From assembly GCF_009497655.1 (NCBI RefSeq), contig NZ_CP023317.1, forward strand, positions 2,757,501 to 2,821,500: 64,000 nt of DNA, written 5' to 3'. Shown in pieces: positions 1 to 64,000 of the stretch. Below the pieces are notes generated by a model. That model did not search any database. It saw only the letters and a list, made by a program, of their open reading frames with translations, and was not told where the DNA came from. The translations under genes were made by a program, and so were the position numbers. The stretch comes from Priestia megaterium. GTDB taxonomy: Bacteria; Bacillota; Bacilli; Bacillales; Bacillaceae_H. Each line of letters begins with the position of its first letter. Positions within the stretch are counted from its first letter, which is position 1.

Positions 1-1056
1 GGAAACATCAATCAGTTTATTTTTTACCCGGTCCTTTTCTGCTCCTGTTAAAGGCGTAGGTCGGTAGTCGTTTCGCGCCGTTGTGGAAGAAATACGGAAT
101 GGAATGACGTTGATGTCTTTATTAGTCGTTAGCTTTCCATCTTTAATCGTAAACGTCTGCTGAAATACAAATGTGTCCTTATCACTTGGGTTTTTATTTC
201 CGCCAAACATAAAGTTTCCTAAGCTGTAGACAATAAATTTATTTTTGTATTCTTCAATTCCTTGAACAACGTGAGGGTGATGACCTAAAATCAAATCTGC
301 TCCGTTATCAATTGTATACTTCGCCAGTGCCTGCTGCGCTGTATCAGGAACATAGTGTCGTTCAGATCCCCAGTGGAAATGCACAATGATAATTTTGGCG
401 CCTTTTTCTTTTAAAGACTTAATTCCGTCTTTAATCTGACTTCTTACTTCTTTTGTGTCATCCCAGCCCGGATATCCAAGCAATCCTACTTTGACTCCTT
501 TTACCGTTGTGATATATGTATCTTCATAGCCAAAATAGCCTATTCCGCTTTTCTTTAAGTTTTCTCGTGTATCATCATATCCTTGCTGTAAATAATCATG
601 CGTATGATTATTAGCCAAGTTAACGGTTTCAATACTTCCCTGTTTTAAAATATTTACAAACGAAGGATCACCTTTAAAACGAAATGTTTTACTTGCTTTT
701 TCCGTCGCAGTTGTCAGCGTTGTTTCTAAATTAACCGTTGTTAAGTCATCTTGCTCAAAGATCGATTTTACATTTTGCGTAAAATACGGCAGGCCATTTC
801 TTGCTGCTACGTCGTTAAAAGTAGAATCGTACCCAAAGCTTTCATCGTTTCCTAAGGTAAAATCTCCTGCTGCGCTAACTTTAATGGTTGTATTGATTGC
901 GTCTTTTTTCTCTTTTTTACTCGCTTCTTCTTTAGACTTTACTGTTTCTTCTTTTTTCTGCGGCTCAGAAGAGGTTTGTTCTCCTGCTCCTCCGCACGCT
1001 CCCAGTAAAAAACACAAACTTCCATAAATAACAGCTTTTTTTAAATACTTGTTCAT
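1..1056 (-). CDS. CapA-family metallophosphatase-like lipoprotein (3' end cut off by window)
   Basis: The frame is open from an ATG at 1056 to the first base of the window, 352 codons without a stop, so the C-terminus lies outside. The N-terminus is a lipoprotein signal ending in the lipobox LGAC (Cys about residue 21), followed by a Lys/Glu/Ser linker. The rest matches the poly-gamma-glutamate capsule protein CapA/PgsA-type fold, a calcineurin-like phosphoesterase relative: GDFTLGNDE, NLANNHTHDY, HFHWGSE and GHHPHVVQG are the expected metal-site-like motifs in order. The protein should be membrane anchored outside the cell. No capBC neighbours are visible, so a role in capsule synthesis is not shown. 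It is probably one of the stand-alone CapA paralogues common in bacilli. Confidence 0.85.
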   Translation of the reverse strand, partial: MNKYLKKAVIYGSLCFLLGACGGAGEQTSSEPQKKEETVKSKEEASKKEKKDAINTTIKVSAAGDFTLGNDESFGYDSTFNDVAARNGLPYFTQNVKSIFEQDDLTTVNLETTLTTATEKASKTFRFKGDPSFVNILKQGSIETVNLANNHTHDYLQQGYDDTRENLKKSGIGYFGYEDTYITTVKGVKVGLLGYPGWDDTKEVRSQIKDGIKSLKEKGAKIIIVHFHWGSERHYVPDTAQQALAKYTIDNGADLILGHHPHVVQGIEEYKNKFIVYSLGNFMFGGNKNPSDKDTFVFQQTFTIKDGKLTTNKDINVIPFRISSTTARNDYRPTPLTGAEKDRVKNKLIDVS

Positions 1057-1369
1057 GTAACGTTAAAACCCCTTTTTACGTTTTGATAACTGTGTCTGGA
1101 CTTGGTGTTTACTGCTTATTTCGCCAAATACATACAATTCTCCTGTTATATCGGCAAAATAAGTGAAATTTTTATAAAAAAAGGAAGTTTTTATATTCTT
1201 TTTGGGTTAGGACAAGAGGATTTGGCTAAGAGAAAAGTCGCGCAAACGCTGCGGAGAAAACTGATGAGCTGTACTAAACTTCAAGTGATTCACAAAATAG
1301 CAGAGCGATTCCAAACATCACCTAAAATAAAAACCTCCTTTGCTCATGCAAAGAAGGTTTTATTTAAAC
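1057..1369. other. intergenic region, 313 bp
   Basis: This gap lies between the start of the CapA-like gene and the stop of the sulfur transporter, both on the minus strand. It must hold the promoter of the CapA-like gene and it carries the transporter's terminator near 1330-1361. A 95-codon plus-strand frame crosses it, but that frame runs through the terminator and lacks a convincing ribosome site, so I do not call it a gene. Confidence 0.5.
1328..1362 (-). terminator. intrinsic terminator of the YeeE/TsuA gene
   Basis: An inverted repeat AAACCT-CTTTGC / GCAAAG-AGGTTT with a short loop lies just past the stop at 1370. On the minus strand it is followed by a run of T. Confidence 0.75.
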
Positions 1370-2623
1370 TTAACAAATCGAATCATTAGATTTAGGGTTT
1401 TTGAGTCCAAATAACGGGCGGATAAATAGTGCTAAGCCTGTGCCAAGCATTGCCATAACCATCCATACCCATCCATGAAGACTAAATGAAGCAATGCCTC
1501 CAAAGTAAGCGCCAATGTTACAGCCAAAGGCAAGTCGCGCACCATATCCCATTAAAAGGCCCCCCACAACAGCTGCTCCTGCAACCCCGGGTTTAATCTT
1601 TCCTGGTTTGAACGTTCCTTGCGCCGTCGCTGAAATGAAAGCGCCTAGTATGATCCCAAAATTCAATACGCTGGTAGAGTCTGCTAGCACACTTTGCGTT
1701 AGCGCTTCTCCATTTGCACCTTGGAAAAATCCCCAGCTTGATACATCTATTCCAGCTGCCATCATTGCTTTTCCGCCCCATAAAGCAAAGGCAGAAGTAA
1801 TACCCCAAGGATTTCCTCTTACAGCCAGCGTTAATGCATTTAATACAGCCAGCACAATCGCTGCAGTGAATAGAGGCCAAGAGCCGCGAATGATCTTTTT
1901 CCACCCTTTTGTCGTAGGAAGCTGCTTCATCATAGGCGGATTTTTCTTTTTGGCAATTTGAATCGTAATCCAGTAAATCGCTGCAAACGCGATAAGCTGT
2001 ACAATCCAAGCACCAAAATAACCAAGGCCTGTCGATTCAGCTAATGAAATAGGAGGAAGCGAAGGTTGTTTTTGCCAAAATGGCAAATGATACGCCCCGA
2101 ACATAGAGCCTACAATAAAGGCTAAAAGCGTTAAAATCATGGAAGAAGAGCCACCGCCTAACGAATACAGCGTTCCTGAGGCACATCCATTTCCTAGCTG
2201 CATGCCAATTCCAAACATAAATGAACCAACTATCACGCTGACTCCTACAGGTGAAACATATCCTTTTGGCGTTACCCCTGTAAAGCTAAAGCCTGTACTT
2301 AAAATAATAGCAAACAGCGTTGACGCAATCGCTAGCATAAGCATATGCGCTTGCAAGCCTTGAACGTTGCCGACAGATACGAGTCGGCGAAATGCTGATG
2401 TAAAGCCAAAACGTGCGTACAGAAGCGTCATTCCTAGTGCTAGACCGATAATAAATAACACACCTTGCGTCCAATCAGTCATTAGCACAATCGCTAGAAG
2501 TAAAATAACCGCTGCTATAACCCCTCCTGCAAATAACGGCTTTTGCATAGGGCTTAATTCTGTTACAACAGTAGTTGGCTTTGATTTATATGATGAGTGC
2601 AACGTTTGTGCCAAATCATCCAC
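1370..2623 (-). CDS. YeeE/YedE (TsuA-type) sulfur-compound transporter
   Basis: This is a 417-residue polytopic membrane protein with about ten hydrophobic segments. It carries the two internally repeated signatures of the YeeE/YedE family: a GNGCASGTLYSLGGG motif in the first half and FGCNIGAYFGGIASFS near the C-terminus. In the characterised member TsuA, cysteines along the pore relay thiosulfate into the cell, so thiosulfate or a related sulfur anion is the likely substrate. The first repeat motif reads FGFTSAFRR, where many relatives have a cysteine (FGFC-type), so one relay position may be missing here. No rhodanese or TusA-like gene is adjacent. The gene stands alone and ends in its own terminator. 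Confidence 0.85.
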   Translation of the reverse strand: MDDLAQTLHSSYKSKPTTVVTELSPMQKPLFAGGVIAAVILLLAIVLMTDWTQGVLFIIGLALGMTLLYARFGFTSAFRRLVSVGNVQGLQAHMLMLAIASTLFAIILSTGFSFTGVTPKGYVSPVGVSVIVGSFMFGIGMQLGNGCASGTLYSLGGGSSSMILTLLAFIVGSMFGAYHLPFWQKQPSLPPISLAESTGLGYFGAWIVQLIAFAAIYWITIQIAKKKNPPMMKQLPTTKGWKKIIRGSWPLFTAAIVLAVLNALTLAVRGNPWGITSAFALWGGKAMMAAGIDVSSWGFFQGANGEALTQSVLADSTSVLNFGIILGAFISATAQGTFKPGKIKPGVAGAAVVGGLLMGYGARLAFGCNIGAYFGGIASFSLHGWVWMVMAMLGTGLALFIRPLFGLKNPKSNDSIC

Positions 2624-2786
2624 TCCTTTTCTGATAGAAATACTAAGAATTAATATTTATCATCTTATAGCACTTCCCTTTCTCTGTAAACTATTTAGCA
2701 AAATGAAAGTGAATTGTTTATTTTTTGAGTATTCTTACTTTCGTTCATACAAAAAGCAGAAGTTTCTGTTCTTCTGCTTTTGGCTG

Positions 2787-3824
2787 CTAAACGTAAATAG
2801 AATGAATCTCTTTTAACGGTTTAGGATTAGGCTTTGCAAAATAATACCCTTGAAACAAATCATAACCCATCTCTATCAGGCATTTTAAATCTTCTTCTGT
2901 TTCTACCCCTTCTGCAAGAGCCTGTGCCCCCATTTTATGGGTGATAGCTAACATCTCTTGGGCCACTTTTTTCTGTTTCTCATTCTTACTGACTCCGTTT
3001 GTGAATTCAAATGCCAATTTCACGACGTCAGGCTCCACTTCTAAAAGCCGATTCAGCGTATTATAGCCAACTCCTACGTCATCTAAAGCATATTTAAATC
3101 CGTGGGAGCGATAATAATTCAAAATGTTTTTTAAATGCTCAATATCTTGAACATCCTCCGTTTCAATCACTTCAAACACAATTTGCTCGGGCTTTATATT
3201 CAATTCTTTAATTAATGTAAATGTAGATGCTAAGCAATGCTCAGGATTATATATTGCTGTAGGAATAAAGTTAATAAAAATCAGCTGATGATCAATAATA
3301 CTAGCATTTTTTACAGCTTCTAAGCGGCAGGCTCGGTCAAGAGCGAAGGTTTTATTTCTTATTTGAGCAGCTTCAAACATTTTAAAAGGAGGTATAATAC
3401 TTCCGTCTTCTTCTAATCCTCTTGATAAAATTTCGTGGCCAACGATATGCACGCGTTCATGATTAACCGATACAATCGGCTGATAATACGAGCAAATTCG
3501 CTTGTCTTCAATCAGCTCATCAATCCACAAGGCATCTTTCATTTTTTGGAAAGCGGTGATTGGCTCCATACGCCGCAGGTTTTCAAACGGGCTCCGCTGC
3601 TTGGCTTCTACAGCCCACACATGCCGAGGGTCTAGATGCTGATGAACATAATCCATAAAACTCCAAAAGATATCTTCCCTCATCCAGATCATATCTTCTC
3701 CAAGAGTCTTCCATTGGTTTTGAGAAATATCTTTAAAGTATTTTTCCAATTTCTTCACATCCCTTGATTGCTGAAAAGAAACCGTATATCCTGTCCTAAT
3801 TGGCAGACACGCGTCGCACCCCAT
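2787..3824 (-). CDS. EAL-domain protein (probable cyclic-di-GMP phosphodiesterase)
   Basis: In this 345-residue cytoplasmic protein, residues about 100-340 form an EAL domain. The signature triplet reads EIL (131-133) instead of EAL, but the residues that matter for c-di-GMP hydrolysis appear to be present: Glu131, Asn185 (FINFIP), the EVIE glutamates near 218-221, the Asp pair 248-249 (DDVG), Lys269 and Glu305/Glu308 (AEGVE). It is therefore probably an active phosphodiesterase. The first 100 residues lack a recognised sensor and begin with a CDAC motif that could bind metal. No GGDEF partner is adjacent. It follows the sulfur transporter gene on the same strand but is separated by a gap of about 160 bp. 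Confidence 0.85.
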   Translation of the reverse strand: MGCDACLPIRTGYTVSFQQSRDVKKLEKYFKDISQNQWKTLGEDMIWMREDIFWSFMDYVHQHLDPRHVWAVEAKQRSPFENLRRMEPITAFQKMKDALWIDELIEDKRICSYYQPIVSVNHERVHIVGHEILSRGLEEDGSIIPPFKMFEAAQIRNKTFALDRACRLEAVKNASIIDHQLIFINFIPTAIYNPEHCLASTFTLIKELNIKPEQIVFEVIETEDVQDIEHLKNILNYYRSHGFKYALDDVGVGYNTLNRLLEVEPDVVKLAFEFTNGVSKNEKQKKVAQEMLAITHKMGAQALAEGVETEEDLKCLIEMGYDLFQGYYFAKPNPKPLKEIHSIYV

Positions 3825-4023
3825 AGCTCATCTTCTCCCTCATTTATCATCAGTTTTTTGTATGTATACACGGATAGTTCTTAGGAACTATACCACTTTT
3901 AAGAAACTTGCAAACCCTATTTTTCCGCTAAAATAGAATGTACCAAAAAGTTTTGGTAAAATGATAGACGTGTTTTATTGTCTACATCATAAGACGCACT
4001 TGATAAAAGGAAGTGAACTATAC

Positions 4024-4356
4024 ATGAGCAAAAACCGTTTTACGAAGTGGTTTTTATTTTCTTTACTACTCTTTGCCTTAAGTACTGGAGCAATGTATTA
4101 TACGCTCTATATATCGTACTGGGCGTATTCTATTAAACTGTTTTTAATTGTGGTGCCGCTCTTTACATTATTATCGGTTGCTTTTGGTTCGTTGGTAATC
4201 GTTCATGAGCGCAAAAGAAAACGCGTATTTCAGCTACAAAATGAAGGAGGCATTTCCAAAAATACGTTTATTCAAGGTTTTTCCGAAATAACGGTAGGAG
4301 CAGGCTGCATCTTGCTGTGCTTTTTTCTCTTTCTTTATTTTCTAATGGATTATTAA
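4024..4356 (+). CDS. small three-helix membrane protein, unknown function
   Basis: The 110-residue reading starts at the ATG at 4024, which has AAAGGAAGTG ten bases upstream. An in-frame ATG at 3961 has no ribosome site. Three hydrophobic stretches are visible, at roughly residues 8-30, 35-60 and 85-108, with a Lys/Arg-rich loop (ERKRKR) between the second and third. I do not recognise the family. The gene is convergent with the alcohol dehydrogenase gene, and the two share a terminator. Confidence 0.6.
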   Translation: MSKNRFTKWFLFSLLLFALSTGAMYYTLYISYWAYSIKLFLIVVPLFTLLSVAFGSLVIVHERKRKRVFQLQNEGGISKNTFIQGFSEITVGAGCILLCFFLFLYFLMDY

Positions 4357-4364
4357 GTACATAT

Positions 4365-4395
4365 AAAAAAGACGAGCAGGCAGCTCGTCTTTTTA
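4365..4395. terminator. bidirectional intrinsic terminator
   Basis: A perfect 7-bp stem, GACGAGC / GCTCGTC, with a 5-base loop is flanked by six A on one side and five T on the other. It can serve the small membrane protein gene on the plus strand and the alcohol dehydrogenase gene on the minus strand. Confidence 0.85.
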
Positions 4396-5565
4396 TTTGG
4401 ATCTTTCTAGAATATCTCGAACGGTTGCATAATCAAGCTCTTTATAAGTACCAACACCTGGTTTTACAAAGGTCTTTTCAACAATCGCATCAAATTCAGA
4501 GTCATCAATATCATAGTCACGCAAGCTGTTCGGGGCTCCTAAGTCATTCCAGAAAGTGCGAAGCGCTTTTGCACCTTCCATTGCTGTTTCTTCATCGCTT
4601 TTTCCTTCTGGGTTGATGCCAAATACGTTTACAGCCAGTTGTTTTACACGAGAAGGATCTTCTTTTAGCACATGCTCCAGCCAATTAGGGAACAAGATAG
4701 CAAGGCCGCCTCCGTGGGGAATATCATACACGGCCGACAGAGCATGTTCAATACGATGAGTAGCCCAGTCTCCTCCATCCGTTCCGTTTGCTAAGCTTCC
4801 GTTAAAAGCCGTCGTGCTGATATACATCATTGTTTCACGATACTGATAAGAAGTCAGGTTTGTAAGAAGCTTAGGACCTTCTTGTACAGCTGTTCTTAGC
4901 AATGATTCAATAAAGCCGTCGATCATTGGCGTATTTTCTGTGCGGTGAAAATAGTGTTCAAGCGCATGCGACATACTATCAACAATTCCATAGACTGTTT
5001 GGTCGCGCGGCACTGAAAACGTGTACGCCGGATCTAAGATAGAAAAGACGGGAAATACATGAGAAGACGTCCAACCTAGCTTTTCTTTTGTTTCCCAATT
5101 TGTAATAACAGAAGTTGAATTCATTTCAGATCCTGTTGCCGCAAGTGTTAAGACCGTTCCAAAAGGAAGAGCACCTGTAATCTCTACTTTGCGTGTAATT
5201 AAGTCCCATGTATTCCCTTCATACACGGCTCCAGCTGCGATAGCTTTTGTACAATCGATCACGCTTCCCCCCCCAACGGCTAAGAGAAAATCAATGTTTT
5301 CTTTTTTACATATGTCAACGCCTTTAGCTACCGTAGTCAAACGAGGGTTCGGTTCTACACCAGACAGCTCGTGAACAACCGCGTCAATAGACTGAAGTTC
5401 AGCTTTCACTTCGTCGTATACGCCATTTTGTTTGATGCTTCCTCCTCCGTATACTAACAGAACGTTTACTTGTTTAGTGTAAGAAGCAAGCTCTTGCGAT
5501 AGCTTCGTAATTTGATTTTTTCCAAAGTATAATTTGGTAGGATTGTGCTGCAAAAATATATTCAT
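4393..5565 (-). CDS. iron-containing alcohol dehydrogenase (BdhA/YugJ-like)
   Basis: This 390-residue group III (iron-dependent) alcohol dehydrogenase has the usual family length. The nucleotide-binding GGGS lies at 98-101, and the four metal ligands can be placed at Asp196, His200 (DSMSHALEH), His270 (WATH) and His284 (DIPHGGG). The spacing matches E. coli YqhD and Bacillus YugJ/YugK-type NAD(P)H-dependent butanol/aldehyde reductases. It should reduce medium-chain or toxic aldehydes in the cytoplasm. A LysR-type regulator gene lies 85 bp upstream on the same strand, which may control it; no sequence evidence links the two directly. Confidence 0.9.
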
Positions 5566-5650
5566 GTTCTACACCTCTAGTTTTCTTTTCTTGTAAAAAG
5601 TGTATCACGAAAGCAGCTTCATCATTATTGAAGATTCTCTATATCTATTA

Positions 5651-6541
5651 TCAATATTTTTGATAACCTTCTTGTACAAGTGAAATGAAGTGTTGAATGG
5701 GTGCCGTCAGCCATTTTTTCTTTTTGAATATGAGCTGTGAATAAAGATAAAATTCTTCATGGTCAAACGGGATTTTAATCAGTTTTCCATTTTCAATCTC
5801 TTGTTTTACCGCTATTTCTGGCACAAGAGCAATACCTAAATTATCCGCTACGCACTGTTTAATTGCTTCAAGACTGCTAAATGAAATCACCGATTGCATA
5901 TGAATACCCCTGCTGCGCATCATCTCTTCTAAAAGCGTACGATAAGGGCAGCCGCTCTCGGTTAAAATGATGGTTTCTCCTTCAAACTCTTCCATTACAA
6001 CGTTGTTTTTTTCACTAAAAAAATGAGAAGGCGAAGCAATCATAACCATGTTTTCTTTTCGAATAGGAATCACTTGTAAGCTTGAAGATGTTTGAAGGCG
6101 ATCAAGCAAAACGGCTACGTCATACTTTCCGTCAATAATCCCTTGTGTTAAATTTGGACATAAACCCGCTTCTAGCATAATCTTTAGAGAAGGGTGCTGC
6201 TTTTTTAATTCACGAATATACGGTGTAATAAAATAAGCGGCCAGCGACTCCACGGTTCCTATTGAAACTGTTCCTCTAGCATCTTCATTCGTAGTAAGGC
6301 GCTCTTTTGCTTCATTTAATAACTCGGTTACTTGATTCACATAATAAAGCAATTCTTCACCAGGCTGAGTCAGCTTCATTTTTTGTCCTGTTCGTTCAAA
6401 TAGTTTTTGACCGTAATGATCCTCTAATTTTTTTATATGAGTGGTAACGCTTGACTGAGCATACCCTAATTCCTCGCCCGTTCGTGTATAGCTCCCCCAC
6501 TTCGCTACTTCTTTAAATGTATATAAATAGTTAATATCCAT
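5651..6541 (-). CDS. LysR-family transcriptional regulator
   Basis: The 296-residue protein has the usual LysR length. An N-terminal winged helix-turn-helix is clear (LYTFKEVAKWGSYTRTGEEL through SSVTTHIKKLEDHYGQKLFER, residues 6-52). It is followed by a linker helix and a periplasmic-binding-protein-like effector domain from about residue 90. The effector is unknown. The gene is upstream of, and on the same strand as, the iron alcohol dehydrogenase. The divergent side carries a 48-residue small gene and an EamA exporter, either of which could be a target. Confidence 0.9.
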   Translation of the reverse strand: MDINYLYTFKEVAKWGSYTRTGEELGYAQSSVTTHIKKLEDHYGQKLFERTGQKMKLTQPGEELLYYVNQVTELLNEAKERLTTNEDARGTVSIGTVESLAAYFITPYIRELKKQHPSLKIMLEAGLCPNLTQGIIDGKYDVAVLLDRLQTSSSLQVIPIRKENMVMIASPSHFFSEKNNVVMEEFEGETIILTESGCPYRTLLEEMMRSRGIHMQSVISFSSLEAIKQCVADNLGIALVPEIAVKQEIENGKLIKIPFDHEEFYLYSQLIFKKKKWLTAPIQHFISLVQEGYQKY

Positions 6542-6759
6542 GTGCTGCTCCTTATGTACTGCTGTTTTGTTTCGTTATCCATATGCTAAAGCTGTTCTTA
6601 ATCAGAACCTATACGTAAATAGAATCACAGTACAGTATAAGCGAACTTGTTTTGCCAAGCAATTTTATCAACCTTAAAAATTCTTTTTATATTAGGCAAT
6701 TACGTCGTTTTTTGTTCATAGAATGAAAAACAAACTTATGAAAAGAAAGGGTGTATCTC

Positions 6760-6906
6760 GTGACAGCCTACAAAGAAGTGCTATATAAAGGAAAACGCTT
6801 TGTACTGATTCACGTATATGATTCAGGATACTGTGAAATTCGACCGATTGATCATGCTTTTAAAGTCGAACTTGTGCGATTAGATGAGATAGAACAATGT
6901 GGATAA
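6760..6906 (+). CDS. 48-residue conserved-looking small protein
   Basis: A GTG at 6760 is preceded by AAAGAAAGGG at a good distance and opens a frame of 48 codons that ends just before a strong terminator. The peptide (VTAYKEVLYKGKRFVLIHVY at its N-terminus) is soluble, mixed-charge and beta-strand-like, ending in two Glu and a Cys. I do not recognise a family. The ribosome site, the tight terminator and the codon use together make it a likely real gene. Confidence 0.6.
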   Translation: MTAYKEVLYKGKRFVLIHVYDSGYCEIRPIDHAFKVELVRLDEIEQCG

Positions 6907-6914
6907 CAGTCATG

Positions 6915-6941
6915 AACGCAGCCATTGCAGCTGCGTTTTTG
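6915..6941 (+). terminator. intrinsic terminator of the 48-residue gene
   Basis: An 8-bp perfect stem, AACGCAGC / GCTGCGTT, with a 7-base loop is followed by TTTTGTTTG, directly after the stop at 6906. Confidence 0.85.
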
Positions 6942-7073
6942 TTTGTATTATAAACAAGTGGATGAGATAAAAATACCTGAATTGGCTGGCCTTTTACATA
7001 ATTTCTTCCTGTATACTTTGTAACTAAGGATATCCGCACTTATTTACTTTTTATACTTACACGAGGTGATGAC

Positions 7074-7985
7074 ATGAAAAAAGGCTGGCTGGAATGGATA
7101 TTATTATCCGTTGCGTTAATTTGGGGAGCCAATTATACAATCGGAAAATTTGGAGTTGCTCATATGTCTTCCATTCAATTTAGCGCGCTGCGTTTTATAA
7201 TGGTTGCTCCTATTCTTTTACTTATTACAGGAATAGTAGAGCGAGGCATTCGGATCGAAAAAAAAGACTGGGGACGTTTAATAGCGGTCAGCATAGTAGG
7301 CGTTACACTCTATCAAACGCTGTTTATGGTATCCGTTAAGTATACGACAGCTACAAATGCTTCTTTACTTATTTCGATGTCTCCTATTTTCACAGGAATC
7401 TTAGCTATCTTATATAAGCATGAAGCTTTTTCATTAAAAACACAGCTAGGCTCTGTGCTTGCTTTTTTCGGGGCTGCGTTTGTACTGCTGTTTGGTCACT
7501 CTAGTCATGCGCTGTCGCAGCTTGCATGGTTCGGAAATATCATGGGGATTGTAGCGGCCGTTGCGTGGGGCTGGTATCCGATTTTAGCAAAACCTTTAGT
7601 CGTAAAATATTCTGCTTTGCGCGTGACTGCCTGGTCTGCTTTGATCGGAGCTATTCCTCTTACTGTCTACTGTCTTTTCACCTATCAAACGCTTATCTGG
7701 CCAACAGATGTAGGCAGCTGGAGCTCTTTGGCATACTCTGTTTTGTTCGTGACGGTGTACGGACTAGTAATGTGGTATGTAGGAATTGGAAAAATTGGAT
7801 CTACAAAAGTAATGGTTTACATGTATGTTATTCCTTTATTTGCCGTTGTTTTTGCTGCTGTAGCCATTGGAGAAACCATCAATTCCATGCAGCTGCTTGG
7901 AGGACTTATTATTTTTAGCGGTTTGTATATTGTTAAAAAAAGCCCTGCTCCTAAAACAGCTCTCAAACTTAAAAAAGCAAACTAA
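7074..7985 (+). CDS. EamA/DMT-family transporter
   Basis: The 303-residue protein has ten hydrophobic segments arranged as two EamA repeats, with the typical opening of a segment containing LIWGANYTIGKF and a second repeat opening around AVAWGWYPILAKP. Members export amino acids, nucleotides or other small metabolites; the substrate cannot be read from the sequence. The start at 7074 has GAGGTGATG directly upstream. It is a single-gene unit with its own promoter region after the preceding terminator and a hairpin downstream. Confidence 0.85.
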   Translation: MKKGWLEWILLSVALIWGANYTIGKFGVAHMSSIQFSALRFIMVAPILLLITGIVERGIRIEKKDWGRLIAVSIVGVTLYQTLFMVSVKYTTATNASLLISMSPIFTGILAILYKHEAFSLKTQLGSVLAFFGAAFVLLFGHSSHALSQLAWFGNIMGIVAAVAWGWYPILAKPLVVKYSALRVTAWSALIGAIPLTVYCLFTYQTLIWPTDVGSWSSLAYSVLFVTVYGLVMWYVGIGKIGSTKVMVYMYVIPLFAVVFAAVAIGETINSMQLLGGLIIFSGLYIVKKSPAPKTALKLKKAN

Positions 7986-8052
7986 CAAGAGTAACGGATG
8001 CGGAGAAATTGCTAAAAGCTATTTTACTAGTAAATCCACACTATAGATGACA

Positions 8053-8089
8053 ACGACTAACGCTCAGGAAAAACCTGAGCGTTAGTCGT
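8053..8089. terminator. 16-bp perfect hairpin, probable terminator
   Basis: A 16-bp stem (ACGACTAACGCTCAGG / CCTGAGCGTTAGTCGT) with a 5-base loop lies between the convergent EamA and lipoprotein genes. The T tract after it is poor, so termination strength is uncertain, but the position fits a shared terminator. Confidence 0.6.
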
Positions 8090-8134
8090 ATGAAATTTTA
8101 CTGATCTAATTGAATAAAACGATTGTTAGTTTCA

Positions 8135-8872
8135 TTAATGAACCTTCATTATATTAATTAATTCTATGATTTTTTTATCCTCACCTGGGTCAACGTGAAC
8201 CAGCTTTGTATTTTGAATAATATCCTCTGTGTAATTTTTCATAAAACCCTTATCTACCTGAGCAGAACTGGACCAATGTGAAGGAACGTTGTACACGTTA
8301 ATTGTACCATTTCCGTTACTACTATAAGTCACTGAACCATCAACAGAACGAGAACCCTCTAATGTAACAACGTCTTTTGGATAGCTAGCACTAGTATCGT
8401 CATAAATATTGACTAATTCTCCGGCTGAAATGTGGCGAACATTTAGCTCATCTATCTCTTGATTTGGTCCTAGCTGTAACCAAATTCGAGCATATTCAAT
8501 TTGTTTGCTCGAATAATTAGATAGTGTTTTTTTGTCTTCCTTCTTACTAACCTTTGAATTACTATTTCCAGACGAAATGCTATCGGAATTTTCATCAACA
8601 GCTTTTTCTGAAGAGGCGTCATTTTTATCAGCTTTGTCTGATTGCTTCGACTCACTGCTTGAGGAACTTTCATCTGTTTTACTCGCAGCTTCTTTTGTTG
8701 AGGGGCTTCCATCCGTTTTGCCTGTAGCTTCTTTTACTGAGGAATTTATATTCATTTCACTTGTGGTTTCTTCTATGGATTTTTCGTCCTTGTTTCCAGC
8801 ACACCCTACTAACGTTCCCACCAGCATAAATATAGCAGCATGAAAATAAACACGCTCGGTTCGTTTTTTCAT
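8135..8872 (-). CDS. lipoprotein with Ser/Lys-rich linker
   Basis: The 245-residue protein begins with a positively charged signal peptide ending in the lipobox LVGC (Cys about 24), so it should be anchored on the outer face of the membrane. Residues about 30-115 form a low-complexity linker rich in Ser, Lys, Glu and Asp with imperfect repeats (KEA-x-KTD). A folded C-terminal domain of about 130 residues follows, starting near SSKQIEYARIWLQLG. This resembles wall-spanning lipoproteins with a sensor or binding domain, but I cannot name the family. It is transcribed alone. Confidence 0.7.
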   Translation of the reverse strand: MKKRTERVYFHAAIFMLVGTLVGCAGNKDEKSIEETTSEMNINSSVKEATGKTDGSPSTKEAASKTDESSSSSESKQSDKADKNDASSEKAVDENSDSISSGNSNSKVSKKEDKKTLSNYSSKQIEYARIWLQLGPNQEIDELNVRHISAGELVNIYDDTSASYPKDVVTLEGSRSVDGSVTYSSNGNGTINVYNVPSHWSSSAQVDKGFMKNYTEDIIQNTKLVHVDPGEDKKIIELINIMKVH

Positions 8873-8957
8873 TCGTCAAATCATTCCTTTCGTTTATTTG
8901 TTAATTTAAGCGAATGACAATATTTTCGTTTTATATCCAAACCTGTATAAAAAGCAG

Positions 8958-9407
8958 CTAGACTCTTTTTAAACTGTATTCATGAGTAATTTTATATTGA
9001 TTATATACGCGTTTAAAACCGGTTCGTTCATAAAATAACTTCGCTTCCTCAGTATCTGTATAAAGAACGAGGCTGTCGTAGTAGTTCTCTGCATAGTGAA
9101 TAATTTCTTTTAAAAGTCGTTTACCTATACCCTTTCTGCGAAACTGAGCTGAAACATAAAATCTTCTTACTCTTCCAACGTTAGCACACTTACTGTAAGG
9201 GTCTTGATTAAGGGCCGCTACGGCTATTAATTCGTTTTGTTCACCGTAAACTCCCCACAGCCTTTCTCCTGTTTTGTTAAATACGTTTTGAGCATTTTTA
9301 TATTCTGCTATTAGCTTTGTAAGAAAGACAAAACCTTCCTGCTGACTTTCCATTAGCAGTTCTTTTATATCCTGCTCCATAAGATACGTTAGCCTGATGA
9401 TTTTCAT
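8958..9407 (-). CDS. GNAT-family N-acetyltransferase
   Basis: The 149-residue protein shows the GNAT core: a beta-strand with GVYGEQNELIAVAAL, the acetyl-CoA pyrophosphate loop QFRRKGIGKRLL (Q/R-x-x-G-x-G/A type), and the C-terminal LFYERTGFKRV motif. The acceptor is unknown. Its start codon overlaps the stop of the upstream MFS gene by four bases (ATGA), so the two are translationally coupled and probably work together, for example as efflux and modification of the same compound. Confidence 0.85.
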   Translation of the reverse strand: MKIIRLTYLMEQDIKELLMESQQEGFVFLTKLIAEYKNAQNVFNKTGERLWGVYGEQNELIAVAALNQDPYSKCANVGRVRRFYVSAQFRRKGIGKRLLKEIIHYAENYYDSLVLYTDTEEAKLFYERTGFKRVYNQYKITHEYSLKRV

Positions 9408-10669
9408 ATATTCCCTCTCCGTTCAGCAGATGATTTTGTTTCGATAGAATGCTTATTATGCACTAATACGGCGATACCTGTTAGAGCCGTTAACAGCAAT
9501 ATGAAGCTTGAAAATAGATATACAAACCTCACCCCAAAGAAGTCCGCTACTGTCCCTACAAACGCGATAGAAAGAATAAACGCACCCTGTACAAGAGTTG
9601 ATTTTGCCGCTATTACTTTAGGAAATACCGAACTGCTGCAGGCATTTTGATAAATGGTTTCCTGCGCTGCGTCTCGAAGCTGATAGGCAGGACCCATCAT
9701 TACCAAAAGTGCTAAAGCTAAATACGGGTTCGTTACTAAGCCGTAAAAACCGGTTAAAACAGCATAACCAATTGAGCCTGCGAACATAAGAAGCAAAAGC
9801 CTTCCTTTTACCATAGAAGACATTCGGTACACAATAATTCCTCCGACTATGCTTCCAAAATAATACGCACCGTTTATATATCCCCACCATACTTCTCCTT
9901 TTCCAAGCACTTCTTTCACAAAAGAAAGAGTAATAGCCCCAATCCAAATGGTTCCAACGAGTGATTCAGTTATGTCCATTATAACGAGTGCTCTGATGCG
10001 TTTATGTACCCATAAAAAGCGCCATCCTTCCATTAGCTTTGCCACGCTTCGCTTTTCTGGCTGCTTGTATCTATGAGCTTCTTTTATAAACAGCAAGCAA
10101 ACAAACGAGAACAATAAAAGACCTGCCGTTATACATAAAGAATAAGTGAATCCTGTTAAAGACAAAACGAAACCACCAAGGGACCACCCTGCAAATAGAA
10201 AGGTTTGGTCAATTGTTGAAAGCAAACTATTGGCCTGCATTCTTTGACTATCACTTACTAAGCTACGGACAACCGACGTTTTAAAAATAGTAAAAAAACC
10301 GTTAAAAAAAGAAATGATCCCAACAATGACAAAACACATCGCTAGTACTGTGACTGTAAATTCTTGTGTGAGTAGCATATACAATCCAGCGAGCATTCCT
10401 ATTTGCATAACCTGTACAGCCCGCATAATATGAATAGATTTATATGTATCGGCTAGTAAAGGTACGCTAAGACCACTAAGGAGGCGAGCAAGTAAGCTCG
10501 TCATCGTAATCATTGATGCAAGAGCTGTTGAACCGGTGTTTTGATTTATATAGGAAGTCAGGGCCATTGTATAAAGAACAAAACCTAAATTTGTGGTTAC
10601 TTGACTTGCTGCTAAAAAATAAAAACGCTGAGTCAATTTTTTCTCCTTTCCGTTAGACGTAACATACAA
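9404..10669 (-). CDS. major facilitator superfamily transporter
   Basis: The 421-residue protein has about 12 transmembrane segments and a central loop near residue 200 (KEAHRYKQPEKRS). The N-terminal half carries an SLLARLLSGLSVPLLAD segment like the MFS A-motif region. It resembles the enterobactin-exporter-like (EntS) group of drug or siderophore exporters in layout, but the substrate cannot be assigned. It is the first gene of a two-gene operon with the acetyltransferase, to which it is joined by a 4-bp overlap. Confidence 0.8.
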   Translation of the reverse strand: MYVTSNGKEKKLTQRFYFLAASQVTTNLGFVLYTMALTSYINQNTGSTALASMITMTSLLARLLSGLSVPLLADTYKSIHIMRAVQVMQIGMLAGLYMLLTQEFTVTVLAMCFVIVGIISFFNGFFTIFKTSVVRSLVSDSQRMQANSLLSTIDQTFLFAGWSLGGFVLSLTGFTYSLCITAGLLLFSFVCLLFIKEAHRYKQPEKRSVAKLMEGWRFLWVHKRIRALVIMDITESLVGTIWIGAITLSFVKEVLGKGEVWWGYINGAYYFGSIVGGIIVYRMSSMVKGRLLLLMFAGSIGYAVLTGFYGLVTNPYLALALLVMMGPAYQLRDAAQETIYQNACSSSVFPKVIAAKSTLVQGAFILSIAFVGTVADFFGVRFVYLFSSFILLLTALTGIAVLVHNKHSIETKSSAERRGNI

Positions 10670-10765
10670 AGGGATAATATTTTTTGTTAATTTTTCCCTT
10701 TTTTAAACTATAACACTATTTGACGAAATCCAAAACTATCTATAATTTAGTAGATGGAGGTTTTT

Positions 10766-11170
10766 ATGTTTAAATATAGTTTTCTTATTGTTCTTATTGC
10801 TTTTTTACTTATTAACTTTAACGGCCAGGAAAATCAAATTGTAGGCGGGAGAATAAAAAAAGAGCGAAGTGAGGTTTTCTTTGGAGAATATGACAGCTTT
10901 ACAGGCCGCTACTCTCGGAGCATTAAACTCAAAAAAGGCGTAACCTACGTTTTCAGGCTATCTAAAAACACTAAAAGTGGAGACCTTTCTCTATATGTAG
11001 AAGATCCAAGACGTACACGTTTCTTTGAGATGACTAATAACTCTCTTTATCTAACACCCGAAAGAACGAGAAGATATCGTATTAACTTTATAGGCTCTGA
11101 GCATAAAGGATCTTTTCAGCTTCACTGGAAAAGCAGCGTTCAAAGGGATGATAATGAAACATCTGTTTAA
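10766..11170 (+). CDS. small secreted or membrane-anchored protein, unknown
   Basis: I chose the ATG at 10766 because GGAGG at 10756-10760 is correctly spaced for it. The in-frame ATG at 10754 overlaps that site. The 134-residue product opens with a hydrophobic stretch (SFLIVLIAFLLINF) that acts as a signal peptide or anchor, then a basic beta-rich domain ending in GSFQLHWKSS. The beta-strand pattern (YSRSIKLKKGVTYVFRLSKN) is like small pre-peptidase or jelly-roll secretion domains; this is only a resemblance. The VOC gene follows 44 bp downstream and may be cotranscribed. Confidence 0.6.
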   Translation: MFKYSFLIVLIAFLLINFNGQENQIVGGRIKKERSEVFFGEYDSFTGRYSRSIKLKKGVTYVFRLSKNTKSGDLSLYVEDPRRTRFFEMTNNSLYLTPERTRRYRINFIGSEHKGSFQLHWKSSVQRDDNETSV

Positions 11171-11213
11171 TGCCATGTGATTTAGACAACGTTTAAACGA
11201 GGAGGAATGGTTT

Positions 11214-11885
11214 ATGATGATTAATCAAGCTGTCCTGTACACTCATCTACTGGACGAAATGAAGGCTTTTTATGTGAATTCCCTCAATTTCCCATTAACC
11301 GCCGCTTCACCGCGTTCTTTTTCCATTAAAGTTGGTGAAAGTGAGCTCATTTTTAAAGAAAGTGCTCTACATACAAAGCCCTTTTACCATTTTGCTTTTA
11401 ATGTTCCAGCAAACCGCTTTATGGAAGCGAAACAATGGGCTACTCAAAGAGTCTTCCTCAATACAGAAGAGAAGAAAGATGAGATTTATTTTGAAGCATT
11501 TGATGCTCATTCGTTTTATTTTAAAGATCCTGCTCATAATATTGTTGAATACATTTCAAGACATTCAGACTGCCCGCCATCCAACGACCCCTTTTCTTCT
11601 AAGTCGCTTTTAAGCATAGGAGAAATCAACTTGACAACGCCTCATGTCCGCTCTGTAGGGACACAGCTTATTAACTCGGGTATCAACGTGCGCAACAACA
11701 GGCCATTAAACGAGAACTTTAACTTTTTAGGAAGCGGCAGTGCGTTTTTTCTTGTAGGGGCGCCTAAAAGACGGTGGTTTTTTTCGGACCGAGACTCTGA
11801 AGTTCATCCATTAACGGTGAAGGTTAATCATTCTCTAGCAGTTGCGTTAGATAAAAAAGGAATGCTGAAGATTACGCAAGAATGA
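11214..11885 (+). CDS. VOC (glyoxalase/dioxygenase) family protein
   Basis: The 223-residue protein is made of two vicinal-oxygen-chelate modules. The first runs from AVLYTHLLDEMKAFYVNSLN to FKDPAHNIVEYISRH; the second begins near GEINLTTPHVRSVG. The FKDPAHNIVEY motif is typical of catechol-2,3-dioxygenase-like VOC proteins, with the metal-binding Glu at the end of the strand. The second module looks degenerate. GGAGG at 11201-11205 supports the start at 11214. Function, possibly a detoxification enzyme, is not determined. Confidence 0.75.
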   Translation: MMINQAVLYTHLLDEMKAFYVNSLNFPLTAASPRSFSIKVGESELIFKESALHTKPFYHFAFNVPANRFMEAKQWATQRVFLNTEEKKDEIYFEAFDAHSFYFKDPAHNIVEYISRHSDCPPSNDPFSSKSLLSIGEINLTTPHVRSVGTQLINSGINVRNNRPLNENFNFLGSGSAFFLVGAPKRRWFFSDRDSEVHPLTVKVNHSLAVALDKKGMLKITQE

Positions 11886-11901
11886 TTGTTTTTTCAATAA
11901 A

Positions 11902-11937
11902 GCCATGTAACAAGCGAACTTGTTACGTGGCTGTTTT
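11902..11937 (+). terminator. intrinsic terminator after the VOC gene
   Basis: The stem GCCATGTAACAAG / CTTGTTACGTGGC has one G-T pair and a 4-base loop, followed by TGTTTTTGT. The convergent kinase gene can also use it. Confidence 0.85.
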
Positions 11938-11962
11938 TGTTCAAAATTCAGCTCTACTCCAC

Positions 11963-12475
11963 CTATAGGTTTTGTATATAGTTCTCGATGTCCTTTCTGT
12001 TCATCAGCATAAAAACCTTGCAATCCTCATCGTTTCTAAGCTTTTCAAACCGTTTTCTCATCTTTTTTTGCCGCTCTCTGTACGTCGTAAGAATAAATGT
12101 AAAAAATGACCAATCTACTTTTTCAGGACATCCTTTTGCCATATCTTCACGCGTTTTTCTTGCATATACAATCCTCCGCTTTATCACTCGGTACACACAA
12201 ACGATTAGCGGAAGCTCTAAATAAATAATGGTATCTGCACGCTTCACTCGCAGGTCATACGAATTGCTGTAGTTCCCGTCGATAATCCAGCTGTCTTTTT
12301 TTACAATGTGCTCCTGCAATTCTCTAAAACTATCATTGTCTCTTTCCGTCCAGCCCGGCTGCCAATACAGGCTGTCTAAATGATGTACTTCTAGATCAAG
12401 CTTTTTCCCTAATTTCTTGGCAAATGTGGACTTTCCTACTCCTGGAGAAACGCCCATTACCAGCACTCTTTTCAT
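11963..12475 (-). CDS. P-loop adenylate-kinase-like protein (FlaR topology-modulation type)
   Basis: The 170-residue P-loop protein has Walker A SPGVGKST at residues 9-16 and the HHLDSLYWQPGW motif that marks the group annotated as DNA topology modulation protein FlaR or adenylate-kinase-like. A conserved IIDGNYSNSYDLR segment and the Arg-rich KRRIVYARKTRED lid-like region follow. Despite the old name, members look like small nucleoside or nucleotide kinases; the substrate is unproven. A broken paralogue lies at about 24 kb. Confidence 0.8.
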   Translation of the reverse strand: MKRVLVMGVSPGVGKSTFAKKLGKKLDLEVHHLDSLYWQPGWTERDNDSFRELQEHIVKKDSWIIDGNYSNSYDLRVKRADTIIYLELPLIVCVYRVIKRRIVYARKTREDMAKGCPEKVDWSFFTFILTTYRERQKKMRKRFEKLRNDEDCKVFMLMNRKDIENYIQNL

Positions 12476-12728
12476 CTCATCACCTTACCTTTTTAGAAAA
12501 TAAAGCTAATTGAAGAGAAGGCAACTGTTTATACTGACTCGGTGTACTAAAAGCAGACTGCTGTATAAAGAAGCTTCATGTTAGCAATTTTATTCACATA
12601 ATTTTCAGATAACATATAAACATTCATCATAAATTTCTGTATTCCTTCTTGCTTTGTAGTAAATAGGTTGCTTTTATTAATCGTTTCCTTTACCTTAAAT
12701 GTGAGTATATAAAAGTAAGGTGAAAAAA

Positions 12729-12959
12729 ATGAATGCATCTATGCTAAAGAGATTTTTACGAAACCTCGGGATTTTTATTTATATTGTCATCGCAGCTATT
12801 AATATTTACTTAACGAGAAATGACTTGGGCGATATGCTTACTCGCCTTGTGCTGTTGACTATTTTACTTCCTTTGTTTTTTAGTTTTGTGTATGCGTTAG
12901 GAAAATCACATTTTACAAGACAAGAAGAGCTCGCTGAACAAGAGAAGAAAAAAGAGTAA
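12729..12959 (+). CDS. small membrane protein, unknown function
   Basis: I place the start at the ATG at 12729, with AAGGTG six bases upstream; a GTG at 12720 would overlap that site. The 76-residue product has two hydrophobic helices (residues about 12-30 and 38-58) and a charged Glu/Lys-rich tail. The family is not recognised. The frame ends directly at a strong terminator, which supports expression. Confidence 0.55.
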   Translation: MNASMLKRFLRNLGIFIYIVIAAINIYLTRNDLGDMLTRLVLLTILLPLFFSFVYALGKSHFTRQEELAEQEKKKE

Positions 12960-13003
12960 AAAAAGCCTTTTATAGAGGGGATTCCCCTTTCTAAAAGGCT
13001 TTT
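12960..13003. terminator. bidirectional intrinsic terminator
   Basis: The 12-bp stem AAAAGCCTTTTA / TAAAAGGCTTTT has an inner GGGG / CCCC pair. It lies between convergent genes and touches both stop codons. Confidence 0.85.
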
Positions 13004-13361
13004 ACTTTTTTTCATATAACTGAACATTAACTACATCAGGATTAACGTGATACTGCTTGGCAAGTTGATTTACGACTTGCTGAATCTCCTTCTTTTTATA
13101 GAAAGAAAGTTGTTCGGCGGGCAGAAGAACGAGAACTTGAGCTTCCGCATAGTCATTCAGCACTCTAACCTCTTGAAAACCATACTGCGTCAAAGCTGAT
13201 TTTAACTCTTTTTCAAAGTCGCTGCTTTCTTTTGGGACGGCTATGGAGAACCGATTGTAAGAAACTAGCGAAACCTCTTTCTCTTCAGGCTTTGTATACA
13301 CCGCCCAAGCAGTTGTCAGCACTGTGACAGCAATACCAACATTCAATACCCACACTTTCAT
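13002..13361 (-). CDS. small signal-peptide protein, unknown function
   Basis: The 119-residue product opens with a hydrophobic segment (WVLNVGIAVTVLTTAWAV) that is either a signal peptide or an anchor. The remainder looks like a compact alpha/beta domain with a conserved-looking end (YHVNPDVVNVQLYEKK) that recalls sporulation-lipoprotein-like or BON-like folds. I do not assign a family. It lies just downstream of, and on the same strand as, the sugar-acid dehydrogenase operon, separated by about 60 bp, so cotranscription is possible. Confidence 0.6.
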   Translation of the reverse strand: MKVWVLNVGIAVTVLTTAWAVYTKPEEKEVSLVSYNRFSIAVPKESSDFEKELKSALTQYGFQEVRVLNDYAEAQVLVLLPAEQLSFYKKKEIQQVVNQLAKQYHVNPDVVNVQLYEKK

Positions 13362-13423
13362 ACCATGAACGCCCCTTTTAATCGAGTTTGTTCATGATAT
13401 GAAAAAATTTATTGGTTCATGCG

Positions 13424-14185
13424 TTATCTTCCTAGCCATCCTCCGTCTACGGCAAGCAAGTGCCCGTGAATATAAGCAGACGCATCAGATGCTAAAAAGA
13501 CGACCGCTCCCTTAAAATCATCTGCTTGTCCCCATCTTCCTGCGGGAATACGTTCAATAATTTGTCTGCTGCGCGTTTCATCGTTAATAAGTGCTTCATT
13601 CATATCAGTAGCAATGTACCCTGGTACAATTCCATTAACATTTACGCCTTTTGCTGCCCATTCATTAGATAAAGCCTTTGTAAGCTGAGCAACTCCGCCT
13701 TTTGCTGCGGCATAAGCTGGAACGGTAATACCTCCTTGGTAAGAAAGCAAAGATGCCATATTAATGATTTTTCCGCTTCCTTGTTTAAGCATTTGGCGGC
13801 CCGCCTGCTGACATAACAACCATACGGTTTTTAAATTAACGTTCATAACAGCGTCCCAATCTTCTTCTGCAAAGTCTACAGCGGGTGAACGTCTTTGAAT
13901 GCCCGCGTTGTTCACTAAAATATCGAGCTTGCCAAAATAAGCAACAACCGATGAGATCGCTTCGCTTACTTCAGAAGCGTTTTCTAGATCACAATTAACA
14001 ATAAAACATTTTCTTCCCAGACGTTCAATTTCTTCTTTTACTCCAAGAAATTCCTTTGATCTCTGCAGCAGAGCGATATCCGAACCTGCTTCTGCCAAAG
14101 CAATCGCCATTGATCTTCCAATTCCTCTTGTTGCTCCTGTAATCGCTGCCACTTTACCATCTAAAGAAAACAAATCTACTGTCAT
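13424..14185 (-). CDS. kduD: SDR dehydrogenase, KduD/IdnO-like (keto-deoxy-gluconate or 5-ketogluconate reductase)
   Basis: The 253-residue classical short-chain dehydrogenase has the cofactor loop TGATRGIG at 16-23, NNAG at 92-95 and the catalytic triad Ser145, Tyr158 and Lys162. The segments IINMASLLSYQGGITVPAYA and VDGGWLGR at the end are characteristic of 2-dehydro-3-deoxy-D-gluconate 5-dehydrogenase (KduD) and its close relative 5-ketogluconate reductase (IdnO/Gno). Its start overlaps the stop of the zinc dehydrogenase by four bases, so the pair acts as a unit. With the linked GntR-type regulator, this suggests sugar-acid (gluconate/idonate/hexuronate) catabolism. The exact substrate is inferred and no kinase or transporter is adjacent. 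Confidence 0.7.
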   Translation of the reverse strand: MTVDLFSLDGKVAAITGATRGIGRSMAIALAEAGSDIALLQRSKEFLGVKEEIERLGRKCFIVNCDLENASEVSEAISSVVAYFGKLDILVNNAGIQRRSPAVDFAEEDWDAVMNVNLKTVWLLCQQAGRQMLKQGSGKIINMASLLSYQGGITVPAYAAAKGGVAQLTKALSNEWAAKGVNVNGIVPGYIATDMNEALINDETRSRQIIERIPAGRWGQADDFKGAVVFLASDASAYIHGHLLAVDGGWLGR

Positions 14186-15213
14186 TGTTCATTCTCCTCT
14201 CCGTTTGGTGCAAATAAAACCTTAAGTGATTCATCAGGCCGCTGCATAAACTCAAACCCCGCTTGAATATCTTCAAGCTGCAGTTTATGAGAAATTAAAG
14301 AATCTGCTTCTATTTCACCGTTTGCCAGTAAATCAATAGCCGTCTGAAAATCTTCCCTTGTATAACATCTCGTTGTAGTTAATGAAATTTCTTTAAAGTG
14401 CATCGCTGCTAAATCTACTTCTGGAGCGCTTTTGTATACGCTCACCACTACAATCTCTCCTTGAATACGGCTTGTTTCAACCATTTGTTTTGCTGTAATT
14501 TGATTTCCGGCTACTTCAAATACAACGTCTGCACCGACTTCATTCGTAAGCAAACGCACTTCTTTTACTACGTCTCTTTTCGCTGCATCAATTGGTATAA
14601 AGCCAAGTTCTTTCGCTTTAGTTAAGCGATAAGAACTAATATCTGAGATCATTACTTTTTTTGCTCCTGCTCGTTTCGCAATCATCCCGATTAGCAGTCC
14701 AATAGGTCCTGCCCCTAAAATGACAGCTTGGTCTCCTACTTTCAAACGCGAGCGTCGCACTGTATGTACGGCAACCGCTACAGGTTCTGCAAGGGCTGCA
14801 TGCTCGCTAGACAGTTTCTCTGGCAAGAGGTGAAGGCGGTTCACAGGAACAGCCACGTACTGCGCAAAACCTCCATCTTGATCAATGCCGATTAGTTTTA
14901 ACTTTTTACAAACGTGAAACTGTCCTTTTACACAAGCTTCGCACGTTCCGCAGCTAAGCGTAGGCTCAACTGCTACGCGGTCACCTAAAGAAAATTCCGT
15001 TTCTCCTCGGATCTCCTCTATCACTCCGCTGAATTCATGTCCCATAGTGAGTGGCGCCTGTGCTCTAGGGTGTTTTCCAAAATAAATCATCATATCCGTT
15101 CCGCAAATTCCAGCATGAGATACCTTTACAAGCGCTTCTCCTTTTTTTATAACCAGTTTCGCTTTTTGCTGCATAACGGCTTTTGTTTCTGAAACGTAGA
15201 CACCTGCTTTCAT
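14182..15213 (-). CDS. zinc-dependent medium-chain dehydrogenase (sorbitol/idonate/threonine-dehydrogenase type)
   Basis: This 343-residue MDR protein has catalytic zinc ligands Cys37 and His59-Glu60 (CGTD, GHE), structural zinc cysteines 88, 91, 94 and 102 (CGTCEAC...C) and the NAD loop GAGPIG at 167-172. The family includes L-idonate 5-dehydrogenase, sorbitol dehydrogenase and threonine dehydrogenase. Pairing with a KduD/IdnO-like reductase by a 4-bp overlap makes a hexonate dehydrogenase the best inference. A 14-bp palindrome 21 bp upstream of the start matches one in front of the adjacent GntR-type regulator gene, so both units are probably under that regulator. Confidence 0.8.
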   Translation of the reverse strand: MKAGVYVSETKAVMQQKAKLVIKKGEALVKVSHAGICGTDMMIYFGKHPRAQAPLTMGHEFSGVIEEIRGETEFSLGDRVAVEPTLSCGTCEACVKGQFHVCKKLKLIGIDQDGGFAQYVAVPVNRLHLLPEKLSSEHAALAEPVAVAVHTVRRSRLKVGDQAVILGAGPIGLLIGMIAKRAGAKKVMISDISSYRLTKAKELGFIPIDAAKRDVVKEVRLLTNEVGADVVFEVAGNQITAKQMVETSRIQGEIVVVSVYKSAPEVDLAAMHFKEISLTTTRCYTREDFQTAIDLLANGEIEADSLISHKLQLEDIQAGFEFMQRPDESLKVLFAPNGEENEQ

Positions 15214-15233
15214 TTCTCCATCCCCTTTTGTAT

Positions 15234-15247
15234 ACTTGTCGACAAGT
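15234..15247. promoter_or_regulatory. probable GntR-type operator of the dehydrogenase operon
   Basis: ACTTGTCGACAAGT is a perfect 14-bp palindrome 21 bp upstream of the dehydrogenase start. It differs only in the central two bases from the palindrome at 16006-16019 in front of the regulator gene. Confidence 0.7.
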
Positions 15248-15294
15248 TGAAGAGAAAAATATTCAAAAATATTTCGAATATTTCATCCCTTTTT

Positions 15295-15927
15295 TTATGC
15301 TTCATTCAAAAGTGAAGCTGTTATGGTATTTCGCGTGTCTTCAAAGTGACGCTTCACTTCATCTTGAATGCGTTCTGTATTTTGAGACTTTAATGCCTTA
15401 ATCATTTCATGATGCTGCTTAATCAGTGGGAGCACAGCTGCTTTATCATCTCGAAATCTTTTTTCAGTCGTAATTAAAAGAGCAGCTAAAATAATTTCAC
15501 GGATGCTTTCCCACAATTTTAATATCCGCTTGTGGTCTGCTTCGATAATCACGAGCTCATGAAACCGCAAATCTTGATAAGCAAACTCTACATAGTCATC
15601 GTATTTAGCTGCCATCTTCATTTGATCAATGCTTTGCTCCAGCTTTTTAATAAGCGAATCATGGTTGACTTCAGATAAACGTTCTAAGACAAAGTGTTCT
15701 AAAAGCAGACGAACATCGTACAGCTCGTTTAAATCCCTAGTTGTTAAACCAATAACAACTGCTCCCATTCGCTGTAAATCAATGAGCCCTTCGTTTGAAA
15801 GGATCCGCAGCGCTTCTCTGATAGGAGATCGACTCATTCCAAACTCTGACGAGAGCTGATTTTCTGATAGTATGGTTCCTTTTTTCAGCTCGCCGCTCAT
15901 AATTTGAATTCTTAATTTGTTTACCAC
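15295..15927 (-). CDS. GntR-family (FadR/FCD subfamily) regulator, N-terminus possibly frameshifted
   Basis: The frame from GTG 15927 encodes 210 residues: a winged helix-turn-helix (LSENQLSSEFGMSRSPIREAL) and a C-terminal FCD ligand domain whose metal-site residues are plausible in the DVRLLLE, FHELV and HHEMI segments. The same frame continues upstream without a stop to about 15985 and encodes VTYPERWLRGASLGEQV, the typical N-terminus of this family. The only well-placed ATG (15991, after GAGGAAGTG) is one base out of frame with it. So either a one-base indel near 15980-15990 has damaged the gene, or there is a sequence error, or translation starts at ATT or the internal GTG. The operators in front of this gene and the dehydrogenase operon suggest autoregulation and control of that operon. 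Confidence 0.75.
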   Translation of the reverse strand: MVNKLRIQIMSGELKKGTILSENQLSSEFGMSRSPIREALRILSNEGLIDLQRMGAVVIGLTTRDLNELYDVRLLLEHFVLERLSEVNHDSLIKKLEQSIDQMKMAAKYDDYVEFAYQDLRFHELVIIEADHKRILKLWESIREIILAALLITTEKRFRDDKAAVLPLIKQHHEMIKALKSQNTERIQDEVKRHFEDTRNTITASLLNEA

Positions 15928-16005
15928 TTGTTCTCCCAGCGAGGCTCCGCGAAGCCATCTTTCCGGGTAGGTTACTCTTTTAATGTGTCATCACTTCCTC
16001 AACCA

Positions 16006-16019
16006 ACTTGTATACAAGT
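16006..16019. promoter_or_regulatory. probable autoregulatory operator of the GntR-type gene
   Basis: ACTTGTATACAAGT is a perfect 14-bp palindrome, extended on the right to ACTTGTATACAAGTAT. As I recall it, the B. subtilis gluconate-operon operator bound by GntR is ATACTTGTATACAAGTAT, so the core is identical. Confidence 0.75.
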
Positions 16020-16138
16020 ATTCAAGATTTAGTATATAGATAAGAAACCTGACTGTAAACGTTTTCTTTGCGAAATGTATATTTTTACAATTCTTTCTTA
16101 CACTAAGAACTACTGATAAATAAAAGGTGGGAAGATGG

Positions 16139-16597
16139 ATGAATCAAATTATATTATGGGGAATTCTTGTTATTCCATGGTTTTTACTGCTGCTGCTTGA
16201 TAAACAGCGGGTTAAACGATTTTTTACTGTAGGGTTGTTTGCTGCATTAATGATGACAATCGCCTATCAAGTAGCGGAAAAAATGCACTGGTGGACGGTT
16301 CAAGAAAACGTATTTTTTCTTACTAGCATGGGAGCAACGATTTATTGCCTTCATATTGTGATTACGATCTTTGTCTTTTACCTTACGTATCCCGGGTTTA
16401 TCTTGTACATAATGGTTAACATTATTTTGGATTTGATTCATGGTTATGTTATTGTTCCTTTTCTCGCTAAAATCGGACTTTATAATTTGTATGATATCAG
16501 TCATTTTGGACTTTTCCTTGTCATGACTACCGTAGCTATTATCCTTTACTTGTTTCAACGGCTGCTTGACTTTATATTTGAGGAAATCCCTGCATAA
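16139..16597 (+). CDS. polytopic membrane protein, unknown function
   Basis: The ATG at 16139 has AGGTGGGA seven bases upstream; the GTG at 16127 overlaps that site and is less likely. The 152-residue product has four to five hydrophobic helices, among them ILWGILVIPWFLLLLL at the N-terminus and ISHFGLFLVMTTVAIILYLF near the end. The arrangement resembles the small CBO0543-like or spore-germination-related membrane proteins of bacilli, but I cannot assign it firmly. It stands alone and ends at a terminator shared with the M23 gene. Confidence 0.6.
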   Translation: MNQIILWGILVIPWFLLLLLDKQRVKRFFTVGLFAALMMTIAYQVAEKMHWWTVQENVFFLTSMGATIYCLHIVITIFVFYLTYPGFILYIMVNIILDLIHGYVIVPFLAKIGLYNLYDISHFGLFLVMTTVAIILYLFQRLLDFIFEEIPA

Positions 16598-16625
16598 AAA
16601 GCCACAGCAAACGCTATGGCTTTTA
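16597..16625. terminator. bidirectional intrinsic terminator
   Basis: A hairpin AAAAGCCACAGC / GCTATGGCTTTT lies between convergent genes, with A and T runs on either side. Confidence 0.8.
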
Positions 16626-16626
16626 A

Positions 16627-17508
16627 TCAATAGAAAAATGGAATAACTGTATCTCCGCGAATCGGTTCAATAGCCGCATGAAACTGAATTCGTAAACTTT
16701 TTGACGTTTCGATGTCAGAGGCATCCATGACGTGAAAATGAATGTGAGGTTCGGATGAATTCCCGGAATTTCCACATCTTCCAAGCAGCGTTCCTTTACG
16801 AACCACGTCTCCTTTTTTCACAGAAACCGACCCTTTCTTCAAATGTGCAAGCACACTGTATTCTTTCCCTTCATGCTCAATAATAACGTAGTTTCCTAAG
16901 GAATTTTCTTTATTCGTGTGCCCAATTTCATTGTCTTCTTGGCCGTCAGCTGCTGAAACGACAACTCCTTTTAGCGGTGCTACAACCTTTTTTCCATAGG
17001 CATAGTAATCTTCGTTTTTCATTCCATCATTTTTATAGCTTTTCTTTCCTTTTCGCACGACTAAATCATATGCATACCTTTGGCTTTCGACTGGATGGTG
17101 ATAGTTTAACACCTCATGCTTTCCTCCCCAATAGACAAACCATTCACTTTGAATCGGCATCGTATATTTGTTTGCACTCCATCGCTCTCTCTCTGAAAAT
17201 GATTCTATAGGAGCAAGCACAAGTGCTTGTATAATGTTATGTTCATCAAATATAACGCTGATGGCTTTTGTCTGGGTAGAATTTATCCAAATAAACTGCT
17301 CAATTTGAGGAGTTAAATAAAGATTTGTTTCTAGTCTGTAGAACTGTTCTCCTTGATTAAACAATTTGCTCTGCTCCAAAAATTGCTGAAGCGAAACTTG
17401 ACGTTTAAATTCTTCGCTTACACAATCATAAAGCTTCTGAAAATCCCCTTGTGCAAATAAAGTTCCAAACTTTTCTCTGATATTTACTTTTCTCTCTGTC
17501 TCCATCAT
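16627..17508 (-). CDS. M23-family metallopeptidase with N-terminal DUF3887-like domain
   Basis: The 293-residue protein has two parts. Residues about 10-110 resemble DUF3887 (LFAQGDFQKLYDCVSEEFK). Residues about 130-285 form a LytM/M23 domain with the zinc-site pattern H...D (HPVESQRYAYD) and the HIHFH motif near the end, plus GNYVIIEHEGKEYSVLAHL and VRKGTLLGRCGNSG. M23 enzymes cut peptidoglycan cross-bridges, but no signal peptide is visible here. It could therefore act in the cytoplasm, use another export route, or be a sporulation-type paralogue. Confidence 0.8.
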   Translation of the reverse strand: MMETERKVNIREKFGTLFAQGDFQKLYDCVSEEFKRQVSLQQFLEQSKLFNQGEQFYRLETNLYLTPQIEQFIWINSTQTKAISVIFDEHNIIQALVLAPIESFSERERWSANKYTMPIQSEWFVYWGGKHEVLNYHHPVESQRYAYDLVVRKGKKSYKNDGMKNEDYYAYGKKVVAPLKGVVVSAADGQEDNEIGHTNKENSLGNYVIIEHEGKEYSVLAHLKKGSVSVKKGDVVRKGTLLGRCGNSGNSSEPHIHFHVMDASDIETSKSLRIQFHAAIEPIRGDTVIPFFY

Positions 17509-17689
17509 TGTAATCCACCCTTTTATATGTATTTCAATTTGTTTGAATTATCTATAAGTAATACGTTTTATCTTATAAAAAGGTTTCATTTTCCAATTAT
17601 TCTATCTAAAAATCTTCTTCTATGCCGTATTTACAATTTTCTCAATCCATTTTATACTTATTTTACAAATATTTGAAAGGGGGTGCAGC

Positions 17690-17752
17690 ATGATGAAAAT
17701 AACGTTAAATAAAAAAATCAAGCTGCGCCGAGTAAGTATTTTTGGCGCTTAA
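17690..17752 (+). CDS. 20-residue basic peptide ORF
   Basis: A tandem ATG at 17690 is preceded by AAAGGGGGTG at ideal distance and opens a 20-codon frame rich in Lys and Arg (KKIKLRR) that ends in Phe-Gly-Ala. The histidine phosphatase gene starts 19 bp after its stop. It may be a leader peptide that couples translation to the phosphatase, or a genuine micropeptide. The strong ribosome site is the only direct evidence. Confidence 0.4.
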   Translation: MMKITLNKKIKLRRVSIFGA

Positions 17753-17771
17753 ATTTTAAGGAGATTTCACA

Positions 17772-18308
17772 ATGAAAGTAGCATTAGTACGTCATTACAA
17801 AGTAAACAAAGGGCTTCCAGAAAACCACCGTTTATCCACCGATGAACTAGTGGCTTGGTTTCAGGAATATGATGAATCAGATATTACGTATGGGGAGACT
17901 GATTTAAATAATATTGAATGGAAACGCTGTTTTTCAAGCGATATGCCGCGAGCACACAAAACGGCAAAGCATATTTATAAACAAGAGATCACTCTCCTTC
18001 CGGAACTTAGAGAAATACCTATGCCTATTATTCCAGTAAAATTCAAACTTCCTTTTATTCTCTGGGCATTACTGTTTCGCATGTCCGGACTCATCAACAA
18101 ACAAGCTCGTAAAGATATGGCTGAGACTAAGAGAAAAGTAGCAGCAGTGCTAGATCGCGCTATTTCCGAGTCAGAAGATGATTTGCTGATTGTCAGCCAC
18201 GGAGGCATTATGAAGTTTATGCGTAAAGAACTTATAAAACGCGGCTTTAAAGGGCCTCGGTTTGATATTGCTGTTAACGGAAAGCTTTATCTTTTTGAAA
18301 AGCAATAG
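17772..18308 (+). CDS. histidine phosphatase (phosphoglycerate-mutase-like) family protein
   Basis: The 178-residue protein has the catalytic N-terminal histidine in LVRHYKV (RHG motif changed to RHY), a middle CFSSDMPRAHKTA segment with the conserved Ser-Asp-x-x-Arg-Ala, the acid-donor region ELREIPMP, and the second histidine in LIVSHGGIMKF. All four catalytic elements of the branch are present, so it is probably an active phosphatase on an unknown small substrate or protein. AAGGAG lies ten bases upstream of the ATG. A 20-codon ORF precedes it closely. Confidence 0.85.
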   Translation: MKVALVRHYKVNKGLPENHRLSTDELVAWFQEYDESDITYGETDLNNIEWKRCFSSDMPRAHKTAKHIYKQEITLLPELREIPMPIIPVKFKLPFILWALLFRMSGLINKQARKDMAETKRKVAAVLDRAISESEDDLLIVSHGGIMKFMRKELIKRGFKGPRFDIAVNGKLYLFEKQ

Positions 18309-18323
18309 AATGAAGCTTATTAG

Positions 18324-18357
18324 AAAAAGTCGCAGAGACTACTCTCTGCGACTTTTT
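18324..18357. terminator. bidirectional intrinsic terminator
   Basis: A 14-bp stem, AAAAAGTCGCAGAG / CTCTGCGACTTTTT, with a 6-base loop lies between the convergent phosphatase and antiporter genes. Confidence 0.9.
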
Positions 18358-20389
18358 AATAACCATTTTCTTCAATTGTTAATGCTTCACGCAAAGCGAT
18401 ATCTTTTCGGATATTATGAGCGATTTCACGCGTGATTTCTCCTTTTTCATAAAGTTCTTGCACCGTTTCCCGCTCGGTATGAAACGCTTTATAACATAAA
18501 TCTCTCGTTGCTTTTTTACGTTTGCCTGAATTATACTCCGTACTCTCTTTTCTAAGTCTTGCCATGGATCTATGGTATTCACTAATGATAGCAAGTGAAA
18601 TCATTCGATTTTCTTCGTTCATGTTTTCTTTAATGACCTTTATCGCTTCTTCAATCATTTGAATACGTACTTTGTTCACTTTACTTCTTCTGCGCAGGCT
18701 TTGTTTTCTTAAAGCCTGCTTATTCGGTGAAAAAATTCGGACTAGTAATAGCAAAACTTTTTTAAACCTCATCCAGCTCACCAATAATTTGTACCTTACA
18801 CGATTGGTTACAGCCATTTCAAGCTTGTGCGTATGTTCCAAACAAATATACGCTGTCTCACGGTCTATTTTTTCCTCTTTTAATAGCTTTTCCACCAATT
18901 TCCCCTTGGCCTGAAGAGCCAGCAATCGAATTTCTTCTTCATACTGTTTGTTTTCAGAGGCTTCTAAAGGATGCGTTTTAACAATGATGTTATTAATCGT
19001 TGTATTATACGTTGAAATTAACGAAAGCGCTGCTCCACGATTTTCCTCGGTCATTTCTCTTTTTAACCGCTGAATAGCAGCTTTGTGCACTTTAATGCGT
19101 GCTTTAACCTCTTTTGTATTGCGCTCAGGCTTCTTCGGCGCCTTTTCTGTTTTCGCAATAACAGGTAAAAGAATGCTTGCCGCAACTAAGGTTAACAATA
19201 TAACGCCTGCTGCTAGAAAAATAATCAGAGAGCGTTCCGGGAAATCACTGCCGTTATCAAGCGTATAAGGAATCGAAAACGCTCCGGCTAACGTAACAGC
19301 TCCTCGTACACCTGAAACCGTAATAATACCAATAGACCGAGGCTCAGGTTTTAGATGCTTGTTGTTTTTGTAATACCAGCCTACTGACCATGATACCATC
19401 ACCCAAATAAATCGTAGTACAAGCAAAAAGACAGTAATAATCAAAATATAAAGAAGCACTTGTCCATTATTAAAGTTTGGATCTTGAATAATTGCTTTCG
19501 CCACTTTTGGTATTTGCAGACCAAGCAGCACAAAAACCAAGCCATTTAACAAATATAAAATCACCGTCCAAGTACTTTTTGATACCACTTTAAGCTGCTG
19601 GTTAGGTGATTCCTCTCGGTCGCGCTCAATCGCATGCACAATGCCGCCTGCTACAACTGCCAAGATTCCCGATAAATGAAAGTGTTCAGCAATGTAGAAG
19701 ACAACAAATGGAGTTAGAATTTGTATTAACATATGAATCGTAATATCTTCCATTCCTAAACGTCGAACAAGTACACGCAGTCTGATAATCAGAAAAGCGA
19801 TAAATGCTCCTACAAACAAACCGCCCAACGCTACCCAAAGGAACTGAAATGTAGCATCTACGATTGAAAAAACGCCCGTTACGGTAGCAGCTACTGCTAC
19901 TTGAAACGCTACAAGACCAGAGGCATCATTCATCAGTCCTTCCCCTTCAAGCAAATGCATAATTCGCTTAGGCAGCTTTACTCGGCTCGCCATAGCTCCA
20001 ACTGCCACTACATCTGTTGGGGACAAAATAGCGGCTAGTGCAAATGCCGCCGGTAACGGAATGGAAGGGATAAGCCAATTGATTAGATATCCCCCTACTG
20101 CCACCGTTACAAAAACCAGTCCCAGCGCTAGTAATAAAATAGGTGTACGAAGCTTCCAAAGAGCAGCTCTTGACACGTTTTTCCCATCATTAAATAATAG
20201 CGGGGCAATAAATAAAATAAAAAATAATTCAGGTTCCAAATGGACATCTCCGCCAAATGGCAATATAGCAAGCCCTGCTCCCAAAGCTATTTGAACTAAC
20301 GGAACAGGAATAAATGGCACAAAATGATTAATGATATTAGATAGACCAATCAAAGCCAATAAGACTAATATCGTCAGAAAAAATTCCAT
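18356..20389 (-). CDS. nhaK: CPA1-family Na+/H+ antiporter (NhaK-like)
   Basis: The 677-residue protein has about 12 N-terminal transmembrane segments. The CPA1 core includes FALAAILSPTDVVAVGAM (the ND/TD-type ion-site helix), EGLMNDASGLVAFQ (paired Asn-Asp site) and ISVSGVRGAVTLAGAFSIP-type helix 10-11. A cytoplasmic region of about 270 residues after residue 410 is rich in Lys and Glu and coiled-coil-like. Length and layout match B. subtilis NhaK (YvgP), which exchanges Na+, K+, Li+ or Rb+ for protons. The gene is monocistronic. Confidence 0.85.
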   Translation of the reverse strand: MEFFLTILVLLALIGLSNIINHFVPFIPVPLVQIALGAGLAILPFGGDVHLEPELFFILFIAPLLFNDGKNVSRAALWKLRTPILLLALGLVFVTVAVGGYLINWLIPSIPLPAAFALAAILSPTDVVAVGAMASRVKLPKRIMHLLEGEGLMNDASGLVAFQVAVAATVTGVFSIVDATFQFLWVALGGLFVGAFIAFLIIRLRVLVRRLGMEDITIHMLIQILTPFVVFYIAEHFHLSGILAVVAGGIVHAIERDREESPNQQLKVVSKSTWTVILYLLNGLVFVLLGLQIPKVAKAIIQDPNFNNGQVLLYILIITVFLLVLRFIWVMVSWSVGWYYKNNKHLKPEPRSIGIITVSGVRGAVTLAGAFSIPYTLDNGSDFPERSLIIFLAAGVILLTLVAASILLPVIAKTEKAPKKPERNTKEVKARIKVHKAAIQRLKREMTEENRGAALSLISTYNTTINNIIVKTHPLEASENKQYEEEIRLLALQAKGKLVEKLLKEEKIDRETAYICLEHTHKLEMAVTNRVRYKLLVSWMRFKKVLLLLVRIFSPNKQALRKQSLRRRSKVNKVRIQMIEEAIKVIKENMNEENRMISLAIISEYHRSMARLRKESTEYNSGKRKKATRDLCYKAFHTERETVQELYEKGEITREIAHNIRKDIALREALTIEENGY

Positions 20390-20658
20390 AAAAACAATCG
20401 ACTCCTACTTCTATTTACATCTCTTTAAAGGTATCACGTTGTCTCTTTTCGTTCATTTTATAATGTTTAGTTTACGCTTTTTCTGCCAAAAAATGTTGCG
20501 GGTTATTAAAAAGTGTTCTTTCTTTTCGATAAGTTTATTTCTACGGAGATTAAGGGAACAGTATACATGATATTCTTTATTTACCATATAAATCAGCTCA
20601 TCAAACTTTTATAAAGGAGGTGTTCCCTTATCCGTTTCAACGGGGTAAGGAGATAAAT

Positions 20659-21972
20659 TTGGAAACAGTAAATGTCATCTTATTCATCGTATTAATCATA
20701 TTAACAGCCTTTTTTGTTGCAACGGAATTTGCCGTCATTAGGGTACGGTCGACTAGAATCGATCAGTTAATTGAAGAAGGAAACCGGAACGCTTTAGCAG
20801 CAAAAAAAGTAGTATCAAATTTAGATGGTTATCTTTCAGCCACACAGCTGGGCATTACGGTTACCGCATTGGGTCTAGGCTGGATAGGTGAACCTACTGT
20901 AGGTCATTTATTAGAGCCGCTTATTGACATGCTGCCTTTTGCTACATCACTTTCGCATGTCATATCTTTTGTTCTTGCTTTTTCGATTGTCACATTTTTA
21001 AATGTGGTAGCTGGAGAACTTGCGCCCAAAACGGTGGCGATTCAAAAAGCCGAACAAGTGACGCTGTTATTTTCCCGTCCTCTTATTCTTTTTTCTAAGT
21101 TACTTTATCCGTTTATTTGGCTTTTAAACCACTCAGCAAGAGGCGTTGTCGGATTATTCGGCCTGAAGCCAGCTTCTGAAAATGAAGTAGCTCATAGTGA
21201 AGAAGAACTTAGAATTATTTTATCTGAAAGCTATCAGAGCGGTGAAATTAATCAATCGGAATTTAAGTTCATGAATAATATCTTTGAATTTGATAATCGT
21301 ACGGCTAAAGAAATCATGGTGCCTCGTACAGAAATTGTTAGCGTATCAGCAGATGAAACGATAGAAGAATTCTTAAAAATGGCTAGAGTAGAGCAATATA
21401 CTCGCTATCCAGTAGTTATAGATGGAAACAAAGATCAAGTGGTGGGATTAGTTAATATTAAAGAAATATTAGCGGATTACATAAAAGAAGATGATATCAA
21501 ACCACGTCCCGTGCAAACGTATATGAAACCCATCATTCAAGTCATTGATTCCATCGCCATTTACGACTTATTGCTTAAAATTCAAAGGGACAGAATTCAC
21601 ATGGCCATCTTAATAGACGAGTATGGAGGAACAACGGGGCTTGTAACGGTTGAAGACATTTTAGAAGAAATTGTTGGAGAAATTCGTGATGAATTTGATG
21701 ATGATGAAATACCGGACGTACACAAAATTAATGAAAATCACTACGTACTAGATGCGAAGGTGTTGATTGAAGAAGTAAATGATTTACTCGGAACAACTAT
21801 TGAACAAGAAGACGTTGATACCATTGGCGGCTGGATGCTGACCGAAAAGTTTGATCTTGCTAAAGGTGATAGCATCAAAAACGAAGGTTTTTCATTTAAA
21901 GTCATTGATATTGAACATCACCATATTAAACGAATCGAAATAACAAAGGAAAAAAGTACGGATCCCAGCTGA
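20659..21972 (+). CDS. CNNM/CorC-type transporter (DUF21-CBS-CorC_HlyC), MpfA/YrkA-like
   Basis: I chose the TTG at 20659 because AAGGAG (20647-20652) is well placed; a GTG at 20620 overlaps another AAAGGAGGTG and would put a polar tail before the first helix. The 437-residue product has an N-terminal DUF21 membrane domain of about 190 residues, a CBS pair (EIMVPRTEIVSVSADETIEEF; YMKPIIQVIDSIAIYDLL) and a C-terminal CorC_HlyC domain (GGWMLTEKFDLAKGDSI). Bacterial relatives such as MpfA and YrkA are linked to Mg2+ efflux. It used to be called haemolysin-like. It is transcribed alone; the gap from the divergent nhaK gene is about 270 bp. Confidence 0.85.
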   Translation: METVNVILFIVLIILTAFFVATEFAVIRVRSTRIDQLIEEGNRNALAAKKVVSNLDGYLSATQLGITVTALGLGWIGEPTVGHLLEPLIDMLPFATSLSHVISFVLAFSIVTFLNVVAGELAPKTVAIQKAEQVTLLFSRPLILFSKLLYPFIWLLNHSARGVVGLFGLKPASENEVAHSEEELRIILSESYQSGEINQSEFKFMNNIFEFDNRTAKEIMVPRTEIVSVSADETIEEFLKMARVEQYTRYPVVIDGNKDQVVGLVNIKEILADYIKEDDIKPRPVQTYMKPIIQVIDSIAIYDLLLKIQRDRIHMAILIDEYGGTTGLVTVEDILEEIVGEIRDEFDDDEIPDVHKINENHYVLDAKVLIEEVNDLLGTTIEQEDVDTIGGWMLTEKFDLAKGDSIKNEGFSFKVIDIEHHHIKRIEITKEKSTDPS

Positions 21973-21989
21973 TTATCCGTACTTTTTTT
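21950..21989. terminator. bidirectional intrinsic terminator
   Basis: The stem AAAAAAGTACGGAT / ATCCGTACTTTTTT spans the stop codons of both convergent genes. Confidence 0.85.
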
Positions 21990-22419
21990 GATGCTCTTTT
22001 TTCATTTGCAAGTACTCTTTATTCTCTCGTACCTCTTTCCATTTTTCCATAAAAATTGATGCCGATTCTGCTTTTTGTTCATCAATTTGCCGTTCGTTAC
22101 GCTCGCCGTCTTTGTTGTATTTCTTTCCGCCTTTGTAGTTCGCGTAGCGCCTCGATCGCGTGTATCCCATTTGGAGAAATTTCCGGGCCATGTCCATTCC
22201 AACAAAATCGCTTTTTTCTTTGTAGGTTAAAAAAAGCTGATAGATGGCGTCGGCGGATTCCTCAGCAATGTCAGGTGTACGAAAACGCCAGTGAGGAAGA
22301 ATTTCACTTTTATATGGCTCAACAAGGAGAACTCCTTGTTCTCCTTTTCCTACTCTATACTTTTCAGGATGTTTTCTAAAATCGATATGTTCAAAGTCAA
22401 GTGAATAATCAAATGCCAC
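21973..22419 (-). CDS. DUF4385 family protein
   Basis: This 148-residue soluble protein has the features of DUF4385: an N-terminal FDYSLDFEHIDFRKHPEKYR, the central PHWRFRTPDIA and the basic ARKFLQMGYTRSRRYANYKGG segment. The C-terminal third is strongly charged and helical. No function is known for the family. The gene is alone and convergent with the CNNM gene. Confidence 0.8.
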   Translation of the reverse strand: MAFDYSLDFEHIDFRKHPEKYRVGKGEQGVLLVEPYKSEILPHWRFRTPDIAEESADAIYQLFLTYKEKSDFVGMDMARKFLQMGYTRSRRYANYKGGKKYNKDGERNERQIDEQKAESASIFMEKWKEVRENKEYLQMKKEHQKKYG

Positions 22420-22592
22420 GGCTCTTCCCTCCTTTTTGATCTCTACCCTTTACAAATGAATGATAAAACTTTTCTTAAAGAAGTTTTTCACATGCAGGTG
22501 AGGGTAATAATAGGTGGATAAGTATGGTTAACTTTTTTCTTCATACTAAAAGAAGTCCGAACTTATTAAATCATGATATGGGAGATTTCGTT

Positions 22593-23912
22593 ATGTCAAT
22601 AAAGCTACAGCAAAATCGAATAAAAGCTAATTTTTGGATTACTCCTTCTATGTACGGAATTGTTGCTTTTGTTTTAGCCACTATTAGTACATTTTTAGAT
22701 CGATATTTGACAGCTCACAAACAGTGGTTAAAGTTAGTTCCTTCCGTGTTTCTAACGGATAAAGAGCTTGCTCATACTATTTTAAGTTCAGTATCAAATT
22801 CCTTATTAACGATGACGACAATTACGTTTTCTTCTGTGTTAGTGGTACTGACTACGTTTGTAGGTCAGTTTTCTCCTAGAACGATTCAGAACTTTAATAC
22901 AGATGCCAAAACTCAGCGCGTGCTTGGCACTTTTATCGGTGGATACGTATACGTGCTTGTAGTGCTCATTCAAGTTCGCAGCAACCAAGTCAGCAATACT
23001 TTTATTGTTCCTTCATTAGCCATCGTGGTAGCATTCATTTGCTTAGGGATGTTTGTGTTTTTGATTCACCACGTCATCAACTGGATTAAAGTCGGAAATT
23101 TAATTTCAAACATTGCCAAAAAAACGATGCTTACCATTGAAGAGAGACGGCTAGAACAACAAAAGCACCCCGAATCAAAGAATGAAATACAGGTTGATTT
23201 TGATAGTGAAAACACACTGCAAATTAAAAGTAACAGACAAGGATATATTCAATATATCGAACTCAACCATTTAACAGCACTAGCATCTAAATTAAATGTC
23301 ATTGTTAAACTCGAAAAAGCACCCGGAGAGTATGTAGAAGCAGACACACCGTTATTAACTGTAATCACTCACAATCAATCGTTAGAACGTGAAAAATTTC
23401 TTCATTGCTTGTTTATTACAAATGACCAAGAATCAATCCAAGACGTAAAATTAGGTATTCAAAAACTAAGTGAAATTGCATTAAGAGCTATTTCACCAGC
23501 TATTAATGACCCTGAAACAGCTATTAACTGCATTGAACAGCTCACGCAAGTGTTTATCAAACTCGGACAAAGCTATTCTTCCTCTCCTTATTATTGCGAT
23601 GAAGAAGGACGTATTCGAGTGCTGCTAGAAAAACCTTCTTTTACGGATTATTTGTACAAAGCGTTCTATCAAATTCGCCATTATGGAAAAGAAGATGTTT
23701 CCGTGATGTCTGCTGTCATTAAGGCATTAACTGTAATCGCTGAAACAAATCGCTCTGCCATCAAAAACGACGTGTGGGTTTTTTCTTCCTATATCGTAGA
23801 AGGACTGCAAAAGGAAGAGTGGCTTAAAATGGACAAAGAGTTTCTTAATCAGCTTCTCAAAAACCTTGCAAAAGCTTGTGAAAAAAAATGCGAGTCTATG
23901 TTGATAGAATAA
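22593..23912 (+). CDS. DUF2254 predicted membrane protein
   Basis: From the ATG at 22593 (GGGAG eight bases upstream) the product has 439 residues; an in-frame ATG at 22524 with AGGTGG upstream would add 23. I prefer the shorter form because family members open with a polar stretch and then FWxxP, here NFWITPSMYGIVAF. Four N-terminal transmembrane helices are followed by a long cytoplasmic part that contains the conserved LSEIALRAISPAINDPETA signature. The family is of unknown function and is proposed to be channel-like. Confidence 0.8.
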   Translation: MSIKLQQNRIKANFWITPSMYGIVAFVLATISTFLDRYLTAHKQWLKLVPSVFLTDKELAHTILSSVSNSLLTMTTITFSSVLVVLTTFVGQFSPRTIQNFNTDAKTQRVLGTFIGGYVYVLVVLIQVRSNQVSNTFIVPSLAIVVAFICLGMFVFLIHHVINWIKVGNLISNIAKKTMLTIEERRLEQQKHPESKNEIQVDFDSENTLQIKSNRQGYIQYIELNHLTALASKLNVIVKLEKAPGEYVEADTPLLTVITHNQSLEREKFLHCLFITNDQESIQDVKLGIQKLSEIALRAISPAINDPETAINCIEQLTQVFIKLGQSYSSSPYYCDEEGRIRVLLEKPSFTDYLYKAFYQIRHYGKEDVSVMSAVIKALTVIAETNRSAIKNDVWVFSSYIVEGLQKEEWLKMDKEFLNQLLKNLAKACEKKCESMLIE

Positions 23913-23917
23913 AAACC

Positions 23918-23951
23918 AAAAAACGCCGCTCATCAACTGAGCGGCGTTTTC
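23918..23951. terminator. intrinsic terminator
   Basis: A 13-bp stem, AAAACGCCGCTCA / TGAGCGGCGTTTT, with a 5-base loop lies directly after the DUF2254 gene and before the pseudogene on the other strand. Confidence 0.9.
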
Positions 23952-24452
23952 TTACGATATAAAGTGCTCTATCTCTTCTCTCTTTTTCACTATTATAAGT
24001 TTATCGTTATATGACGTACGAAGGATATGCAAAATTTCAGGTTTACTTTGCTTTTTGAAATCTGAATTCCACTGAAACATTTTAATAAAAATAGAAAACG
24101 TGGGTGCATAATTCGCTTTTTCGATTTTAGCTTTTTGCAGAACATACCTTTTGATAATCAACCATATTCTTTTTAGGTAATGGGTGTCGAGAAAAATAAT
24201 AAGGTCAGCTTCATTAAAGCTTTCATTCACCCACGTATAGTGTACGCCTTCTATGATTCATCCTTGTGAAGCTGCAATATGATGTAAACACTTTTTTCTA
24301 TCCGCTTCACTTCTTCTTTTATCTCCTTCATGTGTTCGTTCCCACATAATATTATCAAGTTCGTAGTGAGGAACTTCTAATCTATGGGATAACAAACGGG
24401 CTAGAGTCGTTTTTCCACTTCCAACGGATCCAACGATATGTATTTTTTTACA
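23952..24452 (-). pseudogene. broken P-loop kinase-like gene (FlaR type)
   Basis: The minus frame from about 24452 encodes KKIHIVGSVGSGKTTLARLL (Walker A GSVGSGKT), then HYELDNIMWER and IAASQG, hits a TGA where relatives have Trp, and continues in the same frame as IIEGVHYTWVNESF to the stop at 23952. This is the same family as the intact gene at 11963-12475 (compare IIDGNYS with IIEGVHY). At the 5' end the natural start also looks damaged: ATG is followed by TAAAAAAATA, so one extra T throws the ATG out of frame. Two independent lesions make a decayed gene more likely than a sequence error. Confidence 0.75.
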
Positions 24453-24601
24453 TGAAGCGCTTTGAATACTTCATCTCCTCCTACTTCAAACCTGTTCTTT
24501 TACACATATTGTATCATTCAAGTTCTTTTTCTCTAATGCAAACCAAAACGTTTTATGCTAGTATTTTATGGTACTTGACTGACAAAAGGAGTGAAAACAC
24601 A

Positions 24602-24898
24602 GTGCCTAAAACCCTTTTTGGAAAACTTACGCTGTTTTGGATTGGACTATTTTTATTAATTACAGGTCTATTTTTTTATTATAAATATACAAACCAAGGG
24701 TTTACAGCTGCAGATTTATTCTTTCGCGCCTCTCCTCCTTTAGCTACTATTGGCTTTCTTTTAAGCGCAGCCGGACTATATGAAGAACGAGGAAAAAACA
24801 AGCTAATTCCTCTCGTTGTACTCACCATTAGTTTTATCATGCTCTGCCAAGCAGGCTATCACTTTATCCATATGCATACTCCACCGCCGCGTCCCTGA
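24602..24898 (+). CDS. small two- to three-helix membrane protein
   Basis: GTG at 24602 is preceded by AAAGGAGTG at eight to nine bases. The longer frame from 24452 would cross the pseudogene's 5' end and has no ribosome site. The 98-residue product has hydrophobic helices near residues 8-27, 42-58 and 68-85 and ends in HMHTPPPRP. The function is unknown. A strong terminator follows. Confidence 0.6.
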   Translation: MPKTLFGKLTLFWIGLFLLITGLFFYYKYTNQGFTAADLFFRASPPLATIGFLLSAAGLYEERGKNKLIPLVVLTISFIMLCQAGYHFIHMHTPPPRP

Positions 24899-24921
24899 CT
24901 TTGTCTCATTCTCATTTATAA

Positions 24922-24960
24922 AAAAGCTCTTCGTTTAGTATATTAAACGAAGAGCTTTAT
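24922..24960. terminator. bidirectional intrinsic terminator
   Basis: The 15-bp stem AAAGCTCTTCGTTTA / TAAACGAAGAGCTTT is flanked by A and T runs. It serves the small membrane protein gene and the nik-type operon. Confidence 0.9.
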
Positions 24961-24963
24961 TTT

Positions 24964-25734
24964 CTATTCAAATAAATGCACAAGCTTTTTTGTATAGGGA
25001 TGCCTGTTTTTATCAAATAGCTTTGCACGGTCAAATTGATCGATAACCTCGCCTTGCTGCATAACCATCATGCGACTGCTCATAAATTTTACTGCTGCTA
25101 AATCATGCGAAATGAAAAGATAAGACAGCTGAAAAGTCTCCTGCAAATCTTTTAATAAATTTAAAATCTTTGCTTGTACCGTAACATCAAGGCTCGCTGT
25201 TGGTTCGTCTAACAGTATCAGAGACGGACCTACACTAATGGCACGCGCAATCGCTACACGCTGAAGCTGTCCTCCGCTGAGTTCATGAGGATAACTCAGG
25301 GCATATTCCGAGCTGAGTCCGACTTTTTCTAACAAATAAAAAGCGATTTCTTTTTCATTTCTGCTCACATGAGATAAAAATGAAGGAACGGTTCGCTGCT
25401 GTCGCAAAGGCTCGAGCAAAGAATCGATGATTTTCACTTTCGGATTAAAAGAAGCCGCGGGATTTTGAAAGACAACTTGCAGGCCCAAACGAGCTTGCTG
25501 CAGTTTTTTCCCTTTTAACCGGTGAAGAGGTTTCTCTGCAAACCATACTTCTCCCTGCTGAATCTCTATTAACCTTAGCACGCTTTTGACAAGCGTACTT
25601 TTTCCGCTTCCACTTTCTCCGACAATGCCTACACATTCTCCTTTATCGATATGCAAGGAAACATTATTTAGCGCTTTAACGTCTTTGTACTGTTTCACAA
25701 GCTGCGTGACGCGTAATATACTTTTTTCTTTCAT
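24964..25734 (-). CDS. nikE: ABC importer ATPase, NikE/OppF-like
   Basis: This 256-residue ATPase carries Walker A GESGSGKST, signature LSGGQLQRVAIARA, Walker B ILLDEPTASLD and the H-loop ISHDL. The C-terminal extension (RHPYTKKLVHLFE) is the oligopeptide/nickel importer type. It is the last gene of a five-gene operon, 9 bp after the previous ATPase gene. It powers import together with its partner encoded at 25744-26541. Confidence 0.85.
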   Translation of the reverse strand: MKEKSILRVTQLVKQYKDVKALNNVSLHIDKGECVGIVGESGSGKSTLVKSVLRLIEIQQGEVWFAEKPLHRLKGKKLQQARLGLQVVFQNPAASFNPKVKIIDSLLEPLRQQRTVPSFLSHVSRNEKEIAFYLLEKVGLSSEYALSYPHELSGGQLQRVAIARAISVGPSLILLDEPTASLDVTVQAKILNLLKDLQETFQLSYLFISHDLAAVKFMSSRMMVMQQGEVIDQFDRAKLFDKNRHPYTKKLVHLFE

Positions 25735-25743
25735 ATCTCACTC

Positions 25744-26541
25744 CTATATCAACACTTTTTTCTGCGTATCTAACAATCGGTCAGGCGTTTTCCGTAAAGA
25801 AGGAATGGCGTTAAACAGTTTTTTTGTGTAAAAATGACGCGGAGTGTGAAGCAGAGATTCGATACTGTTTTCTTCCACGATTTCTCCTGCTAGCATAATG
25901 GCTGCGCGGTCCGCATATTTCCGCACATGACGCAAATCATGAGTAATAAACAGAATAGCACAGCCTGCTTCTTCTTTCAGCTTATACAGCAGCTGAAGAA
26001 CTTCAGCTGCTGCCACGCTATCTAAAGCCGTAGTTGGTTCATCTGCGATAATCAAGGCAGGCTTCATCACCAGCGCTAAAGCAATCGCTGCTCGCTGAAG
26101 CTGTCCTCCGCTCAGCTGAGAAGCATAGCTTTTATACACGCGTTCATTAGGTAAATTCACCGCTTTTAAAACCTGAAAAATGGCGGCTTTCCTGTCTTTT
26201 TTAGACAGTTCACTATGTGTACGAACCGTTTCCTCAAACTGCTTTCCAATTGTTAAAAAAGGCGTAAAAGCGCTTCGATAATCTTGAAAGATATACGAAA
26301 TATCTTTTCCAAGGATAGGCGCCTCTCCTTTCTGCTTAAAGATAATAGATCCTCCTTTAAGCGTTACATCTGAAGGCAGCAGTCCTCCTATCGAAGCAGC
26401 AGTGATGCTTTTCCCGCTTCCGCTTTCTCCAATGAGCGCCATCCACTGTCCTTGCTCGATTGTAAAAGAAACGTCTTTTATGATTTGTTTTGTTTTATTA
26501 TGAATGGCTAGATGCTTTACTTCTAAAACGATGACGATCAC
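25744..26541 (-). CDS. nikD: ABC importer ATPase, NikD/OppD-like
   Basis: The 265-residue ATPase has Walker A GESGSGKSI, signature LSGGQLQRAAIALA, Walker B LIIADEPTTALD and ITHDL. The C-terminal TPRHFYTKKLFNAIPSL is typical of the NikD/DppD half. The start given is a GTG that overlaps AAGAGGTG, so the real start may lie a few codons downstream at a non-ATG codon. It lies 5 bp downstream of the permease gene. Confidence 0.85.
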   Translation of the reverse strand: MIVIVLEVKHLAIHNKTKQIIKDVSFTIEQGQWMALIGESGSGKSITAASIGGLLPSDVTLKGGSIIFKQKGEAPILGKDISYIFQDYRSAFTPFLTIGKQFEETVRTHSELSKKDRKAAIFQVLKAVNLPNERVYKSYASQLSGGQLQRAAIALALVMKPALIIADEPTTALDSVAAAEVLQLLYKLKEEAGCAILFITHDLRHVRKYADRAAIMLAGEIVEENSIESLLHTPRHFYTKKLFNAIPSLRKTPDRLLDTQKKVLI

Positions 26542-26546
26542 CTCTT

Positions 26547-27353
26547 TTATCGATTAACTTGATATTTTCCTCGAATATATTCACCTAAAGCTGTAAACGT
26601 CAGCACAAATAAAATAATGGTCACACCTGGTATCAACATTAGCTGCGGAGCATTGTAAAAGTAAGCCCTGCCTTCATTTAGCATCGTTCCCCATTCCGGA
26701 GTAGGCGGCTGAGTCCCTAGTCCAATATAGGATAATGAGGCCATCATTAAAATGATTTTCCCTATATCCAGCGTAGCAAGAACAAGAATATGTCCCCCGA
26801 CGTGAGGAAGAAAGTGGCGAAAGATTAAAGGTAGTGTTCCCACTCCGTTTAATTTAGCGATCAGCACATATTCTTTTGACTTTTCTTGAAGCACAATACT
26901 CCGCACTACCCTTGCATAACTAACCCACTTTACAATAACCATCGCAGCAATTAAGTTCAATAATCCAGGCCCTAACAGTCCGCTTAAGACAATGGCTGCA
27001 ATATAATCAGGAAAAGCTAAAAAAGCATCTACAATTCTCATTAAAAAGCGATCTATCTTTCCTCCAATATACCCTGCAACTAAACCAACCGGGACTCCAA
27101 TCAAAAGAGAGAGCACTAAGACAAGAAAACTAGTTCCAATTGTAGTCTGAGCTCCAGCTATGATTCGTGAAAAAAGATCTCTGCCTAAGTGATCAGTCCC
27201 TAGCCAGTGATCACTGTTGGCTTTTTGAAGCCGGTCTTGCATATTGACTTGTGTGGGGTCCATTGGTATTAGCTGACTTCCAAACAGACAAAATAAAATA
27301 AGCACAATACCACACATGCTTATTACTACAAAAAGAAGCTGCGGCTTTTTCAC
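26547..27353 (-). CDS. nikC: ABC importer permease, NikC/DppC-like
   Basis: This 268-residue permease has six transmembrane helices and the binding-protein-dependent permease (EAA-like) loop near residues 180-200 (AKLNGVGTLPLIFRHFLPH). The N-terminal GTDHLGRDLFSRIIAGAQTT and SYIGLGTQPPTPEWGTML motifs are typical of NikC/DppC. Its start overlaps the NikB stop by four bases. It forms the transmembrane channel with the NikB-like partner. Confidence 0.85.
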   Translation of the reverse strand: MKKPQLLFVVISMCGIVLILFCLFGSQLIPMDPTQVNMQDRLQKANSDHWLGTDHLGRDLFSRIIAGAQTTIGTSFLVLVLSLLIGVPVGLVAGYIGGKIDRFLMRIVDAFLAFPDYIAAIVLSGLLGPGLLNLIAAMVIVKWVSYARVVRSIVLQEKSKEYVLIAKLNGVGTLPLIFRHFLPHVGGHILVLATLDIGKIILMMASLSYIGLGTQPPTPEWGTMLNEGRAYFYNAPQLMLIPGVTIILFVLTFTALGEYIRGKYQVNR

Positions 27354-28291
27354 GTTTTATCCCCTCCCTTTACATAGAGCTGGGGATTTACATATTTGTA
27401 GCTCAAATCCACAAGTGAATTGATTAAAACAACAAACAGGCCCATCCACAAAATATACCCTTGAATCACAGGATAATCACGATTCATAATCGCATCAATA
27501 ACTAATTTTCCAATTCCAGGATAAGCAAAAAGCACTTCAATAATAACCGTTCCTCCAAGTAAACTCCCTAAGCTTGTCCCTAAAATGGTAAGAATGGGTG
27601 TTAAGCTATACCGAAACGCATGGAAAATAAAAATGCGGCTTTCACTTATTCCTCTTGCTCGAGCAGATCGTACAAAATCTTGTTTCAATCCTTCTAGCAG
27701 ACTAGCTCTAATCATTCGCATATACACAGCGGACATGGCAAAACCAAGTGTTAAAGAAGGCAGCACAAGATGGGCTGCTGTGCCTGTACCCATTGAAGGA
27801 AGCCATTGAAGACGTACAGAGAACAGCTGTATAAACAAAAGACCGAGCCAAAAGCTTGGAATAGACGCTCCAATTAAAGAAATACTTCTGCTGAGATAAT
27901 CAATCCACTTATTTGGATATAGTGCTGACAGCGTTCCGAGTGGCACAGCTATTAACAGCATCACAACCAAAGATGCAACCGTCAAGCGCAGCGTAGCCGG
28001 AAACTTCTCTACCAATTCATCAATGACGGGCTCTTTTGTCATATACGAAGATCCTAAATCAAACTGAAAAAAACGCGTCAGCCATTTTCCATATTGAATA
28101 TATACAGGTTCGTTAAACCCTAGCTCTGTTCTCAAACTATTTATTTGTTCCTCAGACACTGCCACGTCATCTACGCGAAGCATTTGCTTAACCGGATCTC
28201 CTGGAGCTAGCTTCATTAAAACAAAGCTGAGAAACGATAGTATAACTAAAAAGATGAGTAATTCTATTATTCTTTTACCAATTAATTTCAT
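27350..28291 (-). CDS. nikB: ABC importer permease, NikB/DppB-like
   Basis: The 313-residue permease has six helices. The segment LAPGDPVKQMLRVDD followed by SLRTELGFNEPVYIQYGKW matches nickel-type NikB better than dipeptide DppB. The conserved YPGIGKLVIDAIMNRDYPV lies near the C-terminus. It starts 2 bp after the substrate-binding protein gene. Confidence 0.85.
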   Translation of the reverse strand: MKLIGKRIIELLIFLVILSFLSFVLMKLAPGDPVKQMLRVDDVAVSEEQINSLRTELGFNEPVYIQYGKWLTRFFQFDLGSSYMTKEPVIDELVEKFPATLRLTVASLVVMLLIAVPLGTLSALYPNKWIDYLSRSISLIGASIPSFWLGLLFIQLFSVRLQWLPSMGTGTAAHLVLPSLTLGFAMSAVYMRMIRASLLEGLKQDFVRSARARGISESRIFIFHAFRYSLTPILTILGTSLGSLLGGTVIIEVLFAYPGIGKLVIDAIMNRDYPVIQGYILWMGLFVVLINSLVDLSYKYVNPQLYVKGGDKT

Positions 28292-28293
28292 AT

Positions 28294-29817
28294 CTACTTC
28301 ACATCTAAATCCTTTGTTATCACATAGTATTCACTTTTGGCTGTAACCCAATTTTTCACATTGTCTCTATAGGCTACAAAATTGTTCGGGTGAACAATCG
28401 AAGAATGCAGCGTTTCCTTTTCTGCTATTTCTCCGGCTTGTCTTGCTAACTTATTGCGCTGTTTTTGATCAACGGTTTTATTAAGCTCATCAATAATGGA
28501 AGCTAATGCTGGTTCATGAAAATGTCCAACATTAAATGCCCCTCCCTCCGTATAAAGAGCATTAAAGAAATATCCTGCATCTCCTCGCGGCGCGGTTACT
28601 AGGCTGTATGTAACGATTCCCCAATCATCTTTTGTTGTCATATACTCATCCATATTTTCCACTTGTTGAATGTCTATTTTCACACCAATCTTTTTGGCTT
28701 CTGACTGAAGCATTTGTGACATTAAAGGCAGTTCTGGACGATAAGGGTATGTAACAAGCTTAAAAGAAAGTTGTTTTCCATTTTTTATTGCTTTTCCATC
28801 CTTGAGTATATAACCGGCTTTTTCTAAATGTTTTTGAGCCTCACTTGGTCCGTAGGTTTTCGTTTTTTGATCGTTCGAAAAATCCAAACTATCTAAAAAT
28901 GGACCTGCTGCTGGTGAACCTTGACCTGCGAGCGCTGTGTTGACAACATCCGTGGGATTTAATAATACATCAAACGCTTTTCTCACATTTTTATCTTTAA
29001 ACGCTTCTTGCCTTGAATTATAGAAAAGCATTTGATTTCTGAGGCTCGGCTGTATATCTACTACAATAGATGAATCTTGTTTTAAAGTATTTAAGCTTTC
29101 AATTGCCGGACGATATACAATATCAGCTTCACCTGATTGTAAAGCAGACGTGCGTGCATTTTCATCATCATTAAATGTTAACACAACTTCATCCAATTTT
29201 GGTTCCCCGTCCCAGTATTCTTTATATTTTTTTACTTTCATTTCACTATCCGGTTTAAACGAAGCTACTTTAAATGGTCCCGTTCCCACTGGTTTACTTT
29301 TTATATCTGAAGTATCTACATCAATAATTGCCGTGTTTGGATGAACAAGTTCAGAAGGCAGCGTAGCAAGCGGCTCTGTTGTTGTAATGGTCAAGATTTG
29401 GCCACTGGCTTTCATTTCTTTAATTTTAAGTGCACTTTTCATTGCTTCACTTTCTTTTATCGTTCTTTCTAACGAATGTTTCACGGCTTCAGCATTCAAA
29501 TCCTTGCCATTTTGAAACGTAATTCCGTCTCTAATCTCAAATATCCAGGTCGTCCCATTATCTTCTGTTTTCCATTTCTTTGCGAGCCACGGTTCAATCT
29601 GTAATTGCTCATTCACTTTGACTAGCGTCTCAGCAATTCCCGCTCTTACAGTTGTATAATTTAGCTGCGGATCGAGCGTGTCGCTTGGAAAATTTGATAC
29701 AAAAGTAAGTGATTTCTTTCCACTCTTTTGTTCGGTACTCGCGGAGTTATCCGAACATGCAGCCAGCAGACCTATCGTAACAAGCATTGAGCATAGCAGA
29801 CTTATCTTTTTTCTCAT
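28294..29817 (-). CDS. nikA: ABC importer substrate-binding lipoprotein, NikA-like
   Basis: The 507-residue lipoprotein has a signal peptide with lipobox LAAC (Cys about 21). The SBP_bac_5 fold is clear (LTFVSNFPSDTLDPQLNY, DNGTTWIFEIRDGITFQNGK, VGTGPFKVASFKPDSEMKVKK). It groups by eye with NikA/CntA-type proteins that bind Ni or metal-metallophore complexes rather than with OppA. It is the first gene of the operon, with a Fur-like box about 70 bp upstream. No metallophore biosynthesis genes (cntKLM type) are in the window, so the ligand (nickel, zinc or cobalt complex) is undetermined. Confidence 0.8.
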   Translation of the reverse strand: MRKKISLLCSMLVTIGLLAACSDNSASTEQKSGKKSLTFVSNFPSDTLDPQLNYTTVRAGIAETLVKVNEQLQIEPWLAKKWKTEDNGTTWIFEIRDGITFQNGKDLNAEAVKHSLERTIKESEAMKSALKIKEMKASGQILTITTTEPLATLPSELVHPNTAIIDVDTSDIKSKPVGTGPFKVASFKPDSEMKVKKYKEYWDGEPKLDEVVLTFNDDENARTSALQSGEADIVYRPAIESLNTLKQDSSIVVDIQPSLRNQMLFYNSRQEAFKDKNVRKAFDVLLNPTDVVNTALAGQGSPAAGPFLDSLDFSNDQKTKTYGPSEAQKHLEKAGYILKDGKAIKNGKQLSFKLVTYPYRPELPLMSQMLQSEAKKIGVKIDIQQVENMDEYMTTKDDWGIVTYSLVTAPRGDAGYFFNALYTEGGAFNVGHFHEPALASIIDELNKTVDQKQRNKLARQAGEIAEKETLHSSIVHPNNFVAYRDNVKNWVTAKSEYYVITKDLDVK

Positions 29818-29887
29818 ATAAACCCTTCCTTTATTAAAAACTATCCTTCTTTTATGTACTGCCTCTAAATATAATCCTCCTTTAAAT

Positions 29888-29908
29888 CGTAACGATTATT
29901 ATTATCAT
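29888..29908 (-). promoter_or_regulatory. Fur/Zur-family box upstream of the nik-type operon
   Basis: On the minus strand the sequence GATAATAATAATCGTTACG matches 15 of 19 bases of the classical Fur box GATAATGATAATCATTATC. It lies about 70 bp upstream of the first gene of the operon. The plus-strand AAATCGTAA half also resembles one half of a Zur site, so iron or zinc control are both possible. Confidence 0.55.
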
Positions 29909-30035
29909 AAAAAGTTTAATTTGTTTACCTTACTTTGTCAACAAAGGTTTTTAAAGGATACAGGTGCTCTAGCACCTGCTTTCACTCGTTGTGATGATTG
30001 AATTTATTGATAACGTATACAAATGAGCATAAAAA

Positions 30036-30062
30036 AACAAAGCCTTCTCGAGGCTTTGTTTA
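30036..30062 (-). terminator. intrinsic terminator of the DUF4395 gene
   Basis: A 10-bp stem, AACAAAGCCT / AGGCTTTGTT, overlaps the stop. On the minus strand a T run follows. Confidence 0.85.
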
Positions 30063-30473
30063 TACAGCATGTTTTTTTCTTTTATATTTCCACATCATAT
30101 ATCGATAACGAATCGTGCAGTCTATACAATATCCCATCAGCGCTACACCCGCAGCAAGAATCACCATTATACTAAATACATAGCCAACAAACGTATAACT
30201 AAGTAAAAATGAAATGAAAGCAATCCCAATGCATATCGTTGCAATCCATTGGTTAAAAAGCTGCTGAGCCCGGTCTTCCATCTGATACGAAGAAATAGGT
30301 TTCTTGAGAAGCTTTTTACCTGCCATAATTACAGGATTACGCTTTGTTACAAGTGTGACTACTCCAACGAGAAAAGGCAAAAGTAAAAGCCACTTTGCCG
30401 CAAGTAAAGCGATCAAAACCGTTATAACGATAAAGAGTTGATTAAGCTGAACTAATGGTTTGGGAATGCTCAT
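30060..30473 (-). CDS. DUF4395 membrane protein
   Basis: The 137-residue protein has four hydrophobic segments, the family NPVIMAGKKLL-type segment after the first pair and the GYCIDCTIRYRY motif near the end, with the two cysteines that mark DUF4395. Members are sometimes found beside thiol-disulfide or sulfur-handling proteins; no such neighbour is here. Transcribed alone. Confidence 0.75.
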   Translation of the reverse strand: MSIPKPLVQLNQLFIVITVLIALLAAKWLLLLPFLVGVVTLVTKRNPVIMAGKKLLKKPISSYQMEDRAQQLFNQWIATICIGIAFISFLLSYTFVGYVFSIMVILAAGVALMGYCIDCTIRYRYMMWKYKRKKHAV

Positions 30474-30567
30474 GGAACTCCTCCTTCTTAAAACCTATTA
30501 TACAAATTGGTTTACTAATTTAAAAGAAAAAGCACTCCAAATGAGCGATAAGACTTATATAAAAAAG

Positions 30568-30684
30568 TTACATAATTTCACTAACGTACTTTAAGATCAG
30601 TATCGTAAATAAAATCAAGACAACGTATCGTAAAGAACGGATTCGACGTTGAAGAAGACGTTTTACATGCCTTTTATTACGCAT
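30568..30684 (-). CDS. 38-residue basic single-helix protein
   Basis: ATG at 30684 has AAAGGAAG at good distance upstream. The peptide has a strongly basic N-terminal half (RHVKRLLQRRIRSLR) followed by one hydrophobic helix (YVVLILFTILILKYV). This is a typical small membrane protein with the N-terminus inside. The family is not recognised, but the ribosome site and composition support it. Confidence 0.55.
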   Translation of the reverse strand: MRNKRHVKRLLQRRIRSLRYVVLILFTILILKYVSEIM

Positions 30685-30785
30685 ATGGGTTCTTCCTTTC
30701 GTATATTGAATTGTCTTTAGACACACTTATATCATACTTTTTCGGAAAACACCAACGTCAGAAAAAATTGCCAAGAACCACAGCT

Positions 30786-31619
30786 TTATGCGCTTAAAAA
30801 GCCTTTTCCAATTACGTCTCGTACATCGTGTACAATCACAAATGCTTCATCATCAATTTTTTTAATTAACTTTTTAAGTTTAAGAAGCTCTTGTTTATTA
30901 ATGACAACGTACAAAATTTCTTTTGATTCTTTTGTATAGTTCCCTCGACCGTTTAGAATCGTTACCCCGCGATCAAGCTGTTCATTGATTTGGTCCGCTA
31001 CCTCGTTTTTGTTGCTTGAAATAACGGTAACGGCCTTTTTGGCATCAAATCCTTCAATAACGAAGTCAATTACTTTTGTTGTAATGTAAAGCATGACGAT
31101 CGTAAATAGTAACTTTTCGATTCCAATAATAAAATAAGAAGCCAATACCACTAGTAAATCAACAATTAAAAGTGCATGACTGACTTTCCAGTTTAAAAAC
31201 TTATTTAGAATTCGAGCAATAATGGCTGACCCTGCTGTTGTTCCACCAACTCGCAAAATCATCCCAATTCCAACGCCTAGCAGTACACCGGCAAAAACCA
31301 TGCCAATGAGCTCTTCGCGAAGATGAAGACCCCAGCCTTCAGTTACGTGAAGAAAAATAGATGTAGTGATAATCGTAATCATTGTATAGACGATGGTTTT
31401 TTTCTCTAAAAATTTATACCCTACGATAAGCAAGATACCGTTTAGAATAAAGTTAGTGACGCCTGTTGAAAGATGCGTTGTATAATATAAAATAATGGAT
31501 ATACCCGTAACGCCGCCTTCACCCAGTCCTATTGGAATGACGAACATGTTAACTGCAAGTGAAAATACAAACGAACCTATTAATAAAAAGATGACATCTT
31601 TTACTGTTTTACTCATCAA
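30786..31619 (-). CDS. YitT/DUF2179 family membrane protein
   Basis: The 277-residue protein has five to six N-terminal membrane helices that contain PIGLGEGGVTGISIILYY and GGTTAGSAIIARILN, the duplicated family motif. A cytoplasmic DUF2179 domain of about 75 residues follows (AVTVISSNKNEVADQINEQL, RGVTILNGRGNYT). B. subtilis has several paralogues (YitT, YpjC, YqfU, YvjA). Transport has been proposed; the substrate is unknown. Confidence 0.85.
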   Translation of the reverse strand: MMSKTVKDVIFLLIGSFVFSLAVNMFVIPIGLGEGGVTGISIILYYTTHLSTGVTNFILNGILLIVGYKFLEKKTIVYTMITIITTSIFLHVTEGWGLHLREELIGMVFAGVLLGVGIGMILRVGGTTAGSAIIARILNKFLNWKVSHALLIVDLLVVLASYFIIGIEKLLFTIVMLYITTKVIDFVIEGFDAKKAVTVISSNKNEVADQINEQLDRGVTILNGRGNYTKESKEILYVVINKQELLKLKKLIKKIDDEAFVIVHDVRDVIGKGFLSA

Positions 31620-31649
31620 TTAAACCCTCCTCGGCATAAAAATTCACAT

Positions 31650-31684
31650 AAAAAAGCCCCTTCTCCAAAAGAGAAGAGACGCTT
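31650..31684 (-). terminator. probable terminator downstream of the TPR gene
   Basis: A hairpin CTTCTC / GAGAAG (extended imperfectly) is followed on the minus strand by GGGGCTTTTTT. It lies between the TPR-like gene and the YitT-type gene, both on the minus strand. Confidence 0.55.
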
Positions 31685-31815
31685 ATGTTTAGTTTTTATA
31701 TTACGTATTCTTAAATTGCCATGTATGACTATAATATGTTCACATACGTTTGTCAAACGGAAAGTTTATGCATTATGTGTAACCAAGGCTATGAGTCATT
31801 TATCTTTTATGTATA

Positions 31816-32376
31816 CTAGGAATGTTTTAATTTATTTAAGCAAAGACGGATGCAGGAATTAGTCGACTCAATTAATTCTTTATCGCCTTTTTTCAATCGA
31901 ATTTCTAACGCGCGTTGAAAATAGTGATGTGCTCTGGAAACAACCCGCTGATCAAGTAAACATTTTCCATAATGCTGATAGACAAAGTCTTCATATATGT
32001 GAAGGTCTTCATCTGCTTTTAATTGTTCAATGAGTAGCTGAAACGTTTCATTCGCCTTATCCCACTGTTCTTGCCAGTGATATGTATGTCCAAGTCGGAT
32101 CGTATTCAAAAATTCACCTATTGTATCAGCATGTCGGTCATATAGATAAATGGCCAGCTGCAAGTGTCTTTCACTGCTCGTTAATTCTCCAAGTATGCGC
32201 TCATATACACCAATATGTCCATATGTTTTAGCAGCGGCACACTCATCCTCTTCTTCAAGAGCTCGTTTCTTTAAATAGATGATTCCCTGCTTCATTTGGT
32301 GTGGGTTAACCGGAACTTCTCGAAGCTGTTCATTAAATCGATAACTCATATTAAACGGAAGATCTCTGATGTTCAT
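31816..32376 (-). CDS. TPR-like protein
   Basis: ATG at 32376 is preceded by AAAGGAG at ideal distance; the longer frame to 32460 has no ribosome site, so I use 186 residues. Helix pairs of about 34 residues repeat through the protein: SSERHLQLAIYLYDRHADTI, WDKANETFQLLIEQL and VSRAHHYFQRALEIRLKKGD fit the tetratricopeptide pattern. The ALEIRLKKGD...IESTNSCI end recalls Rap/NPR-type TPR proteins, but the HTH or Rap N-terminus is absent. The role is probably as a protein-binding scaffold; the partner is unknown. Confidence 0.65.
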   Translation of the reverse strand: MNIRDLPFNMSYRFNEQLREVPVNPHQMKQGIIYLKKRALEEEDECAAAKTYGHIGVYERILGELTSSERHLQLAIYLYDRHADTIGEFLNTIRLGHTYHWQEQWDKANETFQLLIEQLKADEDLHIYEDFVYQHYGKCLLDQRVVSRAHHYFQRALEIRLKKGDKELIESTNSCIRLCLNKLKHS

Positions 32377-32573
32377 GCACGCTCCTTTCATGTGGCACAT
32401 CAGCAAACATACTTTCATGACCGCTTGCTTATGGTCCATTGGATGTAGGATTCTTTCCATTTTGATACGTTTACGCGATTTACAGGAAAGCTCAGCAAAA
32501 GTGCTGAGCTGTTGGTTCTTATTATTTTACTTATATATCCATTTTATCACAAAAAATACTACCGTAAAGATGA

Positions 32574-33137
32574 TCAGGCAGTCTTCATATAAAAAAATGG
32601 TTTTTTATCAATAAAAATGGTTTTATGCTCTTGAAAGCCTATACGCTGATACAATTTTTTGGCTTCTATATTATTGTATTCAACGTTTAACGATAAAAAC
32701 ATCTTACGCTTTTTGGCTTCTTGCTTGGCTACATTTAAAAGAGCCGTTCCTATCCCTTTTCCGCGGTAATCTTCGTCTACACACAGAGAATCAATATAAT
32801 AATCTCCATGTTCAGTTTCTATATCAATTTCCCACGCTGGATTATTAAGTTTCGCACGCACAAAACGCTTAACTGGTTCATAAAGCGTTTGTAACATACT
32901 TCCTTCGTAGCAAAGCATAAGTCCAACTACCTTCTCATCGACTTCTGCGACTGTAATATGATGATAGCTATAGCGATTCTTCTCAGACAGAATAAACGCT
33001 TTAAGTCTTAAAAGCGCTTCTTCATTCGTTGTAGCCGCCGTATGAGAGCGTGCAATACTCCCAAGCATGTCATAAAGTAATTCCGTTACAGCAGAAGCAT
33101 CTTCTTTTCTTGCTTTCCTTATTTTCACGATTTTCAA
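32574..33137 (-). CDS. GNAT-family N-acetyltransferase
   Basis: The 187-residue protein opens with VKIRKARKEDASAVTELLYD. It has the acetyl-CoA loop DEDYRGKGIGTALL near 125-138 and ends in LYQRIGFQEHKTIFI. It is close to the YkwB/PhnO-like group of GNATs. The acceptor is unknown. Transcribed alone; its promoter region faces the 47-residue ORF on the other strand. Confidence 0.85.
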   Translation of the reverse strand: MKIVKIRKARKEDASAVTELLYDMLGSIARSHTAATTNEEALLRLKAFILSEKNRYSYHHITVAEVDEKVVGLMLCYEGSMLQTLYEPVKRFVRAKLNNPAWEIDIETEHGDYYIDSLCVDEDYRGKGIGTALLNVAKQEAKKRKMFLSLNVEYNNIEAKKLYQRIGFQEHKTIFIDKKPFFYMKTA

Positions 33138-33287
33138 ACTCCCTTTATTCTCTTCGCTTGCGTTATTTGTAGCAAAACTTCTTACCTATCTACTTTAACA
33201 CGAAAAAGAAAAGAAAGAAAAAATTAACTCCTAATCTTCCTTTCATTGTATAATTAATGTATATTTTCAAATGAATGGATGATGACT

Positions 33288-33431
33288 ATGAAAAAACGCT
33301 GTCAGCAGAAAGATAATACGATGAGCGGGAGAGAACTTATAGCGGAGGTTCTTTTACAAGTGCCTCAGCTGCTCATATGGCCCCTGCGTCTTCTTATACG
33401 AATTGGTCGTTCTTTGTTGGACGGTATTTAG
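33288..33431 (+). CDS. 47-residue small amphipathic protein
   Basis: ATG at 33288 opens a 47-codon frame. The N-terminal part is basic and polar; the rest (SGRELIAEVLLQVPQLLIWP and on to RIGRSLLDGI) is a repeated hydrophobic/basic pattern like peripheral membrane proteins. The ribosome site (GGATGATG) is weak. Composition looks non-random, so I list it with moderate confidence. Confidence 0.45.
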   Translation: MKKRCQQKDNTMSGRELIAEVLLQVPQLLIWPLRLLIRIGRSLLDGI

Positions 33432-33497
33432 CCAATCCTATACACATACTTACGGAACTCACAAAAAAAGAAACTCAGCAGCTACTGAATTTCTTTG

Positions 33498-34322
33498 TTA
33501 GTTTTTTGCTTTTTTGTATCCTGCTTCTTGTGCATCTTTTTCAGTACAGAACCAAATGACGTTGTTCATTGTTTGATTGTAGTGTGCCCCTGTTGGCACG
33601 TGATAAATTTTAGAGTTTTGATTTCCTTTTATTTTACCTTCGCAGCTTGTGGCAGATTGAGTATCTTTTTGATTAGAAGAGGACTGATTTTTTACAGCAT
33701 CCGTATTATATCCTTTTTCTTGGGCATAGTTTTCAATACTCCAGATGCCTTTTTCGCTTTTTCGAGCCTGCTCCTGTATTTTCTTAAATTCGTCTACGTA
33801 CTTTGTGTTAGGAGGAAATACCGCTACGCGGGCTAGCCCTTTTGCTAGCAGCTCTTCATTGTATAGCTCATTGTCTATCCATATATACGCAAGTAACCGT
33901 CCATATTGATCACGTTCTTGCACATCAAATTCAAGAGTGATTTCCTGCCCTTCTAGCCTTTTTTTCGTGTAAGCAGATGCTTCTGGACCAAAGGGCTGTA
34001 CGCCTAGTTTGGGATGCTTTGTTTCTGGGGTATCGACAAGAAGTAGTCGTACGCGATCCGTCTTTCCGTTCAGCATTTTTACTTTAAGCGTATCGCCATC
34101 CACCACTCTTTCTACCGTAGCTGCCTCACCTACTACGTCTTCACGACTTGCTTTAGAAGGACTATGGTCTTCTTCTTGATCTGATGAACCTTCTACTTGA
34201 ACTTCTTGTTTTGTATCCGTAGAAGGTGTGCTTGAATGACTTGCCTGCTCATCACTGCATCCAGTAAGAAGCAGCATAAACATCGCGATCATGATGTAAA
34301 TAATTGCTTTTATTTCTTTCAA
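33498..34322 (-). CDS. thermonuclease-like (SNase) lipoprotein
   Basis: The 274-residue lipoprotein (lipobox LTGC) has a Ser/Glu linker, then an SNase domain at about 65-200: VVDGDTLKV, RVRLLLVDTPET and VQERDQYGRLLAYIW carry the Asp, Arg and Glu residues of the staphylococcal nuclease site. It ends with a small domain (IYHVPTGAHYNQTMNNVIWF, with a Cys on each side) that resembles the Ada-type or Excalibur-type metal-binding ends seen on some secreted nucleases. It should cut DNA or RNA at the cell surface and resembles Bacillus YncB/YokF. Confidence 0.85.
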   Translation of the reverse strand: MKEIKAIIYIMIAMFMLLLTGCSDEQASHSSTPSTDTKQEVQVEGSSDQEEDHSPSKASREDVVGEAATVERVVDGDTLKVKMLNGKTDRVRLLLVDTPETKHPKLGVQPFGPEASAYTKKRLEGQEITLEFDVQERDQYGRLLAYIWIDNELYNEELLAKGLARVAVFPPNTKYVDEFKKIQEQARKSEKGIWSIENYAQEKGYNTDAVKNQSSSNQKDTQSATSCEGKIKGNQNSKIYHVPTGAHYNQTMNNVIWFCTEKDAQEAGYKKAKN

Positions 34323-34404
34323 AACCCGGGTCCTCCTTTAACACATTCCCTATCTACTATATAAAAGTAAAATGATTTTATAAATAGTGTAAATCACCTA
34401 AAAA

Positions 34405-34438
34405 CAAAAACTCGTGAAAATACCTTTCACGAGTTTTT
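34405..34438 (-). terminator. intrinsic terminator
   Basis: The stem AAAAACTCGTGAAA / TTTCACGAGTTTTT lies about 285 bp past the prolyl hydroxylase stop and upstream of the nuclease gene; it separates the two minus-strand genes. Confidence 0.8.
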
Positions 34439-34722
34439 CGCGCAGCTTGTTTTAAAGTCATTATTTTAAATAGCATTTATTTTATTTTTATTTCACAAAC
34501 ACATTTTTCGTTTTTGTGTATCCAGATTTTTAATCATGAGGATATTTTACACTATAAATACATTTATCGTCTACCGGCTTATAAAAATAAGGAATAGCCG
34601 CACAAATAGAATAAGTGTGAATATTTCAATATCATAACTGACTACCATAATGACTATTTTTTTGTAACATAAATAAGAGCCCTTACTAACAATAGCTAAT
34701 AGGGATCTTCAAACCTTTGTTT
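34439..34722. other. AT-rich intergenic region
   Basis: No open frame with a ribosome site is visible here. The stretch is the 3' untranslated region of the hydroxylase gene or spacer. Nothing else stands out. Confidence 0.4.
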
Positions 34723-35382
34723 TTACGATCGAATTTTTTGTTTGCGCATCCACTGGGTAGCGACCCACTTTTCTCCTTTTATAACAGGAGCTCCCCCGTG
34801 GAGAGTACGGTCATTAAGTTCAGCATCACTATAAAAATATTCAAAGTACACGGCCATTCCCTTTGTCGGAGATACGGAAAGACCCAGCTTAGGAAAATAA
34901 GTTTCTCCTCCTTCTTCCACATCATTTAAGTACATAACCAATGTACTAATACGGTTATTTTTAGATGCTTTACTTGCAGAAGTGAAATAGTCGTGATGCG
35001 CTTTGTATTCTTGATCAGGCAAGTATTTTAAAACTTGAAGGCCTTCAGCATATTCAATAGACGGTCCCATTATCTTAGAAAGTCTCTTTTCAATTTGATG
35101 TACAAGCTCGTTTTCACTTTCTTCAAAAAACATGCCGCTGCTCGTTCGAATACTGTTTACTTCACGTTCAGCTCCAATTTTTGATCGCTGCATTTTATCT
35201 TTGGATAGCTGTACAAGTTCGTCACATTCTTCGGTACTTAGGACATTTCCTAAAACTAGAACAAGAGGCTCTTCAAATCGAGCAACAATATTAATCTCTC
35301 TGTCTTCTAATTTAATTTTATTCCCTGAATGGCTAAAAATCGTTTGTTCTTTCGTTAGTAAAGATGTATTAGTTGTAATCAT
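34723..35382 (-). CDS. prolyl 4-hydroxylase-like 2OG-Fe(II) oxygenase
   Basis: The 219-residue protein has the facial triad His129, Asp131 (HHDYF) and His195 (TLHGG), with 2-oxoglutarate-binding Lys205 (KGEKW). These fit the spacing of the crystallised B. anthracis prolyl 4-hydroxylase with a two-residue offset. Members hydroxylate proline in collagen-like or elongation-factor substrates. In bacilli the likely targets are spore-surface collagen-like proteins or EF-Tu; this is inference. A cre-like site lies about 50 bp upstream. Confidence 0.9.
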   Translation of the reverse strand: MITTNTSLLTKEQTIFSHSGNKIKLEDREINIVARFEEPLVLVLGNVLSTEECDELVQLSKDKMQRSKIGAEREVNSIRTSSGMFFEESENELVHQIEKRLSKIMGPSIEYAEGLQVLKYLPDQEYKAHHDYFTSASKASKNNRISTLVMYLNDVEEGGETYFPKLGLSVSPTKGMAVYFEYFYSDAELNDRTLHGGAPVIKGEKWVATQWMRKQKIRS

Positions 35383-35433
35383 CTTTTATCGGCTCCTCAA
35401 AATAGCTATTTTCCAATTCTTCACTCCATTATA

Positions 35434-35447
35434 TGTAAACGCTTACT
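35434..35447. promoter_or_regulatory. cre-like (CcpA) site
   Basis: TGTAAACGCTTACT matches the Bacillus cre consensus TGWNANCGNTNWCA at all but the last base and is near-palindromic. It lies 52 bp upstream of the prolyl hydroxylase gene. Confidence 0.45.
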
Positions 35448-35500
35448 AATAAGAATTATATCATGTATACGAAGTAAATTCTGCTAGCAAAGGAAATAAA

Positions 35501-35541
35501 TAAAAAGAAGCCCGCAATATAACGGAGCTCCTTCATTTTTT
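35501..35541 (-). terminator. probable terminator of mqo
   Basis: An imperfect hairpin (AGAAGCCCG / CGGAGCTCCTTC) lies about 95 bp past the mqo stop. On the minus strand it is followed by CTTCTTTTTATTT. Confidence 0.45.
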
Positions 35542-35633
35542 CTTATAGATTTCACTTATATTTTAAACACTTTATAAAGCAGCCTAAAAAAATTCTTTTA
35601 ATCTAAAGCATACGTGCCAAAGGCCGCCTAAAA

Positions 35634-37139
35634 TCAGCGGTACGCAAGTTCTTTTTTACTTAAATTCAGCGTTTGTGCTGTAGAAACATGAATTTCGTTA
35701 AAAAGCGCTGGATTTTCTACCAGTGACAAGCCGTAAGAAGGAATCATTTCTTTTATTTTTGGTTCCCATTTCTTCATATGCTGGGGGAAACACTTTTCTA
35801 GCACTTCAAGCATAACATGAACGGCAGTCGAAGCGCCTGGCGAAGCCCCGAGCAATGCAGCAACGGAACCATCCGCTGAACTCACAACTTCTGTACCAAA
35901 TTGAAGAGTTCCTTTACCTCCGGCTTCCGTATCTTTGATTACTTGTACACGCTGACCCGCTACGACGATATCCCAGTCTTCGCTTTTTGCGTTTGTAATA
36001 AACTCGCGAAGTTCTTCCATACGCTTTTCATTGGACAACAGCACCTGCTGAATCAAGTATTTCGTTAAGCCCATCTCTTTGACGCCTGCTGCTAACATCG
36101 TTAAGATATTATTCGGTTTTACAGAATTGATTAAGTCCAAATTTGAACCCGTTTTTAAGAACTTTGGTGAAAATCCGGCAAAAGGTCCAAACAGCAGTGT
36201 TTTTTTGCGGTCGATATAGCGTGTATCAAGGTGTGGAACCGACATCGGTGGAGCGCCAACCTTTGCTTTTCCGTACACTTTCCCGTGATGCTGCGCCACA
36301 ACTTCGGGATTAGTGCATACCATAAATAATCCGCTTACCGGGAACCCTCCAATATGTTTGGACTCAGGAATACCCGTTTTTTGGAGTAAAGACAGACTTC
36401 CGCCTCCTCCTCCGATAAAAACAAAGTTCGCCGTGTGATATTCCTGTTTGCCGCTATGAATATCATGTACTTTTACTTCCCACGAGCCGTCTGCGTTACG
36501 TGTCAGATTTTCAACGCTGTGGTTATAGTTTATTTCTACGCTTTTACTTTTTAAATGTGTAAACAACATACGAGTTAAAGCTCCAAAGTTCACGTCCGTC
36601 CCTGAGTCAATTTTGGTTGCCGCAATTGCTTCAGTCGATGTACGCCCTTTCATAACAAGCGGCATCCATTCTTTTAACTTTTCAGGACGATCCGAATACT
36701 CCATCCCTTGAAACAACGGATTATTTGATAGCGCTTCAAAACGTTTTTTCAAAAAGGATACGTTCTTTTCTCCTTGTACGAAACTCATGTGAGGGATTGG
36801 CATAATAAACTCTTGCGGATGATGAATTAAATTACTGCTTACAAGGTACGACCAAAACTGTCTTGAAAGCTGAAACTGTTCATTAATTCGCACGGCTTTC
36901 GTAATATCTATGGATCCGTCAGCTTGTTCAGATGTATAGTTCAACTCGCACAGTGCAGCATGGCCCGTCCCTGCATTATTCCATTCATTGGAGCTTTCTT
37001 CTCCTGCATCTGCGAGTTTCTCAAATACTTTGATTTCCCATTCCGGCGCTAACTCTTTTAGTAAAGATCCCAACGTTGCGCTCATCACTCCGGCCCCAAT
37101 TAAGATAACGTCTGTTTTTTTATATACATTGCTCATCAC
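35634..37139 (-). CDS. mqo: malate:quinone oxidoreductase
   Basis: The 501-residue FAD enzyme has the dinucleotide-binding loop [15 protein letters not shown] at the N-terminus, the family signatures [18 protein letters not shown] and [17 protein letters not shown], and a C-terminal [17 protein letters not shown]. It oxidises L-malate at the membrane and passes electrons to quinone, bypassing NAD-dependent malate dehydrogenase. It is full length for the family. The PPDK/PEP-synthase regulatory gene lies 117 bp upstream on the same strand, a plausible link at the malate-oxaloacetate-pyruvate-PEP node. Confidence 0.95.
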
Positions 37140-37256
37140 AATCTTCCTTATCTTTTATATTTTAAAAAAGCACCTTTTAGCAACACGCCTGTTCTACCTG
37201 ACTCTCTATAGATTAAGTATGTCTGACAAGTTGTCTGTCTTACATAATGGGAGTTT

Positions 37257-38081
37257 TTATACATACCCTTTCATCTTGTCCTTTTTTAACATGCTCAATA
37301 TCACTTCAGCGGTTTCTTCAACTGCTTTACCTGAGACATTAACAATAGGACAGCCAATGCGCTTCATAATTTTCTCAGCATAGTCCAGCTCTTCAAGGAT
37401 TCGATCTACATTGGCATAATTGGCTTGAGACGCTAAACCTAAATTTTTTAATCGTTCTTTTCGGATTTCATTGAGCTTATCCGGTGTAATAACTAAACCA
37501 ATACATTTATTTTTTGGAATAGTAAAAAGTTCGTCAGGAGGCGTCACTTCTGGAACTAACGGTATATTCGCTACTTTAAGACTTTTATGAGCTAAATACA
37601 TAGAAAGTGGCGTCTTAGATGTTCTCGAAACACCAATCAACACTAGATCAGCTCGCTTGATGCCTCTGAAGTCTTGTCCATCATCATATTTAACAGCGAA
37701 TTCAACTGCTTCTACTCTTCGAAAATAGTTATCGTCTAATTTTCTTGTTAATCTCGGTTGAAGATTAGGTTCTTTATTAAAGGTTTGGCTAAAGGCACTC
37801 ATAAGAGGGGTCATCAAATCAATGGCTACAATTCCTTCGTCTTGTGCCGTTTGGTCAAGATACTGTTTTAAAGGTGGGATGACGATAGTATACGCAATGA
37901 TGGCCTCGTTACACCTTGCTTCGGCAATGATATTATCAATATTTTCCTCATTTTCTACGTAAGAAGTATTTTGAATTTCAATATCTTCTCCACTAAATTG
38001 AGTTAAAACTGCTTTTACCATCAGCTCAGCCGTTTCACCTACTGAGTCGGAAACTATATAGACAATTTTTCTTTTATTCAC
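37257..38081 (-). CDS. pyruvate,phosphate dikinase regulatory protein (PDRP, DUF299)
   Basis: The 274-residue protein has the opening VYIVSDSVGETAELMVKAV, the P-loop GVSRTSKTPLSMYLA near residue 152 and GYKVANIPLVPE-type and PKNKCIGLVITPDKL segments typical of DUF299. These bifunctional kinase/pyrophosphorylases reversibly phosphorylate PPDK (or PEP synthase) with ADP as donor. Similar in length to B. subtilis YqfL (about 270). The partner enzyme is not in the window. Confidence 0.9.
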   Translation of the reverse strand: MNKRKIVYIVSDSVGETAELMVKAVLTQFSGEDIEIQNTSYVENEENIDNIIAEARCNEAIIAYTIVIPPLKQYLDQTAQDEGIVAIDLMTPLMSAFSQTFNKEPNLQPRLTRKLDDNYFRRVEAVEFAVKYDDGQDFRGIKRADLVLIGVSRTSKTPLSMYLAHKSLKVANIPLVPEVTPPDELFTIPKNKCIGLVITPDKLNEIRKERLKNLGLASQANYANVDRILEELDYAEKIMKRIGCPIVNVSGKAVEETAEVILSMLKKDKMKGYV

Positions 38082-38633
38082 ATTAAATCTTCCTATTCTT
38101 TGATTTTAATAGTTTAATAACGCTAATATTTTTTATTTAGCAGCTTACAAGATACACAATTTAATAGTAATGAATAGATAAATATGCTGGTCACTGTGAT
38201 TATAAACACTTTAACAAAACAATTAAATTAAGAATTTGTGCCATACTAATTACGAAATAAAGCTAAATATGTTATACTATTTTCGTTAAATGTTATATTA
38301 GCATTAAACATACGGAGATACAATCCCTTTTCTGCGCATTTTATAAAAAGTTTGAAGAAAGAAAAAGTTTAGATTTTAAAATGTTTTATGCTTTGGCATG
38401 GTGCACTCATCAGGGCTGAGAGGCGTTTTGCAGGAATAGGCACGAGGATAGTTATGTTGTTTATAACATGATTTTTAAATTATAGAAGATTTATTCTTAT
38501 CTATTCTTTTTAGCCAAGAGTGCTATAACTAAAAATAATGAACGGTTTACTTTTTACCTTATGCATACTAAAAACACCGCCTAAAAGACGATGTTTTGAA
38601 TAGTTGGTTATATGTCGTAAAATAGATTCATTT
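38082..38633. other. 552-bp non-coding region with a G-rich block
   Basis: No gene with a ribosome site is seen. On the plus strand, TATACT at 38273 could be a -10 box. It is followed by a GC-richer block (38390-38455, with GGTGCACTCATCAGGGCTGA) and a small hairpin with a T run near 38453-38478. This could be a short RNA, but no known family fits. Confidence 0.3.
38570..38599 (-). terminator. probable terminator of the HAD gene
   Basis: A hairpin AAAACACCG / CGATGTTTT with one mismatch lies about 35 bp past the stop of the HAD gene, with T-rich sequence following on the minus strand. Confidence 0.5.
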
Positions 38634-39515
38634 TTATAAAACGGGATTACTTCTAGTAGATTTTTGTAATAAAAATTTAGAAAGGTAATGGGAGACGCCG
38701 TTTTCGTCACAGTTAAATTCCGTTACGTCATCGACAATTTCTTTAATATGATCCGGCGCGTTTTTCATCGCTACAGCATAGCTGGCAAACTGAAACATTG
38801 GTAAATCATTGTTGCTGTCGCCAATTGCTAGAATGTCTTGCTCGGGCAAATTAAAATGTTTTAACATTTGCTGAATTCCCGTTGCTTTATTTACGTTTGC
38901 CACCATCACTTCGACATTGTGTTTAGATGAAGTAGAAGTTGTAAAGTCTGTTTCTTGCTTGAGTTTTTCAAGCTCTTCTTTCCATTTATCGATATGCTCG
39001 TGCGTTCTTGCAAAGAAATAGAACTTTGAAAATTCACTTCCTTCTACGGAATCTTTCCAGTCAATTTCTTCTTTAATTGCTTGTTTACGAGAAAGCCATT
39101 CGTTAATTTCCACGCTGTCTGGCTTTGGCTCTTTAATTTCATTTTCAACATACGGCTGATCTTGTTTTAACGTCACGCGAGGTGTGCCATACGGGAAAAG
39201 CTCGTAGTATACCTTGTTCGCTCTTGCTTTTTCAATAATAGTTTCCACCAATTGAAGTGAAAGCGAATGCTGAAAGACTGATTCTTTTCCTACGTATCCT
39301 GCCATACCATTTGATGTGATAAATCCATCTACTTGAAAGCCTTCAGGAACTAACTCTTCTATTTCATCAAACGCTCTTCCCGTAGCAATAAAAACAAAAA
39401 TTCCCTGTTTTCGTAATTCGTCAATGGTTTCTTTTGTTTGAATACTTACTTTGTTGGAGCGATTTAATATCGTACCGTCCATATCTAAAAAAATTGCTTT
39501 AGGTTTTAACAACAT
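38634..39515 (-). CDS. Cof-type HAD-IIB sugar-phosphate phosphatase
   Basis: I place the start at ATG 39515 (GGGGGAA upstream), giving 293 residues beginning MLLKPKAIFLDMDGT; the longer frame has no ribosome site. HAD motif I is FLDMDGTIL, motif II FIATGR, motif III lysine near KATGIQQML (Lys), and motif IV LAIGDSNNDLPMF. The cap domain of about 130 residues is typical of the Cof (IIB) group, which dephosphorylates sugar phosphates, FMN or pyridoxal phosphate. Substrate unassigned. Confidence 0.9.
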   Translation of the reverse strand: MLLKPKAIFLDMDGTILNRSNKVSIQTKETIDELRKQGIFVFIATGRAFDEIEELVPEGFQVDGFITSNGMAGYVGKESVFQHSLSLQLVETIIEKARANKVYYELFPYGTPRVTLKQDQPYVENEIKEPKPDSVEINEWLSRKQAIKEEIDWKDSVEGSEFSKFYFFARTHEHIDKWKEELEKLKQETDFTTSTSSKHNVEVMVANVNKATGIQQMLKHFNLPEQDILAIGDSNNDLPMFQFASYAVAMKNAPDHIKEIVDDVTEFNCDENGVSHYLSKFLLQKSTRSNPVL

Positions 39516-39828
39516 ATTTATTCCCCCTATTTGTAAAAAGAGTGTACTTGGCAAGTATAAACTTTTCCATTTTCAAACTCAATGAATGTACTTTGCTTTT
39601 CTCTTTTATAAAGCTACTATAATACTCTCCTTACATCTAAAATTGTACAAGCGCTATAAAGAAAGAATTTTATATTTGCAATAAGCCTTTATATACTAAT
39701 AGCTGGTTAGGCTAATTTGATATAAAACAGCATTCACAAAAACGAATTTTCCTTTTAGCCTTTAGAGTATCGTTCAAAAAAGATATAATAAGAGTGTTAC
39801 AGATTAAATACATGCAGAGGAGGTCAAC

Positions 39829-41292
39829 ATGAACGAACCATCCAATTTTTCTCCTTACCTTATTAAACAAATCAGCGATGCGATCGATGACAATATCAAA
39901 GCAAAGTGTATAGACTTTTTATATGATTCTCATTCGTTTTTTTCGAATGAAAAAGATTTTATAGAAGACTACATTTTAAATATATTGCAAGATACGTTTG
40001 TTTTAGAGAATAAATTAATAAATCCTAAGGAAATACGAAACCCAGCCTACAAAAGAAGACAATCAAATAAGAAAAACTGGCTGCAAACATTAAAAAAAGA
40101 TATTAAAGCAGAAAAGCCTAATCCTATTTTTGAAGACATTGAATTAGCCAAAAAAGTGATGGATAAAAAAGTAGATACCGAACACTTAAAAAAGCTGTTT
40201 GGCGTGGAAAAACCTGAAGATATTTTAAAGATAAAGTTAAAAGAAGTAGAGGCATGGGCTAAAAGCAAAAAAACAAACATTACCGATTTTCCTTATTTAG
40301 ATTCAAAAATGAATTATCAAATAGAGAAAGCATTTCACACGGACTTTACTTTTTTAATTGCGGAAATCATCTTAGAAAAATACAATGGAAATTTAAGCAA
40401 CTGGATTGATAAACGATTAAATTCGTGGGTAGAGGCGCCTATCTTCTCAAACGAAAGTCATTCTCTTAAAACCAATATGGAAGTTAAAACAAACTCCCAA
40501 GAAGTCGTTTTATATAATGACTATAAAGTTGATGAAGAATATTTCATTCGCACCATTATCCCTGTGAATGATAATCAAACGGTTCTTTCCAAACGAAATA
40601 TGGTTTTAGACCCAAAAGATTCCCAAATTATCCAGTTTGCTCTTTCACAGCGCGACGAGATGTTTTATAAAGAAAAAACGGTGACTCTTGATTTAGCGGA
40701 TATCGTGAAAGAAATTTATAATTCAAAAGGTGTAAAAAACTATGAAGCCGTTGAAGCCCGCATTATGAAAATTGCCAGGTATCACGTAGAAGGTGTAGCA
40801 AAGAAGAAAAATTCCAGAGATACAAAATTTGCGATCAACTTCTTTCAAAAGGCTGTTATTGAAACCGATGAAGTAACGGGCAGACGATATGCAACGATTG
40901 TATTTAGCGATGATACGCATCAAGGCTTTTTAAATCAGCAGTTTGTACAAATATACAGTGATGTTATTAAAAAGTTTAAAGATAACTCGCTGTCTTCTTT
41001 ACTGCTTTATGCATTTCAAAAAGAGCGTTTAGACTGTTATTTACAAGAAAAGTCTTACACTCATTTTTACCCGTATCAATATTTTGCTTCAAAAGTTCGT
41101 TTTCGTTCAAAGAAAATTGATGTAAACCTAAAATTAATTAATGAATCTCTAGCAGAATTTGTTAGCAATCAAGTACTGATCCAAAGTTATCAGCAAAAAC
41201 TTCAAGGATTTGAAATCTCTTTTATTCCTCTTCAAAATTATGAAATTCAAGACTATTTTGGAGGAGAACATAGAGAAACATTGGAAGGGTAA
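39829..41292 (+). CDS. putative plasmid-type replication initiator (487 aa)
   Basis: AGGAGG eight bases upstream supports the start. The N-terminal 210 residues are Lys-rich and helical with no recognised fold. From about residue 255 the pattern looks like two winged-helix modules: a first one with VTLDLADIVKEIYN and GVKNYEAVEARIMKIA, followed by long beta-strands (RRYATIVFSDDT), and a second with SDVIKKFKDNSLSSLLLYAF and FASKVRF. This layout recalls Rep_3/RepA-type iteron-binding initiators. The iteron array begins 90 bp after the stop, which is the main support. Recognition is by layout only. The protein could also be a regulator specific to the element. Confidence 0.5.
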   Translation: MNEPSNFSPYLIKQISDAIDDNIKAKCIDFLYDSHSFFSNEKDFIEDYILNILQDTFVLENKLINPKEIRNPAYKRRQSNKKNWLQTLKKDIKAEKPNPIFEDIELAKKVMDKKVDTEHLKKLFGVEKPEDILKIKLKEVEAWAKSKKTNITDFPYLDSKMNYQIEKAFHTDFTFLIAEIILEKYNGNLSNWIDKRLNSWVEAPIFSNESHSLKTNMEVKTNSQEVVLYNDYKVDEEYFIRTIIPVNDNQTVLSKRNMVLDPKDSQIIQFALSQRDEMFYKEKTVTLDLADIVKEIYNSKGVKNYEAVEARIMKIARYHVEGVAKKKNSRDTKFAINFFQKAVIETDEVTGRRYATIVFSDDTHQGFLNQQFVQIYSDVIKKFKDNSLSSLLLYAFQKERLDCYLQEKSYTHFYPYQYFASKVRFRSKKIDVNLKLINESLAEFVSNQVLIQSYQQKLQGFEISFIPLQNYEIQDYFGGEHRETLEG

Positions 41293-41381
41293 ATCATTCC
41301 CTTCCTTTTTTATTTGACATTTTGCCATTTTCGTCTTTTTGATACAAAATCTCCCTCTATTTTCATTTCATAGTTTGGAAG

Positions 41382-42152
41382 TTTTGTCATTTTTAACGTA
41401 CTACACAAAAGCTTTTGCCGTTTTTGACGTACTACTCCGCTTCTTTTGCCGTTTTCTGCGTATTAATTACTGTCTTTTGCTGTTTTTGACGTACTACTTT
41501 GCTTCTTTTGCTGTTTTTGACGTACTAAATTCATTTTATTTACTCGTCATCACTTATTAATTGTTAATTATTCTCTTTTTTTCGTAAAACAATCCTACCT
41601 TTTGCCATTTTTGACGTACTCCTTCACTACTTTTGCCGTTTTCTGCGTACTAAACATTGCTTTTCCCTTTGTTATGTCCTTTTCAAACCCTATTTTTTAT
41701 TTTTTTCGCAGCATATATAAAGCTTTGGCCATTTTTGACGTACCAAACGATATCTTTTGCTGTTTTTAGCGTACTACCAGGTCGTTTTTGACGTTTTTCA
41801 CGTACTAAAAATAGCTTTTGCCATTTTTGACGTACTATTGAAATTCATTGTGTTATTTACAGCGATCAGAGAAGTGATTTTTTTCCCTTTTTTTAGGTGA
41901 ATCGAGATCACTTTTGCTGTTTTTGGCGTACCACTCTTCACTTTTGCTATTTTCGGCGTACTATATTGAGCCTTTTGCCGTTTTTTACGTACTAAAACGC
42001 ATAAAGTTTTTTTTGATTTTTACTGATCGTAACAAACACTGTTCTACCGGCGCTTGCTTGCTTTTGCCGTTTTTGTCGTACTAAAAAACCTATACGCTGA
42101 ATCCCTTGCTATGACAGCATTCTTTGAGCCTTTTGCCGTTTTTCGCGTACTA
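41382..42152 (+). repeat. 16-copy iteron array, 22-bp unit
   Basis: Sixteen direct, same-strand copies of a 22-bp unit occur, whose first 20 bases follow TTTTGCYRTTTTYNNCGTAC with TA after it. Copies start near 41382, 41413, 41444, 41475, 41506, 41600, 41631, 41723, 41755, 41786, 41816, 41912, 41942, 41973, 42062 and 42131. The first five are spaced exactly 31 bp start to start (about three helical turns); later ones pair at 30-32 bp with gaps between pairs. An extra degenerate copy may sit near 41320. The unit sequences vary at the YR and NN positions but the CGTACTA end is nearly invariant. No spacers of uniform size and unique content, so it is not a CRISPR array. Confidence 0.9.
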
Positions 42153-42261
42153 CTCGTTCGTTTGCGATTCTGTTTCTTATTGATATAATTTTCACAAGGT
42201 ATTCTTTGTTATTTTACCCTAATAAATTATTGTTGATATGAAATAGATTGGAGGGATTCTC

Positions 42262-43284
42262 ATGATAAAAAAAGAATTTGCGAAAATTGGAAAACAAATT
42301 ATTCGCCAATTGTCTAGCACCGTAGAAAAATATAAAGATATTGAAGATCACATGGACCTAGACGCTCATGGGAACCCTACAATCAAAACAGTGGCAGAAC
42401 ATCACCGTTTATCTAAATCTCAAATTTCACAATTAATTTTTTATCACTTCCTTCACGTTGATGAAAGAGGTATTATTTGTGATGTTTCTGAAAAAGAGAT
42501 TGCAGCCGCTTTGAATTGTACAGTTCGAACAGTTCGCAACAACAATGTAGTATTAGCAGAAACAGAATTAATTTCCTATTCTCGCAGCGGCAAAGGAATC
42601 AATATTTGTATTGTTCCCTACCCTCAATATTTTGAAGAACACGGCTTTGGGTTTATGGAATTAGAATATACTCGCTTTGAAGAACTTATTCTAATTGAAA
42701 ACGTAAATGCCCTTCGCTTAGAGCTGCGCAAAGAATTGGTTTATGACAACGATACGATTAAGCGTCAGTTTAATCCTGGAGAAAACACTTCAAAAATTAG
42801 CTTTAATGACTATAAAATTTTTACGCCGAAATATACTCACTACAAGGGTATGATGCAAAAAATAGCTGAAACGCAGGCGAGCGCATTTAAAACCGTTGTC
42901 CAAGGATCTACTATTTTCTTTGTTTTAAAAGACGGAGCTAAAAATGGCAAGATGTCAAAACAAGAAAAGAGAGATCAATACGATGCGGCGATTCGACGTA
43001 CTATTGAAGAGACTTTTGTAAAATTATCTGGACACAGCACAGATTCTACAGGAATTGTTATGTCTTCATTCCAAAACGAAGACATCGCTGATTTGGTTCA
43101 GCTTTCTTTTGAATATGGTATTGAACGAGTGAAGTCTGCCCTTTATACATTGATTGAACAGGCCTTCTTCAGCCATGATGCTCAAGTCGTTGAAAATTAC
43201 GGTGGGAAAATCCGTACGCTCATTCGAAAAGAGCTTTCAAAAAATCTTCAAGATCAAGTCCCTGCCGAACTTACAGCTTCATAA
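42262..43284 (+). CDS. putative winged-helix replication protein (340 aa)
   Basis: TGGAGGGA lies eight to nine bases before the ATG. A helix-turn-helix is clear at residues 75-105 (SEKEIAAALNCTVRTVRNNN), followed by a wing (LISYSRSGKGINICIVPY). The C-terminal half (FQNEDIADLVQLSFEYGIER, then VKSALYTLIEQAF) is helical, like DnaD-type or RepA C-terminal domains. It follows the iteron array by about 110 bp and is itself followed by a DnaA-box region, so a replication role is inferred from context. I do not recognise a named family. Confidence 0.5.
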   Translation: MIKKEFAKIGKQIIRQLSSTVEKYKDIEDHMDLDAHGNPTIKTVAEHHRLSKSQISQLIFYHFLHVDERGIICDVSEKEIAAALNCTVRTVRNNNVVLAETELISYSRSGKGINICIVPYPQYFEEHGFGFMELEYTRFEELILIENVNALRLELRKELVYDNDTIKRQFNPGENTSKISFNDYKIFTPKYTHYKGMMQKIAETQASAFKTVVQGSTIFFVLKDGAKNGKMSKQEKRDQYDAAIRRTIEETFVKLSGHSTDSTGIVMSSFQNEDIADLVQLSFEYGIERVKSALYTLIEQAFFSHDAQVVENYGGKIRTLIRKELSKNLQDQVPAELTAS

Positions 43285-44126
43285 GGGGCTTCTTTGGCAT
43301 GCCTTTTTTTATTTTCTATCCCTTCTCCTCTCTTTTTGATACAAATAGTACAAACAAACACCCATTTTTTCAGCTCTCCAATTCCATTATCCTATCCATA
43401 TAAACGTAATGAGTTTAAATAAATGATATTTCTTGTGTATAACTATGGAATATTACTAAAAAAACATCTTCATACTTATCCACAAAAGAAAGAAAACATA
43501 TTCAATGACTGTTATATCATCCTCTTTATTAATAAAAACATCCCTTTTATTTTTTTATTAACGATAATTTCCAGGTTATTTACTCTTTAACATAACTACT
43601 TTTATCCACAGTGGAAATAATTCATACTTTTAACAGCAATCTTCATTCTATTGATTTTAAAATCCATCTATTGTAGAAGAAAAAACATAGTAAATAAACT
43701 AGATTCCATATCTACTACGATAAAAAACATCCTTTAGCCAAAGGATGCTGTTCACAAAAAAGGGCTATTTTCCACACAGTTATTTATTGAAAAGCTATTT
43801 TCTTTCTAACCCTTGATATCATTAGGTTTTTAGAGGATTTTTCTTTCTTTAATATCTGTATATAATGTTTGCTAATAAGATCTATACTAATCTCTGCTAT
43901 AAGATTTTATTTAATATTTGTATAAAGAAATGTTTTAAAAATATCTATACCTGAGGATTTTCACTTTTTCTAAATTAAGGAGTTTTCATTACATATACCA
44001 AATACAAATAAATTAAAATAAAACAATAGTTCAAACGCCTCTTAATAAATTCTAGTAGTATATTTTTTAAAATAAATTATACTATTCAGTAGAGAAAAAT
44101 TTATAAAGCAAGAAAGGGACTTAGTC
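43285..44126. other. 842-bp non-coding, origin-like region with DnaA boxes
   Basis: Three perfect DnaA boxes fit TTATNCACA: 43434-43442 (minus strand, TTATACACA), 43476-43484 (plus, TTATCCACA) and 43602-43610 (plus, TTATCCACA). A near match TTTTCCACA is at 43768-43776. Between them lies AT-rich DNA (43500-43570) that could unwind. A hairpin CATCCTTT / AAAGGATG is at 43728-43748. No open frame is seen. The promoter of the MscS gene must be at the right end. Confidence 0.65.
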
Positions 44127-44723
44127 ATGAAATACATACAGTGGGTACAGCAAACTTTATTTAATACCGGTAGGTGGATTGACATTAGTGAAGTAATCAT
44201 AAAGATTATCCTCATTTTTATCATTGCTCAAATTGTCATCCGGTTTGCTCGCAGTGTCATTAATAAAATCTTTGATTTCAGATTTAAAACTAAACTGCTG
44301 AGGTACAACGAACGAAAAGAAATAACGCTGAAAAAACTTTGTCTGAGCATTGTCATGTACGTTGTGTATTTTATTGCACTTATTACGTCTTTAGAGGCAA
44401 TCGGAATTAATATGAAAGCACTTTTAGCTGGTATTAGCGTAGCAGGGTTTATTACAGGCTTAGGTGCACAGAATTTGATTAAAGATATTTTAAATGGGTT
44501 TTTTATTCTATTTGAAGATCAATTCTCAGTAGGAGATCACGTATCTATAAATGATACGAAAGGAACTGTTGAAGAAATTGGATTGCGCACGACAAAAATT
44601 CGCGGAGTCGACGGAGAGTTTTATTTTTTTGCTAATAGTAACATTACAAAAGTAGCGAACTACACGCTCGGTGAAATCCCCGAAATACATACACCTGAAC
44701 AAATAAAAACTCGTGAAGAATAG
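44127..44723 (+). CDS. MscS-family mechanosensitive channel, short form
   Basis: The 198-residue protein has three membrane segments. The third carries the pore-lining glycine/alanine pattern LLAGISVAGFITGLGAQNLI, followed by the beta domain (FFILFEDQFSVGDHVSI, TKGTVEEIGLRTTKIRGVDG). Most MscS proteins (about 270-290 residues) continue with a C-terminal alpha/beta cage; here the frame ends soon after NITKVANYTL. The last codons lie inside a perfect terminator hairpin, so the short form looks like the natural end or an old truncation. Confidence 0.8.
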   Translation: MKYIQWVQQTLFNTGRWIDISEVIIKIILIFIIAQIVIRFARSVINKIFDFRFKTKLLRYNERKEITLKKLCLSIVMYVVYFIALITSLEAIGINMKALLAGISVAGFITGLGAQNLIKDILNGFFILFEDQFSVGDHVSINDTKGTVEEIGLRTTKIRGVDGEFYFFANSNITKVANYTLGEIPEIHTPEQIKTREE

Positions 44724-44739
44724 CTTCACGAGTTTTTAT
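44705..44739. terminator. bidirectional terminator overlapping the MscS stop
   Basis: A 14-bp stem, AAAAACTCGTGAAG / CTTCACGAGTTTTT, with a 5-base loop includes the end of the MscS frame and the stop of the convergent HAD gene. Confidence 0.9.
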
Positions 44740-45304
44740 TTACGACCGTTGTAAAGAATTGATCATATGATGTAAGGTGATAATCTGCTTCAATATCGTT
44801 ATTTTGAAATGCACATGTTTTAATTCCCAGTTCACGGGCAGGTTTTAAGTCGAGTTCGCGATCCCCAATTACTAAATCGAGCTGATACTTATCGTGAAGA
44901 TAGGCATAAGCTCCGCTATCAGGCTTTCGTTTGTAGCCATCATCCTTTGTAATAATCTCCGTGAAGTAGTGCTTCATATTAAAAAATGCCAGGATATCAA
45001 GCGTAGATTGTCTAGACTTGTGCGTAACAATTACATTTGTATCCGCAAAGCTCAGTACGTCTTCTACGTGAGAAAAAGCAGGCTTATCTTTAGGATTGAT
45101 TTTTTGTTCGAGCACATGGAAGTGTTTATCAAACAAAGACTTTTCAATATCAAAATGTTTGATTGCTACGTCAGAAGATATTTTCATTTGTTTTAAAATA
45201 TCATCTTCTGAAATCGTTTGATCTGTTAGTAATTCTTTGAATGCTTTCACGATAGTCGGATAGGTATCAAAGATGGTTCCATCAAAGTCCCATAAAATAT
45301 TCAT
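44726..45304 (-). CDS. HAD-family hydrolase (phosphoglycolate-phosphatase-like)
   Basis: The 192-residue protein has HAD motif I ILWDFDGTIFDTY at the N-terminus, motif II VIVTHKS, motif III lysine in KRKPDSGAYAYL and motif IV VIGDRELDLKPA. Size and motifs fit the small phosphatases of HAD subfamily IA. Its promoter is covered by a long palindrome (45343-45377), which suggests tight control by an unknown regulator. Confidence 0.85.
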   Translation of the reverse strand: MNILWDFDGTIFDTYPTIVKAFKELLTDQTISEDDILKQMKISSDVAIKHFDIEKSLFDKHFHVLEQKINPKDKPAFSHVEDVLSFADTNVIVTHKSRQSTLDILAFFNMKHYFTEIITKDDGYKRKPDSGAYAYLHDKYQLDLVIGDRELDLKPARELGIKTCAFQNNDIEADYHLTSYDQFFTTVVNKNS

Positions 45305-45336
45305 TTTCGCTGTCTCTCCTTTTTAAAAACGTAACG

Positions 45337-45377
45337 ATTATACCAAATGATTCACTGCTTGTCAGTGAATCATTTGG
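45337..45377 (-). promoter_or_regulatory. promoter with overlapping 15-bp inverted repeat (HAD gene)
   Basis: On the minus strand, CTGACA and TATAAT are 17 bp apart and lie 33 bp upstream of the start. A perfect inverted repeat CCAAATGATTCACTG / CAGTGAATCATTTGG with a 5-base centre covers the spacer and the -35 box, as an operator would. Confidence 0.55.
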
Positions 45378-45396
45378 TCGTCGTTGCATTTAAAGT

Positions 45397-45427
45397 AAAA
45401 AAACTCGTATAAAACGAGTTTTTTTAC
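45397..45427 (-). terminator. intrinsic terminator of the His/Cys-tail gene
   Basis: The stem AAAAAACTCGT / ACGAGTTTTTT with a short loop lies just past the stop at 45432. Confidence 0.8.
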
Positions 45428-45431
45428 TTTA

Positions 45432-46445
45432 TTAGCTGCTGCTGCACCCGCTCCCGCAGCTAGAGCTTGAACAGCTTGAGCTGCTGCAGTTTGAACTCGA
45501 ACAGCTGCTGCCGCTGTCATGATGGTGGTGACCTCCGTCGTGGTGATGATGACGGTTGTCTTCCCATGGACTTGAACAGCTATAGCCGCTGTACGAGGCT
45601 GTATCTCCCGCATAGATTGTCTTTTTGTATAGCAGCAGTTCATTCATATGGCTTGAAAAGTTGGTGGCTTTGTAGAGAGAATAAAAAACAAAGCCTTGAA
45701 GAAGAAGTTCGTTTGATACATTTCCTTTTTTAGCCGCTTTTTTAAAATAAGTTGATCCGCCCGTTTTTTTTCTTTTTCGTGCAGCAGTGACTTCTTCTTT
45801 TAATGTTTGAATCAAATGCCTCTGTTGTGTTTCCCATTTGCCGTTTCTTAAGAAATAGCGATCTAGTAATTCATCTTCTGATAACCTTTGAAAATCTTGA
45901 AGCGTACTTTTATCAAGCGGATGCTGAAAAAATTTCCCCCAAAGCAGTCGGCTGTTACCCGTTATGTCAAACAAATGAGCATACATCCAATCGAAGAACG
46001 CTCGCTTATCCGGCTGTGGGGATGGAGCTGTTTCTACATTTGGCTGGTGATGCAAAAAGCGGTTGAAAAAGTGTTCTGTAAAACGCTCATAATCTACTGT
46101 AAACATAATCATTTCATGCCATACTTCATCCACTTTTGCACTAAACATCGGTACGTCTTTGATGACTGCATTTAATAAAAAGTAGCGCTTCATCTCAAAA
46201 AACGTCCATTCCACTTCATCGTCTTTTGTATTTTTTCCTTTCATGCGCTGTTTCACTTGCTGAACATAGGCTGCCGGTAAAGAATCTTCTAGTGAATGAA
46301 CAATATCTTCAAACCCTTGATTTTTATGTATTCCGAGATCATCTGGAAGCTCCTCTTTATACAAGCGAAATCTTCTCGATTTTACAATCCCTTTAATAAT
46401 CAAAGCTAAAAGAATTACCGCTCCTACTATAATGGCTGCTATCAT
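45432..46445 (-). CDS. membrane-anchored protein with glycine-rich-domain-like core and His/Cys/Ser tail
   Basis: The 337-residue protein starts with a membrane helix (IAAIIVGAVILLALIIKGI). The middle (FEMKRYFLLNAVIKDVPMFS, KVDEVWHEMIMFTVDYERF) matches the GRDP-like domain with its DxxWH motif, also seen in plant glycine-rich domain proteins. The last 45 residues are extraordinary: two HHHH clusters separated by D and G, followed by a Cys- and Ser-only stretch. This tail could bind metal ions such as zinc or nickel. Such tails are also seen in putative TIGR04222-type exosortase-like proteins. Function unknown. Confidence 0.75.
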   Translation of the reverse strand: MIAAIIVGAVILLALIIKGIVKSRRFRLYKEELPDDLGIHKNQGFEDIVHSLEDSLPAAYVQQVKQRMKGKNTKDDEVEWTFFEMKRYFLLNAVIKDVPMFSAKVDEVWHEMIMFTVDYERFTEHFFNRFLHHQPNVETAPSPQPDKRAFFDWMYAHLFDITGNSRLLWGKFFQHPLDKSTLQDFQRLSEDELLDRYFLRNGKWETQQRHLIQTLKEEVTAARKRKKTGGSTYFKKAAKKGNVSNELLLQGFVFYSLYKATNFSSHMNELLLYKKTIYAGDTASYSGYSCSSPWEDNRHHHHDGGHHHHDSGSSCSSSNCSSSSCSSSSCGSGCSSS

Positions 46446-46502
46446 CTTCTTCCCCCTGTATCGTATCTATATATTCAATATTTTACCACATTCGTAAAAC
46501 AC

Positions 46503-46532
46503 AAAAAAAGAGCTCAATTAACTTGAGCTCTC
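46503..46532 (-). terminator. intrinsic terminator
   Basis: The stem GAGCTCAA / TTGAGCTC overlaps the 3' end of the gene at 46518; a T run follows on the minus strand. Confidence 0.75.
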
Positions 46533-46979
46533 GTCATCATCTGGTATCTCGTCTACCTTTTCTACTTTGACTAGACCTTTCGTGCTATATTCAAGATCAA
46601 AGTATGCTTTGACGATATCCCCTTTTTTCAAATTGCTTGGAATCGGTTCATTTAAATTTTTATCGGAAAATTTAATGCCCGTTCCTTCTTTTGTTGTTCC
46701 GCTGTATGTACCATTTTCGATTTTTTCAATAGTAATATAATACACTCGATATTTGTGCGCTTCCTCGTCGCCTTTCGCTTTTTCTTTAACGGTTTCTTGT
46801 TCAGGAAGCTTACTCAGTGTTTCTTGGGCCTGTCCAGAAGTCGGCTCTGCTGATCGATTTATGAATTGCATCACAACTAACACTAAACATATAACTACTA
46901 AAACTAATAATAATATCTTTTTTGCTGATAAAGACAATGAACTGTGCCTCCTTACACCTTTATGTATATCATGCTGCAC
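46518..46979 (-). CDS. small membrane-anchored OB-fold-like protein
   Basis: The 153-residue protein has one N-terminal membrane helix (LLVLVVICLVLVVMQFI), a linker, then a domain of about 75 residues with five beta-strands (YRVYYITIEKIENGTYSGT, KKGDIVKAYFDLEYS) that looks like a small OB fold, ending in acidic residues. It is probably exposed on the cell surface. The family is not recognised. Confidence 0.6.
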   Translation of the reverse strand: MQHDIHKGVRRHSSLSLSAKKILLLVLVVICLVLVVMQFINRSAEPTSGQAQETLSKLPEQETVKEKAKGDEEAHKYRVYYITIEKIENGTYSGTTKEGTGIKFSDKNLNEPIPSNLKKGDIVKAYFDLEYSTKGLVKVEKVDEIPDDDESSS

Positions 46980-47344
46980 ACAAGAGATTATACACGATAA
47001 AGGATTAGAAATTGGAATAAATTCTATAAAAATAGTAAAAATATGAGAAAGTACCTAGAATTTTTTACGCTTTTCTGCACTTTTTTGAGATAGAAAAGAA
47101 ATTTGGTACCTTATCCTTAAATTGTAACTGATTCACTTCATTTTCGGAAAGAGTTTTGCCCATTTTGTCGTAAAAAAGTCATAATAAGAAGGAATATCAC
47201 ACCATATTGTCGAACGTATGTATATACTTATAATGAACTGCCGAACTGCTTTTCTCTATCCTCATTGTTGAGGCAATATGGCAACTGAAACAGCTTGCTG
47301 TTAAATTCAGATTACACATTTATACTCAGGAGGTGGAATGCAAA
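46980..47344. other. 365-bp divergent promoter region
   Basis: This region separates the minus-strand OB-like gene and the plus-strand gene at 47345. It contains CGAACGTATGTATA (47211-47224), which fits 12 of 14 bases of the Bacillus LexA box CGAACRNRYGTTYG. AGGAGGTGG at 47328-47336 serves the downstream start. Confidence 0.4.
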
Positions 47345-47836
47345 ATGATGTTTGCACTTATTGTTGTGGTTGGTATCGTAGCACTTGGCGTAGCTAGCTT
47401 CTACGTCATTAAGCGACCTCAAGGCGCTGTTGATCCTGAGGATCGCAAACCGCTTGTTTCTGTAAACGGGCATGTTAAATTTGCAGAAGGAATTAATCAA
47501 ATTTCCATATCTAAAATTGACATGTACGATCAGCGTCTTGTTATCAATCAAGTAGCTATTATTCCATTTAACCGTATTCAACGAGCAGAATTTTCAAAGG
47601 TTGTCAAAAATGAAAAAGGCCTTCACGGAGCTCCTGTTCAACGCTATTTCGGTGAGTTAACCATTCATTTCACAGACAAGAACGGGCAAGAAACATACAT
47701 TCGCTGTGAAACACCGAAAAAAAATCAATTTCACCTCATCTACCAGTACGATTTAATGAAAAGACAATTAAATAAGCGTCTTGGTCTTGAAGATCAGCAG
47801 CCTTACCTTACTCTCCAAGAACCATACGAACTATAA
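47345..47836 (+). CDS. membrane-anchored protein, unknown function
   Basis: The ATG at 47345 is eight bases from AGGAGGTGG; the GTG at 47333 overlaps that site. The 163-residue product has one N-terminal membrane helix (ALIVVVGIVALGVASFYVI) and a soluble domain with a PH-like strand pattern (VAIIPFNRIQRAEFSK, FGELTIHFTDKNGQETYIRC). Function not recognised. It may be cotranscribed with the 44-residue gene downstream. Confidence 0.6.
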   Translation: MMFALIVVVGIVALGVASFYVIKRPQGAVDPEDRKPLVSVNGHVKFAEGINQISISKIDMYDQRLVINQVAIIPFNRIQRAEFSKVVKNEKGLHGAPVQRYFGELTIHFTDKNGQETYIRCETPKKNQFHLIYQYDLMKRQLNKRLGLEDQQPYLTLQEPYEL

Positions 47837-47917
47837 GAGAAAACCTCCCTTTTTTCACATATTATTTCACTTCCCTGTACATACTAGAAGCGAAACTGAA
47901 AATGGGAGGTCATTCCA

Positions 47918-48052
47918 ATGGATTTCGTCCGTTTTTTGCAATATTTTTGTTCGATTACCGGCGCTCTATGCTTGGGGTTTACCTACTATCACATGTTCAA
48001 GCGTGACGCTCCGGTAAAAAAAGAAGAATCACAGCAAGGTGGAACTGAGTGA
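47918..48052 (+). CDS. 44-residue single-helix small protein
   Basis: ATG at 47918 follows GGGAGGT by seven bases. The peptide has a hydrophobic helix (FCSITGALCLGFTYYHMF) and a polar Lys/Glu/Gln tail. Its 3' end forms one arm of the following terminator. Family unknown, but all expression signals are good. Confidence 0.6.
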   Translation: MDFVRFLQYFCSITGALCLGFTYYHMFKRDAPVKKEESQQGGTE

Positions 48053-48079
48053 AGTTCGCCTGCCGTGATTCTTCTTTTT
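48018..48079. terminator. long hairpin terminator
   Basis: The outer stem AAAAAGAAGAATCAC / GTGATTCTTCTTTTT encloses about 32 bases with partial pairing. It covers the end of the 44-residue gene and lies just past the stop of the minus-strand membrane gene remnant. Confidence 0.75.
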
Positions 48080-48081
48080 AT

Positions 48082-48918
48082 TTATATATTATTTATTTTT
48101 AGCCCAACAATAATTTTTGGTAAGTACATTTTTAATAATATTCCGTAGCATACAAATAGAATTGTAGGAATAATAATGAATTTTGAAAAAAGTAAAAATG
48201 CAGTAATAGACAAAGTTATAAAAATAATAAGAAAAATAACTAAGTGTTTCATGCTAGACACCTTTTGGTTATTAATAATATCAGCGATACCAACTAATAT
48301 CATTAAGAAACATATGTAATCTATTACACCTTGTATCAAATAATATTGTTTGACAACAGATTCAACAGTTGACATAGCAGACGTGAGATATAATAGCATA
48401 AATGAAACCACTACAGTTAATAAAGTCAACAGGAAAGGTATAAGCACAGGTGAAAGCATTGTTCTAAATAAGTGACCAAATGACCGAGATATACTTCTTT
48501 CACTTAAATAAGAGAAAGCATTAGGTTGGTTATATTTAAGGTTATTTCTCTCTGCACTCAATCTTTCGACGAATTCCTCGACTTTTTTCTTTTCTATTCC
48601 AGTACTGAAGCTTCCAACCTCCTTACTTAGATCATAAGATAAATACGGATAAGCAGCCTTTAAATTCTCTTCTAATTGAGTAAACTCTACTTCATTTATT
48701 AAGAATCTATTTAGTGCATACTCCAATTCTAATAAAATTGTTAATACCTCACTGTACTTTTCTCTTTTATAGTTTTCACTATTTAGTAATTGAGTTCTGA
48801 ACTCTTTTTACAACCATGTTCCAATTAATGCTATTAATAAATAAGTAATCAATTGCACATAATTTTTGCCAAATAATTGGTCTACGCTATTTAAAACAAT
48901 TTTTACTAATTCATTCAT
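48082..48918 (-). pseudogene. membrane protein gene interrupted by an in-frame TAA
   Basis: From ATG 48918 (GAGGAGAG upstream, somewhat far) the frame encodes a membrane helix (YVQLITYLLIALIGTWL), meets TAA at 48808-48810, and continues without any shift as KEFRTQLLNSENYKREKYSE into the 214-codon open part that ends at 48082. The downstream part has four hydrophobic helices. Its only start codon near the open frame is TTG at 48726 with no ribosome site. The full protein would be about 278 residues and is probably inactive. It may belong to the accessory island. Confidence 0.65.
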
Positions 48919-48950
48919 TTAACGTATTACTCTCCTCTTTACATTAAAAA

Positions 48951-48994
48951 AAACTTATAGCCACTTCTATAAATCGAGAAGTGGCTATAAGTTT
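48951..48994 (-). terminator. 18-bp perfect hairpin terminator (of the aminopeptidase remnant)
   Basis: The stem AAACTTATAGCCACTTCT / AGAAGTGGCTATAAGTTT is followed on the minus strand by a run of seven T, 44 bp past the stop of the M29 fragment. Confidence 0.9.
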
Positions 48995-49037
48995 ATTACC
49001 TTGATTATTGTAGAGACTTCATAGATTAAACTGTTTA

Positions 49038-49160
49038 TTAAAACGCCCAGTTCCCTTTTCTAAACACAGGCTCGCTTGTACCGTCAGCTTTAATGCCGTC
49101 GATGTCCATTTCAGCTGAGCCAATCATGAAGTCAACGTGGGTGATGCTGTCGTTGTAGAG
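49038..49160 (-). pseudogene. 3' fragment of an M29 aminopeptidase gene (AmpS/PepS type)
   Basis: On the minus strand the frame reads YNDSITHVDFMIGSAEMDID, GIKADGTSEPV, FRKGNWAF and a stop. This is the highly conserved C-terminus of thermophilic (M29) aminopeptidases (HVDFMIGSxEMDIDG...EPVFRNGNWA). The rest of the roughly 400-residue gene is missing: just upstream the frame is no longer family-like and ends in a stop at about 49220. The normal terminator is kept. It is the scar of a deletion or of the insertion of the island to its right. Confidence 0.85.
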
Positions 49161-49306
49161 TGGAAAATTAGGGTTCTGTGACCAATCCGTGACCACTGTG
49201 TGACCAAAAAATTTAGGCTCTTAAGCTTGTTGTTAAAGGTTTCCTTACTTATATTTATCAGCATAGCTTCCCCAACCTAAAGTTCCAATTATAGTATTTC
49301 TAATTT

Positions 49307-52048
49307 TTAAATTATAGTTGCAGAATTTTTTTCCTTAATAACTTCTGTAGCCCACTTATGCCACTTCAATAAAGCTAGTCCAGTACGAGTTTTAGAAGCG
49401 TCTTTCCACTCTTTATTTAAGAGTTTTGCTACCATTGTTCCTACTGCATTTGAGTTAGGTGCAGTCCCCTGTTCCTTAATATAGTGTACAATTAGTTGTA
49501 TCGTTTGAGTTTCAATTATCTTTTCCGCTATAGTTAATTTATAGTCATCGTCTAAGTTAACTAATTTTATTGTGTCAATTTGTTTTATTGCTAGTCCAAG
49601 TGACTTTAGAACAGTAACTGCATTTCTTAAGCCCAACTTTTTTAATTCTTCTTCATTATCTATACCATGTTCAATTTTTGTAATTAACTCTAGAACCCTT
49701 TCCGCAGGAGCAGATCCTAAAAATGGGTGTATTCGAGCGTTGACAGCTATCCTACCATTAGGTATTAATATTTGTTTAGGCACAGGAGTCTTCTCTGACA
49801 AGTAAGTGATTTGTCCATGGCTAACTCTTATAATATTCAATCCTAAAAACCAGTTTATAACTCTATTTATATATACGCCAAATGTCTTTTGTGAAAATTG
49901 AGATTCTTTATACAAATTAATAAATGTCTTTTCAAACTCTTGAAAAGTTACTCCAAAACCGTCACCATATTGTGTTACTAAAGTTTTTAATAAAATGTGG
50001 CTATTAAAAAAGGAATAGACTTTATTTATTGCCTCATTTTCTGTCTCTTGAAGAAGTATTATTCTCTCTCCCTGCCTGGTGACATTTCCGAACATAACCA
50101 TATCCCGAATAAGGTTGTCTGAGGCTTTTATACTAATCTTCAAATTCTTTGCTATGTCCGATAAATTCATTTCTTTTTGGTTTAGCAGCAATTGTAAAAG
50201 GTTACTATATTTATTTAGATTCCCCTGAGGGATGTATGTTATGGTTATTCGAGGTACAGAACCTGTTAAAACATAATCTTTAAAAATATCCCAATACAAT
50301 ATTAGTTTATGTGCTTTACGAATTATCAACCTTCTATTAAGTAAAGCATGAACAGTTTCGCTTCCAAAATCCTGGTCAACTTTAAAGAAATCTGCAGGAG
50401 ATTCATTAGCAATTTTCTTTAAACATGCCTGCTCAGATGAAGATAATTCACTTAAATCCCTTTCAAATAAAGATTCGATATCTAGTCCTTTCCCCATTAT
50501 TTCATTTTGTTCGATACCATTCTTGATTAAAGAATGAACATGAATACAAAGTTTCTTTAATAACCATGGATAACCTTGACAGTGGTCTATAAGATATTTC
50601 TTCAAGCTAGGATTTAAAGATTGTCCCAATTCCTTTGAAAATATACTTAGAGCTTTGTTTATTTCTTTGGGTGTGAATGTAGAGAGTTGAAATTCCCTCC
50701 TTCTATCAGATAGACTCTGCCACATATAATAAGCTGGATGGTCTGTAGGTGTAGTTCCATCCGTTTTCCAAGCAAATCCAAGGATAATGTTCTCTCTAGC
50801 TGAATCTATAGCAATTGCTAACTTTCTAATACTTTCGAATAAATCAGCTAATTCATTTTTAGAAAATATCTCTTCAAATTGGTCAAAACATAAAATTAAT
50901 ACTTTATTTTCGTCTCTCAGCGACTGTAATATTTCAGCCAAACCTTTACTAGACAAGGGATTAGTGACACTGTTTATAATGATTTCTTCTGAAGGTTTAG
51001 TGATGAATCCTTTTTCCACTGCAGAATTAATACATGATAATAGTGATAACTCTCCATACCTACGTGAAGTTGCTGCCCGCACATCTACTGCATGAACAAA
51101 GAACTTAGTTTTGTATCTCTTACTTTTTGATTTTGAAACTAATTTTAGTAATGCTGAACTCTTTCCCCATCCTGAAGGAGCTTTAATAGCCAAAAGTCTT
51201 GTATTAGTTTCATTTTCTACTACAGAATTAAAATATTTAAATATATCACGAAGTAAATCCTCTCTCCCTATGAAATCTCTAGGTCTAGAAGGTCTATAAT
51301 CCGCCCATTGGTCTCCACCTGTAACTATTGCAATATTGCTAAGTTCTTCTGTAAGCTCCTCTGTAAGTACTTTGTTTTCATCGTTCAGTTCAGTCATGAT
51401 AAATTCAAGGTCGTTTAATGAAGTCTGCAATTTTGAGACAGAATTAATCACATCTTTATCAATTATTAACTTAGAATTCTCAGCATCATATAAAATCACT
51501 CCATATGGTATACCCGCAGAAACATGTAACACTTTAATAGCCCAAAACCTTCCGTACTCAGAAATTATAAGAGTATTTTCCTCCGCATAAGTGTATTTTT
51601 TATCTTTTGGTAACGCTATAGGATTGCATATCTTACCTGAACTAATTAATAAGTCTACTAACTTATCAGATGTATAAATATTCAATTTTCTTCTTTCGTC
51701 TGGGATTTTTTGGGACCATTCCTCTCTAAAACCTTTTGCATCTTTCCCCAGCGGTCCAGTTGTGAACAGCCACCCTGAAGAAACACCTTTAAAAAAAACA
51801 TTTCCTAATAATTTAGTAAGTACATCCGCAGATAAATTATTTTGGTGAGCTTTACATTCTACAAAGATTGTTTCTCCACTAATGAGATGTTTTGCTAGCA
51901 AATCAACTTCCATAGCTGTAACTCTCACTTCTTCTACTACCTCATACTGCAGGATAGATAATAACTCTTTCCCTAACTCCTCTAGAAGTCTCCCCTTTTG
52001 AGTATTAGTGGTATTATCAGACACAACAATTTCTACAAAATTTCCCAT
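49307..52048 (-). CDS. Mrr-type nuclease fused to a STAND NTPase (putative defence protein)
   Basis: I use ATG 52048 (AAGGAGATATTGTTA upstream), 913 residues. Residues about 15-130 form an Mrr/PD-(D/E)XK nuclease: Asp49 (MEVDLLAKH), Glu64-x-Lys66 (FVECKAH). Residues 240-560 are a STAND ATPase: DFIGREDLLRDIF, Walker A APSGWGKSS (GKS 295-297), Walker B VLILCFDQFEEIF (Asp389). The C-terminal 350 residues contain helical and winged-helix-like segments (NLSDIAKNLKISIKASDNLI) rather than TPR repeats. The order nuclease-NTPase-sensor is that of Avs-like STAND defence proteins, but this is shorter and the sensor is different. It would be expected to oligomerise on sensing phage and cut DNA. AT-rich codon use suggests transfer. 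Confidence 0.75.
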   Translation of the reverse strand: MGNFVEIVVSDNTTNTQKGRLLEELGKELLSILQYEVVEEVRVTAMEVDLLAKHLISGETIFVECKAHQNNLSADVLTKLLGNVFFKGVSSGWLFTTGPLGKDAKGFREEWSQKIPDERRKLNIYTSDKLVDLLISSGKICNPIALPKDKKYTYAEENTLIISEYGRFWAIKVLHVSAGIPYGVILYDAENSKLIIDKDVINSVSKLQTSLNDLEFIMTELNDENKVLTEELTEELSNIAIVTGGDQWADYRPSRPRDFIGREDLLRDIFKYFNSVVENETNTRLLAIKAPSGWGKSSALLKLVSKSKSKRYKTKFFVHAVDVRAATSRRYGELSLLSCINSAVEKGFITKPSEEIIINSVTNPLSSKGLAEILQSLRDENKVLILCFDQFEEIFSKNELADLFESIRKLAIAIDSARENIILGFAWKTDGTTPTDHPAYYMWQSLSDRRREFQLSTFTPKEINKALSIFSKELGQSLNPSLKKYLIDHCQGYPWLLKKLCIHVHSLIKNGIEQNEIMGKGLDIESLFERDLSELSSSEQACLKKIANESPADFFKVDQDFGSETVHALLNRRLIIRKAHKLILYWDIFKDYVLTGSVPRITITYIPQGNLNKYSNLLQLLLNQKEMNLSDIAKNLKISIKASDNLIRDMVMFGNVTRQGERIILLQETENEAINKVYSFFNSHILLKTLVTQYGDGFGVTFQEFEKTFINLYKESQFSQKTFGVYINRVINWFLGLNIIRVSHGQITYLSEKTPVPKQILIPNGRIAVNARIHPFLGSAPAERVLELITKIEHGIDNEEELKKLGLRNAVTVLKSLGLAIKQIDTIKLVNLDDDYKLTIAEKIIETQTIQLIVHYIKEQGTAPNSNAVGTMVAKLLNKEWKDASKTRTGLALLKWHKWATEVIKEKNSATII

Positions 52049-52364
52049 TAACAATATCTCCTTGTTATACTTAATAGTTAATAACTAAAAAATACATAAA
52101 TCTACATTTATATCAAAATTATACCACTAAAGTCTCTTAATAGTTATATAGTATTGGTTTAATATTAAATAAATTAGCCTAGGTCATTATTGTATAAAAC
52201 AGTGAGAAAATTTATCTAGCTCATCATCAAGGTACGTAATATCGCCTTTTTATTATAGTTCCATGATATAACTTACAGTTGTTCTGTGTGCATAAAAGTA
52301 TTGTTAATTCTAAATCTATATTCGTTCTAACATAAAAAGAAAGTTTCATTATAGGACTCTCTTG

Positions 52365-52502
52365 TCACAACTTCTTTTTTAATTCTTTAGGAACTTTAAA
52401 TTTAAGTTCACCAATTTCAACTGTAACAGAATCCTTAACCTTTTCTATAGACAAATTTAATCCGATACTACAGCATACTGATAGTAGTAAGCAATAAAAC
52501 AA
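52365..52502 (-). pseudogene. short coding remnant, 45 codons
   Basis: A minus-strand frame starting at TTG inside the terminator of the neighbouring gene encodes a hydrophobic stretch (LLLSVCCSIGLNLSI) and a Lys/Val/Glu-rich tail (VEIGELKFKVPKELKKKL). There is no ribosome site. It looks like the end of a lost gene but could be chance. Confidence 0.25.
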
Positions 52503-52535
52503 GACCTACCTATTAATCAGGCAGGTCTTTGCTTT
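52501..52535 (-). terminator. intrinsic terminator of the HEPN gene
   Basis: The stem AAGACCTACCT / AGGCAGGTCTT with one mismatch is followed on the minus strand by TTGTTTTATT, just past the stop at 52541. Confidence 0.75.
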
Positions 52536-52540
52536 TTAAT

Positions 52541-54442
52541 TTATTCACCTCTGTTGCTTTTGATACACAAATCATCGTTGATTTTAATAATTATTATGAC
52601 AAATAGTTTAAGAATTAAGTAGTAATCTAACTCGTATTGTGCCTCATCGTTAACATTTGTTCCATGTAAGTATTTATTTCGGATATCATGACCGTTAGTA
52701 AACTTTGATTTATTGAGATAATAATCAAGATAATCTTGTTCATTTCTTGAAAATAGACTGTTTTCAAAATTAATAAGGTTGTGAGTATCTAACTCATCTA
52801 TCAATACTTGTATACTCTCAGGACAATGCCAATAACTAATTACTTCTCCATAATATAGTTGCTTAAGAACATATATTACTCTTTGGTCTACAAATTCTAA
52901 GTAGCCCATGCTGCTTTCATAAATTAAGTTATTATCAAATAACCATTGCATTCTTAACTGTTGATGTTTTTGAAAATCACTTCTGTTTAATTTTTCAGAA
53001 ATTATCAAGTTGAAAAAATTCTTATATCTCTCTTCTTTGTGTGGCAAATAAAATATGCCGCTCTGGTCAGAAAACAATAAGAATGATGCTGTTTTATACC
53101 AGTCACTAGAAGAGTATACGTATTTCTTTTCATTAAACGATTTAATATCTTTATTCTTAAAACTAGAAGATGACATTTGAATTAATTCCTGATCTATTAT
53201 TCCATCTTCAATTAGGGTATTATACTGTTTAAAAATTCTATCGATTTCAGGGAGAATAGTTCTACACTTTTCAAAATATGATGCTTTATTCGAAGGCATT
53301 TTAACCATGAAATTGCTGATTTGAAATTCTTCTTTTAGATACACATCAAAAAACCATTCAATCATTTCTTCCAATCTTACATTAAGAACATTTAAAACTT
53401 TGACATAGCTGTATATCTCAGCATTAGCCAGCATTTCTTTAAAACGAAAAGAGGATGACTGGTAATATAGGTATTCTGCTTGTGTACTAAGTACTGACTC
53501 TAAAGCACTACTTTCACTTTTTTTAGAGTCAAGTTCTAATCTCATTTGTTCATCAACAAATTCGAATAGATGAATAAAATTATTCCAAAGTGTGGGATAA
53601 TCAGTATTTTCTTCTAGCCATTTTCTACTTACCTTAATATCCGCTGTTCTACCATCCATAGTCACCAATATAGCTTCATTTTGGTCATTTGGATAAGAAA
53701 CCTGTACCCCTCTTTCAATACCTGTTCCATTATTAAATATTTTTTCCTCCTCTATTTTTGCTTTCCTCTTAGCATGCAACTTGATTTTATCAGGTATACT
53801 TAAACCTTTACTCGCTGGAAAAGTAATGATTTCCCTCAATACATTTATGTTGACTTGTGGTGAATCAATATACTCATTAATCAAGCTGAATATATCTGTC
53901 TTATTTAAAGATTGGGGTAAGAATAAAACATTTTCTTTTAAATACTTTGAGAGAATTGCCTCTGCATTCATAGAGTCAGATAGTAACACGTCTTTAACCG
54001 TTTCATCAAAATACTCAACCAATTTATTAAACTTGAGTATTGTATAGATATGTACATTTTCCTTTTCAAGAAACCTTTTAAAATCATTAATTTCAATTCT
54101 TTGATATATTTTGTAATCTTGAAGCACTTCAAAGAAATCATCTGTGGCATCAAAGTCAATTTCATCATATAAATTGATGAATCCATGTTTGTGACACCCT
54201 ATGAATTTACCAATTTTTTGTCTTATTCTTTTCTCATAATCTTTTATATCAACATTTGTCTCTTGTACAATATGGTCACTAACATTTTTAATATTTATGT
54301 ATTTCAAAATATTGTGAAATTCTAATAAATCAACAATACCCCATTCAGAATAAATATCTTCATCATTAATTTTTTTCACTATTTTTTTCACTTCTTCACC
54401 AAAAGCCATGTCATGATCAGAATAGAATTTAATTCCTAACAT
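52541..54442 (-). CDS. large protein with C-terminal HEPN (RX4H) domain, putative RNase effector
   Basis: I use ATG 54442 (AAAGGAGAGC upstream), 633 residues. No domain is recognisable in the first 520 residues, which are helical with few strands. The C-terminus holds HDIRNKYLHGTN, a perfect RX4H (Arg588, His593) followed by a hydrophobic helix (YLILKLFVIIIIKI), which is the hallmark of HEPN domains, often toxic RNases in defence systems; DUF4209-like proteins end this way. The next gene upstream on the same strand is a small tail-anchored protein, 73 bp away, so the two probably form an operon and a system. Confidence 0.6.
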   Translation of the reverse strand: MLGIKFYSDHDMAFGEEVKKIVKKINDEDIYSEWGIVDLLEFHNILKYINIKNVSDHIVQETNVDIKDYEKRIRQKIGKFIGCHKHGFINLYDEIDFDATDDFFEVLQDYKIYQRIEINDFKRFLEKENVHIYTILKFNKLVEYFDETVKDVLLSDSMNAEAILSKYLKENVLFLPQSLNKTDIFSLINEYIDSPQVNINVLREIITFPASKGLSIPDKIKLHAKRKAKIEEEKIFNNGTGIERGVQVSYPNDQNEAILVTMDGRTADIKVSRKWLEENTDYPTLWNNFIHLFEFVDEQMRLELDSKKSESSALESVLSTQAEYLYYQSSSFRFKEMLANAEIYSYVKVLNVLNVRLEEMIEWFFDVYLKEEFQISNFMVKMPSNKASYFEKCRTILPEIDRIFKQYNTLIEDGIIDQELIQMSSSSFKNKDIKSFNEKKYVYSSSDWYKTASFLLFSDQSGIFYLPHKEERYKNFFNLIISEKLNRSDFQKHQQLRMQWLFDNNLIYESSMGYLEFVDQRVIYVLKQLYYGEVISYWHCPESIQVLIDELDTHNLINFENSLFSRNEQDYLDYYLNKSKFTNGHDIRNKYLHGTNVNDEAQYELDYYLILKLFVIIIIKINDDLCIKSNRGE

Positions 54443-54515
54443 ACGCTCTCCTTTCGTAATCATTCTCTTTATATAATTCTTTAATCATATTCATATTGTT
54501 TCTTATAATCCTTGT

Positions 54516-55310
54516 TCAGCCCATTATATTAGATACAACTGCTCCTACAATTGCTCCCAAAAGTAGCATAATGATAGCGTAAAGCCAGTGGTCCTTAATA
54601 GCTTCATAAACGCCTTGGGGAGATAATCCGTAGGGTTCATGCCATTTAACATTTGTTTTCAGATTTCCTGATGCTACTTTATCTAGAATGGAATGAAAAA
54701 CATCAACTTTCTTTAGAGTTGACATGTGCAGTTTTACATATTCTTTATTAGTAAATGCTGTGGCTTCGGATTGTCCATCTAAAAAATCTCTATATGAAAT
54801 TTTATTTTTTTCAATGAGTTTTTCTAACCTCGGATGACCAATATAGCCCACACCATAAATATCAATAAGCAATCTTGCTAAGTCATACTTTTTTTCATCG
54901 TCTATTGTTTCGGGTCTTCCTCCTAAAACCCTATACCTATTTTCAATTGCTTCAAATCCAAAATTCAAATCTCTCATATTCCAGTGAGTCCAAGTATAGG
55001 ACTTATGCTTCTTAACAAATTGAAAAAATTCCTTTAACATTTCTCTTTCAAGTTCATCATAATTATTTTCAATATCTTCAAATGGTATTTTTTTTATTTC
55101 GGCTATCTTATGAATACCAAAAGATTTCGTTTGTGCTGTATTATAATACCTTACTGCTATTGTAGTAACCCTCGGTGTATAACCACTCGGAACATTATAA
55201 AAACTTTCACATGAATAATGAACTAATAACAAATGTGAAGCATTGTTCACAAGTTCATTAATAGTCTCAAGAGCCTTTTTTCTTTTTTTTATTTTATAAT
55301 TGAGATTCAT
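54516..55310 (-). CDS. tail-anchored protein, possible degenerate exonuclease fold
   Basis: The 264-residue protein ends in a membrane helix (HWLYAIIMLLLGAIVGAVVS) with the rest in the cytoplasm. The N-terminal part is alpha/beta: HLLLVHYSCESF, TTIAVRYYNTAQTKSFGIH and YTWTHWNMRDLNFGFEAI in the order of the three strands and ExoII helix of DnaQ-like (RNase H fold) exonucleases, but the usual motif-I Asp-x-Glu is absent, so catalysis is doubtful. It lies 73 bp upstream of the HEPN gene and probably belongs to the same system, as a membrane sensor or anchor. Confidence 0.5.
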   Translation of the reverse strand: MNLNYKIKKRKKALETINELVNNASHLLLVHYSCESFYNVPSGYTPRVTTIAVRYYNTAQTKSFGIHKIAEIKKIPFEDIENNYDELEREMLKEFFQFVKKHKSYTWTHWNMRDLNFGFEAIENRYRVLGGRPETIDDEKKYDLARLLIDIYGVGYIGHPRLEKLIEKNKISYRDFLDGQSEATAFTNKEYVKLHMSTLKKVDVFHSILDKVASGNLKTNVKWHEPYGLSPQGVYEAIKDHWLYAIIMLLLGAIVGAVVSNIMG

Positions 55311-55359
55311 GTTATCGCCACCCTATAATCCATAATGAACATACTTTACCTTTAAACTA

Positions 55360-55542
55360 TTATATAACAATTTTTGTAAAAATGTGATATAGTAGTCTAA
55401 CTAAAGTGAAAACAATACATGTTATGTAGACGAACCCCCGATGTTGATTTGCTGCTAATGAACCCATTAATATTGTAGAAAATATCGCCCCATATTTTAT
55501 GTAAAAGAAAACATACCCCTGTAAAATCAAAAGTTCATTCAA
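55360..55542 (-). CDS. small hydrophobic ORF (possibly frameshifted)
   Basis: A 60-codon frame from TTG 55542 encodes two hydrophobic helices (FFYIKYGAIFSTILMGS; VYITCIVFTLVRLLYHIF). Codons upstream in the same frame are also hydrophobic (LFLILILLSYVIGL) until a stop. AAGGAGG near 55600 precedes a TTG in a different frame, so a one-base shift may have split a protein of about 80 residues. Uncertain. Confidence 0.3.
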   Translation of the reverse strand: MNELLILQGYVFFYIKYGAIFSTILMGSLAANQHRGFVYITCIVFTLVRLLYHIFTKIVI

Positions 55543-55717
55543 TCCTATAACGTAAGAAAGAAGGATTAAAATTAAGAATAGCTAACCCTCAATATTAATC
55601 CTCCTTAATAGTCTTGTTATATAGAAATTTAATTTCTTAAAAAAATGATTAATCTAGAATTTTATCAATAAATGATTCGATAAAACCTTAGATTTAGTCA
55701 GTTTATATTTCCATTCT

Positions 55718-56881
55718 TTACATATATATCAGTTCATCAAATTCCATTGTTTGTAATGGAGTCATGATAGTTCCGTCTCTCAGTATACTAATATTAGCAG
55801 CCCTATGTTCATCATTTAAAGGAAACTTCTCAATTTGACTTAAAATCCTTCTTCCCACAATAGTTGCATCACGCACTGTTTGAAATATATCTAAATCAAT
55901 TCCTATAAAAACCGCAGATTCATGTCTAAGCTCAGGATATAAATAATTTAATGTGAAATTTGAAAAACAAGGGACAAACATGCCAACAAACCTTTTATTT
56001 CTTAAACTAGGTAATATTGACCTCCACACCCCAACGGGTATCTTAATCTCACTTGGCAGTGTGTAATTAAACCTCAAAGCATCTCCTAACTCAAACATCC
56101 CTAAAATTTCAAGAAAATTAGCATAATGACCTGCTATAATCATTTGTCCTATTTCTTCAGGCCAATTATCTAACTCTCTAAAATCTTCTAAACCAGGTGT
56201 ATAAGGGTCTTCGGCTAGTAAATTGGGTTTTACTGTCTTGTATTCGTTCTTAGTTAATAACCTAGTAGCTACAATATACCCCTTAACAGAATGAGCTAAT
56301 CCACTACTGTCACGAATAGTTACCCTTTTAAATTGATTTCGCCACTTAACAAATTCTTTATTTCCAAAACTAATTGAGTCTTTTCTCCCTTTTGCTTCTG
56401 CCATATATATTTCTCTTGCAGATTTAGCACATATATAATCTGGTGTATCTCCGTTAACGGACTTACCAGCTACGATACTTCTTTCAATCTTATATCCTCC
56501 TTCTATTAAAATTGATTTATCAAGCACTTCATCCATATGTACAAAATAATCGATTCCTAGATGTTCGTGTAGAAACCACCTACAAAAAGCTTTTCCCCAT
56601 CTATTACTTTCTCCTATTCTTACCTCCTTATGTGAACCTAACCCTCGTCTTACGAACCTAAAATATTCATCTCTAGTAATAAAGGGTTTGTAATGTTCAA
56701 ACAAATGTTGAGAACGTGAAAAAGGAGGGGAGCTACCATATGCATCTACATATAAGAAATGACAAATCTCTCGAACATCTATTGTTATGTAATCCACTGG
56801 TATACTGGGGTGACCTGTCTTTTGAAGAGTGACTGGAATGTTGGCAAACTTGTTCATGTTAAAAGATAGTTTTTTTTTCAT
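55718..56881 (-). CDS. PD-(D/E)XK nuclease-like protein
   Basis: The 387-residue protein has a restriction-like core at residues 145-165: DTPDYICA (Asp148), then EIYMAEAKGRKD with Glu162 and Lys164, preceded by RWGKAFCRWFLHEHLG (helix with a possible Glu). This matches PD-(D/E)XK nucleases. The rest, including ATIVGRRILSQIEKFPL, is not recognised. It lies between the HEPN pair and the HNH gene, so a restriction or abortive-infection function is inferred. No methyltransferase is adjacent. Confidence 0.6.
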   Translation of the reverse strand: MKKKLSFNMNKFANIPVTLQKTGHPSIPVDYITIDVREICHFLYVDAYGSSPPFSRSQHLFEHYKPFITRDEYFRFVRRGLGSHKEVRIGESNRWGKAFCRWFLHEHLGIDYFVHMDEVLDKSILIEGGYKIERSIVAGKSVNGDTPDYICAKSAREIYMAEAKGRKDSISFGNKEFVKWRNQFKRVTIRDSSGLAHSVKGYIVATRLLTKNEYKTVKPNLLAEDPYTPGLEDFRELDNWPEEIGQMIIAGHYANFLEILGMFELGDALRFNYTLPSEIKIPVGVWRSILPSLRNKRFVGMFVPCFSNFTLNYLYPELRHESAVFIGIDLDIFQTVRDATIVGRRILSQIEKFPLNDEHRAANISILRDGTIMTPLQTMEFDELIYM

Positions 56882-56942
56882 CTTTCTCCCTCGATCAACT
56901 TTAAATTATGTTAAGAGACTCATTATAAATAATCTCTTGAAT

Positions 56943-57917
56943 TTATTCATATTGTTTGATATGAAATATATTCTCCCTATGCCATCTCATATACTGCTTC
57001 TGTCTTTCTTTCATTCTAATATTCATAGTTTCATTGATATTAAGAAAAATCTTAGAATGCTTATCCAGGCTATCGGAAATCAAAATTAAACCATCTTCAT
57101 CAAAACTAATATGTCCTTTATCGAATAAAGCATCATGGTTTGGACATAGTAGCAAACCATTATCAACATCTAACCTTTCTTGATTATTTGATTGACTCCA
57201 AGGTTTAATATGGCTTGCTACTAGAAATCGTTCGTCTGATACACCACATAACCGACATTTCTTTTCTACAGCTAAAAGAGTCCTTTTAAAAATTGACTGT
57301 CCTATACGTGCTTTAACAACCAAATCTTTTTCAGTTTTATCTAAGACAATCGATATTTCTAAGTCTTTCTGAAGTTTTAGAAAACTTGTAGTATGCAGTG
57401 GATTCACTTTCCCGAGTAATATGTTTACTTGTGAATCGTCTAGCGGAATAAACCTTCCATAATTTTTCAATCTTGATGAAATGGCTGCTTTTTCTGTTTG
57501 ATTTGGAGAAGGCTCTAATTTAATCGATAATTCCTCTAGTAATGCCATGTTAACTTCTAAGGGAGTATCTAATATCATTGATTTATCTGGATGGCCAAAA
57601 ACAATTACTTCATTCTCCTGGATGTTACTCCTTAACAAGTGAGGATTTCTATAATTCCTCATGATTAAATTATCCATTTTTGCTTTTTGAATTTCCAAAA
57701 CCTCTACGACTTCGTAAAATGCAGTGATACAGACCTTATCTTCTATACTTCTGTTAAAAAAAAGAAAGTCGCCTTTTAAAACTTCAGTTTTTAAAGTGTT
57801 TCCTCTGTTCTCTTTATCTCCATAAGTGTACTCCGAGAAAAGTGGGTCTTCTTCCCCCTCATTATCTTTTGGGTCTATATATTGAATTAGATAACTCGTC
57901 AAAGCATGATCCCCCAT
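56943..57917 (-). CDS. HNH endonuclease with N-terminal PUA-like region (possible modification-dependent restriction)
   Basis: The 324-residue protein has its HNH domain at 220-275: CRLCG (Cys221/Cys224), ASHIKPW (His236), NGLLLCPNHD (Asn253, Cys258, His261), as in PF13391 HNH_2. The N-terminal 100 residues (KGDFLFFNRSIEDKVCITAF and then YEVVEVLEI) look like a PUA/EVE-type fold that in other proteins reads modified bases. The combination suggests a type IV restriction enzyme. It sits 61 bp upstream of the PD-(D/E)XK gene on the same strand. Confidence 0.7.
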   Translation of the reverse strand: MGDHALTSYLIQYIDPKDNEGEEDPLFSEYTYGDKENRGNTLKTEVLKGDFLFFNRSIEDKVCITAFYEVVEVLEIQKAKMDNLIMRNYRNPHLLRSNIQENEVIVFGHPDKSMILDTPLEVNMALLEELSIKLEPSPNQTEKAAISSRLKNYGRFIPLDDSQVNILLGKVNPLHTTSFLKLQKDLEISIVLDKTEKDLVVKARIGQSIFKRTLLAVEKKCRLCGVSDERFLVASHIKPWSQSNNQERLDVDNGLLLCPNHDALFDKGHISFDEDGLILISDSLDKHSKIFLNINETMNIRMKERQKQYMRWHRENIFHIKQYE

Positions 57918-58308
57918 CCAATTTACAATTTTCTTAAACGAAGTCTGAACTAATTACTTTAAATAGATAACCTGTATTTTTATAGTCACTTAGGATTATT
58001 ATACCATATACTTTTACATAAATATTATAATAGAGGAGCGGGTATTAAAACTTGTTCTTCTAACCTATTCTATATCCAATTTATCTGTAGAAAACAATAA
58101 AATCACAATTTTATTAGATATTTATGCCAATATGTTTCTCCACCTTTTGATTTGATATTGTTTCATCTCAAAACTTGTCACAGTACTACTAAGTTTTTCC
58201 ACTAGAAGTTGAGATCATGTAAAGCTAGCTAATTAATTGCCTAAAATATAGTAGTTATAGTGTATAATTGATTTGTAAATAATTAGAAATGTTTTGGAGG
58301 TTTATTGT
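57918..58308. other. 391-bp divergent promoter region
   Basis: This separates the HNH gene (minus) and the P63C gene (plus). A TATAAT at 58263-58268 is a good -10 for the plus strand. No open frame. AT-rich, nothing else stands out. Confidence 0.4.
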
Positions 58309-59229
58309 ATGGGAGAGAAAAGAGGTTTAACTTCGGAGGATTTTGTTGAAACTGATGTACAGATAATTCAAGCAACTCATAAAGGGGAATGGAATCCTTC
58401 TGGAACAGATATTAACATAGAGTGCTATGTTCTAGAAAATGGAGAGCGGGTCTTTTCTCTTAGAGGAACGGCTAGAACTATGGGTTTAAAAGGCGGTGGC
58501 GCATTGGCATTGCCACGAATGCTAAGTGCAAATTACATTCAAGATTATCTCAGTAAAGATTTAAAGAGATGGATGCAGGAAACTAGCGAAGGAAAAGTAC
58601 AAAAAATCCGTCCACCAGAAGGCGGAAACCCTTTCCATGCTTTTAAGGCAACCTTACTAGTTGACTTAGCAGATGCGTTTTATAAAGCGAAAAATGATAG
58701 TATCTTTGACAAGCCAAACATGTCATATCAGAAAGATTTAGCGGAAAGGCTCTATAATATTACTTTAGCATTCTCAAAAGTCGGAATAAATGCTTTTATC
58801 GATGAGATTACTGGTTACCAAGAATTTCGTGAGAAGGATGCTTTACAAAAACTCTTAAACCTTTACGTAGAGGGGCTATTTCAACCATGGGAGCGAAGGT
58901 TTCCAGAGGAATTTTATATAGAAATTTTCCGTTTAAAGAGTTGGAAATACACAGGTAGCAGCCAAAGACCACATACTGTAGCAAAGATCACAAATGAATT
59001 CATTTATAATTTTCTCCCTGATGATGTAATGAAAGAAGTTCGTGAACGAAAAACGGGCAATGAAAAGCTACATCAATGGTTAACTTCTGAAGTTGGATTA
59101 AGCCATTTAGAAAAGCAAATTACATCGACCACTACTTTAATGCGTGCAAGTGACACTTGGGAAGAGTTTGAGAAGCTATTCAATCGTTCTTTTAATAGAA
59201 ACATACCTGAACAATTAAATCTTTTTTAA
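58309..59229 (+). CDS. P63C-domain protein
   Basis: ATG 58309 is eight bases from GGAGG; the TTG at 58294 overlaps that site. The 306-residue product has the P63C pattern (GLFQPWERRFPEEFYIEIFR, QRPHTVAKITNEFIYNFLP, NEKLHQWLTSEVGLSHLEKQ) of a domain found on phage and prophage proteins and on plasmids. The role of the domain is unknown; it may be DNA-binding. It is the only plus-strand gene in the island and ends in an 18-bp hairpin. Confidence 0.7.
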   Translation: MGEKRGLTSEDFVETDVQIIQATHKGEWNPSGTDINIECYVLENGERVFSLRGTARTMGLKGGGALALPRMLSANYIQDYLSKDLKRWMQETSEGKVQKIRPPEGGNPFHAFKATLLVDLADAFYKAKNDSIFDKPNMSYQKDLAERLYNITLAFSKVGINAFIDEITGYQEFREKDALQKLLNLYVEGLFQPWERRFPEEFYIEIFRLKSWKYTGSSQRPHTVAKITNEFIYNFLPDDVMKEVRERKTGNEKLHQWLTSEVGLSHLEKQITSTTTLMRASDTWEEFEKLFNRSFNRNIPEQLNLF

Positions 59230-59270
59230 TTAGAATGGGAGGGGGATACTCTCTCCCATTCTAATTAAAA
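59224..59270. terminator. 18-bp perfect hairpin terminator
   Basis: The stem TTTTAATTAGAATGGGAG / CTCCCATTCTAATTAAAA lies right at the stop of the P63C gene, with T and A runs on its sides. Confidence 0.8.
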
Positions 59271-59317
59271 CTTTACTTACTCCATTGGAATCTTCTATCA
59301 ACTTCTTTGTAGATATT

Positions 59318-60214
59318 CTACATACACTCTTCATAAATTTCTTTACAATCACTGGAACAAAAATAGTTATTATCAAATGTAAATTCCCCGTCATTAGGGT
59401 GATAAAAGCGTTCGCACTCATAACATTTCCTTACTGGGGTGTTGATACCGCACTCTAAGCATTTACCTAGGTGTTGTTGACGTTCATCACTATTTAGTCT
59501 ATCAATTAAATAACTTTTTGACTCTGAACATTTATAACAATTAATTACTGCAGCTTCCGCTTCAATATTATAAAAATAAAAACAGCATAAGCATTCCAGT
59601 GATTCATCTGGGTTCGAATCAAGTCCAATTATATTTGAAGGAATAAGTGAGTATGCACCACATTCTGGACAGTGAAAAACTGAAAAATTATGTTTCGTAT
59701 TCAGCTTATCTATAGATTGTTCAATTCCTTCTCTCCATGTTAAGTTGGTTGAAATGGGATTAGGCTGTGGGTAACCTTTTAGCAAAGATATGCCAAAACT
59801 ATTAAGCATTGTCCCATGTATAAATAGAACGCACTTTATTATATATATTGCCAAATCATTATCCCAACCCGATCTTAACCCTTTGTGAACTATAAGATTT
59901 CTAGCATCTAGGATTTTCTTTAGTTCTTTCTTTTCACCATATGACCATTTAGTATTGCTAAAGTAATAATTCATAATAGTATCGAATTTCTTATAATTTT
60001 TTAACTTTCCATTCTTAATATCTGCGATATTTTCTAGATGACCTTGGCGAACTAAGTAATATTTAATAAATAACTCAAGTGTTATTTGTATATTAACGAC
60101 CGCAAATTTTAAGTTTCTATTGCTAGGACTAATTTCTCTTATTAATTGTAAAGAAAAATGAAAAAAATCAACACACGTTTCATATAGTTCTTTCTCATTA
60201 TTCACATGCATCAT
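59318..60214 (-). CDS. HEPN-domain protein with a multi-zinc-cluster tail
   Basis: AAGGGGG lies about six bases before the ATG at 60214. Of 298 residues, 1-140 form a helical HEPN domain with LDARNLIVHKG (Arg105-x4-His110). The tail holds at least three CxxC knuckles (Cys182/185, Cys226/229, Cys252/255, Cys264/267) and a final FCSSDCK, so two or more zinc ribbons are likely. The combination suggests an RNase or nucleic-acid-binding toxin with zinc-finger RNA or DNA recognition. It is isolated by a 568-bp gap from the GHKL gene. Confidence 0.65.
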   Translation of the reverse strand: MMHVNNEKELYETCVDFFHFSLQLIREISPSNRNLKFAVVNIQITLELFIKYYLVRQGHLENIADIKNGKLKNYKKFDTIMNYYFSNTKWSYGEKKELKKILDARNLIVHKGLRSGWDNDLAIYIIKCVLFIHGTMLNSFGISLLKGYPQPNPISTNLTWREGIEQSIDKLNTKHNFSVFHCPECGAYSLIPSNIIGLDSNPDESLECLCCFYFYNIEAEAAVINCYKCSESKSYLIDRLNSDERQQHLGKCLECGINTPVRKCYECERFYHPNDGEFTFDNNYFCSSDCKEIYEECM

Positions 60215-60782
60215 CTATCCCCCTTGTAAAGGATATCTTTCTTTTACGAGAAATAATCTTTACTCGCTCAACCTCAAACAACAGAACAGACCTTCTACTT
60301 TCTAGTTCTTTTTTGTGTCCTTATTCTTTTAAAAACTAATATAAGCCTTGTCAAACAAAGCATATTGATTAAGACGTAATAAAAACTGTTATTAACATCT
60401 AAACGCAGATTGATTCTTCCTCTTAATATGGATCTTCACTAAAAAACGTTTATTAGAAACACAACATAATTACGTTTCTTTTCAATTGCTAAAAGGTCCT
60501 TTCTAAGAGCAGGTTAACCTGTTGTAGGTTTAGTAAATTGCTCTTCTTCGATATCATTTTAATCTAGTTTAATTTGCGTTTGGCTATTACCAAAGTTTTG
60601 TAAGTTTTGAAGTTCGATTGCATGTTCTGGAGACAATAAGTAAATTGGGGTATGTTAGAACTTCAGATAATAAATTCTATTAAAAAAGAATGGTTAGAAT
60701 TAATCTACTGCTAATAAACCCCTCTTTCATTTTTGCATCTAGAACCTCTAATCTCTTAGATGACCGTTTCGTTATTATTGAT
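60215..60782. other. 568-bp gap with gene debris
   Basis: This region lies between the HEPN-zinc gene and the GHKL gene. It holds only the promoter of the HEPN gene at one end and a coding remnant at 60514-60654. Confidence 0.4.
60514..60654 (-). pseudogene. coding remnant with an internal stop
   Basis: The minus-strand frame reads HTPIYLLSPEHAIELQNLQN, FGNSQTQIKLD, stop, NDIEEEQFTKPTTG, stop. Codon use and amino-acid composition look protein-like, but no start or ribosome site is present. Parent gene not recognised. Confidence 0.35.
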
Positions 60783-62513
60783 TTAATTATGAACTTCGGT
60801 TGAAGTTCTTGGTCTAAATTCAATGTTCAATTTTTCTTTCAGGTAATGTTTTAAAACAAACACTTCAATTTTATGTGGGTTTCTTGGTTCATCTAGAAAA
60901 TATTTTGTGTGTTCTCCTCTTTGAGTTGGAGGTGAAATTATCATTTTTCTTTTTTCTTTATTAATATCTTCAATGATATCTCCATGCTTAATGTCTGTAT
61001 CCCAACAAATAATGCTATGCAAATTGACAAAAGAATGATTGAAGCTATTCTGTAGATACTGTTTGAATTCAACATAATAAAGTTTAGAGTGATAAATTGG
61101 TGTTGTGTGATCCCCTTTTACAATTACATCTATTCCTGCATGTGTATCATAATCTAAAATTTGAAAAGGGAATATGCTTGGCTTCACCGTAGTAAGTTGG
61201 ATAGCTAAGGCGAAAACACCACTTTCTCTTTGAGGCTGAACAAGCGTTAGTCCTTCATATATTGCAATATTTGATTTGTTAATCCGAGTTTTTCGCCACT
61301 CAAAGTCCTTATTCTCTTTTTCCGTTGTTCGATAACCATTCGCCTCTTCTTCTAACCATTCAAGCTGTCTCCAATCATCACCTTCAATAATTTTTGAATA
61401 TATCTCTTCATAAACCACTTGTCTAATGTCGTCTAATATTTCCTGAGGTGTGTTGTCTACTGACCCTCTATTTGCAGTGAGCCTAAGATCCTGGCAATTA
61501 AAGAATGCGTGAAATTTTGTGTATTCAGATCCTTTGTATGTAACCCATTCGTTCTTCTTTTGAATTGGAATGTAATCTTTACATAACCAAATTCCGTATC
61601 TTTCTTGTACGGTATATGCACCAGTTGGCGCTGAATAGCCTTTTCGTCTGAGCATGTTGTTGTAACTCTGTTTAACCTTATTTCCTTCGATATAAAAAAC
61701 AGCTTCATATTTAATTTCAGGGAAATTTTTAAGCTGTCCCACTTTAATAATTTTTTTACAGTAATAATCTGGAGCTTTGACCATATATTCATCAAATAAT
61801 TTACTTACGTCGTAGTTTTCTATCGGGAAAACATGACCGAAAGATACCTCTTCATATTCAGTAACATTTAAACCTTTTAAATACAATTTGGAATTTTTAA
61901 GCTCATCCTGGTCAAAATGAAGTTCAACCGATCCAAATTTTGTGAACCAATTAATATAATCTTTTAAAATTTCATGTGTGAACTTATCCCTTCGGTTGTT
62001 ATTATACCCTTTAATGATAATCTCTGTTCCGTAATCACTAACATCAAGAGTTTCTTTTATCACATGAATGATTGGAATCTTCCTATCATACAACGTTCTG
62101 TAAGGCTCAATTACTTTAGCAGTGTGCTTTTCTTTCCCCCTTTTCGTAATTACTTCGATGCTTCTACTATTTAAATAAACTTTCGTTCCGTGTCCTTTTT
62201 CTCCAATGGTTGTGCTATCTCCTCTTCTTAAAGAGTTACCCAAATCAAAAAAAGAGTGTAACCCTTCCTTATCCATTCCTTTTCCGTTATCCTTTATTTT
62301 AATTTCTAAAATACTCTCTCCATATTCTCGAATCACTTGAAAGGATATCCAAATTTTATTGCTCTTTGCATCAAAAGAGTTACTAATTGCCTCTCTAACT
62401 AATTCAAGTGGATTAGAGAAATCATTTGCAATTTCAATAAATTCCTGTGTTTCATCTACCTTTGGTCTTATTGTAAATTCATTAGTTTTAATATATTGAT
62501 TCAATTGACTCAT
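60783..62513 (-). CDS. GHKL (Hsp90/MORC-like) ATPase, putative defence protein
   Basis: The start is ATG 62513 (AAAGGAG at correct distance; ATG 62519 is too close to it); 576 residues. The GHKL site is clear (numbered from ATG 62519): helix VREAISNSFDAKSNK (Glu43, Asn47, Asp50), DNGKGMD (Asp77 to Asp83), and GEKGHGTKVYL (106-116). The remainder (VYFIEGNKVKQSYNNMLRRK-like region, then a C-terminal alpha/beta part) is typical of bacterial 'ATP-binding proteins' in defence islands, related to MutL/MORC ATPases. No histidine-kinase dimerisation domain is present. It lies alone, 220 bp downstream of the Rep-like gene. Confidence 0.75.
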   Translation of the reverse strand: MSQLNQYIKTNEFTIRPKVDETQEFIEIANDFSNPLELVREAISNSFDAKSNKIWISFQVIREYGESILEIKIKDNGKGMDKEGLHSFFDLGNSLRRGDSTTIGEKGHGTKVYLNSRSIEVITKRGKEKHTAKVIEPYRTLYDRKIPIIHVIKETLDVSDYGTEIIIKGYNNNRRDKFTHEILKDYINWFTKFGSVELHFDQDELKNSKLYLKGLNVTEYEEVSFGHVFPIENYDVSKLFDEYMVKAPDYYCKKIIKVGQLKNFPEIKYEAVFYIEGNKVKQSYNNMLRRKGYSAPTGAYTVQERYGIWLCKDYIPIQKKNEWVTYKGSEYTKFHAFFNCQDLRLTANRGSVDNTPQEILDDIRQVVYEEIYSKIIEGDDWRQLEWLEEEANGYRTTEKENKDFEWRKTRINKSNIAIYEGLTLVQPQRESGVFALAIQLTTVKPSIFPFQILDYDTHAGIDVIVKGDHTTPIYHSKLYYVEFKQYLQNSFNHSFVNLHSIICWDTDIKHGDIIEDINKEKRKMIISPPTQRGEHTKYFLDEPRNPHKIEVFVLKHYLKEKLNIEFRPRTSTEVHN

Positions 62514-62687
62514 TAACATTCTCCTTTATAAAGTTCTATTATCTTATTATTATAATAAACCTTATAATTCTAGTAGTCATTAGTATAATAGGTAACAACC
62601 TTTTAATTTCCACAACGCTATTCGGTATTCCTTTAACATAATTTTCTTTCAATTTCTAAATATATTTATTTTCTTTTTCTGGCACAT

Positions 62688-62719
62688 AAAAAGGAGAGGC
62701 TTTGAGACACTCCTTTGAT
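62688..62719 (-). terminator. probable terminator of the Rep-like gene
   Basis: The hairpin AAAGGAG / CTCCTTT with a mismatched inner part lies 26 bp past the stop at 62745 and is followed on the minus strand by TTTTTATG. Confidence 0.65.
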
Positions 62720-62744
62720 TGTTATTGATTAATTAGTACACCTC

Positions 62745-63641
62745 TCATAAGCCTAGTATTTTTCTTGATTGATTCTTTAATAAATTTCTTTGTTCTTCGG
62801 ATAGAATCTTATTACCAACTTTCAGTAATGTCTTATCTAGAAACCAATCGTTACCTTCGATTGCAGCAATTATTGCTTTATTATCACACCACCTTGAATA
62901 TACATTGTGATCACGTATTTCTCCTGTTTTTCGTACGGTTTCACGCAAAGTCAATTTGAATAACAGTTCTGCTTCAAACAAAGCTCTAATATAAGTAAAA
63001 GCTGTTTTTTCATGTACATTTGCGTATTTGCTTATGCTTTCAATAGTTTCTGTTGAATAAAAATCTCCCACGTTCCCAATTAAAGCTCTTGAAATAGCCA
63101 TTAGATAGCAGGATAGCAAGTTAGCTTTATTATGTTTTGATTGAAAGGCGAATAGCTTAACAGCATCATCCATGTATACAGTTGTATAGGTTAATCCATA
63201 ATTATTAATTAACTCTTTATCTACTTCTTCATGACTAAAGTTGTCTGTAAACTCTTTGCTCATCACATAATCTCTATTGAATTGAACAAAGAACATTGTA
63301 TTTCCTTTTAAAACAACTGGTTTTATCTGTTTTGTTAATGAAAAGTCTGAGTAAATATTAATAATACTTAATTTTTCAAGTTCTACTAATCCTTTTCTCA
63401 CTAGTGTTTGATTTTCACTACGCTGGTTATAACCTACTACGCCTAATAATCCGTTGATGCTTGTTTGCTGAAATAATCGAGTTTGATTTATATTGAGGCT
63501 CATTGTCAAAGAGGTGTAAATCATTTTACTTATATTTGGGATACTATTATTACGAACGATTGCATTTGGAATTATAATGTATGGCTTATCAGTATTTTTT
63601 GTTGACAAAATAAATTCTACTTTCTTATGACTAAGTTTCAC
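62745..63641 (-). CDS. RepA_N-like replication initiator or plasmid regulator
   Basis: The 298-residue protein has an N-terminal module (YIIIPNAIVRNNSIPNISKM and IYTSLTMSLN) with the sequence pattern of the RepA_N winged helix, and a second HTH near residue 195-230 (TETIESISKYANVHEKTAFTYIRALFEAE). These features are seen in plasmid and ICE replication proteins. The upstream region has a cluster of TGTACA palindromes, as expected for iterons or an autoregulatory site. The name is inferred by layout. Confidence 0.5.
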   Translation of the reverse strand: MKLSHKKVEFILSTKNTDKPYIIIPNAIVRNNSIPNISKMIYTSLTMSLNINQTRLFQQTSINGLLGVVGYNQRSENQTLVRKGLVELEKLSIINIYSDFSLTKQIKPVVLKGNTMFFVQFNRDYVMSKEFTDNFSHEEVDKELINNYGLTYTTVYMDDAVKLFAFQSKHNKANLLSCYLMAISRALIGNVGDFYSTETIESISKYANVHEKTAFTYIRALFEAELLFKLTLRETVRKTGEIRDHNVYSRWCDNKAIIAAIEGNDWFLDKTLLKVGNKILSEEQRNLLKNQSRKILGL

Positions 63642-63787
63642 TATTAATAATAGTAGTCATATTGGTATCCCTCACTTCAATTTTAAATTTAAAAAGCTAA
63701 AGTTATATCCCCCCTGCGTAGGGCGGCTATATGTCTCTTTTTAATTGTTTTTCAATATAATAGGTTTATCTATTTAACACCCCCACT

Positions 63788-63903
63788 ATGTGTACAATTT
63801 TGTACATTGAATTTTGAGATTTTGAATTAAAAGTATAAAATTGTACATTGAATTCTTGTGTTTCAAAAATATGTGTACAAAAATATACACATTTTTGTAC
63901 ACA
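63788..63903. repeat. TGTACA palindrome cluster with inverted repeats
   Basis: TGTACA occurs at 63791, 63801, 63842, 63874 and 63896. The sequence TTGTACATTGAATT is a direct repeat (from 63800 and 63841). A 13-bp inverted repeat TGTGTACAAAAAT / ATTTTTGTACACA (63872-63884, 63891-63903) lies about 230 bp upstream of the Rep-like start. Fits iterons or operators. Confidence 0.75.
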
Positions 63904-63918
63904 TTAATGTTTTTGCTT

Positions 63919-64000
63919 CTAATAGATTCCTAACTTCTTCATCCAATCAGGAGCTTCTTCTAATCGTGATTCATGTCTACGTTTAGCCGCTTCCTCTTTC
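63919..64000 (-). CDS. 3' end of a gene, start beyond window
   Basis: On the minus strand the frame from the window edge encodes a charged C-terminus (KRRHESRLEEAPDWMKKLGI, then Tyr) and a stop at 63919-63921. Its EAPDWMKK-like end is reminiscent of DnaD-type or primosome proteins but nothing more can be said. It lies upstream of the Rep-like gene and on the same strand. Confidence 0.45.
   Translation of the reverse strand, partial: KEEAAKRRHESRLEEAPDWMKKLGIY

Follow-up and report, generated by a model that had tools for sequence, protein, structure and literature searches.

The window, by which we mean the whole stretch of Priestia megaterium DNA that was analysed (64,000 nucleotides; C1:2757501-2821500 of a 5,027,195-bp contig, C1, in a three-contig genome), contains, between two genes, an array of direct repeats that had been picked out in an earlier sequence-only reading. 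On the plus strand, the order of the module is a 487-aa gene, 16 iterons, a 340-aa gene and 842 bp of A+T-rich DNA, and the array module lies about 402 kb from dif. The contig is chromosomal by size, in agreement with the chromosome-like setting proposed in that reading. The features are as follows:

39555..39828, plus strand: upstream region of the initiator gene, probably its promoter/operator, with 92% of positions invariant in five species
39829..41292, plus strand: 487-aa putative initiator (Rep), with conservation in five species, relatives on plasmids and low-confidence fold matches
41382..42152, plus strand: sixteen 22-bp iterons, as pattern matches, with copy number and spacing the same in five of five species
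42262..43284, plus strand: 340-aa protein, the second gene of the module, with weak helix-turn-helix matches and relatives beside Rep in plasmids
43434..43442, minus strand: DnaA box TTATACACA, invariant in five species
43476..43484, plus strand: DnaA box TTATCCACA, invariant in five species
43602..43610, plus strand: DnaA box TTATCCACA, invariant in five species
43768..43776, plus strand: DnaA box-like TTTTCCACA, with one mismatch, invariant in five species
43850..43940, plus strand: A+T-rich candidate for the unwinding region, in which the blocks TAATATCTGTATATAATGTTTG, TTTTATTTAATATTTGT and TAAAGAAATGTTTTAAA are conserved

Beyond the module, window 45432-46445 encodes a 337-aa protein that ends in a Ser/Cys/His-rich tail and of which residues 1 to 298-304 align in four relatives. 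At 49307-52054, in a low-GC stretch (about 48-64 kb, 29-33% GC), a 915-aa protein is encoded that matches Mrr_cat (restriction) and nSTAND1 (NTPase) and looks like the product of a defence gene.

A pattern scan of the window with TTTTGCYRTTTTNNNCGTACTA, allowing up to three mismatches, gave 16 same-strand matches at 41382-42152, a number reached in none of 100 dinucleotide shuffles (shuffle mean 0.12), and the sixteen same-direction 22-bp repeats originally described are therefore upheld. As in an iteron replicon, these direct repeats adjoin the initiator gene. Their start-to-start spacing is 31,31,31,31,94,31,93,31,31,30,96,30,31,89,69; the spacing of 30-32 bp claimed for them thus holds for 10 of the 15 intervals (30-31 bp) but not for the other five (94, 93, 96, 89 and 69). 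Likewise, the CGTACTA ends, said to be near-invariant, are exact in 12 of the 16 copies, but the truly invariant core is the shorter CGTA (80 of 80 over 16 copies and five species). GATC is absent from all 16 copies. Scanning the whole genome with the same pattern gave 47 matches, of which 16 are the array, compared with 24 for a backward control; no second cluster of the 22-bp repeats was found in the whole genome, the remaining matches being scattered background. A dispersed repeat family is ruled out by this clustering at 41382-42152 only, and the repeats are not merely unrelated dispersed elements. Two further points of the earlier reading need revision: the 487-aa and 340-aa ORFs do flank the array, but only the 487-aa protein looks like an initiator, and the copy number, thought to be far above the usual, falls within the range of about 4 to 30 that word counts and patterns give for the module's own family.

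No family match was found for the 487-aa protein in Pfam or NCBIfam, with none to Rep_3 (PF01051) at E up to 1, and the Rep_3 profile matched none of 18 family members at 0.01. These scans argue against membership of Rep_3, the type of system with which the earlier reading compared the array. The nearest folds, from a low-confidence model, are those of RctB and RepE. Replication initiator protein A (RPA, PF10134) was matched by two of the 18 members (best 6.2e-6), with no Pfam match to it for the window's own protein. PHROG 13763, of no known function, was matched by the window protein (E 1.9e-4) and by 11 of the 18, and PHROG 36561, also without function, by five of the 18. The results point to a family of Firmicutes large-plasmid initiators that is hardly covered by the curated family libraries used. 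An AlphaFold model built from nine sequences was weak (mean pLDDT 55.8, pTM 0.32). Its best matches in the PDB were domains 2-3 of RctB (E 1.1e-5, 3.3e-5 and 5.8e-5, with a TM-score on the target of 0.36-0.39 for these three), followed by RepE of plasmid F (2z9o_B, E 3.8e-3, prob 1.00). The fold search returned no molecule beyond RctB and RepE at 0.01, a PDB sequence-profile search found no relative, and a viral fold library gave no match at 0.001. RepE and the Rep_3 initiators have a twin winged-helix fold, and the protein possibly has an RctB/RepE-like fold, for which the model provides a good lead rather than proof. An origin in phage is disfavoured, as no relative was found in 50,697 phage records, nor in viral contigs in two scans; the PHROG matches given above are to be set against this.

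The 340-aa protein is 96-98.5% identical across species, with an ordinary dN/dS of 0.08-0.16. Its structure model was too poor to use (mean pLDDT 39.3), and a PDB sequence-profile search with it gave nothing convincing (best E 0.05). Downstream of its gene lie the DnaA boxes and A+T-rich region that are looked for in an iteron replicon: exact TTATNCACA boxes occur three times in the 842 bp, compared with 35 times in 660 kb of the chromosome (33 sampled 20-kb stretches), and an imperfect 24-bp repeat is present at 43859-43905, within the candidate unwinding region. Overall, the 842-bp stretch is 79% conserved, which is no higher than two of four intergenic controls outside the module (79-94%).

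In a search of the genus, the 340-aa gene was found in five of 10 genomes, and all five carriers have both this Rep gene and that of a second module described below. The carrier contigs are 5.0-5.3 Mb in three of the five; in one relative, G001, the contig with the locus is 137,044 bp long. The Rep proteins are 99.4-100% identical to the window's copy in the five Priestia species, with dN/dS values of 0-0.012, compared with about 0.025-0.34 for 13 neighbouring genes (the one exception, 0, being in one pair with a dS of 0.019). All five carriers have 16 iterons with identical start-to-start spacing, and the 969 bp between the two genes contains 159 substituted columns and no indels; in seven other intergenic stretches there are 28 indel events for 434 substituted columns, so that about 10 indels (calculated by hand) would be expected in the 969 bp. 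Neighbouring genes are syntenic in the 18-19 kb compared from each of four relatives. Both the Rep protein and the iteron spacing are under selection, in a module that resides in a chromosome-sized contig, and it is almost certain that a module of a plasmid family is being maintained here. In four of the five locus-free Priestia genomes, only mqo, among 20 window proteins, was found within the 20-40 kb around mqo, and no clean insertion site could therefore be drawn; the fifth gave no mqo match.

A tblastn search with the 487-aa protein found relatives on 26 plasmid records, 25 of them covering at least 80% of the query; those listed, 20 of the 26, come from plasmids between 69 kb and 1.44 Mb in size and share no more than 39.2% identity with it, and most are annotated as hypothetical, with one as replication initiator protein A. 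The protein thus appears, by sequence, to be homologous to putative plasmid initiators, another mark of an iteron replicon. Homologous Rep proteins are encoded on large plasmids of Brevibacillus halotolerans (414 kb) and Paenibacillus thiaminolyticus (360 kb), at 39 and 37% identity to the window's protein, and of Alkalihalophilus pseudofirmus (158 kb) and Priestia koreensis (198 kb), at 37 and 31%. The annotation table of the A. pseudofirmus plasmid, which is incomplete, lists a replication-relaxation family protein but no further initiator. Among 397 genomes of the order, 14 gave a match, five of which are the Priestia species; the other nine are on contigs of 90-603 kb.

These large plasmids of the Bacillales resemble the window in having same-strand iterons between Rep and a second gene and, in several, DnaA boxes downstream. 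Apart from the window, 16 stretches were tested, and each has same-strand repeats downstream of Rep (the far end of the stretch was guessed for L057, L058, L061 and L113); a lag of 31 or 62 bp is present in most of 12 arrays, the P. thiaminolyticus array showing 28 first. Fixed iteron patterns for L111 and L058 gave two matches each; both show the 31-bp lag and repeated words. The repeat sequence varies from plasmid to plasmid, as it would between compatibility groups. In 11 of 17 loci, the second gene is akin to that of the window or of the second module. At seven loci other than the window's, the place of the 340-aa protein is taken by another type of protein, unrelated by phmmer. Alkalihalophilus, Anaerobacillus, Chengkuizengella and Paenibacillus have in common a second gene of another kind, and Brevibacillus has neither kind; in both Brevibacillus and Alkalihalophilus the second gene is unrelated by phmmer to the 340-aa protein. 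At least one exact DnaA box was found in 17 of 25 modules scanned and none in eight (L046, which is the second module, L055, L056, L057, L062, L063, L120 and L121; L057 and L121 are the same locus). The boxes are directly downstream of the second gene in the window, L059, L060, L109, L110, L111, L112 and L114, of which L059 and L060 are near-identical, and L058, L061, L108 and L113 have single boxes situated elsewhere than the usual places. Gene order and plasmid relatives, and weakly the fold, back the original interpretation of the array as part of an iteron replicon. What sets the window's module apart from its plasmid relatives is that its contig has the size of a chromosome, that its position is conserved in five species and that a second module lies across dif.

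Several members of the family deserve separate mention. In a 722-kb plasmid of Aneurinibacillus (L114:3446-6798), Rep is inverted, eight repeats lie between the genes and DnaA boxes are downstream of the second gene. The 1.08-Mb plasmid pFDU301A of P. megaterium (L113:5881-9000) carries a member with about 30 copies of the word TTTGTGACCA, repeats that differ from those of both chromosomal modules. Clostridioides records (about 130 kb) and Lachnospira (Eubacterium) eligens records (627-629 kb) contain distant relatives of the initiator, and the family therefore reaches beyond the Bacillales.

A scan of named genomes gave eight loci, including P. aryabhattai. Two of the loci, L116 and L122, are in Paenibacillus chromosomes (8.38 and 7.96 Mb, both complete), and five are on contigs of 79-465 kb; the strains with a chromosomal module are Paenibacillus sp. 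RC67 and H1-7. Eight of nine proteins tested from the Paenibacillus flanks belong to metabolic, transport or regulator families and one is without a match, and the flanks are species-specific. Among L118, L119 and L122 the initiator is 97.1-98.3% identical, compared with 79.8-94.1% for the second gene. A pair of DnaA boxes facing each other lies between the repeats and the second gene in five of five Paenibacillus modules. A dif pattern was not found in Paenibacillus by pattern search. The downstream half of the iteron array, as start-to-start intervals, is laid out as follows:

Window: 31,31,30 / 96 / 30,31 / 89 / 69
L119: 31,31,32 / 87 / 30,31 / 92 / 46
L120: 31,31 / 106 / 30,31 / 91 / 46
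L121: 31,31,31 / 107 / 31,31 / 92 / 46
L110 (Brevibacillus plasmid): 31 / 95 / 61,30 / 93 / 66

By eye, these layouts are alike across genera. The fit is poorer in L116, L117, L118 and L122, which include the two complete chromosomes, where some intervals are sums (61 for 30+31), as if the pattern may have missed copies.

The second module lies across dif, which is at 2.3957 Mb, from the first:

L046:7198-10674 (C1:1850197-1853673), minus strand: locus 2 module, Rep, iterons and second gene, with 10 repeats of core TCCGTGCAAA

It comprises a gene for a 478-aa relative of Rep (29% identical) and, after it, one for a 379-aa protein that is related to the 340-aa protein; each of the two modules reads away from dif, on its own arm. 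The locus 2 Rep is 98.5-100% identical among species, with a dN/dS of 0-0.041, and the repeat spacing, 31, 116, 61, 84, 30, 125, 61, 145, 78, is found in five of five species (126 for 125 in G001). On one flank are three genes without a counterpart in the stretches from four relatives. No exact DnaA box was found in the modules scanned of locus 2 and its plasmid kin. A search with the protein found 35 plasmid records, with P. koreensis at 78%; in a tree, the P. koreensis plasmid and a contig from the same genus form a group with the locus 2 initiator (100/99), and the window initiator falls with other plasmids and Paenibacillus (100/99). Because the initiators fall in different groups, the modules were presumably acquired separately. 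A dif-like site with two mismatches is also present on a smaller contig of the genome (G000:C2:130404-130429, L038). In the open-licence literature searched, we found nothing on a chromosomal iteron replicon in Priestia or Paenibacillus, on the initiator family or on the chromosomal fixation of two modules of frozen geometry; the component parts are each of a familiar kind.

Plain GC skew, from sampled stretches making up about 46% of C1, changes sign once inside the contig, at dif, with no visible second origin; the module is therefore not an equal, constant origin. We also measured the skew at four-fold sites (G versus C, leading strand, simple predicted ORFs) and segmented it without reference to the loci, using 1,307 ORFs over 1.44-3.42 Mb, with small gaps, and allowing as many as 10 segments. 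In the model with the best score, the boundaries fall at 1.613, 1.807, 2.224, 2.566, 2.788 and 3.067 Mb and separate segments with skews of 0.207, 0.068, 0.254, 0.157 (the dif zone), 0.283, 0.153 and 0.248. At 2.788 Mb, 9 kb away from where rep starts (2.797 Mb), the skew drops from 0.283 to 0.153; it recovers at 3.067 Mb. On the other arm, the skew steps at 1.807 Mb, or at 1.889 Mb in the next model, roughly 40 kb away from locus 2, and this step is confused by a low-GC stretch at 1.62-1.77 Mb that overlaps the dip. That stretch of C1, ori-ward of locus 2, has a weak or reversed leading-strand skew and is perhaps acquired DNA. The chance of placement this close, calculated by hand for one ori-ward drop per arm, is about 2% for locus 1 and about 9% for locus 2. 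Mann-Whitney zone tests gave p values of 1.4e-4 for locus 1 and 1.3e-3 for locus 2 (low-GC bins left out), with zones set by the loci and neighbouring bins that are not independent; the locus-blind segmentation was made in answer to this.

Colinearity with G002, a Priestia genome without the module, bears on the origin of the dip. Of 13 protein pieces from the low-skew stretch at 2.83-3.06 Mb, nine match G002 colinearly at 2.376-2.594 Mb, two match elsewhere and two have no match, so that most of this stretch is not foreign; on the high-skew, ter-ward side (2.60-2.75 Mb), one of nine pieces is colinear (2.736 Mb). Judged by these matches, most of the low-skew side is native and most of the high-skew side peculiar to this group, and the break may show where the history of the DNA changes, not where fork direction does. 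Such a dip would result if forks sometimes started at the module and moved toward oriC; a change in DNA history at this place could contribute to it. The dip is no more than suggestive of firing; that the module fires on the chromosome often enough to matter we put at somewhat less than an even chance.

The interpretation that we prefer, though only at about even chances for the whole of it, is that 39.8-44.0 kb is a complete iteron replicon of the Bacillales large-plasmid family, fixed in the chromosome of this Priestia group and perhaps serving as a secondary origin. The 487-aa protein would be the initiator, and we predict that it very probably binds the 16 iterons, the lattice of about 31 bp (three helical turns) allowing the bound protein to build an ordered complex. 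With DnaA bound to the boxes that follow the 340-aa gene, this complex would open the A+T-rich region there, as the architecture suggests, and the 340-aa protein may be a regulator or accessory factor. The segment can probably, we predict, drive a mini-replicon. On the chromosome, the module would most likely act as a secondary origin, firing late or else only in certain cells or under certain conditions, in which case the ter-ward fork would run with the oriC fork and the ori-ward fork would meet the oncoming oriC fork within a few hundred kb. A larger proposal, which we regard as possible and rather unlikely, is a stable, natural multi-origin chromosome with oriC and two plasmid-derived iteron origins that have separate initiators; two extra origins about 360-600 kb from dif, one per arm and firing late, would then finish the terminus half, and a similar capture would have occurred in Paenibacillus.

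The module could instead be kept without firing, with Rep and the 16 iterons acting as an incompatibility and titration locus that would keep down incoming plasmids with the same type of repeat, or controlling the copy number of such a plasmid. Frozen iterons and an initiator need no firing, the family is spread on Bacillales plasmids, and the repeats of the 1.08-Mb P. megaterium plasmid are different, as compatibility would demand; moreover, the functional second origin of V. cholerae NSCV2 is silent on its fused chromosome, according to the available part of PMC6284228. However, a plasmid with repeats of this type did not turn up: when 72,556 plasmid records were searched at the DNA level with the module, the one match lay in the second gene and covered 8% of the module. 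A pure titration array, in addition, has no obvious need of fixed spacing, a second gene or DnaA boxes and does not predict the break in skew, and we consider this explanation unlikely. We are more doubtful still that the module is a former working origin, from a fused chromid or an integrated plasmid, now domesticated as a regulatory or architectural site, such as one for a replication checkpoint or for segregation, with the dip a relic or otherwise caused. Base-composition skew changes slowly, which would allow for a relic; the five carrier genomes are 5.1-6.0 Mb in size, compared with 3.9-4.2 Mb for the five non-carriers in the genus; and the stretch at 2.736-2.847 Mb, around the locus, is about 100 kb longer than in G002, with a ter-ward side that is mostly not colinear. 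Nevertheless, the colinearity of most of the low-skew stretch with G002 argues against wholesale import, and all five species retain both the geometry of an origin and intact DnaA boxes. Finally, that the module is what is left of an integrated plasmid, now decaying and without function, is hardly credible; the location of most relatives on plasmids or plasmid-sized contigs might point to this, but it is already contradicted by the purifying selection on the module (dN/dS 0-0.012, no indels among 159 substituted columns, and synteny in five of five species).

A chromosomal iteron replicon that may act as a secondary origin has partial parallels in known systems. The F plasmid resembles the window in that its iterons adjoin the RepE gene and in that RepE (2z9o) is the second-best fold match, and it differs in the length and spacing of its repeats and in the Rep_3 profile, to which there is no match here. 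Haloferax and Haloarcula, in the portion of the literature available, have extra or dormant origins on one chromosome, a likeness to the chromosome proposed; the initiators of such archaeal multi-origin chromosomes are Orc1/Cdc6, and differ from Rep. A further comparison is with ori2 and RctB of Vibrio cholerae, since there too an iteron-type origin can sit on the main chromosome and, by the weak model, the fold is possibly similar. RctB-type origins have short iterons with GATC methylation sites. In the part available of PMC7858055, RctB is described as binding 12-mer iterons, under the control of 39-mers and crtS, whereas the repeats here are 22-mers that lack GATC. Of the two single-chromosome strains NSCV1 and NSCV2, one has an active second origin and the other a silent one, and such strains are described as exceptions (PMC6284228); here, all five species examined have the module. 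These fused-chromosome origins may serve as an analogy for how an extra origin would behave in Priestia.

All five species examined, from a genus of laboratory and industrial use, have complete plasmid-type origins of frozen geometry, with a highly conserved initiator, in their chromosomes. A single origin per chromosome is the usual textbook view of bacteria, and a known natural exception, V. cholerae with one chromosome, concerns individual strains. Whether a plasmid origin can turn into a lasting second origin of a chromosome, and by what means oriC and a resident iteron origin would keep out of conflict, can be put to direct test here. The iteron layout of this initiator family could also aid plasmid typing and the building of vectors.
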